Positions 1 through 40,556 of a stretch of 40,556 bases of DNA are shown here, piece by piece. The notes under the pieces were generated by a model. The model had not been told where the DNA came from. It was given only the letters and a program-made list of their open reading frames with translations, and did no database searches. The translations under genes were made by a program, and so were the position numbers. The stretch is from an uncultured Clostridia bacterium (lineage in GTDB: Bacteria; Bacillota; Clostridia; Christensenellales; Aristaeellaceae), in contig CALVVZ010000007.1 in NCBI GenBank assembly GCA_944364075.1, positions 1 to 40,556 of the forward strand. Direction: 5' to 3'. Positions within the stretch are counted from its first letter, which is position 1. Every line of letters starts with the position of its first letter.

Positions 1-212
1 GGGCTACGGCAGAGGAAAAGGAACAGCTGGCGGACATGATGTCGGGGCTTGGGCGCGGGTCCCTGTCCATGCGCCGCCAGGCGGTGGATCATGCGGCGGC
101 ATGGGTGGACCTCCACCTGCGCAGCGCGGAGGAAAAGCGCCGCAAGGACGGAAAACTGTCGGTTACGCTGGGCTGGACAGCCGGCGCATGCCTGCTTTTG
201 CTGCTACTATAA
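1..212 (+). CDS. spoIIIAB: SpoIIIAB, stage III sporulation protein AB (C-terminal part)
   Basis: Only the last 69 codons are present; the reading frame is open from base 3 to TAA at 210-212 and enters from the left edge. The visible part has a charged helical stretch (SAEEKRRKDGKL) followed by a hydrophobic C-terminal segment ending in a run of six leucines, as in the membrane-anchored tail of SpoIIIAB. The assignment rests mainly on position: spoIIIAC to spoIIIAH follow directly in the canonical order. SpoIIIAB belongs to the mother-cell complex that joins forespore SpoIIQ to form the feeding channel. It is too short to be named on sequence alone. Confidence 0.85.
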   Translation, partial: ATAEEKEQLADMMSGLGRGSLSMRRQAVDHAAAWVDLHLRSAEEKRRKDGKLSVTLGWTAGACLLLLLL

Positions 213-238
213 TATTCCCGGAAGGGGGACGGTCCGGT

Positions 239-436
239 ATGCAGGTTGACATGCTATTCAAAATTGCCGGGGTAGGTATTCTCGTAACGGTGATCGCGGC
301 GGTGCTTACCCGGACCGGCAGAGAGGAAATGGCCATGCTGACCACCGTCGCCGGGTTGGTGATCGTCCTGCTGATGGTGGTGGACATGATTGCGGGAATG
401 CTCACGCAGGTGAAGAGCATTTTCCAGCTGTATTGA
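239..436 (+). CDS. spoIIIAC: SpoIIIAC, stage III sporulation protein AC
   Basis: A 65-residue protein with two hydrophobic segments (about residues 5-23 and 31-53) separated by a short polar TRTGREE turn, which matches the small two-helix SpoIIIAC. The ATG at 239 follows a GGGGG ribosome site at about 223-228. A longer in-frame start upstream would run through spoIIIAB and was rejected. SpoIIIAC is a mother-cell membrane subunit of the SpoIIIA-SpoIIQ channel needed for late forespore sigma-G activity. It sits 26 nt after spoIIIAB and 15 nt before spoIIIAD. Confidence 0.93.
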   Translation: MQVDMLFKIAGVGILVTVIAAVLTRTGREEMAMLTTVAGLVIVLLMVVDMIAGMLTQVKSIFQLY

Positions 437-451
437 CGCGGAGGTAACGCC

Positions 452-838
452 ATGGAGATCGTGCGCGTAGCAGGAGTGGCGGTGACGGCTGCGTTCGCGG
501 CCGCAGCGCTTCGGCGCATGCGGCCGGAAGCCGGTATGGGTCTTGCGGCTGCGGGAGGCGTTATACTGCTGATGGCAGCGTTGAGCCAGGTGCAGACCGT
601 TGCCGGCGCCCTGCAACAGCTTTGCGAAAAGGCGCAGCTTCAGCCGGCCTATGTGCGCACGCTGTTCAAGACCGTGGGCATTTGCTTTCTGACGGACTTC
701 GCAGCCGACGTTTGCAGGGATGTGGAGGAAACGGGGCTGGCGCAGCGGGTGGAAACCGTAGGCCGCATGATGATTCTGGCCGTCGCCGCTCCCGTACTGG
801 CATCCTTGCTGGGAAAGCTGCTGGAGCTTGCGCCATGA
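452..838 (+). CDS. spoIIIAD: SpoIIIAD, stage III sporulation protein AD
   Basis: A 128-residue membrane protein with hydrophobic stretches near residues 3-20, 28-48 and 105-125 and a central polar region, the size and pattern of SpoIIIAD. GGAGG at about 440-444 precedes the ATG. The stop overlaps the next start as ATGA at 835-838, a translational coupling pattern that supports both boundaries. It acts with SpoIIIAC and SpoIIIAE in the mother-cell membrane of the sporulation channel. Confidence 0.93.
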   Translation: MEIVRVAGVAVTAAFAAAALRRMRPEAGMGLAAAGGVILLMAALSQVQTVAGALQQLCEKAQLQPAYVRTLFKTVGICFLTDFAADVCRDVEETGLAQRVETVGRMMILAVAAPVLASLLGKLLELAP

Positions 839-1974
839 GGCGGGCTGTTGCGATAGCTGCGCTGCTCCTGTGCCTGCTCCCGGCATGTGCCCATGGCGAG
901 GAACTGGCGTCGGGAATTGCGGAAGCCCTGGACAAGCTGGAGCTGGATCAGCTGGGAGAAGAGCTGGCAGCCATGGGGGAACCCTTTGCATCTGGAAACT
1001 TGCGGGAAACGCTGACAAAGATCGCCCGGGGAGAATGGACGCTGTCCCTGGACGCACTGCTGCAGCTGCTCTCACAGCGCTTTCTTTCAGCGCTTTCCGG
1101 TAGCCTGTGGCGAATCAGCAGGCTGCTGGTTCCAGCGTTGGCACTGGGCGTATGCAATACGCTGGGGAAGGAAAACCGTTCTGGGCAGGTGGCGGCATAT
1201 CTGTGCTTTTTACTGGTGGCAATCTTCATGGTTCAGGATCTGACGGATCACGCCCGGCAGGCCGCGGCAGCCGTGGAAAAAATGAGCGGCGGCATGCAAC
1301 GGCTTTTTCCCTTGCTCCTGACGCTGCTGGCAGCGGTGGGAGGCAGTACCGGCGCGGCGCTGTTTCAACCGGCGGTGGTGGCCGCTGCGGGCTCCATGAC
1401 TGCGCTGATTAGCAAAGTAACTTTGCCGCTGGCCATAGGTTCAGCGCTGGTGACCATGGTGGACCACCTGGGGGAGGAAGGGCGCTTCAACCGATTGGCT
1501 GCCTTGCTGCACACTGCGGCCACATGGACCCTGGGGGTGTGCTTTACGGTATTTATCGGCGTTATTCTCACCCAGGGGATGCATGCCGCGGCGGTGGACG
1601 GCGTAACCATACGTACCGCCAAATATGCCCTGGACAATTTCGTGCCGGTGGTGGGTGGTTTGTTTGCCGATACGGTGGATACCCTGGTGGGCGGAAGCCT
1701 GCTGATCCAGAATGCATTGGGCACCACGGGACTTTTGCTGATTCTGGGATTGAGCCTTACTCCGCTGACGCAAACGCTGGCAGCCGTTACGCTGTACAAG
1801 ATGACGTCGGCATTGCTGCAGCCGGTAGCAGAGGGACGGGTGCTGCGGTGCATGGACGGTTTTTCCAGGGTGCTGATGCTTTTCTTTATCATTCAGCTGT
1901 GTGCGGCGGCCATGTTTATCCTGCTGATCGCGCAGATTCTGGCCACCACCAACCTGACGGTGATGCTTCGGTGA
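835..1974 (+). CDS. spoIIIAE: SpoIIIAE, stage III sporulation protein AE
   Basis: A 379-residue polytopic membrane protein. It starts with a signal-like segment (MRRAVAIAALLLCLLPAC), then an amphipathic region, then several hydrophobic helices between about residues 90 and 375, including glycine-rich membrane segments typical of SpoIIIAE. Length agrees with the family (about 380-400). The ATG at 835 overlaps the spoIIIAD stop; the longer open frame from 622 only shadows spoIIIAD. SpoIIIAE is the largest membrane subunit of the mother-cell channel and resembles a transporter. The LPAC at residues 15-18 looks slightly like a lipobox; I would not call it a lipoprotein on that alone. Confidence 0.94.
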   Translation: MRRAVAIAALLLCLLPACAHGEELASGIAEALDKLELDQLGEELAAMGEPFASGNLRETLTKIARGEWTLSLDALLQLLSQRFLSALSGSLWRISRLLVPALALGVCNTLGKENRSGQVAAYLCFLLVAIFMVQDLTDHARQAAAAVEKMSGGMQRLFPLLLTLLAAVGGSTGAALFQPAVVAAAGSMTALISKVTLPLAIGSALVTMVDHLGEEGRFNRLAALLHTAATWTLGVCFTVFIGVILTQGMHAAAVDGVTIRTAKYALDNFVPVVGGLFADTVDTLVGGSLLIQNALGTTGLLLILGLSLTPLTQTLAAVTLYKMTSALLQPVAEGRVLRCMDGFSRVLMLFFIIQLCAAAMFILLIAQILATTNLTVMLR

Positions 1975-1988
1975 AGGGGGGTACGGAT

Positions 1989-2432
1989 ATGTTGTGGAAC
2001 GAATTGCTGCGCAGCTTTGCCGTACTAGCTCTTTGCTGGGCCGGGGCGGAAAAAATGCTGCGGGAGGGGCGTTTGCGCCAGGCGGCCAGAATGGTCTTCG
2101 GACTGCTTTCCCTGCTGCTGTGGCTCAGCGGTCTGCGCGAGATGCTGACAGGCATCCTTCCTGCCGAAATGGAATCTCCGGCTTCGTTGCTGGGTACGGG
2201 CGCCTCCTATGAAACGCAGGATGTATGGGAAACCTATGTGCGGCATGCGGATTGGCAGGCGGAGGAAGCCTTGCGCGCGGCGGGATGTGAGGGAACGGTG
2301 GAAGTGACGCTGGAACCCGGCGCCGGCATTACGGGAGCGAAGCTGAATGTACAAAGCGGGGACGCTGCTAATGCGCTGGAGGCGGTGGCGCAGGCATTGG
2401 CACTGAAGCCGGAAGCGATTCAACAGGAGTGA
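1989..2432 (+). CDS. spoIIIAF: SpoIIIAF, stage III sporulation protein AF
   Basis: A 147-residue protein with two N-terminal hydrophobic helices (about residues 6-20 and 32-52) and a soluble C-terminal domain containing the EVTLEPG segment, the arrangement of SpoIIIAF. An AAGGGGGG ribosome site lies before the ATG at 1989; the longer open frame from 1524 lies over spoIIIAE and was not used. It is somewhat short for the family (about 200 residues in Bacillus). The soluble domain has the ring-building fold related to YscJ/FliF in known structures. It follows spoIIIAE by 14 nt. Confidence 0.92.
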   Translation: MLWNELLRSFAVLALCWAGAEKMLREGRLRQAARMVFGLLSLLLWLSGLREMLTGILPAEMESPASLLGTGASYETQDVWETYVRHADWQAEEALRAAGCEGTVEVTLEPGAGITGAKLNVQSGDAANALEAVAQALALKPEAIQQE

Positions 2433-2438
2433 ACGCGC

Positions 2439-2825
2439 ATGGGGAAGCTGCTGGAAGTCTGGAGAAGAATCCGCCAGGACGGAGGCTTGCTGGTGATGAT
2501 CGCGCTGGCGGTAGGAGTGTGCCTGCTTTTGCCCCAGGAGCAGGCAACACAGACGGGCGCTTCCAGTCAGGAGGAATCGCGGCTGGCCGCGGTACTCTCT
2601 GCCATGGAAGGCGTGGGCAGAGCGGAAGTAGTGATCCGCTGGGATGAAACCAGCGCCACCATGACCCAGGCAGGGAGCAAAACCGCCCTGGGGGCCGTGG
2701 TGGTGGCCCAGGGGGCTGAAGATATCGGCGTAAAGCTGAAGCTGATCCGGGCAGTAACGACCCTGCTGCAGCTGCAACCGGACGCGGTGGAGGTATTCGC
2801 TATGGAACAGGAGCGTGTGCAATGA
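2439..2825 (+). CDS. spoIIIAG: SpoIIIAG, stage III sporulation protein AG
   Basis: A 128-residue protein with one membrane helix (about residues 17-32) and a soluble domain with the SRLAAVLSAMEGVGRAEVVI segment, characteristic of the SpoIIIAG ring-building domain. The Bacillus protein is about 229 residues, so this is a compact version. In characterised systems SpoIIIAG forms a large ring in the intermembrane space between mother cell and forespore. AGGAG at about 2425-2429 overlaps the end of spoIIIAF and precedes ATG 2439. The stop overlaps the spoIIIAH start. Confidence 0.92.
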   Translation: MGKLLEVWRRIRQDGGLLVMIALAVGVCLLLPQEQATQTGASSQEESRLAAVLSAMEGVGRAEVVIRWDETSATMTQAGSKTALGAVVVAQGAEDIGVKLKLIRAVTTLLQLQPDAVEVFAMEQERVQ

Positions 2826-3337
2826 GAGCATGGATAACCAGGTACAAACGCTGGCTTTTGTGGGCCGCAGGAATGCTCGCACTGTGCGTCGGAGCGCTGT
2901 GGATTCTTCCGGCAGCGTTGGAACGCCCGGCGCAGGAAGGACTTTCTTTGCCCGTCCTGACCGCCGCGCAGGAAGAGGCGGACGCCTTTGAACGTTTTCG
3001 CCAGCAGCGGGAGGAGGAGCGCAAGGCCGATCGCGCTTCCCTGGAGAAATTGCTGGAGCGCGACGATCTGGACGCGCAAACCCTGGAAGACGCGGCGGCG
3101 GCGCTTCAACGCCTGGTAACATGGAATGAGGAGGAACTTGCCCTGGAGGGCGCCTTGACCAAAAGCCGCATTTCTCCCTGCCTGGCTGTGCGCAGCGAAG
3201 GGATGGTAACGGTAGTAACCCAGAAAGACAGCCTCTCCGAGGGGGAAAGCGCGCTCTTGCTTACCTTGTGCGAGGCGCATACGGGCGTTTCTCCTGAAGG
3301 CGTAAAGGTCATCTGCACAGGGGATGGAACAAATTAG
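2822..3337 (+). CDS. spoIIIAH: SpoIIIAH, stage III sporulation protein AH
   Basis: A 171-residue protein with one N-terminal membrane helix (about residues 12-30), a charged and probably coiled-coil linker rich in Glu/Arg (about 45-90), and a C-terminal YscJ/FliF-like domain (about 95-171). SpoIIIAH binds SpoIIQ from the forespore and completes the channel; this is family knowledge. The start overlaps the spoIIIAG stop (ATGA at 2822-2825). It is the last gene of the spoIIIA operon and a terminator-like hairpin follows. Confidence 0.92.
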   Translation: MRAWITRYKRWLLWAAGMLALCVGALWILPAALERPAQEGLSLPVLTAAQEEADAFERFRQQREEERKADRASLEKLLERDDLDAQTLEDAAAALQRLVTWNEEELALEGALTKSRISPCLAVRSEGMVTVVTQKDSLSEGESALLLTLCEAHTGVSPEGVKVICTGDGTN

Positions 3338-3360
3338 CAAAAAAGACGTTTCAAAAAGGC

Positions 3361-3407
3361 AAGGAAGGGGTATAGTAAGCATACCGGATTTCAACGCCTT
3401 CCTTTTT
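3361..3407 (+). terminator. Likely rho-independent terminator of the spoIIIA operon
   Basis: AAGGAAGG (3361-3368) pairs with CCTTCCTT (3398-3405), the second arm running into a T tract that ends at 3407. A smaller GGTAT/ATACC hairpin lies inside. It is 24 nt after the spoIIIAH stop and before the next promoter. The large loop makes this a moderate call. Confidence 0.6.
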
Positions 3408-3447
3408 GGAGGAGAATGTGGTATGATACCGGCGAGGTGAGCGAAAG

Positions 3448-3864
3448 ATGGAACGCGAGGGCGAAGTAATCGCGGTGCAGGGAGAAAATCTGGTAGTACA
3501 GTTTTGCCGCCCCACCGATTGTGAAAAGTGTCATGCATGTATGGGCGGCGCAGCGCAGCGCCAACTGATGGTCAAGGGGCGTGCGCAGATAGGCGACCGC
3601 GCAGTGGTGGAAATGCCCACGCAGAAGATTGTGAAGGCTTCGGCGCTGGCGTATCTTTTTCCGCTGCTGGGATTGATGGCAGGCTTGTTCCTGGGTTCCT
3701 GGCTTTTTCCCCAGGCGCAGGAAGCTGCGGCCATAGCGGGCGGCGTGCTGGGCATGGCGATCCCGTTGGCGGCGGTGGCGCTTACGGAACGCAGACGCCG
3801 CGCCGATCAAACGTGGCAACCACGGCTGGTGCGCATCATACCGGCTACTTCCGCAGAAAAATAA
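3448..3864 (+). CDS. RseC/MucC-family (SoxR-reducing system) membrane protein
   Basis: A 138-residue protein. Residues 1-35 hold a cysteine cluster (C20, C25, C28, C31) of the kind seen in RseC-family proteins, which probably binds an Fe-S cluster or is redox active. Two adjacent membrane helices follow (about 68-88 and 93-113), then a basic cytoplasmic tail. The family includes E. coli RseC, part of the SoxR-reducing complex; in Clostridia it often accompanies electron-transfer functions. A TATGAT -10-like box lies at 3422-3427 and the GAGGTGAGCGAAAG region precedes the ATG. Thioredoxin follows 33 nt downstream, which suggests a redox context. The exact substrate is unknown. Confidence 0.82.
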   Translation: MEREGEVIAVQGENLVVQFCRPTDCEKCHACMGGAAQRQLMVKGRAQIGDRAVVEMPTQKIVKASALAYLFPLLGLMAGLFLGSWLFPQAQEAAAIAGGVLGMAIPLAAVALTERRRRADQTWQPRLVRIIPATSAEK

Positions 3865-3897
3865 GACAGCATACAAAAACAAGGAGGAATCTTTTTT

Positions 3898-4221
3898 ATG
3901 AGCACGGCAATGGAACTTCAGAGCGCGACCTTTGCAAACAAGGTTCTGCAGGCGGATAAACCTGTTCTGGTGGATTTCTGGGCGACCTGGTGCGGCCCGT
4001 GCAGAATGATGGCTCCGGTGGTGGAGGCCCTGAGCCAGGAATATGCCGGCCGCGTGGACGTGTACAAGGTCAATGTGGACGATTGCGGAGATTTGGCCGC
4101 GCAGTATCGTATTATGAGCATTCCTACATTAATGCTGTTCAAGAATGGCAAGGCAGTGGATAAGGTCATCGGCGCGCAGCCGGTGGACGTGCTAAAAAAT
4201 ATGCTGGACCGGGCGCTGTAA
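3898..4221 (+). CDS. trxA: Thioredoxin
   Basis: A 107-residue classical thioredoxin. The active site WCGPC is at residues 31-35, preceded by VDFWAT; the cis-proline motif SIPT and the LMLFKNGK strand follow at the expected spacing. It reduces disulfides in cytoplasmic proteins using electrons from thioredoxin reductase. AAGGAGG at about 3881-3887 precedes the ATG. It lies 33 nt after the RseC-family gene, so the two may be cotranscribed, and a strong terminator closes the unit. Length and motifs are entirely standard. Confidence 0.96.
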   Translation: MSTAMELQSATFANKVLQADKPVLVDFWATWCGPCRMMAPVVEALSQEYAGRVDVYKVNVDDCGDLAAQYRIMSIPTLMLFKNGKAVDKVIGAQPVDVLKNMLDRAL

Positions 4222-4230
4222 GAGATACAA

Positions 4231-4273
4231 AAGCGGCGGAAGAAGCGAAGGCATCGTTTCCCGCCGCTTTTTT
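4231..4273 (+). terminator. Rho-independent terminator after trxA
   Basis: Nine-base arms AAGCGGCGG (4231-4239) and CCGCCGCTT (4261-4269) pair perfectly and run into a T tract to 4273. It begins 9 nt after the trxA stop. Confidence 0.9.
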
Positions 4274-4359
4274 CTATTTTTATAAGAATAAATGCGTTAA
4301 CAGGCAAGATATACCAAAAAAGATGGTAACATTAAGCTAATTTTTTCCAGGAAAGGCAC

Positions 4360-4388
4360 TGGTCAATTTTGCCCTTTTGTGGTATAAT
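4360..4388 (+). promoter_or_regulatory. Promoter of the rnj leader
   Basis: A perfect -10 box TATAAT at 4383-4388 with a degenerate -35 TGGTCA at 4360-4365, 17 bp apart. Transcription would start near 4395, giving an untranslated leader of about 330 nt before rnj. Confidence 0.7.
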
Positions 4389-4394
4389 ACAATA

Positions 4395-4710
4395 AAAATA
4401 CATGATCGCGGCTGTGCGGGAAATCCGCGCGGTTTGTTCAATGTTTGTCCGGGCGCTTGAAATGCGCTTTGCAGCAAGTAGATGACAATATGCCGCGGCG
4501 GCTGTTTGTGCCATGACTGCCTTGTGCGCAGGGCGTGGGAAAGGCATCGCGGCTTGTATGCTTCCGCTGTGCTTGTGGGAGGAAGGCGTTTTATGCCTGC
4601 CTGCAGGTGAGCGGAGGCGCGGCGGACTTGTCCGCAGTGGACTGGCTTTTGGCGCCGGGGGTGCGTTAAGCCCGACGCTTATGCGATTTATGATTTTTTT
4701 CTATGTTTTG
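4395..4710 (+). promoter_or_regulatory. Long structured 5' leader of rnj, unidentified RNA
   Basis: This stretch between the trxA terminator and rnj has no convincing gene. It contains many short hairpins: GCGG/CCGC at about 4416-4428; a perfect GCGGAC/GTCCGC pair with a TT loop at about 4621-4634, enclosed by GGCGC/GCGCC arms; AGGC/GCCT around 4583-4597; and TAAGC/GCTTA at about 4667-4681 before a T-rich stretch. I did not recognise it as 6S, RNase P, SRP RNA, tmRNA or a T-box. E. coli rne has a long autoregulatory 5' leader, so a similar role for RNase J is possible but is inference. It could also be a separate small RNA. Confidence 0.5.
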
Positions 4711-4724
4711 AAAGGAGGTTTCTT

Positions 4725-6401
4725 GTGAGACAGAGTGTTGCCCCCGTCAGTAAGCTGCGGATCGTCTCTTTGGGCGGCGTGGATGAAATTGGCAAGAACA
4801 TGACCGTCTTTGAATACGAGGACGATATTGTGGTGGTGGACTGCGGGTCCATTTTTCCGAAAGAGGACATGCTGGGCATCGACCTGGTGATTCCGGATGT
4901 GTCCTACCTGGTGGCAAAGAAAAAAAACGTGCGGGGTTATCTGTTCACCCATGGCCATGAAGATCATATCGGTGCTACGCCTTATATTCTCCGGCAGGTG
5001 CCTGCACCCCTGTACGGTACCAAGCTGACCTTGGCGCTGGTGGATCTCAAACTGAAGGAATACCGTGTGCCGGGTATCCCCATGCAGGTGGTGTCGCCCC
5101 GGGACGAGGTACGCTTGGGTCGGTATTTCACGGCGAAGTTTATCCATGTGAGCCATTCCATTGCCGGCGCTTGTGCCATTGCCCTTACGTGTCCTGCCGG
5201 TACGGTGGTGGTATCCGGCGACTTCAAGGTGGACTATACGCCCATCGACGGGCATGTGACCGATCTGGCGTCCTTCGCGGAACTGGGTGAGCAGGGGGTT
5301 CTTGCCTTGCTGTGCGAATCCACCAATGTGGAGCGTGCCGGGCATACCATCAGTGAAAAGAAGATTGGGCAGACCTTTGACAATCAATTCCAGGAGGCCA
5401 AGGGCCGCGTCATTGTGGCTATGTTTGCCAGCAATATCCACCGCATGCAAATGGTGGTGGATTGCGCCATGCGCTATGGCCGCCGGGTATGCTTTGTAGG
5501 CCGCAGCATGGTCAATGTCAGCCGCGTGGCCATGCAGATTGGCGAACTGCACATTCCAGAAGAATGCATCGTGGATGTGGATAATCTGGATCAGTATCCC
5601 GATAACGAGATTCTGGTCATGACCACAGGCAGCCAGGGCGAACCCATGGCGGGCTTGACGCGCATGGCCTATTCCGAGCATCGGAAGCTGCAGATTCGCC
5701 AGAGCGATATGGTGATTATCTCCGCAACGCCGATTCCCGGCAATGAGAAATTCATCAGCCGCGTCATTAACCAGCTCTATCGCTGCGGCGCCACGGTGGT
5801 GTATGAAGCCATGGCGGAGGTGCATACCTCGGGACATGCCCGTCAGGAGGAATTGAAGCTGATGCACGCGCTGGTGCGGCCGCAATACTTCATTCCGGTA
5901 CACGGGGAATACCGTATGCTCTGGCAACACGCGGAGCTGGCCGAAAGCATGGGCATGAACCGCAAGAACATCGTCATTCCGGAAATCGGTCAGGTGATCG
6001 AAATGAACGCCGCCAGCCTCTCCCTGGGCGAGCAGGTCCCCACGGGCGGCGTGCTGGTGGATGGCTTGGGGATTGGCGATGTGGGCAACGTGGTACTGCG
6101 GGACCGCAAGCATCTGTCCCAGGATGGTTTGATCATTGTCGTCATGGCCATTGACCGGGATCAGGGCGTGCTGGTTAGCGGGCCGGACATTATCAGCCGC
6201 GGCTTCATCTACGTGCGTGAAAATGAGGACATCATTGAAAATACCCGCGAGGTGGTGCGCTCCATCATCCTCTCTGCCGGAAAGCTGGAGGGCGAGGAGT
6301 GGCCCGCATTGAAGAACCGTATCAAGGATGAACTTCATCGGTTCATTTATGAGAAAATCAAACGCAACCCCATGATTCTGCCCATCATTGTGGAAATCTG
6401 A
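4725..6401 (+). CDS. rnj: Ribonuclease J
   Basis: A 558-residue metallo-beta-lactamase/beta-CASP nuclease. The zinc-binding motif H-x-H-x-D-H is at residues 76-81 (HGHEDH) and VSGDFKVD follows near 165. The beta-CASP part contains MTTGSQGEP, TSGHA and the PVHGEYRML histidine motif; the C-terminal domain ends at about residue 558. RNase J combines 5'-3' exonuclease and endonuclease activity and, in Firmicutes, takes the place of much of RNase E's role in mRNA turnover. The start is GTG at 4725, 6 nt after a strong AAAGGAGG (4711-4718). Length matches the family (about 550-560). The long leader upstream and the YlbF-family gene downstream both fit a role in RNA decay. Confidence 0.96.
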   Translation: MRQSVAPVSKLRIVSLGGVDEIGKNMTVFEYEDDIVVVDCGSIFPKEDMLGIDLVIPDVSYLVAKKKNVRGYLFTHGHEDHIGATPYILRQVPAPLYGTKLTLALVDLKLKEYRVPGIPMQVVSPRDEVRLGRYFTAKFIHVSHSIAGACAIALTCPAGTVVVSGDFKVDYTPIDGHVTDLASFAELGEQGVLALLCESTNVERAGHTISEKKIGQTFDNQFQEAKGRVIVAMFASNIHRMQMVVDCAMRYGRRVCFVGRSMVNVSRVAMQIGELHIPEECIVDVDNLDQYPDNEILVMTTGSQGEPMAGLTRMAYSEHRKLQIRQSDMVIISATPIPGNEKFISRVINQLYRCGATVVYEAMAEVHTSGHARQEELKLMHALVRPQYFIPVHGEYRMLWQHAELAESMGMNRKNIVIPEIGQVIEMNAASLSLGEQVPTGGVLVDGLGIGDVGNVVLRDRKHLSQDGLIIVVMAIDRDQGVLVSGPDIISRGFIYVRENEDIIENTREVVRSIILSAGKLEGEEWPALKNRIKDELHRFIYEKIKRNPMILPIIVEI

Positions 6402-6423
6402 GGGAATGAACATCCGGTGCATG

Positions 6424-6457
6424 GCGCGCCAACGGCTTGCGGAAGCGGTTGGCGCGC
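6424..6457 (+). terminator. Strong hairpin after rnj, probable terminator
   Basis: Ten-base arms GCGCGCCAAC (6424-6433) and GTTGGCGCGC (6448-6457) pair perfectly and an inner GCTT/AAGC pair closes on a GCGG loop. Only a weak T stretch follows (TTGCTGTT), so termination may be partial or the hairpin may stabilise the 3' end. Confidence 0.65.
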
Positions 6458-6540
6458 TTGCTGTTGCCAGAAAATTACCGCCCAGGCATGAAAAAGCGTC
6501 TCCTGTCCGTTAGCTTTGCGATGGGGCACACAGTTTCCGC

Positions 6541-6569
6541 TTGTGTTCGCACCCGGAAATGGGTATACT
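6541..6569 (+). promoter_or_regulatory. Possible promoter of the ylbF-mltG unit
   Basis: TTGTGT (6541-6546) and TATACT (6564-6569) are separated by 17 bp. The -35 is poor. If real, transcription begins near 6576, which rules out translation from the in-frame TTG at 6541. Confidence 0.5.
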
Positions 6570-6612
6570 GGTAACGCGGTATTTTTCATTGTTGGTTGAA
6601 AGGATGAAAGGG

Positions 6613-6960
6613 ATGCAATACGATAAGGCGCACAGCTTGGCGGCGGAAATACGGCAAAGCAGCGAGTGGCAGGAATATCATCGCCTCAAGGATGAGGTGA
6701 TGACCGACGAAACCACCGCGGCGTTGATTCGCGAATATAAAAAATTGCAGGTATCCCTGCAGGTGGCTGCGATGTCCGGCCGGCAGGCGGACGCAGAGGA
6801 CATGCAGCGCTTTTCCGGCATTACTACGCTGCTGTTTAGTAAGCCGGAGGTTTCGGCTTATCTGCTCAGCGAAATGCGCATGCAGCAGATGATGGCGGAT
6901 ATTTTCAAAATACTCACCGAGGCGGCGGACATTGACCTGGGCATACCGGGCATGGAATGA
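6613..6960 (+). CDS. YlbF-family protein (Com_YlbF), cysteine-free
   Basis: A 115-residue all-helical protein of the YlbF/YmcA family. Typical features are the N-terminal helix with AAEIRQSSEWQEY, a central TTAALIREYKKLQ segment and a hydrophobic C-terminal helix with MADIFKIL. In B. subtilis YlbF, YmcA and YaaT form a complex that directs RNase Y-dependent mRNA maturation. This copy has no cysteine and so cannot ligate the Fe-S cluster described for that complex. I chose ATG 6613 because GAAAGG (6598-6603) is 9 nt upstream; ATG 6604 has that sequence directly against it. It lies downstream of RNase J and 21 nt before mltG. Confidence 0.8.
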   Translation: MQYDKAHSLAAEIRQSSEWQEYHRLKDEVMTDETTAALIREYKKLQVSLQVAAMSGRQADAEDMQRFSGITTLLFSKPEVSAYLLSEMRMQQMMADIFKILTEAADIDLGIPGME

Positions 6961-6981
6961 GCGGCAGGAGGCGAGACGGCA

Positions 6982-8172
6982 TTGAAGCAAAGAAAGACAA
7001 AGCGAAACTATACCTACCGTACCATGCGGGACGAACGCGCCTATGGGCTGTATTGGTACAGCGGGCTATGGAACATCCTGCGGCCTATTCTGGTGGTGTG
7101 CGCTTCGTTGGTGGTGGTTATTGGCCTTTTGTATTCCGGATGGCAGATGATTTATAACGGTTTTCTTTCGCCTATGGAGCCGGGAAGCACCGAAGAGGTT
7201 GGATTCACGGTGGCCAGCGGCGACAGCCTGACCAAGGTTTCCAACAATCTTCAGGATGCCGGCCTGATCCATGACCGTACGGTATTCAAGTACTATTGCG
7301 ACTTTGCAGGTATGGGACAGAAGATCCAGGTAGGTTCCTATAAGCTGACCCGGGGAATGACCATGTATGAGATTGCCGATCAACTGACGACCGGCGATGG
7401 TAACCCCATTGTGCGTAACATCACCATGATTCCCGGATGGACCATCGAGGACTTTGCGGAAAAGCTGTCCACAGACGGCGTGATTGCGGATAAGGAAGCC
7501 TTCCTGGAGAAGTGCCGTACAGGGGATGCCTTTGCGGACTATTATTATATCGCTGATGTGAAGGCTACCTCGGACGCCAGCCAGCGGAAGTATATCCTGG
7601 AAGGCTATCTGGCGCCCAACACTTACGAGGTGTATGTTGACGCCAGCGATGAGGACATCATCCGCAAGCTGCTTTCCCAAACGGAGGCGGAGTTCCCGGC
7701 TGAATACCAGAATCGTGCTGCGGAACTGGGCATGTCCATGGACGAAGTGCTTACGCTGGCTTCCTTGATCGAAAAGGAAGCGAAGGAAGCGGATTTTGCC
7801 AAGGTATCGGCGGTATTCCATAACCGTCTGGATCAGAATATCAAGTTGGGCAGCGATGTAACCATCCACTACATTACCGGCGTGCGGAAGATGAGCCTGA
7901 CCAACAGCGACCTGCAGGTGGATTCCCCCTATAATACGTATATGTATGCGGGTCTGCCCATCGGTCCCATATGCAATCCCTCCGCCAAGGCTATTGAAGC
8001 GGCGCTGTATCCCGACGAGATCTATGTGGCGGAAAACTATCTCTTCTTCTGCTCGAAGGACCCCGAGAGCGGCGAACTCTATTTCTCCAAGACACAGGAG
8101 GAGCACGATCAGGCGGTGGCCATCTATGCACCTCTGTGGCAGGCCTATGACGAATCCAGGGGGATTGAGTAA
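6982..8172 (+). CDS. mltG: Endolytic peptidoglycan transglycosylase MltG (YceG family)
   Basis: A 396-residue membrane-anchored enzyme that cleaves nascent glycan strands and is thought to terminate peptidoglycan synthesis. It has one membrane helix (about residues 31-53), a LysM-like region (about 72-130) and the YceG catalytic domain. The catalytic glutamate is E264 in SLIEKEAKE, followed by VFHNRL, the SDVTIHY segment, GLPIGPICNP and a final KTQEEHDQAV. The start is TTG at 6982 with GCAGGAGG at 6964-6971. In B. subtilis the equivalent yrrL also lies close to U32 peptidase genes, and here one overlaps the mltG end. Confidence 0.94.
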   Translation: MKQRKTKRNYTYRTMRDERAYGLYWYSGLWNILRPILVVCASLVVVIGLLYSGWQMIYNGFLSPMEPGSTEEVGFTVASGDSLTKVSNNLQDAGLIHDRTVFKYYCDFAGMGQKIQVGSYKLTRGMTMYEIADQLTTGDGNPIVRNITMIPGWTIEDFAEKLSTDGVIADKEAFLEKCRTGDAFADYYYIADVKATSDASQRKYILEGYLAPNTYEVYVDASDEDIIRKLLSQTEAEFPAEYQNRAAELGMSMDEVLTLASLIEKEAKEADFAKVSAVFHNRLDQNIKLGSDVTIHYITGVRKMSLTNSDLQVDSPYNTYMYAGLPIGPICNPSAKAIEAALYPDEIYVAENYLFFCSKDPESGELYFSKTQEEHDQAVAIYAPLWQAYDESRGIE

Positions 8173-9418
8173 ATTCAACAACGCGCGAAAGTTACCGGCG
8201 CGGTTGGCTCCCGCAGGCGGGATGGAGCAGCTCCGGGCCGCGCTGCGTTTTGGCGCGGACGCGGTCTATGGCGGGATGAAGCATTACGGACTGCGGGCCT
8301 TTGCGGGAAACTTTGCCCCTGAGGAGCTGGTAGAAGCGGTAGCGCTGTGCCACCGGCAGGGAAAGAAGTTCTATGTGACCATGAACATCTTCCCCTTTGA
8401 CGATCAACTCCCCGGGTTTGTGGAGGCTGCCCGCCAGGCGGAGGCGGCCGGTGTGGACGCAGCGATTGTTAGCGATCTGGGCGCCATTTGTCTCTTGCGG
8501 CAGCAGGCGCCCGGGCTTGCGCTGCACGTAAGCACCCAGGCAAGCACGGTGAACGCGCCCAGCGTGCGGCATTATGCGGCGCTGGGTTGCAGCCGGGTGA
8601 TCCTGGCACGGGAAATGAGCCTTTCCAGGTTGGAAAAACTGTGCGCCGAAATGGGAAAGGAAATCGAACTGGAAACCTTCGTGCATGGCGCATCCTGCGT
8701 GGCCTGGTCCGGACGGTGCCTGCTCAGCGCGGCGCTGACGGGGCGCAGCGGCAATCAGGGCGCTTGTGCTCAACCCTGCCGTTGGGAATACGCAGTTATG
8801 GAAAAGAAACGGCCAGGAGAATACCTCCCTCTTTATGAGGATGAACATGGTGCGTATCTATTCTCTGCCAGGGACCTCAACCTGATGCCCTTGTTGCCCC
8901 GTCTGGTTGCGGCGGGCGTAGCCAGCCTGAAGATCGAAGGCAGAATGAAGACGGAATACTATGTCGCTACGGTCGTTTCCGCATACCGCCGTGCATTGGA
9001 CGCATTGGCGCAAGGGGAGGCGACTTTTCATGCTGCGTTGCCGGGGTTGATGGCGGAGCTGGATTGCGCCAGCCATCGGGACAGCGACACGGGCTTTTTA
9101 CTGGGTGCGCCTGAACAACCGGCTGGCGCGGAAGGCTTTCACCAAAGCGCCGAATACATTGCCCGGGTCATGAACGACGCACAAGCCGGTGACATCGCCA
9201 CGGTGCAGCTGAAGAACAGGTTCTATGCCGGGGACAGGCTGGAGGTCCTGCAACCTGGCACTACCAGAGCCATGACGGCGCCGCGTTTTCGCCGCGCGGA
9301 CACCGGCGAGGAACTGGAAACCTATGGCGTGGCCGGTACGCTGTTGGAAATGCGCTTTCCGTTTCCGGTGGGCGCGGGCGATTTGATCCGCGGTGTGACG
9401 CGTAATCACCGGCAATAA
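8165..9418 (+). CDS. U32 peptidase-family protein, YrrO/TrhP-like
   Basis: A protein of about 417 residues. The N-terminal ARLAPAGGMEQLRAALRFGA matches the U32 barrel start. The U32 signature with its cysteines lies at about 168-200 (ETFVHGASCVAWSGRC, then GACAQPCRW), and IEGRMKTEYY follows. Some U32 proteins are collagenase-like peptidases; the YrrN/YrrO (TrhP) group is needed for 5-hydroxyuridine formation in tRNA. Position after mltG, as in the B. subtilis yrr cluster, favours that role. The likely start is TTG 8165, overlapping the mltG stop by 8 nt, but its ribosome site is very close, so TTG 8204 is an alternative. The longer open frame from 7946 runs over mltG and was rejected. Confidence 0.88.
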   Translation: MSKFNNARKLPARLAPAGGMEQLRAALRFGADAVYGGMKHYGLRAFAGNFAPEELVEAVALCHRQGKKFYVTMNIFPFDDQLPGFVEAARQAEAAGVDAAIVSDLGAICLLRQQAPGLALHVSTQASTVNAPSVRHYAALGCSRVILAREMSLSRLEKLCAEMGKEIELETFVHGASCVAWSGRCLLSAALTGRSGNQGACAQPCRWEYAVMEKKRPGEYLPLYEDEHGAYLFSARDLNLMPLLPRLVAAGVASLKIEGRMKTEYYVATVVSAYRRALDALAQGEATFHAALPGLMAELDCASHRDSDTGFLLGAPEQPAGAEGFHQSAEYIARVMNDAQAGDIATVQLKNRFYAGDRLEVLQPGTTRAMTAPRFRRADTGEELETYGVAGTLLEMRFPFPVGAGDLIRGVTRNHRQ

Positions 9419-9435
9419 TCCCCAGCGGCCAAACG

Positions 9436-9464
9436 TTGCAAATTGTAAATAAACATGGTAAAAT
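9436..9464 (+). promoter_or_regulatory. Promoter of rex
   Basis: TTGCAA (9436-9441) and TAAAAT (9459-9464) are exactly 17 bp apart, 51 nt before the rex start. I did not find a convincing Rex operator palindrome here. Confidence 0.75.
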
Positions 9465-9514
9465 ACGCAAATAGATAGTTTTTTTCATGATGGTTGGGCG
9501 AAGGGGGAAAGCTC

Positions 9515-10147
9515 ATGGCAGGTTATGTATCAGACGCGGTTATCCGCCGTCTTCCGGGTTATTATCGGCATTTGCGGGAGCTGGAGGCACAGGATGTGAA
9601 ACATATATCATCCCAGCAGCTGGGCGAGCGGATGCAGCTCACTCCCTCGCAGATCCGCCAGGACATCAACTGCTTTGGCGGTTTTGGACGGCAAGGTTAT
9701 GGCTATACGGTCACCGAACTCAAGGAACATATCGGGAAAATTCTGGGGTTGGACAGACAGCACCGGATGATTGTCATCGGCGCGGGCAATATGGGCAGCG
9801 CGGTGGCTCAGTATCCTTCCTTTGCCCGGGAAGGCTTTGAAGTGATCGCCATGTTTGACGTAGACCCGTCCAAGGTGGGCACGCGGCTGGGCAATATTCC
9901 GATTTTTCCCATGGAAGATCTGGAAAACTATCTGGATGACCATCATGTGGACGTGGCCGTGCTGTCCCTGCCCGTATCTGCGGCACAGAAAACCCTGAAC
10001 CGCATTGCCGAATGCGGCATCAAAGCGGTATGGAACTTTGCGCCCACGGATCTGCATCATCCTGAGGAAATGATTGTGGTGAACGTTCATCTCAGCGATA
10101 GCCTGCAAATTCTTTCCTACAAGATGGCGCATATGGAAGAAGCTTAA
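9515..10147 (+). CDS. rex: Redox-sensing transcriptional repressor Rex
   Basis: A 210-residue regulator. Residues 1-75 form the winged-helix DNA-binding domain (AVIRRLPGYYRHLREL, SSQQLGERMQLTPSQIRQD, then GGFGRQGYGY). A Rossmann NAD(H)-binding domain follows with GAGNMGSAVA at 89-98 and the FDVDPSKVG strand end. Rex represses fermentation and respiration genes until NADH rises. ATG 9515 is preceded by AAGGGGGAAA (9501-9510); the in-frame GTG/ATG codons further upstream have no such site. Length is typical (about 210). It has its own promoter; the VanW-family gene follows after 67 nt. Confidence 0.95.
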   Translation: MAGYVSDAVIRRLPGYYRHLRELEAQDVKHISSQQLGERMQLTPSQIRQDINCFGGFGRQGYGYTVTELKEHIGKILGLDRQHRMIVIGAGNMGSAVAQYPSFAREGFEVIAMFDVDPSKVGTRLGNIPIFPMEDLENYLDDHHVDVAVLSLPVSAAQKTLNRIAECGIKAVWNFAPTDLHHPEEMIVVNVHLSDSLQILSYKMAHMEEA

Positions 10148-10214
10148 AACAGCAGGGAAATGCGAGGTCAAAGCGTTTCCTTTGCAACGGAAACAGCGGC
10201 AGGAGGAACGCCCC

Positions 10215-11972
10215 ATGCAGGAATTCCCTTCCCGGGAAACTCATACCAAGGACGCGCAGGGCAGCGGCTATGTCCGCCGCCCGCGTGTTGTATATGCCCA
10301 GCAGCCGGGCGCGTGGCAGAACCCGGGGCGCAAGCCTTTGGGACGCACGGAGGAGTTGGGCGATGATCCATACGCGGGCCGGCGCAACCGCCAGGAGCCA
10401 TCGCCTGCTCCTGGACGCGGGAATGCTCCCGCTGCTTCCGGCGCACAGGGAGGCAGCGGACAACGCCGAGGTGGAAAGAAGAAAAAGAAGAAGCATCGTG
10501 CGCTTTATGTGACGGTAATTCTTCTGTGCGTGATGGCTATGACCGCGTTGGCGCTTTTTGTGGCGCCGCAGGTGCTGGGCGTGACCTGGTCCGGATTGCC
10601 CAACTATGCCTTTATGAACGGTTCCATTATCTCCTTGAACCTGAAAGCCTATAACGACTACAAGGCATACCGGCAATACATGGCGGAGGGCACAATTTTT
10701 CCCGGGGTATACGTGGATGGTATCCATGTGGGCGGTATGACCATGGCGCGGGCAAAGGAGACTCTGGAGGCGGCGCATACGGATACTGCGGGGCTGTTCA
10801 GCGTTACGGTAAACATCGGCAACAAATCCTGGGTGATCGACTCCAGCCGTGTACCTTTGACGCGCAATTACGATCAGATCCTTGCCCAGGCATATGCCCT
10901 GGGACGGAGCAACACCACAAGCATCCGCGGTACGGGCGTAACACCCTTTCAGGAGCGGCTGAACGCGGCGCTTCGCTTGCGGGAGGAACCGGTGAGCCTG
11001 AGCACCTCCATGACCTATGACAAGACCACGATCCGCGCCTTGACAGACAGCATTGTGGACTATGTGAATCGCGATCCCATTGATTCCATTGTCACTACCT
11101 TCAACTTTGATACCAAGGAATTTACTTTCAGCGACGACCAGGCCGGTGTATATGTGGACGGGGACGAGCTGTACAACCGGGTAATCACCGCACTGGATAC
11201 AGGCGACCTGTTTGCGACCATGACCATTGAACCCGAGATCCTCCTGGCGGCTACTACCAAAACGGAGCTGATGAATTCCTTCAAACTCATGGCCTCCTAT
11301 ACTACCAAAACCACCAGCAATAGCAACCGGAATACCAATATTGAGCTATCCGCGAACGCCATTAACGGCACGACGCTCTATCCGGGTGATACGTTCTCCT
11401 TTAACGAAGCGACCGGAGAGCGTACGGCGGAGAAGGGGTACAAGGAAGCGGCCGCCATTTCCGGCGGACAAAGCGTACCCGAGGTGGGGGGCGGCGTTTG
11501 CCAGACATCGTCTACGCTGTTCAACGCCGTGGCCCGGGCCAACCTGGAAATTGTATACCGCTCACCGCATGCCTGGCCCAGCGACTATGTGGAAAAAGGC
11601 ATGGACGCCACGGTTAACTGGCCCAACCTGGATTTCAAATTCAAAAACAATACGGATTATCCTGTGTTCATTGTGGCCTACTATGAAGACCGGAAGGTGA
11701 CGGTGGAGCTGTACGGCGTGGGCCTGCAGGACGGCATGACCATTGATCTGCAGAGTGTGGTGACGCGCACCATCCCTGCGCCGGAAGGCACGAAGTATGT
11801 GTTGAATACCTCTCTTGCTCCTGGAGAGACCAAGGATACCGTCAAGGCACGCACCGGGTACGAGGTGGAGACCTATCAGGTATGGTATAAAAACGGCGAG
11901 GAGGTCAGCAGGAATCTGCTGTGTACCTCTACCTACAAGGCTTATCAAAAAACCGTGGAGTACAACGAATGA
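10215..11972 (+). CDS. VanW-family surface protein with peptidoglycan-binding and G5-like regions
   Basis: A 585-residue single-pass membrane protein. Residues 1-95 are a low-complexity, Gly/Pro/Arg-rich cytoplasmic segment ending in a lysine run (KKKKKKHR), followed by a membrane helix at about 96-117. The outer part has a PG-binding-4-like region (about 150-345), a VanW domain (about 355-500, with LYPGDTFSFNEATGERT and GGGVCQTSSTLFNA) and a C-terminal G5-like region. VanW was first noted in glycopeptide-resistance clusters; its biochemical function is not settled. AGGAGG (10201-10206) sets ATG 10215, not the in-frame TTG at 10182. It probably follows rex on the same transcript and is closed by a terminator. 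Confidence 0.9.
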   Translation: MQEFPSRETHTKDAQGSGYVRRPRVVYAQQPGAWQNPGRKPLGRTEELGDDPYAGRRNRQEPSPAPGRGNAPAASGAQGGSGQRRGGKKKKKKHRALYVTVILLCVMAMTALALFVAPQVLGVTWSGLPNYAFMNGSIISLNLKAYNDYKAYRQYMAEGTIFPGVYVDGIHVGGMTMARAKETLEAAHTDTAGLFSVTVNIGNKSWVIDSSRVPLTRNYDQILAQAYALGRSNTTSIRGTGVTPFQERLNAALRLREEPVSLSTSMTYDKTTIRALTDSIVDYVNRDPIDSIVTTFNFDTKEFTFSDDQAGVYVDGDELYNRVITALDTGDLFATMTIEPEILLAATTKTELMNSFKLMASYTTKTTSNSNRNTNIELSANAINGTTLYPGDTFSFNEATGERTAEKGYKEAAAISGGQSVPEVGGGVCQTSSTLFNAVARANLEIVYRSPHAWPSDYVEKGMDATVNWPNLDFKFKNNTDYPVFIVAYYEDRKVTVELYGVGLQDGMTIDLQSVVTRTIPAPEGTKYVLNTSLAPGETKDTVKARTGYEVETYQVWYKNGEEVSRNLLCTSTYKAYQKTVEYNE

Positions 11973-11985
11973 CCGCTGGTCTTTC

Positions 11986-12022
11986 GGGGCGGATGCGTGC
12001 GGAGGGCGCATCCGCCCCTTTT
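11986..12022 (+). terminator. Rho-independent terminator after the VanW gene
   Basis: Twelve-base arms GGGGCGGATGCG (11986-11997) and CGCATCCGCCCC (12007-12018) pair perfectly and are followed by TTTT. It starts 14 nt after the stop codon. Confidence 0.92.
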
Positions 12023-12111
12023 GCGAATAGGGTCAAGGAAGGGCATGGAAACCAATAGATTGCGCTTGACGCGGACCCAAATTCCAGCAAGGGTACGAAG
12101 GAGGGGCGTGG

Positions 12112-14108
12112 ATGTACTTTGGTGCTGATTATTATCCCGAGCATTGGCCCAGAGAGCGCTGGGAAACTGAGGCGGAAATGATGGCGGCGGCAAACATCAA
12201 TCTGGTGTGCATGGGGGATTTGTCTGGGCGCTGCTGGAACCCAGAAAGGGAATGTTCGACTTTGCCTGGCTGGATGAAGCTATTGCCGTGCTAGGTAGGC
12301 ATGGGATTTTCACCGTGCTGGGAACGCCCACCGCTACGCCGCCCAAATGGCTGATGGACCGGCACACCGATATTTTATCCGGTTGATCTGTACGGTCTGC
12401 GCAAGGGGTTTGGAACCAGGCGGCACTACTGTGCCGGCAATCAGGCGTACCATCACCATGTGCGGCGCATGGTGGACGCCATGGCGGTGCATTATGGCAA
12501 TCATCCCCAGGTGGTAGCCTGGCAGATTGACAACGAGTTTGACGTACGCTATTGCGACGCTTGCCAGGAAGGTTTCCGGCAATGGCTCGAGGCGCGCTAT
12601 GGAACCATTGAATCGGTCAATGCCGCGTGAGGAACGAACTTCTGGAGCCAGACCTACCAGTGCTTCGAGCAGGTCGTCATTCCACGGTATACAGCCTCCG
12701 ACGGGTTCGCGCAGGTCAGCGGCAGCCAAGGAATCGGCGCGCCGCCCAATACGCATAACCCGGGCCTGCTGCTGGACTATCGACGCTACCAGTCGGATAC
12801 GGTGGTGGCTTTTCAGCGGATGCAGATCGATATTCTGCGACGTTATACGGACCGTCCCATTACCCATAATTTTATGGGACATTTCAGCGACCTGGATTAT
12901 TTTGACCTGGGCAGGGACCTGGATTTCGTTTCCTGGGACTGCTATCCCAACAACATGTGGGGCGTCAGCGACCGGGACAACGTCGCCATGGCCCACGATC
13001 TCATGCGAGGCATCAAGGGGCGGAATTTCTGGGTCATGGAGCAGCAGTGCGGGCCATGCGGTTGGCAGACCATGGGGGATACGCCCGAACCGGGTCAAGT
13101 GCGCCTGGATATATCGGTCCCTTGCCCATAGTGCGGAAGCCATTGTCTTTTTCCGCTGGCGCTTGCCCCTGCATGGAACGGAACAATACTGGCACGGGTT
13201 ATTGGATCATGACGGGACGGGCAGGCGGCGGTATCGCGAGGCGGCCGCGCTGGGGAAGGAACTGGCGGAGTTGAAGGATCTGTTTGTGGGCGCGCAAAAC
13301 GTGAGCCGGGTTGCGCTGATCAAATCCTACGACAATGCCTGGAGTCACCGGGCGCAGCCACACAGCGCTTCCTTTGATTACAACCGGCTTTTGCAGGACT
13401 ACTATACGGCGCTTCGAGCATCCCAGGTTGCGGTGGACGTAACCGGCGTGGAGACGGATTTCAGTCCCTATCGCCTGATACTTCTGCTGGCCTTTAACCT
13501 GATGACGCCTGCCATCCTGGAAAAATGCAGGACGTATGTACAGGACGGTGGTCATCTGCTGATTACTTTCCGCTCGAGCACAAGAAATAGGGATAACAGC
13601 ATGATGGAACTGCCCGCGTCGGGATATTCTGCCGGACTGGCCGGCGTGACCCTGGAGGAGTACGACGCGCTTTCCAGAGGCCGTCAGGTAGCGGTGCGGG
13701 GAGAAAATCTCCAGGGAGCCGCCTCTGTTTGGTGTGATGCGCTCAGCTGCCAGGGCGCCGTGCCGCTGGCCAGCTTTGCCAGCCAATGTTATGCCGGGGC
13801 TCCGACGGTTACAGTGCATGCCGTAGGCGCAGGTTGCGATCTGGACACGCAGGGATTGAAGCAGTTGCTTGGGCAGGTACTGACGGATGCAGACGCAGCG
13901 CCTGAATGTCCTGCGCCGCCCTCCGGGGTTGAAGTCGTCGTTAAGGAAAAGGCGGGGGAAGCGTTACCTGTTCGCGTTGAATCACATGCCTGAACCGGCG
14001 GAGATCCCGCTTGAGGGACGCTATACGGAATTGCTGTCCCGCCGGACTGCGGAGCAGAAATGGATCCTGGAAGGGTACGGCGTAGCTATTTTACAGGCAG
14101 AGGACTGA
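12112..14108 (+). pseudogene. GH42 beta-galactosidase pseudogene, five disabling lesions
   Basis: The concatenated frames give a GH42 enzyme of about 660 residues, the normal family length. It begins MYFGADYYPEHWPRERW after AAGGAGGGG. It retains the acid/base region AWQIDNEF (near 12520-12540) and the nucleophile region VMEQQCGPCGW (near 13030-13070), plus the GTEQYWHG segment. Lesions in order: loss of one base near 12217-12219; one extra base near 12378; TGG to TGA at 12628-12630 in NAAWGTNFW; loss of one base near 13105; one extra G in the G run at 13954-13958. A short in-frame deletion near 13831 is also likely. The last piece ends at 14108 before a terminator. No other gene in the window is frameshifted, so poor assembly is less likely than decay. 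Confidence 0.92.
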
Positions 14109-14115
14109 GACGCCT

Positions 14116-14165
14116 GGAGGGCGTGCGGTATCGACCGGAGCGGCGATGCGGCGCGCCCTCCTTTT
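14116..14165 (+). terminator. Rho-independent terminator after the GH42 pseudogene
   Basis: GGAGGGCGTGC (14116-14126) pairs with GCGCGCCCTCC (14151-14161) with one mismatch, followed by TTTT at 14162-14165. It is still intact although the gene it served has decayed. Confidence 0.85.
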
Positions 14166-14221
14166 ATCCGTAGACAGACGAGGAAGCAAAAGTTTTTTCC
14201 GTCCTGTGGCGCCCCAAAATG

Positions 14222-14250
14222 TTGACCTTTTCCGCGGCCCATGGTACATT
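14222..14250 (+). promoter_or_regulatory. Promoter of the radical SAM / rng / miaB block
   Basis: TTGACC (14222-14227) and TACATT (14245-14250) are 17 bp apart, predicting a start near 14257. The in-frame ATG at 14241 would lie inside this promoter, which supports the TTG start at 14286. Confidence 0.65.
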
Positions 14251-14285
14251 ATAGGGAGCGATTTTTCGCAAAGGAGGACGCTTGG

Positions 14286-16127
14286 TTGTTTGACCAGAAG
14301 ATCGAGGCAATGATCGAGCAGGTGCAAAAGCCTGCCAGATATACCGGCGGTGAGATGAACACGGCCATCAAGCCCTGGGAGGCGGCGGAGGTCCGCTTTG
14401 CCTTCTGCTTCCCGGACACGTATGAAGTGGCCATGTCCCACCTGGGAATGAAGATCCTTTATGGGGTAATCAATCAGCAGCCCTGGGCGCTGTGCGAGCG
14501 GGTATGCATGCCCTGGGTGGATATGAAGGCGCTGATGGAAAAGGAAGGCGTTCCGCTGTTTTCCCTGGAAACTCGCACGCCCCTGAACCGCTTTGACGTG
14601 GTGGGCTTTACCCTCCAGTACGAGATGAGCTATTCCAATATCCTGGCGATGCTGAAACTGGGCGGGATTCCCTTGCATACGGCCGAACGCTCCGATACGG
14701 ACCCCATCGTCTGCGTGGGCGGCCCCTGCGCCTTTAATCCCGAACCGCTGGCGGACTTTGTGGACGCGGTGATGATCGGCGACGGCGAAGAGATGATCGT
14801 GGAGTTCATTGCCGCGGTACGGGCATGGAAGAAGAGCGGGGAACCACGGGAGGCATGCCTGCGCCGTCTGGCAAAGATTCCCGGCGTTTACGTGCCTTCC
14901 TTCTATGAGGTGACCTATCATGACGACGGCACCATTGCCTCCTTTACGCCCACGCAGCCGGAAGCTCCGGCCACGGTGCGCAAGCGTCTGGTGCTGGACA
15001 TGGACAAGGCCTATTATCCTACGGAGATTCCCGTGCCGTATACGGAGATTGTCCATGACCGCATTATGCTGGAAATCATGCGGGGGTGTACCCGCGGCTG
15101 CCGGTTTTGCGAGGCCGGTATCCTGTATCGACCGGTGCGTGAGCGCTCCCTGGAGCGGTTGATGGAGCTGGCCCGGGCGCTGGAAAAGAGCACGGGCTAT
15201 GAGGAAATCAGCCTGTCGTCCCTCTCCAGCGGCGACTATACCTGTCTGCCTGAGTTGATTCGGGCGCTAATGAAGGAATTCCGGGAGAAGCGCGTTTCCG
15301 TGAGCTTGCCTTCCCTGCGCATCGACAGCGTGCTCAAGGATTCCCTGGAGGAGACCCAACAGGTGAAAAAGTCCAGCCTGACTTTCGCCCCGGAGGCGGG
15401 CACCCAGCGCCTGCGGGACGTCATCAACAAGGGCGTTACCGAACAGGATCTGGTGGAAAAGGTTACCGACGCTTTCCAGGGCGGCTGGAGCAGTGTGAAG
15501 CTGTACTTCATGATCGGACTGCCTACGGAAACCTATGAGGATCTGGACGGCATTGGACATCTGGCGCAGGTGGTAAACCGGGCTTACTTCACCGTGCCCA
15601 AGGATCAACGTGCCCGGGGACTTCGGGTCACCTGCAGCGCGTCCAGTTTTGTCCCCAAGCCTTTTACGCCCTTCCAATGGGAGCCTCAGGATACCCAGCA
15701 GCAAATCAAGGACAAGCAGGCCTATCTGCGGGAAGTGCTTCGGCGGATCAAAGGCGTGAATTTCAACTGGCACGAGCCGGAGCTGAGCTACCTGGAGGCG
15801 TGCTTTTCCCGGGGCGACCGGCGTCTGGGCAAGGTGCTGGAGCGCGCGGTGGAAAAGGGCTGTATTCTGGACGGCTGGAGCGAACAGTTCCGCTTCGATA
15901 CCTGGATGGACGCCTTCCGGGAGTGCGGACTGGACCCTGAATGGTACGCTTACCGCCGCCGGGACAAGAATGAGATATTGCCCTGGGATTTCATTGATGC
16001 GGGCGTGACCAAGGCGTTTTTGTGGCGTGAAAAGGAAAAGGCTGAGCGAGGGGAGATCACGCCGGATTGCCGGCAGGGTTGCCAGGGCTGCGGCCTGCGC
16101 CGCTTCGAGGGGGTGTGCCAGGGGTGA
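14286..16127 (+). CDS. B12-binding-type radical SAM protein (TIGR03960 family)
   Basis: A 613-residue protein. The N-terminal half (about 30-190) resembles a cobalamin-binding Rossmann region (CFPDTYEVAMSHLG, VVGFTLQYEMSYSN, GGPCAFNPEPLADF, IGDGEE). The radical SAM domain has the cluster motif with C268, C272 and C275 in GCTRGCRFC. A C-terminal region ends with a Cys-rich stretch (CRQGCQGCGLRRF). The family's reaction is unknown. AAGGAGG (14271-14277) lies 8 nt before TTG 14286, and a promoter covers the alternative ATG at 14241. The next gene, a TIGR03936/DUF2344 protein, is its standard partner; the two overlap by 4 nt. Confidence 0.9.
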   Translation: MFDQKIEAMIEQVQKPARYTGGEMNTAIKPWEAAEVRFAFCFPDTYEVAMSHLGMKILYGVINQQPWALCERVCMPWVDMKALMEKEGVPLFSLETRTPLNRFDVVGFTLQYEMSYSNILAMLKLGGIPLHTAERSDTDPIVCVGGPCAFNPEPLADFVDAVMIGDGEEMIVEFIAAVRAWKKSGEPREACLRRLAKIPGVYVPSFYEVTYHDDGTIASFTPTQPEAPATVRKRLVLDMDKAYYPTEIPVPYTEIVHDRIMLEIMRGCTRGCRFCEAGILYRPVRERSLERLMELARALEKSTGYEEISLSSLSSGDYTCLPELIRALMKEFREKRVSVSLPSLRIDSVLKDSLEETQQVKKSSLTFAPEAGTQRLRDVINKGVTEQDLVEKVTDAFQGGWSSVKLYFMIGLPTETYEDLDGIGHLAQVVNRAYFTVPKDQRARGLRVTCSASSFVPKPFTPFQWEPQDTQQQIKDKQAYLREVLRRIKGVNFNWHEPELSYLEACFSRGDRRLGKVLERAVEKGCILDGWSEQFRFDTWMDAFRECGLDPEWYAYRRRDKNEILPWDFIDAGVTKAFLWREKEKAERGEITPDCRQGCQGCGLRRFEGVCQG

Positions 16128-16795
16128 GAATGCTTGCGGTATTCTGTAAAGGCGAACGCCTGCGGCATATCGGCCACCTGGACCTGATGCGCGCCATGCA
16201 GCGCGCCCTTCGCCGCAGCGGGCTGCCCGTAGGTTATAGCAAGGGGTTCAATCCGCATATCCTGCTGACCTTTGCTTCCGCATTGTCCACCGGCGCGTGG
16301 GGGAGGCGCGAGATCATGGATGTCACGCTGGAAGAGGAAGTCTCCCCCGATGAATTCCTTGCGGCGATGAACGCCGCTCTCCCGGAGGATCTGCGTGTGC
16401 TGTCCGCGCGGGCCATAGACGACCGGCATCCGGCGTTGATGGCGATGGTGACGGCGGCGGAATATACCCTGACTTTGACGGATACGGACACTGCCAACGC
16501 GCTGTGCGCATGCAAAGATGGTTTTTTGGGGCAGGAGGCCATTGTCACACCACGGAAAACCAAGAGCGGAGTCAAGGATTGCGACGTCAAGCCCTTGATT
16601 CTGGAGCTTGCCATGGCGGGCACGCAGGTGCGTGCGAAGCTCTGCCTGACGGAAAGCACTTCCTGCAAGCCTGATATGCTGCTCAATGCCTGGTGCGCCT
16701 ATGCCGGACGGCCGGTACCGCGTTATCTGGTCTGCCGGGAAAGCCTGTGGGGCACGGATGGCGAAGGCCGGCTTCAGATGCTGGAGACGCTGTAA
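16124..16795 (+). CDS. Radical SAM-linked protein (TIGR03936 / DUF2344)
   Basis: A 223-residue protein with the family's opening pattern: an initial strand, then RHIGHLDLMRAMQRALRRSG and YSKGFNPHILLTFA. In Clostridia it is encoded directly after, or fused to, the TIGR03960 radical SAM protein, and it is thought to act with it; the substrate is unknown. I chose GTG 16124, which overlaps the upstream stop as GTGA and has GAGGGGG (16107-16113) 10 nt before it. ATG 16130 two codons later is the alternative. The open frame from 16067 lies inside the upstream gene. RNase E/G follows after 1 nt, so all are likely one operon. Confidence 0.88.
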   Translation: MRMLAVFCKGERLRHIGHLDLMRAMQRALRRSGLPVGYSKGFNPHILLTFASALSTGAWGRREIMDVTLEEEVSPDEFLAAMNAALPEDLRVLSARAIDDRHPALMAMVTAAEYTLTLTDTDTANALCACKDGFLGQEAIVTPRKTKSGVKDCDVKPLILELAMAGTQVRAKLCLTESTSCKPDMLLNAWCAYAGRPVPRYLVCRESLWGTDGEGRLQMLETL

Positions 16796-16796
16796 C

Positions 16797-17984
16797 ATGG
16801 AGCGAGTGATCTATGTGGAGCGCGGCGTTCACACTGCCATGGCAGTCATGGAGGATGGACGACTGTGCGAATACTTTCCTCAGGCATCCCTGACGGATCA
16901 CCTGGCGGAGACCATCTACAAGGGGCGTGTGGAGCGCGTTGTACCGGGCATGCAGGCGGCCTTTGTCCAGCTGGGGTTGGACAAGAACGGTTTTCTTCCA
17001 TTGGAAGAGCACAGTAAAACCGTTCCCTGGCCTGCGCTGCAGAGCGGGCAGGATGTGCTGGTGCAGGTGAAGAAGGCTCCCACCGGGGAGAAAGGCGCGT
17101 TTCTGACCCGGGATATTACCCTGGCGGGAGAATATGTGCTTTTCATGCCGCTGAACCGCTATGTGGGCGTTTCCGCGCGGGTGACCCAACCGGAGCAGCG
17201 CCATGCGCTGCAAGAGGCAGGCCGGCAAATCGCTGGGGGGCGTTTCGGCTTGGTCATGCGGTATGCGGCGGTGCAGGCCGCGGAAACGGATATTCTCCAA
17301 GAAGTGGAAACATTACGGCAGCGCTGGGAGAATATTGCCCGCAGGGCGCCTACCGCGCATGTGCCCTCCGTGCTGGAGAAGCCGCGGGGAGCCTTGACAC
17401 AGCTGCTGGATGACTATCTGCCGCGGGGGAATACGGTTCTGGTAGCCAACGACCGGAGCCTGACGGAGGCATGGTCCAGCCGTCTGCCCGCCAGGTACGA
17501 ACCGGAGCTTTCTTTGGAGCATGTGCCTGGACTGCAGAAGCAGCTGGAGGAGGCGTTGCGCCGGAAGGTGTGGCTGCCAAGCGGCGGAAACCTGTTTGTT
17601 GATCCTTGCGAAGCCATGACGGTATTTGATGTGAACAGCGCCAAATTTACGGGTAAGCGTATCCTGGAGGATACGCTGCTTCGGCTGAATCTGGAAGCAT
17701 GCCGGGAGGTTGCCAGGCAGATTCGGCTTCGAAACCTCGCCGGGATGATCCTCATTGATTTTGTGGACATGGATAGCGAGGAGCACCGCCGGCAGGTGGC
17801 TGAGGCGTTGCGCCAGGCGCTTCAGGCGGACCGGGTGAAAACCGTGATGCATGGTTTTACCAGCTTGGGCCTGATGGAGCTGACGCGGAAGCGAACGGGG
17901 CTTTCTCTGCGGGAGCAGATGACGGAGCCTTGCCTGGCCTGCGGCGGACTGGGCCGGGTGGAAAGGAGCGAAAGGGATGCGTGA
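16797..17984 (+). CDS. rng: Ribonuclease E/G family protein
   Basis: A 395-residue protein of the RNase G type. An S1-like RNA-binding region covers about 25-115 (YKGRVERVVPGMQAAFVQLG, then the EKGAFLTRDITL strand). The catalytic part holds the two metal-binding aspartates in FDVNS and LIDFVDMD, with RQIRLRNLAGMI between them. It ends with a zinc-link-like CLACGG. It cleaves single-stranded RNA from 5'-monophosphorylated ends. It lacks the long C-terminal scaffold of E. coli RNase E and is short even for RNase G (about 490), consistent with a clostridial short form. The ATG at 16797 is 1 nt after the upstream stop. Its end overlaps miaB by 8 nt. It coexists with RNase J in this window. Confidence 0.92.
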   Translation: MERVIYVERGVHTAMAVMEDGRLCEYFPQASLTDHLAETIYKGRVERVVPGMQAAFVQLGLDKNGFLPLEEHSKTVPWPALQSGQDVLVQVKKAPTGEKGAFLTRDITLAGEYVLFMPLNRYVGVSARVTQPEQRHALQEAGRQIAGGRFGLVMRYAAVQAAETDILQEVETLRQRWENIARRAPTAHVPSVLEKPRGALTQLLDDYLPRGNTVLVANDRSLTEAWSSRLPARYEPELSLEHVPGLQKQLEEALRRKVWLPSGGNLFVDPCEAMTVFDVNSAKFTGKRILEDTLLRLNLEACREVARQIRLRNLAGMILIDFVDMDSEEHRRQVAEALRQALQADRVKTVMHGFTSLGLMELTRKRTGLSLREQMTEPCLACGGLGRVERSERDA

Positions 17985-19395
17985 GCATGCGCCCGTGACG
18001 GTGACGCCTGAAGAACAGGCTGAGCAGCGGGCCTACATGGAGAAGGTGCGGGAGCTGCCGCACCGTCCGACCAGCTATTATGTGGTGACGTACGGCTGTC
18101 AGATGAACGCCCATGACAGCGAGAAGCTCGCCGGGATGCTGTCGGAAATGGGAATGACGGAAGCCTCCAGCCGGGAGCAAGCCGATCTGGTACTATTCAA
18201 TACCTGTTGCGTACGGGATAACGCCGAACGCCGCGCTCTGGGCAATGTGACCTGGCTCAAGGAGCTGAAAAAGGATAAACCGGAGCTGATCATTGGTGTA
18301 TGCGGATGTATGATCCAGCAGCCGGGCATGGCGGAAAAGATTCTCCGGCAATACAAGTTCATCGATCTGGCCTTTGGCACGTCTAACCTCCATCGCCTGC
18401 CGCAGCTTTTGTATGAGGAGCTGGAATCCGCCCGCCCGGTGGTGGAGGTAGACGCGACGGAGAATTTGATCGCCGAGGGGCTTCCCGTGAAGCGGTTGCG
18501 TCCCGATCATGCGTATATCACCATTATGTATGGGTGCGACAATTTTTGCAGCTATTGTATCGTACCCTATGTGCGCGGACGGGAGCGCAGCCGGGAAGCG
18601 GACGCCATCATCCGGGAGGCGGAAGCGCTTTATGCCGGCGGCGTGAAGGAAATCATGCTCTTGGGGCAAAACGTCAATTCCTATGGCAAAGGGCTGGAGG
18701 GCGGCGTGAGTTTTGCGGGGCTGCTGCGGCAGCTAGATGCCATCGGCATTCCGCGGATACGCTTCATGACTTCCCACCCCAAGGATCTTTCCCAGGAGCT
18801 TATTGAGGCCATGGGGGAATGCAAGCATGTCTGCCCGCAGTTCCATTTACCGGTGCAGTCCGGGAACGACGGGATTCTGCGTGCCATGAACCGACATTAT
18901 GACCGCGCTGCCTACCTGGACAAGGTGGCAAGGCTTCGCAAAGCGGTGCCCGGCATCGGGCTGACCACGGACATCATTGTGGGTTTTCCCGGGGAAACTG
19001 AAGAACAGTTCCAGGATACACTGTCCCTGGTGCGTGAGGTGGGATACGACTCGGCCTTTACCTTCATTTTCTCTCCCAGACCAGGCACCCGGGCTGCGGC
19101 GATGCCCGATCAGGTGCCTGCGGATGTGGCCCAGGATCGCCTGGAACGTCTGCTTCAGGTTCAGGAGGCGGCGCAGTTGCAGGCACAGCGGCGCTTCCTG
19201 GACGCCCAGGAAGAAGTGCTGGTGGAATCCTTGAGCCGGCGTAGCGCGCAAGCCGTCTCCGGCAAGGGATTGCACGGCATATCCGTAACCTTCCCGGGCA
19301 GCCTGCGGGATGTGGGGGAAATTGTTCCCGTCCGAATCACCGAATGCGCCAATAACACCCTTCGGGGTGAAAGATTGGATAAAGAAAAGGAGTAA
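17977..19395 (+). CDS. miaB: tRNA-2-methylthio-N6-dimethylallyladenosine synthase MiaB
   Basis: A 472-residue methylthiotransferase that adds the 2-methylthio group to i6A37 in tRNAs. The N-terminal UPF0004 domain has cluster cysteines C41 (YGCQMN), C77 and C111. The radical SAM domain has C187, C191 and C194 in GCDNFCSYC, followed by VPYVRGRERSR. A TRAM-like domain closes the protein (about 400-465). The ATG at 17977 overlaps the end of rng. The partner enzyme MiaA, which makes the substrate, lies at 24454. As in B. subtilis, where ymcB (miaB) is followed by ymcA, a YlbF/YmcA-family gene comes next, 6 nt downstream. Confidence 0.96.
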   Translation: MREHAPVTVTPEEQAEQRAYMEKVRELPHRPTSYYVVTYGCQMNAHDSEKLAGMLSEMGMTEASSREQADLVLFNTCCVRDNAERRALGNVTWLKELKKDKPELIIGVCGCMIQQPGMAEKILRQYKFIDLAFGTSNLHRLPQLLYEELESARPVVEVDATENLIAEGLPVKRLRPDHAYITIMYGCDNFCSYCIVPYVRGRERSREADAIIREAEALYAGGVKEIMLLGQNVNSYGKGLEGGVSFAGLLRQLDAIGIPRIRFMTSHPKDLSQELIEAMGECKHVCPQFHLPVQSGNDGILRAMNRHYDRAAYLDKVARLRKAVPGIGLTTDIIVGFPGETEEQFQDTLSLVREVGYDSAFTFIFSPRPGTRAAAMPDQVPADVAQDRLERLLQVQEAAQLQAQRRFLDAQEEVLVESLSRRSAQAVSGKGLHGISVTFPGSLRDVGEIVPVRITECANNTLRGERLDKEKE

Positions 19396-19401
19396 TCAAC
19401 G

Positions 19402-19815
19402 ATGGAGAAAGTACTGGAGCAGGCCCGCCTGTTGGCGGAAGCCATTGCGGAAAGCGATGTTTACCTGCATATGCGCCAATGCGAGAACGACGCCATGAAG
19501 GACCCGGAGGCCACGAAAGCCATTGCCGACTTTGTGGAAAAACGCCAGAAGGTGGAAAGCCTGCTGGCGGAAGGCAATATGGACCACGCCGCGCTGGCGG
19601 AAGCCAGCCAGGCCATGGAAGCGGCCGAAAAGCTTGTGAACCAGCAGCCCATGGTGCGCGCCATGCAGGACGCTCGCGGGCAGTTCACGCAGATGATGGA
19701 AAATGTCAACCAGATTCTCCGCTTCATCATCACCGGTGAAACCGGTGAGGAAGGCGGATGCAGCGGCTCCTGCGAAAGCTGCGGCGGCTGTTCCTCCTGC
19801 GGCGGTTGCCATTGA
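19402..19815 (+). CDS. YmcA/YlbF-family protein with cysteine-rich tail
   Basis: A 137-residue helical protein: a YlbF-family domain at about 1-110 (AEAIAESDVYLHM, DPEATKAIADFVEKRQ, AAEKLVNQQP) and a short tail with six cysteines at 120, 124, 127, 130, 133 and 136 ending CGGCH. B. subtilis YlbF, YmcA and YaaT carry [4Fe-4S] clusters and act with RNase Y; the tail here is a plausible cluster-ligand site, which is inference. Position right after miaB matches ymcA. AAAGGAG (about 19386-19392) precedes ATG 19402. It is a paralogue of the cysteine-free protein at 6613. Confidence 0.86.
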   Translation: MEKVLEQARLLAEAIAESDVYLHMRQCENDAMKDPEATKAIADFVEKRQKVESLLAEGNMDHAALAEASQAMEAAEKLVNQQPMVRAMQDARGQFTQMMENVNQILRFIITGETGEEGGCSGSCESCGGCSSCGGCH

Positions 19816-19822
19816 CGAGGGG

Positions 19823-19853
19823 ACCGCGTCCGGATTGCCGCCGGGCGCGGTTT
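19823..19853 (+). terminator. Weak terminator hairpin between the YmcA-like gene and mutS
   Basis: ACCGCGTCCGG (19823-19833) pairs over 11 bp with CCGGGCGCGGT (19841-19851) with one G-U pair and a 7-nt loop. Only three T follow, so read-through into mutS is likely. Confidence 0.55.
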
Positions 19854-19894
19854 CATTGCCCTGGACGAAGATACAGAGGAAGAGAAGGTAACGT

Positions 19895-22495
19895 ATGGCT
19901 GGCTTGACGCCTATGATGCAACAGTACATGGATGTGAAATCCAAGTACAAGGACTGCATTCTCTTTTACCGGCTCGGGGACTTTTATGAAATGTTCTTCG
20001 AGGATGCCCTGACTGCCTCACGGGAGCTGGAGCTGACGCTGACGGGACGCGATTGCGGACTCAGCGAGCGTGCGCCCATGTGCGGCGTTCCATATCACGC
20101 GGTGGAAACCTACTTGAACCGGCTGATTGAGAAAGGCTACAAGGTAGCCATCTGCGAGCAGATGGAAGACCCTGCCCTGGCCAAAGGCCTGGTGGAGCGG
20201 GATGTGATCCGCGTGGTGACGCCCGGCACGGTGATAGAGTCGGGCATGCTGGATGAGCGCAGCAATAACTTCCTGCTTTCCGTGTGCTTTAGCGGCGAGA
20301 AAGCGGGATTGGCTTTTGCAGACGTATCCACCGGCGAGTTCTTTGTTCACCAAGTGGAGGACGCCGGACATACCCTGGCGGATGAAGTAACACGCATCAG
20401 TCCCGTGGAAATCATTGCCAGCGATTTGGTGCGTCTGCGGGATTACGTCAGCCGGGACGACCTGTCCATGAGCGAGCAGCCCGGGGCAGCTTTCCAATAT
20501 CAGAATGCTTCGGAAACCCTGTGCAGGCATTTTCACCTGCAGGATCTTTCGCCCCTGGGCCTGACGGACGATTACCGTCTGGCGGCTCAGGCGGCCGGCG
20601 CGCTGATGCGCTACCTGGATGAAACGCAAAAGAACGCCCTGGAGCATATCACCGAGCTGAGAATCTATCAGGGCGGCGATACCATGCTGCTGGACCGCAA
20701 CACCCGCCGCAATCTGGAGCTGACGGAAAGCCTGCGCAGCCGCACCAAAAAGGGATCGCTGCTGTGGCTGATGGACAAAACCTCTACCGCTATGGGCGGA
20801 CGCCTGCTGCGCAGCTGGATCGAGCAGCCGCTGGTCAACCGTGAAGAGATTTTGCGCCGTCTGGACGCAGTGGAGGAATTCACTGCCCAGCACGTCCTTA
20901 CCATGACGCTTTCCGAGGAGCTTCAAGGCGTTTACGACGTGGAACGCCTACTGAGCAAGGTGAGCTACAAGAGCCTGAATGCCCGGGATTGCCTGTCTCT
21001 GTGCGCGTCGCTGAAAAAGGTGCCGGGCATCCGCAATCTGCTTTCCGGAGCGCAAAGCCGGGGCGTACAGGCGATCTATGCGCTGCTGGACTCCCTGGAA
21101 GATCTGACAGCACTGCTGGAACGCGCCATTCATCCCGACGCGCCGCCGGTGATTTCCGAAGGCGGCATTATCCGGGACGGCTATTCTGCGATTCTGGACG
21201 AATACCGCTCCGCGGCCACCAACGGTAAACAATGGATCGTGGATCTGGAAGCCAAGGAGCGGGAGGCTACTGGCATCAAGAATCTGCGTATCCAGTACAA
21301 CCGGGTGTTCGGGTACTATATAGAAGTCACTAAATCCTACTATGATATGGTGCCCATGCGCTATCAGCGCCGGCAGACCCTGGCCAACAGTGAAAGATAC
21401 ATTACCCCCGAGCTGCGGGAAATGGAGCAGAAAATCGTCGGCGCACAGGAACAGTCCGTTCGTCTGGAGCTGCAGCTCTTTTCGGAGATCCGGGAGAGGA
21501 TCGCCGGAGAGATTGCGCGCATCCAGCACACGGCGCAGGGGTTGAAAACCCTGGATGCGCTGCTTTCCCTGGCCAAGGTAGCGGTGAGCAACCATTATGT
21601 GCGGCCGAAAATTACCGACGATGGCAGCCTGGAAATTGTGGAGGGGCGTCATCCTGTGGTGGAGCAGACCATGCAGGAGGGCGGCTTTGTGCCCAATGAT
21701 GCGGTCATGAATCAGGATCAGGCCCGCATGCTCATCATCACTGGCCCCAATATGGCAGGCAAGAGCACCTACATGCGCCAGGTGGCGCTGATCACGCTCA
21801 TGGCGCATCTTGGGTCCTTCGTGCCGGCGAAGGCGGCGAAGATTCCCATTGTGGACCGTATCTTTACCCGGGTGGGCGCGTCGGACGACCTGGCCAGCGG
21901 CCAGAGCACCTTCATGGTGGAGATGAGCGAGACTGCGTACATTTTGCGCAACGCAACGCAGCGTTCCCTGATTATCCTGGACGAGATCGGCCGCGGAACA
22001 AGCACCTTTGACGGCCTGGCCATTGCCTGGGCCGTGGTGGAATACCTGTGTGATCCCGCCCGGGTGGGGGCCAAGACCCTTTTCGCTACCCACTATCATG
22101 AGCTTTCCGAGCTAGAAGGTCATCTGGAAGGCGTGCAGAATTATTGCATTTCCGTCAAGGAACATGGGGAGGACGTGATCTTCCTGCGGAAAATCGTCCG
22201 GGGCGGCGCAGACAAAAGCTTCGGCATTCATGTGGCGCGGCTGGCGGGCGTTCCGCACCCGGTGCTGGTGCGCGCCCATGAAATCCAGGCGCGGCTGGAA
22301 GTGAGCGATGTAAACAAGATTGGTCAGAACATCCTGGACGAGGGGGAGACACGGGAAAACGAACAGGTTAGCCTGTTTGACGTAGGCAAAACGGAGATCG
22401 TCAATGAACTGCAGAACCTGGACGTGCTGGCGTTGACGCCCATCGACGCCATGAACAAGCTCTTTCTGCTTCGGGAAAAAGCGCGTAAGCTGTAA
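19895..22495 (+). CDS. mutS: DNA mismatch repair protein MutS
   Basis: An 866-residue MutS1. The mismatch-recognition motif is at residues 29-33 (DFYEM, with F30 and E32 as the stacking and hydrogen-bonding residues). The lever/clamp region spans about 250-560, and the ATPase has Walker A GPNMAGKST and Walker B LIILDEIGRGTSTFDG. The C-terminal dimerisation helix is at about 830-866. It detects mismatches and recruits MutL, encoded 24 nt downstream. ATG 19895 follows GAGAAGGTAACGT, a modest ribosome site. Length is typical for the family. Confidence 0.97.
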   Translation: MAGLTPMMQQYMDVKSKYKDCILFYRLGDFYEMFFEDALTASRELELTLTGRDCGLSERAPMCGVPYHAVETYLNRLIEKGYKVAICEQMEDPALAKGLVERDVIRVVTPGTVIESGMLDERSNNFLLSVCFSGEKAGLAFADVSTGEFFVHQVEDAGHTLADEVTRISPVEIIASDLVRLRDYVSRDDLSMSEQPGAAFQYQNASETLCRHFHLQDLSPLGLTDDYRLAAQAAGALMRYLDETQKNALEHITELRIYQGGDTMLLDRNTRRNLELTESLRSRTKKGSLLWLMDKTSTAMGGRLLRSWIEQPLVNREEILRRLDAVEEFTAQHVLTMTLSEELQGVYDVERLLSKVSYKSLNARDCLSLCASLKKVPGIRNLLSGAQSRGVQAIYALLDSLEDLTALLERAIHPDAPPVISEGGIIRDGYSAILDEYRSAATNGKQWIVDLEAKEREATGIKNLRIQYNRVFGYYIEVTKSYYDMVPMRYQRRQTLANSERYITPELREMEQKIVGAQEQSVRLELQLFSEIRERIAGEIARIQHTAQGLKTLDALLSLAKVAVSNHYVRPKITDDGSLEIVEGRHPVVEQTMQEGGFVPNDAVMNQDQARMLIITGPNMAGKSTYMRQVALITLMAHLGSFVPAKAAKIPIVDRIFTRVGASDDLASGQSTFMVEMSETAYILRNATQRSLIILDEIGRGTSTFDGLAIAWAVVEYLCDPARVGAKTLFATHYHELSELEGHLEGVQNYCISVKEHGEDVIFLRKIVRGGADKSFGIHVARLAGVPHPVLVRAHEIQARLEVSDVNKIGQNILDEGETRENEQVSLFDVGKTEIVNELQNLDVLALTPIDAMNKLFLLREKARKL

Positions 22496-22519
22496 GGAAT
22501 ATCCACAAAGGAGGCAACC

Positions 22520-24436
22520 ATGGCGGAGGCAAGAATTCAGCTTCTTCCGGAGGAGGTCATCGGCAAAATTGCCGCGGGCGAAGTGGTGGAACGGCCTGCC
22601 GCGGCGATCAAGGAGCTAGTGGAAAACAGCCTGGACGCGGGCGCCACTGCGGTTACCGTGGAGATTCGGGAGGGCGGCATCGGCTATTTCCGCGTGACGG
22701 ACAACGGGCGCGGCATTGCGCCGGGGGATATCCGCATGGCCTTTGAGCGGCATGCTACCAGCAAGATCCGCCAGAGCAGCGACCTGAACAGCATTGCCAC
22801 CCTGGGCTTCCGCGGGGAGGCGCTGGCCTCCATTGCCGCGGTGGCCAAGGTGACCTGCACGACCCGGACGCAGGATCAGGTGGCGGGCATTCGGGCGGTG
22901 AACGAGGGCGGGCAGATGCGGACCATTGAAGACGCAGCCTGTCCCCAAGGAACGACCTTTGTGGTGCGCGATCTGTTTTTCAATACGCCTGTTCGCCTGA
23001 AGTTTCTGAAAAAACCGCAGGCGGAGGGCGCGCTGGTGTCCGACCTGATGATGCGGTTGATCCTATCCAAGCCGGAGGTTTCCTTCCGCTACCTGAGCCA
23101 GGGAAAGACACTGTATCACTCTGCGGGCGACGGCAAGCTGGAGTCGGCGGTGTTCAGCATTTACGGCAATGAGATGCTGCGCTCCATGCGCAAGGTGGAT
23201 GGTCATATGAACGGCGTGGTGCTTCACGGTTATGTGGGAATCGGGGATAGCGCGCGGGGAAACCGCGGGCATCAGTCCTTTTTCATCAATGGCCGGTACA
23301 TGCGAAGCACCCTGCTGTCCGGCGCCTTGGAGGAAGGAACCCGGGAACGTGTAATGATCGGCAAATATCCCACCTGTGTGCTGCACCTGACCATGCCCTA
23401 TGATCAGGTGGATGTGAACGTTCATCCCAACAAGCTGGAGGTGCGCTTCCAGCGGGAGGCCGAGGTGGCGGAGGCGGTGACCACGCTGATACGTGAGGCG
23501 CTGCGGGACCGAGATGCCTTTGAACGCCCGGTGGAAATGCTGCTGAACCCGGAAAAACCAGCGGTGAAGCCGGTGGAAATAGCAAAAAGCGGTCCAATCA
23601 GACCGGATTCCACTCAAATCGATATAAGCGTGCAAAAGTCCGCAATCCCCGTGCCTGCTCCCGTGAACCGAACGTCGGTCTTGAAGCAAGGAACAATACC
23701 ACAGTTCGCTCAGCCGGCAAGGTTCCGGGAAACCCCGCGCCCCGTAGCCTGGGAAACCCATGCGCCGTCTTTGCCGCCGACCGTGCTGCAGCCCGTTTCA
23801 CCTGCCGGCGCCATGCCGGAACCTGTGGTGGAACAGGTTTCCGCACTGCCGCCGGAAACGAAAAAAACCCTGAAACTGCTGGGCGTTGCTTTTCAGACGT
23901 TTATCCTGGTGGAATATGCGGACAATTTGCTGCTGATTGATCAGCATGCGGTGCACGAGCGGCTTTTGTTTGACCGGCTCTGCAAAGCCTATGACCAGCA
24001 CGCCGCGGGACAGGAACTGCTGATTCCGCTGATTCTCCCGCTTACGCGGCGGGAGCAGGCGCTGCTGGAGGAAAATCGGGCGCTGCTGGAGCCTATGGGG
24101 CTGACGGTGGAACCCTTCGGGGACGGCGAAGTGCGGGTGAGTTCCATTCCCATGGTGCTGGGACAGCCTCAAGCCCGGGACTTTATTTTGGAGCTTCTGG
24201 ATCAATTGGAAAACGAACGCGGGCTGAACACCGTGGAAAAGCGCCGTGCCGCTATTTTGCAGCTGGCGTGCAAAAAAGCCGTCAAAAGCGGCGATCCGCT
24301 CACGGAGGAGGAGATCCGCGACCTGGTGGAGCGGATGATCGACCAGCAGGTAACGCCCACCTGTCCTCATGGACGGCCGCTGGTGGTGGCCATCAGCCAT
24401 ACGGAGCTGGACAAGCGCTTCAAGCGCATCCAATGA
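22520..24436 (+). CDS. mutL: DNA mismatch repair protein MutL (endonuclease type)
   Basis: A 638-residue GHKL ATPase. The N-terminal domain has the ELVENSLDAGAT motif (motif I), DNGRGI and the FRGEALAS lid. A low-complexity Pro-rich linker spans about 345-430. The C-terminal dimerisation/endonuclease domain has DQHAVHE at about 474-480 and CPHGRP at about 615-620, as in MutL proteins that nick DNA in bacteria without MutH. AAAGGAGG (about 22507-22514) precedes the ATG. The stop overlaps an in-frame ATG of miaA (24433), but the preferred miaA start is 24454. Confidence 0.97.
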   Translation: MAEARIQLLPEEVIGKIAAGEVVERPAAAIKELVENSLDAGATAVTVEIREGGIGYFRVTDNGRGIAPGDIRMAFERHATSKIRQSSDLNSIATLGFRGEALASIAAVAKVTCTTRTQDQVAGIRAVNEGGQMRTIEDAACPQGTTFVVRDLFFNTPVRLKFLKKPQAEGALVSDLMMRLILSKPEVSFRYLSQGKTLYHSAGDGKLESAVFSIYGNEMLRSMRKVDGHMNGVVLHGYVGIGDSARGNRGHQSFFINGRYMRSTLLSGALEEGTRERVMIGKYPTCVLHLTMPYDQVDVNVHPNKLEVRFQREAEVAEAVTTLIREALRDRDAFERPVEMLLNPEKPAVKPVEIAKSGPIRPDSTQIDISVQKSAIPVPAPVNRTSVLKQGTIPQFAQPARFRETPRPVAWETHAPSLPPTVLQPVSPAGAMPEPVVEQVSALPPETKKTLKLLGVAFQTFILVEYADNLLLIDQHAVHERLLFDRLCKAYDQHAAGQELLIPLILPLTRREQALLEENRALLEPMGLTVEPFGDGEVRVSSIPMVLGQPQARDFILELLDQLENERGLNTVEKRRAAILQLACKKAVKSGDPLTEEEIRDLVERMIDQQVTPTCPHGRPLVVAISHTELDKRFKRIQ

Positions 24437-24453
24437 AAGCGAGGAAAGGGTCC

Positions 24454-25395
24454 ATGTTGCAAAAACCTCGGGTTCTGGCGCTGGTTGGTCCCACGGCCAG
24501 CGGAAAGACCGCGCTGTCCATCGGCGTGGCCAAGGCACTGGGGTGCGAAATTGTCTGCATGGATTCCATGCAGATTTACCGGGGCATGGACATCGGTACG
24601 GCCAAGCCCACCCAGGCGGAAATGGAGGGCGTTCCCCATCACATGCTGGATGTGGCTGATCCCAGGGAGAGCTACAGCGTGGCCATGTACAAGGAGCAGG
24701 CGGAACAGGTGATGGGCCAGATCCTTGCCCGGGGAAACACGCCGCTGCTGGTGGGAGGTACGGGATTTTACCTGCGGGCGCTTCGAAATCCCATGGCCAT
24801 GGGCGGCGCGGGTTCCGATGCGGGTATCCGGGCGGAGCTGGAGGCTGTGGGCGCAGAACCGGGCGGGCGCGCACGGCTGCATGCCATGCTGGCCCAGGTT
24901 GACCCTGAAACTGCCGCCCGGCTTCCTGTGAATGATACGCGGCGGGTGATCCGCGCCCTGGAGGTCTACCGGCTGACCGGCACCCCCTTTTCCAGGCAGG
25001 AAGCGCCGGAACAGACCGTTCCGTTTGCCTATGGCGTGGCGGCGCTGACCATGGAACGCCAGCGCCTCTATGACCGGGTTAATAGACGGGTGGACGCAAT
25101 GATGGACCAGGGGCTGCTGGAGGAAGTGCGCAGCCTGCTGCAGGCCGGCGTTTCCCCCGACGCGCAGGCGATGAAGGGCCTGGGCTACAAGGAATTGCTT
25201 CCCGTGGCGCTGGAAGGGGCGCCTTTGGACGAGGCGGTGGAACGCATCAAGCTGGGCACCCGGCATTATGCCAAGCGCCAGCTTACCTGGTTCCGCCGGG
25301 AAGAAGACGTTTTATGGGTGGACGCGCTGGAGCAGGATGCCCTGGAGCGGCTGATCCGTTACTATTCGAATGAAGCATGGGAGAAGGAGCGATAA
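24454..25395 (+). CDS. miaA: tRNA dimethylallyltransferase MiaA
   Basis: A 313-residue enzyme that transfers the dimethylallyl group to A37 of tRNAs reading UNN codons, the substrate for MiaB. It shows P-loop GPTASGKT near residue 11, DSMQIYRGMDIGTAKP, the VGGTGFYL segment and RRVIRALEVYRLTG. I chose ATG 24454 because GAGG (24441-24444) lies 9 nt upstream and the protein then begins MLQKPRVLALVGPT, as is usual. ATG 24433 overlaps the mutL stop and adds seven residues. The order mutS-mutL-miaA is common in Clostridia. Confidence 0.95.
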   Translation: MLQKPRVLALVGPTASGKTALSIGVAKALGCEIVCMDSMQIYRGMDIGTAKPTQAEMEGVPHHMLDVADPRESYSVAMYKEQAEQVMGQILARGNTPLLVGGTGFYLRALRNPMAMGGAGSDAGIRAELEAVGAEPGGRARLHAMLAQVDPETAARLPVNDTRRVIRALEVYRLTGTPFSRQEAPEQTVPFAYGVAALTMERQRLYDRVNRRVDAMMDQGLLEEVRSLLQAGVSPDAQAMKGLGYKELLPVALEGAPLDEAVERIKLGTRHYAKRQLTWFRREEDVLWVDALEQDALERLIRYYSNEAWEKER

Positions 25396-25397
25396 GC

Positions 25398-26654
25398 ATG
25401 GAAGAAAAGATTGCGGCGCTGATCGCTGCCGCGGAGGAAAGACTGGCGCCTGCTTTCAAACGCCTGGAAGCCATGGAGGAGCTCGGCACCCGGCGGGTGC
25501 TGGCTGCCTTCCAGGAACATCAGGTGGCTTACCGGCATTTCGCACCCACCACGGGATATGGTTACGACGACGTGGGGCGGGATACGCTGGAGAAAATATT
25601 TGCCTCCCTCTTTGGCACGGAGGCAGCCATTGTACGGCCGCATATTGCTTCTGGAACCCATGCCATTTCTCTGTGCCTGTTCGGGCTGACACTGCCGGGC
25701 GATCATATTCTTTCGGCGACGGGGAAGCCTTATGACACCCTGGAGGAGATCATCGGTATGGGGGATGGTCCGGCGCCGGTGGGCAGCCTGCGGGAAATGG
25801 GCGTGAGCTACAGTGACGTGCCCTTAAATGACCGTGGGGAGATTGACCTTGCGGCGGTGGAAGCGGCCATTCGCCCCAATACCCGGCTGGTCATTGCGCA
25901 ACGCAGCCGCGGGTATGCCTGGCGTCCATCCCTGATGCCGGAAGCTTTCGGCCCGCTGGCGGAGCTGCTGCATCGCAAATATCCGCACATTCGCCTGATG
26001 GTGGACAACTGCTACGGCGAGTTCGTGCGCGAAAAGGAGCCCAGCCATTACGGCGCGGACATCTGCGTGGGCAGCCTGATCAAGAACCCGGGCGGCGGAC
26101 TGGCGCCCACGGGCGGCTATATTGTTGGCAGGCAGGAGGCGGTGGAACGCATTGCCTACCGGTTGACGGCGCCGGGCATCGGCCTGGAGGTGGGCAGCTA
26201 CGCGGGCAGCTATCAGCCTTTTTACCAGGGGCTTTTCATGGCGCCACATACGGTATGTCAGGCGATCAAAACGGCCTGCCTGGCGGCGGCGGTGTTCGAA
26301 TCCCTGGGGATGACCACCACGCCCCCCGCCCTGGAGGAACGCGCGGACATCATTCAGGCCATTCAGATGAAAACGCCGGAGCGCCTGGTGGCCTTCTGCC
26401 AGGGAATTCAGCTGGCGTCGCCCATTGACAGCATGGCGTTGCCGGAGCCTTGGGCCATGCCCGGCTATCAGGATCAGGTGGTGATGGCCGCAGGCACTTT
26501 TGTGGCAGGCGCGTCCATTGAGCTGAGCGCCGACGCGCCCATGCGGGAACCTTACACTGCCTATATGCAGGGCGGACTGACCTATATCCATGGCCGCGTG
26601 GCGCTGGCCCGGGCGCTGGAGCGCATGGTATCTCAGGGCTGCCTGGAGATATAA
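25398..26654 (+). CDS. Aluminium-resistance / methionine gamma-lyase-like PLP enzyme (YnbB family)
   Basis: A 418-residue fold-type I PLP protein of the Alum_res family. Markers are HFAPTTGYGYDDVGRDTLE, RPHIASGTHAIS, DNCYGEF (the Asp contacting the pyridine nitrogen), and the probable PLP lysine K229 in SLIKNPGGG. The family name comes from an aluminium-tolerance phenotype; its members resemble methionine gamma-lyase, and the true substrate is not known. AAGGAG (25384-25389) supports ATG 25398, which leaves 2 nt after miaA. Linkage to miaA and mutL recurs in Firmicutes (ynbB). It ends this transcription unit. Confidence 0.9.
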   Translation: MEEKIAALIAAAEERLAPAFKRLEAMEELGTRRVLAAFQEHQVAYRHFAPTTGYGYDDVGRDTLEKIFASLFGTEAAIVRPHIASGTHAISLCLFGLTLPGDHILSATGKPYDTLEEIIGMGDGPAPVGSLREMGVSYSDVPLNDRGEIDLAAVEAAIRPNTRLVIAQRSRGYAWRPSLMPEAFGPLAELLHRKYPHIRLMVDNCYGEFVREKEPSHYGADICVGSLIKNPGGGLAPTGGYIVGRQEAVERIAYRLTAPGIGLEVGSYAGSYQPFYQGLFMAPHTVCQAIKTACLAAAVFESLGMTTTPPALEERADIIQAIQMKTPERLVAFCQGIQLASPIDSMALPEPWAMPGYQDQVVMAAGTFVAGASIELSADAPMREPYTAYMQGGLTYIHGRVALARALERMVSQGCLEI

Positions 26655-26656
26655 GC

Positions 26657-26879
26657 GCGTGGCTGTACAAGGCTGCGGCAGACTGTCAAAACCCCAGGGA
26701 GGTGTCGGAGGGGCCGCAGCCCCTCCGACTTTCATTCGTGTAAGCCGGCTTTGCGGGTCATTGATTTTGCTTGCAAAATCAATTCCTTACAACTTCGGAC
26801 GACCTTTGGCTGGCCGAGGTTGCTTCTCCTCAAAAAAGTGGCGCCGCCACTTTCTTGACACGCTGGCGTGGCTGTACAA
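26657..26879. repeat. 14-bp direct repeats flanking the intergenic element
   Basis: GCGTGGCTGTACAA occurs at 26657-26670 and again at 26866-26879, followed by GGC and AGC respectively. The pair brackets repeat copy 1 (26680-26860), starting 3 nt after the upstream gene's stop. It may be a target-site duplication or part of the element. Confidence 0.75.
26680..26860 (+). repeat. Intergenic hairpin repeat, copy 1
   Basis: This element shares its plan and much of its sequence with 34571-34758: AGAC, a C-run then AGGG, a perfect 11-bp hairpin (arms 26704-26714 and 26719-26729, loop CGCA), TTTCATTCGT, GGCTTTGC, a TTGCTTG-AAAATC segment and a terminal AAAAGTGGCG followed by GACA. Copy 1 also has TTGATTTTGC/GCAAAATCAA arms (26761-26782) and AAAGTGGC/GCCACTTT arms near 26836-26854. 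It sits at the end of a transcription unit and may act as a terminator. No open frame with a ribosome site is in it. Confidence 0.8.
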
Positions 26880-26901
26880 AGCCTCGGGATTGTTGTAAAA
26901 T
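26873..26901 (+). promoter_or_regulatory. Possible promoter of deoD
   Basis: TGTACA (26873-26878) and TAAAAT (26896-26901) are 17 bp apart, and the start codon lies 28 nt further on. The -35 falls inside the second 14-bp direct repeat. Confidence 0.55.
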
Positions 26902-26928
26902 AGAAGAAAAAACGGGAGGTGCTGTTTG

Positions 26929-27636
26929 ATGGCGAACATTCCTACGCCTCATATCGCGGCAAAAGCAGGTGATTTTGCGCCCACCGTGCTCATGCCGGGA
27001 GATCCCCTTCGGTCCAAATTTATTGCGGAGCATTTCTTGGAAGATCCTGTGCTGGTGAACAACGTCCGGGGCGTGCAGGGCTATACGGGGCTTTACCATG
27101 GCAAGCGCGTATCCGTGATGGCTTCGGGCATGGGGATGCCTTCCATCGGCATTTATTCCTATGAGCTGTACAATTTCTATGGGGTTGAGAATATCATCCG
27201 CATCGGTTCGGCGGGCATCATTTCCCAGAAACTGAAGCTCCGGGATATTGTCGCGGGAATGAGCGTGTATACCAATTCCAACTTCGGGCAGCAGTACGGT
27301 TTCCAGGGCAATGTGGGGCCCTGCTGTTCCTGGACGCTGCTTAAGGCGGCCATGGAGGCAGGGGAACGGCTGGGGCAAACGCCGATTCCCGGACCCATTT
27401 ATTCCTCGGATATTTTCTATGATGAAGCGGGCGGCGCAGGCGCCTTGGAAAAATTGGGCGTGCTTGCGGTGGAGATGGAGGCGGCGGCCCTGTATCTCAA
27501 CGCGGCCCGGGCGGGCAAGAATGCCCTGTGCCTGTGCACCATTTCGGACAATCCGAAGACGGGGGAGGAGCTTTCTGCCGAGGAACGCCAGAATACCTTT
27601 ACCAAAATGATGGAAATTGCATTGGAAATTGCATAA
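26929..27636 (+). CDS. deoD: Purine-nucleoside phosphorylase, DeoD type
   Basis: A 235-residue enzyme that cleaves purine (deoxy)ribonucleosides with phosphate to the base and (deoxy)ribose-1-phosphate. Family marks are ANIPTPHIAAKAGDFAP with the early His, VLMPGDPLR (phosphate site), GMGMPSIGIYSYELY, RIGSAGI, VEMEAAALY (ribose site) and the TISDN segment with the catalytic aspartate. GGGAGGT (26914-26920) favours ATG 26929 over the adjacent TTG 26926. It is a single-gene unit closed by a bidirectional terminator. Confidence 0.95.
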   Translation: MANIPTPHIAAKAGDFAPTVLMPGDPLRSKFIAEHFLEDPVLVNNVRGVQGYTGLYHGKRVSVMASGMGMPSIGIYSYELYNFYGVENIIRIGSAGIISQKLKLRDIVAGMSVYTNSNFGQQYGFQGNVGPCCSWTLLKAAMEAGERLGQTPIPGPIYSSDIFYDEAGGAGALEKLGVLAVEMEAAALYLNAARAGKNALCLCTISDNPKTGEELSAEERQNTFTKMMEIALEIA

Positions 27637-27655
27637 TAACGTTTCTTCTGCACAT

Positions 27656-27693
27656 AAAAACGCGGGCCCACTGGAAAATGGCCCGCGTTTTTT
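27656..27693. terminator. Bidirectional terminator between deoD and the convergent gene
   Basis: AAAAA-CGCGGGCC (27656-27668) pairs with GGCCCGCG-TTTTTT (27680-27693). The A run and T run make it work for transcripts from both sides, fitting the convergent gene that ends at 27700. Confidence 0.93.
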
Positions 27694-27699
27694 CTATAC

Positions 27700-28110
27700 C
27701 TATACGAGGAAAGAGAGCAATAAATATAGCATACAACATAGTAAATTTGCCAGCAAAGAGCAGAAATCCTTTTCGTCGTCTTCCAGATCGTCAAAGCTGC
27801 GTATGGGCTCGTCTGTGTAATCGCTCATGTCACCGTAGGTGCGCACGGGATCGTGCTTGCGGCGCACGCGCAAACGGACGCGGGGAATATGCAGGCCGTC
27901 CATGCGCATATGCACCAGCCAGGCGCATAGCGCGAAATAGAAGCCGAGAAAGAAGAAGGCGTACATTCGGGACGAGAGGAACGCGTCGTGCGGAGCGTAG
28001 TTGCCCCAAAGCAGCGCTACGGTCAGCGCCAGGAGAAAACGGGTAAACGTTTTGTAAATGACGGGGCGGACCAGATCGCTTTTCCAATGCCGCTTGAACC
28101 AAGATTTCAT
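27700..28110 (-). CDS. Small membrane protein of unknown function
   Basis: The only minus-strand gene: 136 residues. It has a basic N-terminus (MKSWFKRHWK), two membrane helices (about 22-37 and 48-67), a basic then acidic cytoplasmic stretch (RVRRKHD, then DDLEDDEKD at about 107-115) and a final hydrophobic tail of 19 residues with two adjacent cysteines (LLCCMLYLLLSFLV). I do not recognise the family. A promoter at 28150-28178 overlaps the longer GTG start at 28158, so ATG 28110 is preferred, although its ribosome site is not strong. It converges with deoD. Confidence 0.7.
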   Translation of the reverse strand: MKSWFKRHWKSDLVRPVIYKTFTRFLLALTVALLWGNYAPHDAFLSSRMYAFFFLGFYFALCAWLVHMRMDGLHIPRVRLRVRRKHDPVRTYGDMSDYTDEPIRSFDDLEDDEKDFCSLLANLLCCMLYLLLSFLV

Positions 28111-28149
28111 ATTCTCTTGCAGCTCTCCCTTCCCTCTGTATGATACGGT

Positions 28150-28178
28150 ATTATACACTTCATATTTTGAATATGCAA
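28150..28178 (-). promoter_or_regulatory. Promoter of the minus-strand membrane protein gene
   Basis: Read on the minus strand, TTGCAT (28178-28173) and a perfect TATAAT (28155-28150) are 17 bp apart. The start codon is about 40 nt downstream. Confidence 0.75.
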
Positions 28179-28286
28179 TCCCGTATTAAAAAATGCAGGA
28201 TACGTGAAAAAAACTGCAAAATCGACAGGCTTTCACCGAAAAAAGTGCGCGAAAATCCATTTTTTTGTTTTGTTGTTGCATTTTTA

Positions 28287-28315
28287 TTGACAAGGGTATA
28301 CACATAAAGTATAAT
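28287..28315 (+). promoter_or_regulatory. Consensus promoter of the oligopeptide transporter operon
   Basis: A full-consensus -35 TTGACA (28287-28292) and -10 TATAAT (28310-28315), 17 bp apart, in an AT-rich region. It is the strongest promoter in the window and fits the expected high expression of the binding protein. Confidence 0.92.
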
Positions 28316-28324
28316 GAATATCAA

Positions 28325-28375
28325 TTGAAAGCGCGTGGGGCGGCCGGAGCGGCCAGATAGTTTGTCGCTTTCGAA
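28325..28375 (+). promoter_or_regulatory. Stem-loop in the binding-protein mRNA leader
   Basis: GAAAGCG (28327-28333) pairs with CGCTTTC (28366-28372), with outer TT/AA and an inner GGCC/GGCC hairpin. It lies at the predicted 5' end of the transcript, where such a hairpin can protect mRNA. No riboswitch class was recognised. Confidence 0.55.
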
Positions 28376-28406
28376 TATCTCATTTCATTTACTAGGAGGG
28401 AACCAC

Positions 28407-30362
28407 ATGAAGAAAGTATTGGCACTGGTCCTGACATTGGCAATGCTGTTGAGCCTGGCGTTTGTGTCCACGGCCTCCGCGGCGGAGATCACCGACCTGC
28501 GGACCTATGAGACCACCGCCCGCGAGATGGAAACCTGGAACATCCATTCCTCTCAGCTGGCCAACGACCTGAACGTGCTGTGCAACCTGATCGACGGTCT
28601 GCTGACCAACGACGCCCACGGCGCGCTGGTGGGCAACGCGGCTAAGGAATGGTACACCGAGGACGGCGGCAAGACCTGGACCTTCGTGCTCAACGATGGC
28701 ATGAAGTGGGTTGACAAGGACGGCAACGAGAAAGCCGACGTGGTAGCCGAGGACTGGGTGACCGGTCTGGAGTGGGTGCTGAACTTCTCCAAGAACGGCG
28801 CTTCCAACACCTCCATGCCCATAGAAATGATCGTTGGCGCCGCCGATTACTATGAGTACACCAAGTATCTGGCGGAGACCTATCAGCGTATCGTGGACGA
28901 CGGCGTTACCGTGCCCGACGAGCTGCGCAAGTACATTGATCCTTCCTGCTTCGATACCACCGTGTTCAAGGAAATGGTCGGCATCGCTACCCCTGATGAG
29001 AAGACCATCGTCTACACCTGCACGGACGAGCTGAGCTACTTCCCCTCCGTGGCCACCTACAACTGCCTGTATCCGCTGTCCGCCAAGCTGATCGAGGAAG
29101 TGGGCGTGGAAGGCTACCAGGGCATCACCTGGGAGAACCTGTGGTACTCCGGCCCCTATACCGTAACCTCCTATGTGCATCAGAACGAAAAGATTCTGAC
29201 CGCGAACCCCAACTACTGGAACGCGGACAACATCAAGCGGTTTAACACCGTGACCATCAAGATGGTTGAGTCCCAGGATGTGGCCTACAACCTCTTCCAG
29301 ACTGGCGAGCTGGATCACGTCACCCTGACCCAGTCCACCCTGTCCACCATCTATGCCAGCGAATCCCACGAGTTCCACAACAACCTGTCCGAAGCCCGTC
29401 CCACCAAGTACTCCTACCAGATCCACCTGGTGTATGACAAGAACAACGAGGACGGCACCAAGGACACCAATTGGAACACCGCCATCGCCAACGAGGCCTT
29501 CCGCCTGAGCTGGTACTATGGCCTGGATCTGACCCCCTACCTGGCCCGGACCAACGCCATTAACCCGCTGGCTTGCCAGAACTTCGTTTACACCGGCAAT
29601 GCGGTGTCCGTGAACGGCTCCGGCGTGGACTACACCCAGATGGTTCGCGACGAACTGGGCCTGCAGTACTCCAACGAGACCTATGCTCGCGTGGACGCCG
29701 AGAAGGCTGCCGCTTACAAGGCGCAGGCCATGGAAGAGCTGACTGCCAAGGGCGTGACCTTCCCCGTGGAGATCGACTACTACATCCAGGGCAACAGCCA
29801 GACCGCCAAGGACAGCGCCGATACCCTGGCGCAGGTGTTCTCCGATTGCCTGGGCGACGATTACGTGAAGCTGAACATCCTGACCTACGTGTCCTCCCCC
29901 ACTAACGAAGTACGTATCCCGCAGCTGGCTTCCATCTATATCAATGGCTGGGGCGCTGACTTTGCCGATCCCATCAACTTCCTGGGCCAGGAGACCTACG
30001 GCGAGGATAACGCCTACTACTCCATGAACTACTCCATGATCAACAATGCTACGGACGAGGATCTGATCGCCACCTACACCGAGTTCACGCAGATGGTGAA
30101 CGACGCCAAGGCCATCACCGACGATCAGGATGCCCGCTATGCTGCCTTCGCCAAGGCTGAAGCGTACTTCCTCAACCATGCGCTGGCGATCCCCTGCAAC
30201 TATGAAGTGGCTTGGGAACTGACCTGCATCAATCCCTACTCCAAGGTGTACAGCGCCTACGGCATCCAGGCTTACCGCTATGTGAACTGGGAGACCAACG
30301 ACGCCATCTACACCACTGATGAAGTTGCCGCGCTGGCGGAAGCTTACAACAGCGCCGAGTAA
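28407..30362 (+). CDS. Peptide/nickel-type ABC transporter substrate-binding protein (SBP family 5)
   Basis: A 651-residue secreted binding protein. The signal peptide is at 1-25 (MKKVLALVLTLAMLLSLAFV, cleavage likely after ASA). The mature part shows family-5 features: a GLLTND segment near the start, DGGKTWTFVLNDGMKWVDKDG, ADVVAEDWVTGLEWVLN, and SGPYTVTSY. No cysteine lies near the cleavage site, so it is not a typical lipoprotein. Codons are strongly biased to ACC, AAC, TAC and CTG, more than in neighbours, which suggests high expression. ATG 28407 follows GGAGGG (28395-28400). Permeases and ATPase follow, so it delivers oligopeptides or a similar ligand; the substrate cannot be told. Confidence 0.92.
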   Translation: MKKVLALVLTLAMLLSLAFVSTASAAEITDLRTYETTAREMETWNIHSSQLANDLNVLCNLIDGLLTNDAHGALVGNAAKEWYTEDGGKTWTFVLNDGMKWVDKDGNEKADVVAEDWVTGLEWVLNFSKNGASNTSMPIEMIVGAADYYEYTKYLAETYQRIVDDGVTVPDELRKYIDPSCFDTTVFKEMVGIATPDEKTIVYTCTDELSYFPSVATYNCLYPLSAKLIEEVGVEGYQGITWENLWYSGPYTVTSYVHQNEKILTANPNYWNADNIKRFNTVTIKMVESQDVAYNLFQTGELDHVTLTQSTLSTIYASESHEFHNNLSEARPTKYSYQIHLVYDKNNEDGTKDTNWNTAIANEAFRLSWYYGLDLTPYLARTNAINPLACQNFVYTGNAVSVNGSGVDYTQMVRDELGLQYSNETYARVDAEKAAAYKAQAMEELTAKGVTFPVEIDYYIQGNSQTAKDSADTLAQVFSDCLGDDYVKLNILTYVSSPTNEVRIPQLASIYINGWGADFADPINFLGQETYGEDNAYYSMNYSMINNATDEDLIATYTEFTQMVNDAKAITDDQDARYAAFAKAEAYFLNHALAIPCNYEVAWELTCINPYSKVYSAYGIQAYRYVNWETNDAIYTTDEVAALAEAYNSAE

Positions 30363-30392
30363 TTTCAGATAAAAGGGTATGGAAAAGTTTCT

Positions 30393-30420
30393 GGGGCGGT
30401 CTCCTTCGGGGGACCGCTCC
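30393..30420 (+). terminator. Intercistronic stem-loop after the binding-protein gene
   Basis: GGGGCGGTC (30393-30401) pairs with GACCGCTCC (30412-30420) including one G-U pair. There is no T tract. In such operons a hairpin after the binding-protein gene commonly stabilises the upstream mRNA or attenuates read-through; that role here is inferred. Confidence 0.65.
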
Positions 30421-30460
30421 AGATTCTTGCTAATTTCACGAAGGTCTGGGGGATGTGAGC

Positions 30461-31414
30461 ATGTTCCTATATGTCCTCAAACGGTTGCTGCAGTCCGTTG
30501 TTACGATTTTACTGGTCGTTACCATTGTTTTCCTGCTGCTGCGCCTCTTGCCTACGGATTATTATTTTACTGAAGACGAGTTGATGAAGCTGACCGAGCA
30601 GCAGAAGCATGACCGGTTGCAGGCGGCCGGGTTCCTGGATCATCCCCTGACGCAGCTGGTTCGCTTTTACAAGCAGCTTTTTACGGAGTTCGATTTAGGC
30701 ACAAGCCGGCGTATCCAAGCCAATCAGCCCGTCATTTCGGTGATTGGCAGCAAATTTGAGGTATCCATGCGCCTGGGTCTCATATCGCTGGGCATATCGC
30801 TGGTATTGGGCGTATGCTTCGGCGTGCTGCAGGCGCGGTATAAAGACGGTATCTTTGACCATCTGGGCACAGCGTACACGGTGTTTGTGAACGCGGTGCC
30901 AAGCCTGGTGACATACTCCCTGGTGCTGGCCTTCGGCGCCCGCGTCCTGGGGTTGCCATCCATGTATAGCATGCGAAAACCCGAGCTGTCCTCCATACTG
31001 CCGGTGGTTTGCCTTTCCATTGGCTCCATCGCCGGCTACATGCTTTGGACCCGGCGGTACATGGTGGACGAGCTAAATAAGGACTATATCCGCCTGGCGA
31101 AGCTCAAAGGCATGAGCACTCGTTCCGTGATGTACCGTCACGTGCTCAAAAATGCCTTTGTGCCCCTGGCACAGTATTTACCCTATTCCATTCTGCTGAC
31201 GGTGGGCGGCTCGCTGTTGGTGGAGCGGTTCTTCTCCGTACCTGGCATGGGTCCGCTGCTTACCGACGCCATTGCCCGCTATGATACCACGGTGGTGCAG
31301 GGCGTGGTTATGCTTTACGCGACCTTGGGCATTCTGGGCGTATTTCTGGGCGACGTTCTTATGACCCTGATTGATCCTCGCATTCATCTTGGCAAGAAGG
31401 GAGGCACGCGGTAA
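30461..31414 (+). CDS. Peptide ABC transporter permease, DppB/OppB type
   Basis: A 317-residue inner-membrane subunit with about six helices, the first at 8-28. The EAA loop that contacts the ATPase is at RLAKLKGMSTRSVMYRHVLK, followed by NAFVPL. It ends with DVLMTLIDPRIHLG, the standard DppB C-terminus. TGGGGGA (30447-30453) is 7 nt before ATG 30461; the in-frame GTG at 30455 is too close to that site. The stop overlaps the next ATG by one base (TAATG), so the permeases are coupled. Confidence 0.93.
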   Translation: MFLYVLKRLLQSVVTILLVVTIVFLLLRLLPTDYYFTEDELMKLTEQQKHDRLQAAGFLDHPLTQLVRFYKQLFTEFDLGTSRRIQANQPVISVIGSKFEVSMRLGLISLGISLVLGVCFGVLQARYKDGIFDHLGTAYTVFVNAVPSLVTYSLVLAFGARVLGLPSMYSMRKPELSSILPVVCLSIGSIAGYMLWTRRYMVDELNKDYIRLAKLKGMSTRSVMYRHVLKNAFVPLAQYLPYSILLTVGGSLLVERFFSVPGMGPLLTDAIARYDTTVVQGVVMLYATLGILGVFLGDVLMTLIDPRIHLGKKGGTR

Positions 31415-32451
31415 TGGAAAAGACGGTATCTGAACTTGAGCAGCCCATCGTTGATCTGGAAGTGGATCGTTCCGCGGTGGACAAAAACACCACCACCAAG
31501 TACAGCCGTGGCCGCGTGCACGTGCATGCCCGGGCGCAAATGCCTGAAAAACAGCTCTTTTCCTTTGCGGAATATGAAGCGAAGGCGGCTGAGTATACCG
31601 GCTCTTCGGAGTATTCCTACTGGAAGAGCGTATGGCGCAGCTTTTTGAAAAAGCGCGCTGCGGTGGGCATGTTCATTATCTTCCTGCTGCTGTTTCTATT
31701 TACCTTTGTAGCGGCGGCCATTGGCAAGTATGACGTGTTCAACCTGCGCATTGACAATTCCCTGATGTTTACCTCGCCCAACAGCGAATTCTGGTTCGGT
31801 ACGGATAACCTGGGCCGCGATTACTGGAGCCAGGTGTGGCATGCGACCCGTACATCCATCATTCTTGCGGTGAGCGTGTCCTTCGGCCAGATTTTTGTGG
31901 GCGTGGTCATCGGCCTGGTGTGGGGCTACGTGCGCAAGCTGGACCGCTTTTTCACCGAACTGTACAACCTGATTGATAACATTCCCGTTATCATTTACAT
32001 GACGCTGATTGCCCTGATGATCGGTAAGACCACCCTTGTCATGGGCGCGGCCATGATTGGTTTCGGCTGGCTGGGCACGGCGCGGAACATTCGCAATCTG
32101 GTGTTCATGTATCGTGACCGGGAGTACAATCTGGCATCCCGCTGCCTGGGTACCAGCCTGTGGCGCATTCTTTACCGGAATATCCTGCCCTATATGGTCA
32201 GTGTGATCATCCTGCGTCTTGCGCTGGCGATCCCCGGCACCATTGCTTACGAGACGACCCTGACTTACCTGGGATTGATGGATATTTCCACCCCGTCTCT
32301 GGGTATTCTGCTGCGGAATGCGCGCAGCTACTTCCTGGATTATCCCTACCTGCTGATTTTCCCGGCGGTCATTGTGTCCATCATCACCATTACCTTCTAT
32401 CTGGTGGGCAATGCGTTCTCCGACGCCTGCGACCCGCGCAATCACGTTTGA
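31414..32451 (+). CDS. Peptide ABC transporter permease, DppC/OppC type
   Basis: A 345-residue partner permease. A long cytoplasmic N-terminus (about 1-80) precedes the first helix (about 82-103). A FGTDNLGRDYWSQVWHATR segment typical of OppC follows, then five more helices with the EAA loop near NLASRCLGTSLWRILYRNIL. The final segment NAFSDACDPRN is the family's C-terminal signature. It forms the membrane channel with the 30461 product. The overlap with the upstream stop fixes ATG 31414. Confidence 0.93.
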   Translation: MEKTVSELEQPIVDLEVDRSAVDKNTTTKYSRGRVHVHARAQMPEKQLFSFAEYEAKAAEYTGSSEYSYWKSVWRSFLKKRAAVGMFIIFLLLFLFTFVAAAIGKYDVFNLRIDNSLMFTSPNSEFWFGTDNLGRDYWSQVWHATRTSIILAVSVSFGQIFVGVVIGLVWGYVRKLDRFFTELYNLIDNIPVIIYMTLIALMIGKTTLVMGAAMIGFGWLGTARNIRNLVFMYRDREYNLASRCLGTSLWRILYRNILPYMVSVIILRLALAIPGTIAYETTLTYLGLMDISTPSLGILLRNARSYFLDYPYLLIFPAVIVSIITITFYLVGNAFSDACDPRNHV

Positions 32452-32466
32452 TGGGAGGGCATGACG

Positions 32467-34533
32467 ATGAGTGAAGCAATGAAAAAAGATATTCCCGAAA
32501 TCGACTTTGAGAAGCGTGCGGAGCAGATACTGTCCAATGAGCCTATTCTGGCTGCCAAGGACGTGGAGGTGCAGTTCACCCTGCGCGGGCAGAAGCTGAC
32601 GGCCATCCGCAAGTGCTCCCTGGAGCTGTATGACGGCGAGACGCTGGCCATTGTGGGTGAGTCCGGTTCAGGCAAGAGCGTGTTCACCAAGTGCTTTGTG
32701 GGCATGCTGGACAAGAACGGTTCCATTACCCATGGTTCCATCATGTACCAGGGCCAGGATCTGACCAAGTTCACCACGGAAAAGGAATGGCGTACCATTC
32801 GCGGCAAGAAGATCGCCATGGTAACCCAGGACCCCATGACCAGCTTGAACCCCCTCAAGCGCATCGGCCGTCAAATACAGGAGGCCATTGAGCTGCATCA
32901 GGGCCTGAAGGGAAACGCCGCCAAGAAGGAAGCCATGCACATGCTGGAGCTGGTGGGCATTCCGAATCCGGAACGCCGCTATTATCAGTATCCCCATGAG
33001 TTTTCCGGCGGCATGCGTCAACGTGTGGTCATCGCCATTGCGGTGGCATGCCGGCCGCAGATACTGATTTGCGACGAGCCTACCACAGCGTTGGACGTGA
33101 CCATCCAGGCGCAGATTCTGGATCTGATCCGCAAGCTGCAAAAGGAACAGGGCATGACCATTATTTACATCACCCACGATCTGGGCGTGGTGGCCAACGT
33201 GGCCGACCGGGTAGCGGTGATGTATGCCGGACAGATTGTTGAAATCGGTATGGTCAACGAGATCTTCTTCGATTCCTGGCATCCGTACAGCTGGGCGCTG
33301 CTCAGCGCGCTGCCGCAGCTGGGCGTGAAGGGAGAGAAGCTCCCCGCCATCGACGGCACGCCGCCGAACCTGTTCAATAAGGTGGAAGGCGACGCCTTTG
33401 CGCCGCGCAACCGGAACGCGCTGACCATTGACTTTCTGGAAGAACCGCCGCTATTTGACGTGACGCCTACGCATCAGGCCAAGACCTGGATGATGGACCC
33501 GCGCGCTCCGGTGGTGGAGCAACCGGACACCATTCGCAAGCTGAGCCGTCAACATCTGGAGGGCCACCCGGTGGTGGATATTCCGCATCCGCACCTGGCG
33601 CCGGACCGTGAAGCGCTGATTGAGGTCAAGAATCTCCAGGTCGCCTTTGGCAATGGCCGGAGAAAATTCATTGCGGTGAACGATGTAAATTTCACCATTT
33701 ATCGCGGGGAGACTTTTGCGTTGGTGGGCGAGTCCGGTTCTGGCAAAACCACCATCGGACGAGCCATCGTGCGCATCAACCCTGTCTCGAAGGGTGAAAT
33801 CCTTTTCAAGGGACGCCGTATCTCCGGCAAAATTTCCAAGGCGCTGGACGAGGAAGTGATCCGCAGCTGCCAAATGATTTTCCAAGACCCCATGGCGTCT
33901 CTGAACGAGCGTGCAAAGGTGGATTACATCGTTTCCGAGGGCTTGCTGAACTTCCACATGTACAAGGACGAAGCGGACCGCCGGGCCAAGGTGCAAGGCG
34001 CACTGGACGAGGTAGGACTGCTGCCTGAGTTCTCCTCGCGCTTTCCTCATGAATTCTCCGGCGGACAGCGCCAGCGTATTGGTATTGCCCGCAGCCTGAT
34101 TATGAAGCCGGAGTTCATTGTGGCGGACGAGCCTATTTCGGCGCTGGACGTGTCCATCCGCGCCCAGGTGCTCAATCTGCTTAACGACCTGAAGCAGAAG
34201 CGTGGCTTGACGTATCTGTTCATCGCGCATGACTTGTCTGTGGTACGCTTTATTTCTGATCGTATTGCGGTCATTCATAAGGGGCAGATTGTGGAGCTGG
34301 CGGAGTCCGAGGAACTGTTCCTCCACCCGATGCATCCTTACACCCGGGCGCTGCTTTCTGCGGTGCCGAATCCCAACCCCTATCTGGAGCATGGAAAAAA
34401 GCTGCTGGTATATGATCCCTCCGTGCATGATTACAGCGTGGAGAAACCCACTTGGTGCGAGTTGCTGCCGGATCACTTCGTCTACGGCAACCAACGGGAG
34501 CTGGACGGATACCGGGAAGAATACTGCAAGTAA
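32467..34533 (+). CDS. Fused double ATP-binding protein of the peptide transporter (OppD-OppF type)
   Basis: A 688-residue protein with two complete ABC ATPase domains in tandem. Domain 1: Walker A GESGSGKS at 64-71, signature FSGGMRQR from 179, Walker [13 protein letters not shown]. Domain 2: Walker A GESGSGKT at 421-428, signature FSGGQRQR from 530, Walker [13 protein letters not shown]. Most Firmicutes encode these as separate OppD and OppF; fused forms such as E. coli YejF exist. The tail of domain 1, which in OppD-type subunits carries a conserved cysteine motif, keeps its frame but lacks the cysteines (D309 and N315 replace the first two). GGGAGGG (32453-32459) suits ATG 32467 better than ATG 32461. 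Confidence 0.92.
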
Positions 34534-34538
34534 AACAA

Positions 34539-34574
34539 GTCTGTGGGGCGTTCCGGTGGGGACGCCCCACAGAC
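34539..34574 (+). terminator. Hairpin ending the transporter operon
   Basis: GTCTGTGGGGCG (34539-34550) pairs perfectly with CGCCCCACAGAC (34563-34574) around a 12-nt loop, 6 nt after the stop codon. No T tract follows directly; the second hairpin in the repeat at 34597-34622 ends with TTTC and may assist. Confidence 0.75.
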
Positions 34575-34758
34575 GGTTACAACCCCCCAGGGGGATGCAG
34601 GAGAGGCTGCGGCCTCTCCTGCTTTCATTCGTATCTGGCGGCTTTGCCGGCGGTGCAGGCTGCTGGCCTTGCTTGAAAATCGATTCGTTATAAATTCAGA
34701 CTTCTGCTGTTTGATCGAATTCATTTCTCACAAAAGTGGCGTTACGATTTTTATGACA
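34571..34758 (+). repeat. Intergenic hairpin repeat, copy 2
   Basis: Same plan as 26680-26860. The perfect 11-bp hairpin has arms at 34597-34607 (GCAGGAGAGGC) and 34612-34622, loop TGCG, followed by TTTCATTCGT and GGCTTTGC. Three base pairs of the stem differ from copy 1 and all three are compensated. The distal part (AAAATC, AAAAGTGGCG, GACA) is recognisable but its secondary hairpins are lost. The rest of 34759-34833 holds no gene that I can support. Confidence 0.8.
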
Positions 34759-34833
34759 TGTGCAGGTATGAACTCTTCAACGCATCTTCCGGATTTTTTT
34801 GGCAGCCTGACGGGTGCAACTTTGCGCATCCCC

Positions 34834-34862
34834 TTGAACAAGGCGGCAAAAACGTCTATAAT
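34834..34862 (+). promoter_or_regulatory. Promoter of the GH127-like gene and dus
   Basis: TTGAAC (34834-34839) and a perfect TATAAT (34857-34862), 17 bp apart, about 50 nt before the start codon. This rules out the long in-frame extension from 34543. Confidence 0.82.
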
Positions 34863-34917
34863 ATCATCGGATTATCATAAATGTAAGGATACGATGGATG
34901 ATTCAGGAGGAAAGAGT

Positions 34918-36624
34918 ATGCCGCTGAAACCCATGTTTTCCCGTGCGCCCTTGACCAGACAACCCCTGGCGCCCCTGGCACCGGAGGGAATTCGGCTGAC
35001 GGGGATTGCCGGGGAGACCCTGGAGAGGCTTTGTTCGCTGGCGCTGCAGGCGCCCATGTCCGCCGCGCTGGCGGATGGAGCATTGACTTGCGCTTATCTG
35101 TGTGAGAATGCCGCGCTGGCGGAAAAAACGGAACAATGGGTACAGGAACGCTTACAAACTCAAGGACAGGACGGAAGTCTGCCCCTGCGGCCTGTTGAGG
35201 GCATACGGATCATGCTGGCTGCGGCCCGGATATTCGCCCACCGGGGGGACAAAGCCCTGCTGATGCCCATGATGCGCTATTGCGCGCATCTGCGTGAGCG
35301 CTGGGAAGAGCTTCGGCTGGATGGGGACGTAATGGGACAGGCAGCGGACCTGATGGAATTATTGGTTTTTCTTTATAATGCCACGGGGAAAAAAGCGCTT
35401 TTGCATCTCATGGAACTGACCCGACGGGACGCCATGGACTGGAGCGGACTGATGAGCACTTTTGCCCTGTCCCGTCCCACGGGAAAACTTATGGACCGGG
35501 ATGAAATGGAAGCCGGCCGAAAGGCGGAGGGAAACGATCCCAGCGGCTTTTATACCCGACAGTATTTGGCTACCTTTGGCCCGGCACTGGCCCAGGGAAT
35601 CCGGTTGCCTATGCTTATGGGGCTGTACTCGGGTAGCAGCCGGGATCTGGAAGCCGGTTACGCCGGATATGAGAAGATCATGCGCTTTCACGGAAGTGCT
35701 CTGGGCGTTTTTACTTCTGATTTACATCTGGCAGGGGGAAGCCCTTCGGCAGCGGTGTCCGCTTGGTCTGCGGGTGAGACGGCCCGCAGTCTTGCGCGGG
35801 TATGGCAGGTGACGGAAAAGACAGGTGCGGCGGAAGCATTGGCGCGGTTGGTGGAAAACGCTTTGCCTGCATTCTTGCCCGAGGGCAGGCTGTTGCCCTT
35901 CCTAAGGGTTAACAGCCTGAGCGTTAACGCGGGAGTGGCAGACTGTTACGCGCCTGGAGAGGCGTTACGTACCGCGGAGGAATCCTTGGGGGCGCTGCTG
36001 TCCGGTGCGGCGGAGATTGCGCGCACTGCGGTATGCGCTACCTCCACGGGCATTTCCGTGGGGCTGTACCTACCCGGACGCTATGTACTGCGCCTGGGCG
36101 GTGAAAAAACCGCACTGACTGTTTCGGCGGAGGACCAGCGGTTGACCCTTACGGTGTCCATGAAAAAACCGGCGGAGGCGGAGCTTCGGCTGCGTATTCC
36201 ATCCTGGACAAAGGACCCCATGGTGCAGGTTAACGGGGAGGGCGGATACGCGCCGGAGGCCGGCAAAGTGTTTGCCTTACGCCGGACATTTCAGGAAGGG
36301 GACGTTATCACCCTGCTCCTTCCCTGTGACGCGCGTCTGGAGGAAGGATACCATCAGTCCATATCTGTGCTGAGGGGAGATACGTTGATGGCTTTGCCCG
36401 TGGAAGGGGAAAACTGGCGCCGCGCGCTGTGCGGCGCGGCGGACACCGAGGAAGGAACGGTGGCGGAGGTCATGGACGCTCCGGAATGGAAAACCCGGGT
36501 TTATGTGCCGGCAGACCCGCCCATTGCGCCGCCAGCGGAGGGTGCAGTGGAGAAAATGACCATGCTGCCCTTTGCGCGGGTAGCTTGCCGGATTGCCGCC
36601 TTTCCCAAGGGGAAAGAGGCATGA
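34918..36624 (+). CDS. GH127-like (DUF1680) protein, probably catalytically inactive
   Basis: A 568-residue protein. The alpha-helical N-terminal half and GH127 landmarks are visible: MGQAADLMELLVFLYNATGKK, a FHGSALGVFTSDLHLAGGSP segment at about 257-276 and NALPAFLP. The C-terminal beta domain has LRLRIPSWT, VNGEGGY and FQEGDVITLLLPCDAR. GH127 enzymes such as HypBA1 are beta-L-arabinofuranosidases using a cysteine nucleophile and a Glu-Cys-Cys-Cys zinc site. Here the expected ETC motif after HLAG is replaced (around 278-283) and there is no adjacent cysteine pair near C373, so activity is doubtful. No signal peptide. CAGGAGG (34904-34910) sets ATG 34918. The stop overlaps dus. Confidence 0.78.
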   Translation: MPLKPMFSRAPLTRQPLAPLAPEGIRLTGIAGETLERLCSLALQAPMSAALADGALTCAYLCENAALAEKTEQWVQERLQTQGQDGSLPLRPVEGIRIMLAAARIFAHRGDKALLMPMMRYCAHLRERWEELRLDGDVMGQAADLMELLVFLYNATGKKALLHLMELTRRDAMDWSGLMSTFALSRPTGKLMDRDEMEAGRKAEGNDPSGFYTRQYLATFGPALAQGIRLPMLMGLYSGSSRDLEAGYAGYEKIMRFHGSALGVFTSDLHLAGGSPSAAVSAWSAGETARSLARVWQVTEKTGAAEALARLVENALPAFLPEGRLLPFLRVNSLSVNAGVADCYAPGEALRTAEESLGALLSGAAEIARTAVCATSTGISVGLYLPGRYVLRLGGEKTALTVSAEDQRLTLTVSMKKPAEAELRLRIPSWTKDPMVQVNGEGGYAPEAGKVFALRRTFQEGDVITLLLPCDARLEEGYHQSISVLRGDTLMALPVEGENWRRALCGAADTEEGTVAEVMDAPEWKTRVYVPADPPIAPPAEGAVEKMTMLPFARVACRIAAFPKGKEA

Positions 36625-37622
36625 AGGAAATCCGACTGGCGCCCATGGCTGGAATAACCGACTGGCCTTTTCGCCTGCTCTGCTTTGAACAGGGCTGTGA
36701 TGCGGCTACCACGGAAATGATCAGCGCGCTGGGGTATGTTTACGCGCCGAAAAATCATGTGGCCACCAATCAGCTGCTGGAAAAAGCGCCCGGTGAAGGA
36801 AAGCTTTTTGTGCAGATTTTTGGTAAGGAGCCGGAGCTCATGGCACAGGCTGCGGCACGGCTGTCCCAGACGGGCCGATTCGATGGCGTGGACATCAATA
36901 TGGGTTGCCCGGCCCATAAAGTAGCCTGTTCCGGGGAAGGCAGCGGCCTGATGCGAGATCCGCGCAAAGCGGAAGCTATCATTCGCGCGGTAGTAGGCGC
37001 TACGGAGCTGCCTGTTTCCGTCAAGTTTCGTCTGGGATGGGACGCTTCTTCCGTCAATGTGGAGGAATTGGCGGAAATGGCCCAGGAGCTCGGCGTCAGG
37101 GAGGTAGCGGTGCATGGCCGCACCCGGCAACAGCAGTACAGCGGCAAGGCGGATTGGGCTGCGATTGCCCGGGTCAAGGCGCGGCTGCGTATTCCTGTGC
37201 TGGGTAACGGAGATATTTTTACGCCTCAGGACGCTTTGCGCATGCTGGAAGAGACGGGCTGCGACGGGGTGCTGATCGGACGGGGAGCCTTGGGAAATCC
37301 GTGGCTTTTCGGGCAGGTCAAGCAGGCGCTGCGCGGCGAACCCTGGCAGGAACCTACTGTGACCCAGCGGGTCGAGATGGCTTTGAGACATATTGAACTG
37401 CTTATGGGCTGGAAGCCCGAGCGGGTGGCAGTACGGGAAATGCGCAAGCACATCGGGTGGTATTTCCATGGCCTGCGGGGTGCGGCACAGCTGCGAGGCC
37501 GCATCAATACCCTACCTACGGCCAATGAAGTACGGGAAGCGCTTGCGGAATTTGCAGCGGAATTTTCCCCGCAGGCAGGGTTTGTCCCCCCTGCGCGCGT
37601 TACATCAGAGGGAGATGAATGA
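36621..37622 (+). CDS. dus: tRNA-dihydrouridine synthase
   Basis: A 333-residue flavoprotein that reduces uridines in tRNA D-loops. It shows the FMN barrel start LAPMAGITDWPFR, TEMISA, the catalytic cysteine motif DINMGCPAHK, the SVKFRLGWD strand, VHGRTRQQQYSG, GNGDIFTPQDALRML and GRGALGNPWLF. The C-terminal helical domain contains MRKHIGWYFHGLRGA. ATG 36621 overlaps the upstream stop (ATGA). Length matches DusB-type enzymes. The overlap links it to the GH127-like gene in one transcript. Confidence 0.95.
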   Translation: MKEIRLAPMAGITDWPFRLLCFEQGCDAATTEMISALGYVYAPKNHVATNQLLEKAPGEGKLFVQIFGKEPELMAQAAARLSQTGRFDGVDINMGCPAHKVACSGEGSGLMRDPRKAEAIIRAVVGATELPVSVKFRLGWDASSVNVEELAEMAQELGVREVAVHGRTRQQQYSGKADWAAIARVKARLRIPVLGNGDIFTPQDALRMLEETGCDGVLIGRGALGNPWLFGQVKQALRGEPWQEPTVTQRVEMALRHIELLMGWKPERVAVREMRKHIGWYFHGLRGAAQLRGRINTLPTANEVREALAEFAAEFSPQAGFVPPARVTSEGDE

Positions 37623-37625
37623 ACC

Positions 37626-39044
37626 ATGCGAAAGAAACTGCTGGCGGTGCTGCTGTGCCTGGGTATGCTGATGCCGCTTGCTGCCGGGGCAGAAGTAGAA
37701 CTGCTGCCACAGCTGACCCAGTGGCGAATGGAGGAAAACCAGGCGCCGGTCCGCGCCATAGTGAACGTGGAGCTGGGCGCGTGGATGCCCTTTGACGATA
37801 CCACGCTGGCAGCACTGAACCTGCTGCTTAGCCACGTGTCGTTCCAGGTGGAAACGCTGCACATGGCCCAGGAAGACTGGAGCAGGGCTGCGGTGCTGCT
37901 GGATGGGGTGGATACGGCGGTACTGACCCAACGTCAGGCAAATGGCGTCAAGCGCCTGAATGCCTCCTTTGTGCCCGGCGTTACACTGACAGCGGTTTCT
38001 GAGGACCCCATTGCGCTGCTTCTGGGCGAAAGCTCTACGCTGAATCTCGGCGGCTATACAGGCACGGAGGATGCTGCCGTCGAGGAGGCAAAACGCCTCA
38101 TAGATGATCTCCCGGTACTGCTGGTATCTTGGATGAAGGAAAAATCCGTTTCCAAGAAAATAGATAAAATGGGTACCGCAACCTATTTGCGCACCTATGA
38201 AATTCCGGAAGAAGAGGCTCAGCAGCTGGGATATCTGTTGGCAGAAGCGGCGCAGGAAGAGCGGGTGCGTTCCTTCCTGTCCGGTCTGGTATTTACCAAG
38301 GACCAGGAAATCACCGTTTATGAAGACGAAAACGGCCAGATTCTACGTTTCGGCTATACGGGCCGGTGCGGTGGGGACGAGGATCATCAGCGGAAAGTGA
38401 CCCTCACCTGGAGCATGAAGGACGACGGCCAGGAAGCCAGGGATACCCTTTCGCTGAAATCTCCTGCGGTTTCCGGCAATGACCGCGACACCCTCACCTG
38501 GGAGCGAGTGGCAAAGGTGGATGGCGCGCAGCGCACACTGAGCGAATCCTTTTGCTATGAAACGGTACGAAATAAGGAAAAAACCGTTCTGGAAGGCGAG
38601 GCGGAATTGGAGAACACTTTTGACATCGCGGGCAGCCAGTTGACAGGTAAGGCTTGGGTGGAACAAACCCTCCCGGACGATACCAGGCTGACCTGGGTGC
38701 TTGAACCTCAAATGAACTTTGCCTTGGGTGATATGAACCCGGAGGTCAACGGCAGCGTGTTGGTTACCTACAAGGAGGACAAGCGTATCACCCAGGAAGC
38801 AACCGTATATATCAATCTGGCCTATGGCGATGGCTTCAATTGGGAGCTGCGGGAAGCGGAAACCGATCTGGAGGCCTTGAGTACTGAGGCATTGACGCTC
38901 CTGCAGGAACAGGGCGCCGAACAGCTGGCGGCGGATATGCTCAGGGGATTGTTGCAGCTTCCTCAAGAGGATCTACTTTTTATCAGCGAAGGCTTGACCG
39001 AGGATGCATGGCAACGTATTCTGGATGCGCTGGGCGGCGCGTGA
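37626..39044 (+). CDS. Secreted protein of unknown function
   Basis: A 472-residue protein with a signal peptide at 1-22 (MRKKLLAVLLCLGMLMPLAAGA) and no later membrane helix. The mature part alternates helices and beta-rich stretches such as ITVYEDENGQILRFGY, VTLTWSMKDDGQ and GSVLVTYKEDKR, and ends in an acidic helix. I do not recognise a family. GGGAG before ATG 37626 lies at the end of dus, 3 nt upstream, so it is probably cotranscribed. The next gene has the same plan, suggesting tandem paralogues. Confidence 0.8.
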   Translation: MRKKLLAVLLCLGMLMPLAAGAEVELLPQLTQWRMEENQAPVRAIVNVELGAWMPFDDTTLAALNLLLSHVSFQVETLHMAQEDWSRAAVLLDGVDTAVLTQRQANGVKRLNASFVPGVTLTAVSEDPIALLLGESSTLNLGGYTGTEDAAVEEAKRLIDDLPVLLVSWMKEKSVSKKIDKMGTATYLRTYEIPEEEAQQLGYLLAEAAQEERVRSFLSGLVFTKDQEITVYEDENGQILRFGYTGRCGGDEDHQRKVTLTWSMKDDGQEARDTLSLKSPAVSGNDRDTLTWERVAKVDGAQRTLSESFCYETVRNKEKTVLEGEAELENTFDIAGSQLTGKAWVEQTLPDDTRLTWVLEPQMNFALGDMNPEVNGSVLVTYKEDKRITQEATVYINLAYGDGFNWELREAETDLEALSTEALTLLQEQGAEQLAADMLRGLLQLPQEDLLFISEGLTEDAWQRILDALGGA

Positions 39045-39089
39045 CAGCCGCGCGGGACGCGCTTTCCATAGAGTAAAGGAGGAATACCT

Positions 39090-40556
39090 GTGAAAAAGCG
39101 GATCATCTGCCTGGCGATGGCGTTGGTGATGGCCTGGACCTGCGTGAGCGCTCTGGCGGCGCAATATGATGGACTCCCGGAGAAAATGATGCTCCAGATG
39201 GAGTTGAGCGGCCTCAAAGGAAGCGTGACCCTTTCCGCAACGGGAAATCCGGAGCTGGAGGCGCTGTTGAGCGGCTTGTTCCGGGATACGACGCTGGAGA
39301 TTCGCGGTATTCGGTCATCCGGTCAGGCGCAGTATCAAGCGTATTTTCAGCGCGGCGAGACACAGCTGGGCCTGACGCAGTTTTTCGGGGACGAGGAGAG
39401 TTTTGTGCTTTCCAGCGCTTTTGCGCCGGAGGACAAGCTGCGCTTTTCTGCTACGGAAAGTCTGCTTCAGCAGCTGCTTCCTCAAGAAGAGGGACTGAAC
39501 CCTCAATGGTATACTGCGGCGCTGAAGATTCTCCAGGTAGACGCGGAGGATTGGACCGCCAACTGGGAAACGGCACTGGCACCCTACGAGCAGGCGTTGG
39601 AAATGTGGCTGAACGGCTATGCCGCTGCGCCTACGGTCATCCGGCAGGAGGATGGGGAGACCCGCATGCAGGTGAACTATGAGATCCCTGCATCTGCGGC
39701 TAAGACTGAGGCGGCCGCGCTGGTTCGTTCCATGCTCATGGATGAAAGTCTTCGTAGCCTGCTGGCTGGTGTGATGAGCGAATCTCAAGCAGAGGCATAC
39801 CTGAACACCGAATGGGCGGATTATTATGCCCAGCGCATCGGTGAAATGGATCTCACCGGTACCATCAGCCTGGAACGGCAAATGGCTTTAACGGGAGATG
39901 TGCTCTACACCAAGATTCTGCTACCTGTTCCTGCCGAGGAGACTGGTTACGACACGCTGATGATTTACCAGGAGGGGGACGCGCTGACCGTGACGTTGGC
40001 CGGCAGCGTGGATACGCTGATTTTCTCCATTACCGATAAGGAGGAGGGCGTCAGCGGCGTGCGCATGCAGGGCGTTGTGGAGCGGCAAATGCTGGATGGC
40101 AGCGAAGGCGGCTTCAAAACGGAATACTCCCTGCTGCGCACCACCCGGGAGAGCATTGATGACGATGGCCGTCAGCATCAGTATGAATCCCTGACCTTGA
40201 CCCTAACGCCGGAGGAGGGCGAGGCGGCAGAGCTGACTGCGCTGGCCCACTTCCACAGCCTGAGCGCGAACCGCAATCCCACGACTCTGGAGCTGGATGC
40301 TTCCTGGAAACAGGGAGAAATGACCCTGACGCTTCAGGGAGAATTCAAGACAACTTCGCCTTGGGTGTTGCAGGTGATTGATGAAACCGGGGCGGAGGAT
40401 GTTGCCAATCTTTCCAAACAGGAACTGGAAGACATCATGGCTGACTATGCCGCCGGAGCGCTGGCGCTGATTCAGCAGATGAGCGAATCCGCACCGGAAG
40501 CTGCGGCGACGGAAGAAACGGCGGAAACCCTGGCGCCGGAATCAGATGCCACCTCG
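39090..40556 (+). CDS. Secreted protein of unknown function, cut by the right edge
   Basis: An open frame of 489 codons from GTG 39090 to the last base with no stop. AAAGGAGGAA (39075-39084) is 5 nt upstream. The signal peptide is MKKRIICLAMALVMAWTC..., with cleavage likely after ALA. The mature part has beta-strand repeats (SLTLTLTPEEGE, SWKQGEMTLTLQGEF) followed by a helix and an acidic Ala/Glu/Thr-rich tail at the edge, perhaps a linker. Its arrangement resembles that of the 37626 product, though no strong identity is visible by eye. Function unknown. Confidence 0.78.
   Translation, partial: MKKRIICLAMALVMAWTCVSALAAQYDGLPEKMMLQMELSGLKGSVTLSATGNPELEALLSGLFRDTTLEIRGIRSSGQAQYQAYFQRGETQLGLTQFFGDEESFVLSSAFAPEDKLRFSATESLLQQLLPQEEGLNPQWYTAALKILQVDAEDWTANWETALAPYEQALEMWLNGYAAAPTVIRQEDGETRMQVNYEIPASAAKTEAAALVRSMLMDESLRSLLAGVMSESQAEAYLNTEWADYYAQRIGEMDLTGTISLERQMALTGDVLYTKILLPVPAEETGYDTLMIYQEGDALTVTLAGSVDTLIFSITDKEEGVSGVRMQGVVERQMLDGSEGGFKTEYSLLRTTRESIDDDGRQHQYESLTLTLTPEEGEAAELTALAHFHSLSANRNPTTLELDASWKQGEMTLTLQGEFKTTSPWVLQVIDETGAEDVANLSKQELEDIMADYAAGALALIQQMSESAPEAAATEETAETLAPESDATS

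Follow-up and report, generated by a model that had tools for sequence, protein, structure and literature searches.

A high-copy miniature transposable element in Christensenellales-type Clostridia that duplicates hairpin targets, carries a conserved internal structure, and is probably mobilized by IS1182-family transposases

Results

Two intergenic repeats of the window lie directly behind genes

The window, meaning the whole 40,556-nucleotide stretch of DNA that was analyzed, holds two copies of an intergenic repeat, each directly 3' of a stop codon (ending at 26654 and 34533). Copy 1 precedes the deoD purine-nucleoside phosphorylase gene, and the left copy of its duplicated target starts 2 bp past the stop codon at 26652–26654. 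Copy 2 follows a fused oppD-oppF gene (32461–34533), a single 690-aa frame with OppD-like and OppF-like ATPases, i.e., a fused oligopeptide transporter ATPase. The features of the two loci are given below.

26657–26678, + strand: left copy of the duplicated target, a decayed hairpin (GCGTGGCTGTACAAGGCTGCGG), in direct repeat with 26866–26887
26679–26865, + strand: MITE copy 1 (element A), 187 bp, left end CAGACTGTCAAAAC, right end TTTCTTGACACGCTG, placed by alignment with intact genome copies
26697–26790, + strand: structured core P1-H1-H2-H3 of copy 1, predicted by covariance model R1 (56.6 bits), with H2 shortened here
26704–26729, + strand: H1 of copy 1, the 11-bp hairpin of the earlier note, from sequence and H1 covariation
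26760–26783, + strand: H3 of copy 1 (ATTGATTTTGC..GCAAAATCAAT), from sequence and folding
26790–26822, + strand: H4 of copy 1 (CAACTTCGG...CCGAGGTTG), from sequence, folding, and comparison with relatives
26830–26858, + strand: H5 of copy 1, A/T-flanked, overlapping the right terminal repeat and terminator-like in both directions, from sequence, folding, and relatives
26866–26887, + strand: right copy of the duplicated target (GCGTGGCTGTACAAAGCCTCGG), in direct repeat with 26657–26678
34539–34574, + strand: strong hairpin (GTCTGTGGGGCGT..ACGCCCCACAGAC) between the OppD-OppF stop codon (34531–34533) and copy 2
about 34570–34765, + strand: MITE copy 2, older and decayed, with approximate ends, from alignment with copy 1, the core pattern, and model R1
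34590–34690, + strand: structured core of copy 2, predicted by model R1 (36.6 bits, E about 1e-6)
34597–34622, + strand: H1 of copy 2, from sequence

The target duplication of copy 1 spans 22 bp with a 7-bp stem, and its two copies are identical at 19 of the 22 positions. The final bases of the hairpin at 34539–34574 overlap the CAG of copy 2, and no second copy of this left hairpin was found on the right side of copy 2. The H1 stems, GTCGGAGGGGC(CGCA)GCCCCTCCGAC in copy 1 and GCAGGAGAGGC(TGCG)GCCTCTCCTGC in copy 2, are each perfect over 11 bp. The earlier note had described these two stems as differing by three compensated changes (T-A/C-G, C-G/A-T, and G-C/A-T), which was confirmed exactly; the flanking blocks it listed as shared (TTTCATTCGT, GGCTTTGC, and AAAAGTGGCG) are likewise present in both copies in the same order. 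RNA folding gave z-scores of -4.6 and -3.4 for the two window copies.

The window repeats belong to a high-copy family of short elements with inverted-repeat ends

The genome studied (G000), to which the window belongs as contig C7, is a 271-contig metagenome-assembled genome (MAG) of 85% completeness, and the relatives are Christensenellales-type Clostridia. At least 72 copies of the repeat are present in G000, as counted by 72 exact matches to the core pattern GCNNNNGCN{5,12}TTTCATTCGT, versus 0 matches in the same genome for a reversed control pattern. The resemblance between the two window copies was thus rightly held not to be due to chance, and neither a restriction to two copies nor a set of hairpin-less copies was encountered. 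With copy 1 as a BLAST query, approximately 40 long matches of 79–92% identity were obtained among the 40 scored of 231 candidates. The two window repeats are old copies of a high-copy mobile element, rather than a two-copy curiosity.

Element A measures approximately 196 bp when intact, and 187–198 bp in 23 of 28 two-sided copies. Its terminal inverted repeats are imperfect (CAG[AG]CTGTC[AG]AAAAA and CAGCGTGTC[AG]AAAAA, with two mismatches in 15), the right end of the intact element reading TTTTT[CT]GACACGCTG on the top strand. No gene lies inside, and five hairpins, H1–H5, follow one another in fixed order. The last of these, H5, overlaps with the right terminal repeat, and the A- and T-rich ends of its stem make it resemble a bidirectional terminator. 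Judged by these sequence features, the repeat is a miniature inverted-repeat transposable element (MITE), being short, bounded by inverted repeats, devoid of a transposase gene, and flanked by target duplications. A second repeat of approximately 225 bp with ends CAGACTGTTGA[AC]AAA (family B) is also dispersed in the genome (e.g., at L070, L079, L083, and L093).

The interior of the element covaries across many genera

Covariance model R1, comprising P1, H1, H2, and H3, was built from seven well-aligned sequences, since stems were out of register when 27 sequences were aligned with MAFFT/RNAalifold. Model R1 recovers both window copies, and in the search of relatives that the earlier note had proposed, the structured core was matched in 75 of 150 genomes and in 32 of the 50 genera sampled in the family. 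Among 53 distinct sequences, two-sided changes occurred at 28 of 36 pairs (281 cells), a value reached by 0 of 500 shuffles, and standard pairs occupied 93.9% of pair cells as compared to 40–54% with the partners slid; all these figures lean towards the model, to which the alignment was fitted, and the margins are large. This covariation supports the proposal of the earlier note that the hairpins are maintained by compensatory change.

Compensated stem changes could alternatively arise from quasi-palindrome correction, an established mutational process in which, by template switching, one arm is rewritten from the other with no selection on structure. H1, H3, H4, and H5, as near-perfect local inverted repeats, are compatible with such a process. 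Against it, P1 (the closing helix) and the outer portion of H2 pair over long range, and linkers as well as an internal loop of H4 are conserved while the stems change. Correction would also make U-G pairs Watson-Crick, but three U-G pairs in the outer helix of H2 are kept in 44–46 sequences, a pattern that points to one strand being selected as RNA and argues against simple arm-to-arm correction. Correction is consequently regarded as a quite unlikely source of the compensated changes, and the interior of element A is probably selected as RNA, as suggested by the pairing patterns. On visual inspection of relatives (e.g., L199, L208, L215, and L156), H4 seems to retain an asymmetric internal loop (G.CC versus A) although the stems around it are entirely different from genus to genus, and one class seems to have GA/GA steps between short covarying helices, an arrangement resembling a folded RNA motif. 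Rfam yielded no match at the gathering score, hits elsewhere being weak (E up to 1).

Element A sits behind genes, and its target duplications are hairpins

Gene calls were made with a home-made codon-usage caller, the longest-ORF caller being unreliable in this GC-rich genome, and the resulting context counts are therefore approximate. Element A sits mostly behind genes, in their sense: the upstream gene is directed at the H1 side in 50 of 67 copies by these calls (p = 7e-5), and just 2 of the 22 copies with both neighbors called lie between divergent genes. The position relative to gene ends, which the earlier note had singled out for counting, is biased in this way. At another locus (L213, approximately 2.9 kb from its start), the structured element lies directly before the apparent start of a tmRNA gene.

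Target duplications of 16–43 bp were found in 19 of the 28 copies with both flanks, and each is a hairpin over nearly its full length, mostly terminator-like. Flank-pair scores ranged from 10 to 41 for these 19 copies, versus at most 5 for 600 mispaired flank pairs. Examples include CCGCTATCCAAAGGATAGCGG on both sides of the element at L006, followed by ATCTTTTTT; AGCGGATGAGGGAAGCGCTTCCCTCATCCGCT at L007; and a 41-bp hairpin at L017. With the hairpin test set at a stem of at least 9 bp, a looser version having had a 22% background, a hairpin adjoins 48 of 74 left ends of element A versus 167 of 3000 random positions; for family B, 19 of 31 left ends lie beside a stem of at least 9 bp. The 60 relatives searched all belong to other genera and so offer no empty orthologous site in the genus. 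Nested insertions supply filled and empty sites: family B was found within H1 or H5 of element A, and element A within the hairpin at the 3' side of an IS1182 remnant, in each case with a copy of the hairpin at either end.

Some copies have no duplication or have two different flanking hairpins (L003, L008, and L015). Two different hairpins also flank an IS1182 copy at L264, an arrangement that in this case and at L008 would be predicted from recombination between copies at two sites. Short non-palindromic duplications of 6–7 bp (ATTTTTT and ATTCTA) occur at L010 and L018, indicating that a hairpin is not always needed for element A to insert.

The targets are for the most part terminator-like and situated immediately 3' of genes. 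This would fit recognition through transcription, in which the transposase is led to its target by a polymerase pausing at the terminator or by the hairpin of the nascent RNA. Insertions are, however, also found in hairpins of other elements (H1 and H5 of element A and the end hairpin of IS1182), though these may be transcribed as well, and guidance by transcription is given a low probability. Recognition of the DNA hairpin itself is preferred here.

The earlier note had suggested a REP-like or terminator-associated family. The multi-copy nature and the association with terminators were borne out, the latter arising because the hairpin is the insertion target and becomes the duplication, whereas the reading as a REP/BIME-like element spread by a RAYT (Y1) transposase was not. 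Element A does resemble REP/BIME sequences in being a high-copy, extragenic, palindromic repeat near and behind gene ends. It differs in being two-ended: it has terminal inverted repeats, and its target is duplicated, neither of which is expected of REPs. No Y1 transposase was found in G000 (85% complete) or in three relatives that also carry the element, G024, G025, and G030; a REP/RAYT origin is extremely improbable.

In other genera, hairpin duplication exceeded the control in 8 of 49 related elements versus 0 of 144 controls, with hairpin duplications around the same architecture at L197, L211, L216, L207, L156, and L282; the MAGs concerned are labeled Clostridia, Clostridiales, Christensenellaceae, or Candidatus Limiplasma. 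These data bear on whether the structured core is primarily a host RNA element, such as a 3'-UTR or terminator module, that is carried by MITEs just sometimes. The breadth of the core across half of the genomes searched, its mostly sense orientation to the upstream gene in G000, and the finding that most copies sampled elsewhere lack a hairpin duplication would fit such a module. Against it, several other genera do show these duplications, duplications get lost from old copies, and copy number is high and variable between genera, as is typical of mobile repeats. A primary host role is therefore judged unlikely.

CAG-type IS1182-family elements have nearly identical ends and also duplicate hairpins

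In related genera, IS1182-family insertion sequences end in CAGCCTGTCAAAAAAGG (L243 and L249), nearly the same as the ends of element A, or in CAGACC[AG]TC[AG]ACAAA (L259, L262, L264, and others), and both groups are hairpin-flanked. At L243, L249, L255, and L259, the same hairpin of 20–25 bp occurs on both sides of the IS1182 element (e.g., AAACCACCCGTCAAACGGGTGGTTT at L243 and AGGCGCTTCCCATGCGGAAGCGCCT at L259). The transposases of these CAG-type elements score 410–427 bits against NF033551 (cut-off 270), match PF13751, PF05598, and PF01609 as well, and group apart from those of GGGGCTGT-ended IS1182 elements, around which no hairpin duplication was seen. G000 holds fragments of the CAG-group transposase (terminal inverted repeat GGACCTGTTGACAAAA) without the exact ends of element A, and no intact CAG-type IS1182 element was found in this 85% complete genome; because G000 has fragments alone, the helper is inferred from relatives. 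From the nearly identical ends and the duplications, CAG-type IS1182-family insertion sequences are the likely mobilizers of element A.

Other candidate helpers were rejected. GGGG-ended IS1182 elements show no hairpin duplication, and the IS1182 copies of G025 have different ends. An IS30 (IS1630-like) helper was discarded: the genomes checked hold few IS30 genes, of which none has these ends in intact form, and the sole IS30 gene of G000 is an IS1182/IS30 chimera. This chimera is a 382-aa frame (L229, 687–1833, contig C8) with an IS1182-type N-terminal part and an IS30-type C-terminal part, apparently a fusion of two insertion sequences. The G025 copies (L188–L191) share a hairpin, GGCGGTGCCGCAG...CTGCAACACCGCC, that ends their common sequence; a similar hairpin follows the IS1182 fragments of G000 (L193–L195) and was used as target by element A in L106.

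Discussion

Element A is very probably a non-autonomous MITE mobilized in trans by a DDE transposase of the IS1182 family, which targets DNA hairpins, mostly intrinsic terminators. The features read from sequence that carry this interpretation are the copy number, the ends, the duplications equal to hairpins, the IS1182 relatives, whose ends are almost identical and whose duplications are of the same type, and the covariation. In the proposed mechanism, the target palindrome would become accessible by extrusion as a cruciform or as a hairpin in single-stranded DNA. The transposase would cut there and join each element end to a different strand, one at either base of the hairpin. Repair of the gaps would copy the whole palindrome, and the duplication would then equal the hairpin and vary in length with it. 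Joining at the bases of an extruded hairpin would be the simplest geometry giving a duplication of palindrome length. Insertion just 3' of a gene would leave the coding region intact with a hairpin on both sides, of which the gene-proximal copy would lose its T-tract and the distal copy would keep it, while H5 would add a terminator-like hairpin. With the distal T-tract and H5 in place, termination would probably be preserved.

Several known systems share parts of this behavior. Group IIC introns insert at intrinsic terminator hairpins and contain structured RNA, but are retroelements without target duplication. Element A is like them in terminator-hairpin insertion and a structured interior, and unlike them in its target duplication; moreover, no intron family was matched by Rfam. 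IS1272/TnSha1 of staphylococci, members of the IS1182 family, insert into terminator hairpins and other inverted repeats with no primary-sequence preference, by a blunt cut that deletes part of the hairpin and gives no target duplication (PMC4923244). Hairpin targeting and the transposase family of the likely helper are thus common to these elements and element A, which differs in duplicating the whole hairpin with no partial deletion. IS1630 of Mycoplasma fermentans, in the IS30 family, is reported to duplicate inverted repeats, with 16–26 bp duplications in M. fermentans M64; it has an IS30-type transposase and 27-bp ends, and neither a MITE nor a conserved internal RNA-like structure is described for it there (PMC3317919). 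Hairpin targeting as such is therefore already known from the IS1272 and IS1630 precedents.

RUP, BOX, SPRITE, Correia, and ERIC are likewise short, gene-free, intergenic, high-copy MITEs with inverted-repeat ends, and some bacterial MITEs have terminator-like or RNA-like structure (PMC10969869). What sets element A apart from these is that the hairpin target becomes the duplication, that the likely helper is of IS1182 type, and that the fold is conserved over many genera; IS1182 is not mentioned in that review of bacterial MITEs (PMC10969869). In the literature searched, which includes few subscription journals, no earlier account was found of IS1182-type elements or MITEs duplicating a whole hairpin, and nothing relevant on structured RNAs in Clostridiales transposons. 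Within the literature searched, the combination of a whole-hairpin-duplicating IS1182 group and a high-copy, structure-conserved MITE therefore appears to be new, and the internal RNA-like structure is its more surprising part.

Tentatively, and with rather low probability, this interior might represent a new structured-RNA class of at least 32 genera that either takes part in its own spread, for example together with the hairpin-targeting IS1182 transposase or as decoy or target hairpins, or has been adopted by hosts as a portable 3'-UTR/terminator module. The many natural cases in which the target duplication is a DNA hairpin make cruciform attack by IS1182-type transposases directly testable, as is landing in terminators without harm to the preceding gene. 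The analysis also exposes a widespread, uncatalogued family of covarying structures in Christensenellales-type gut Clostridia.

The repeats also bear on genome assembly, in that contigs of such MAGs often break at them. One 6782-bp contig of G000 (C166, L127) is a perfect self-palindrome with both ends within element A, and an apparent 4.5-kb "transposon" on it was rejected as a self-palindromic assembly artifact.
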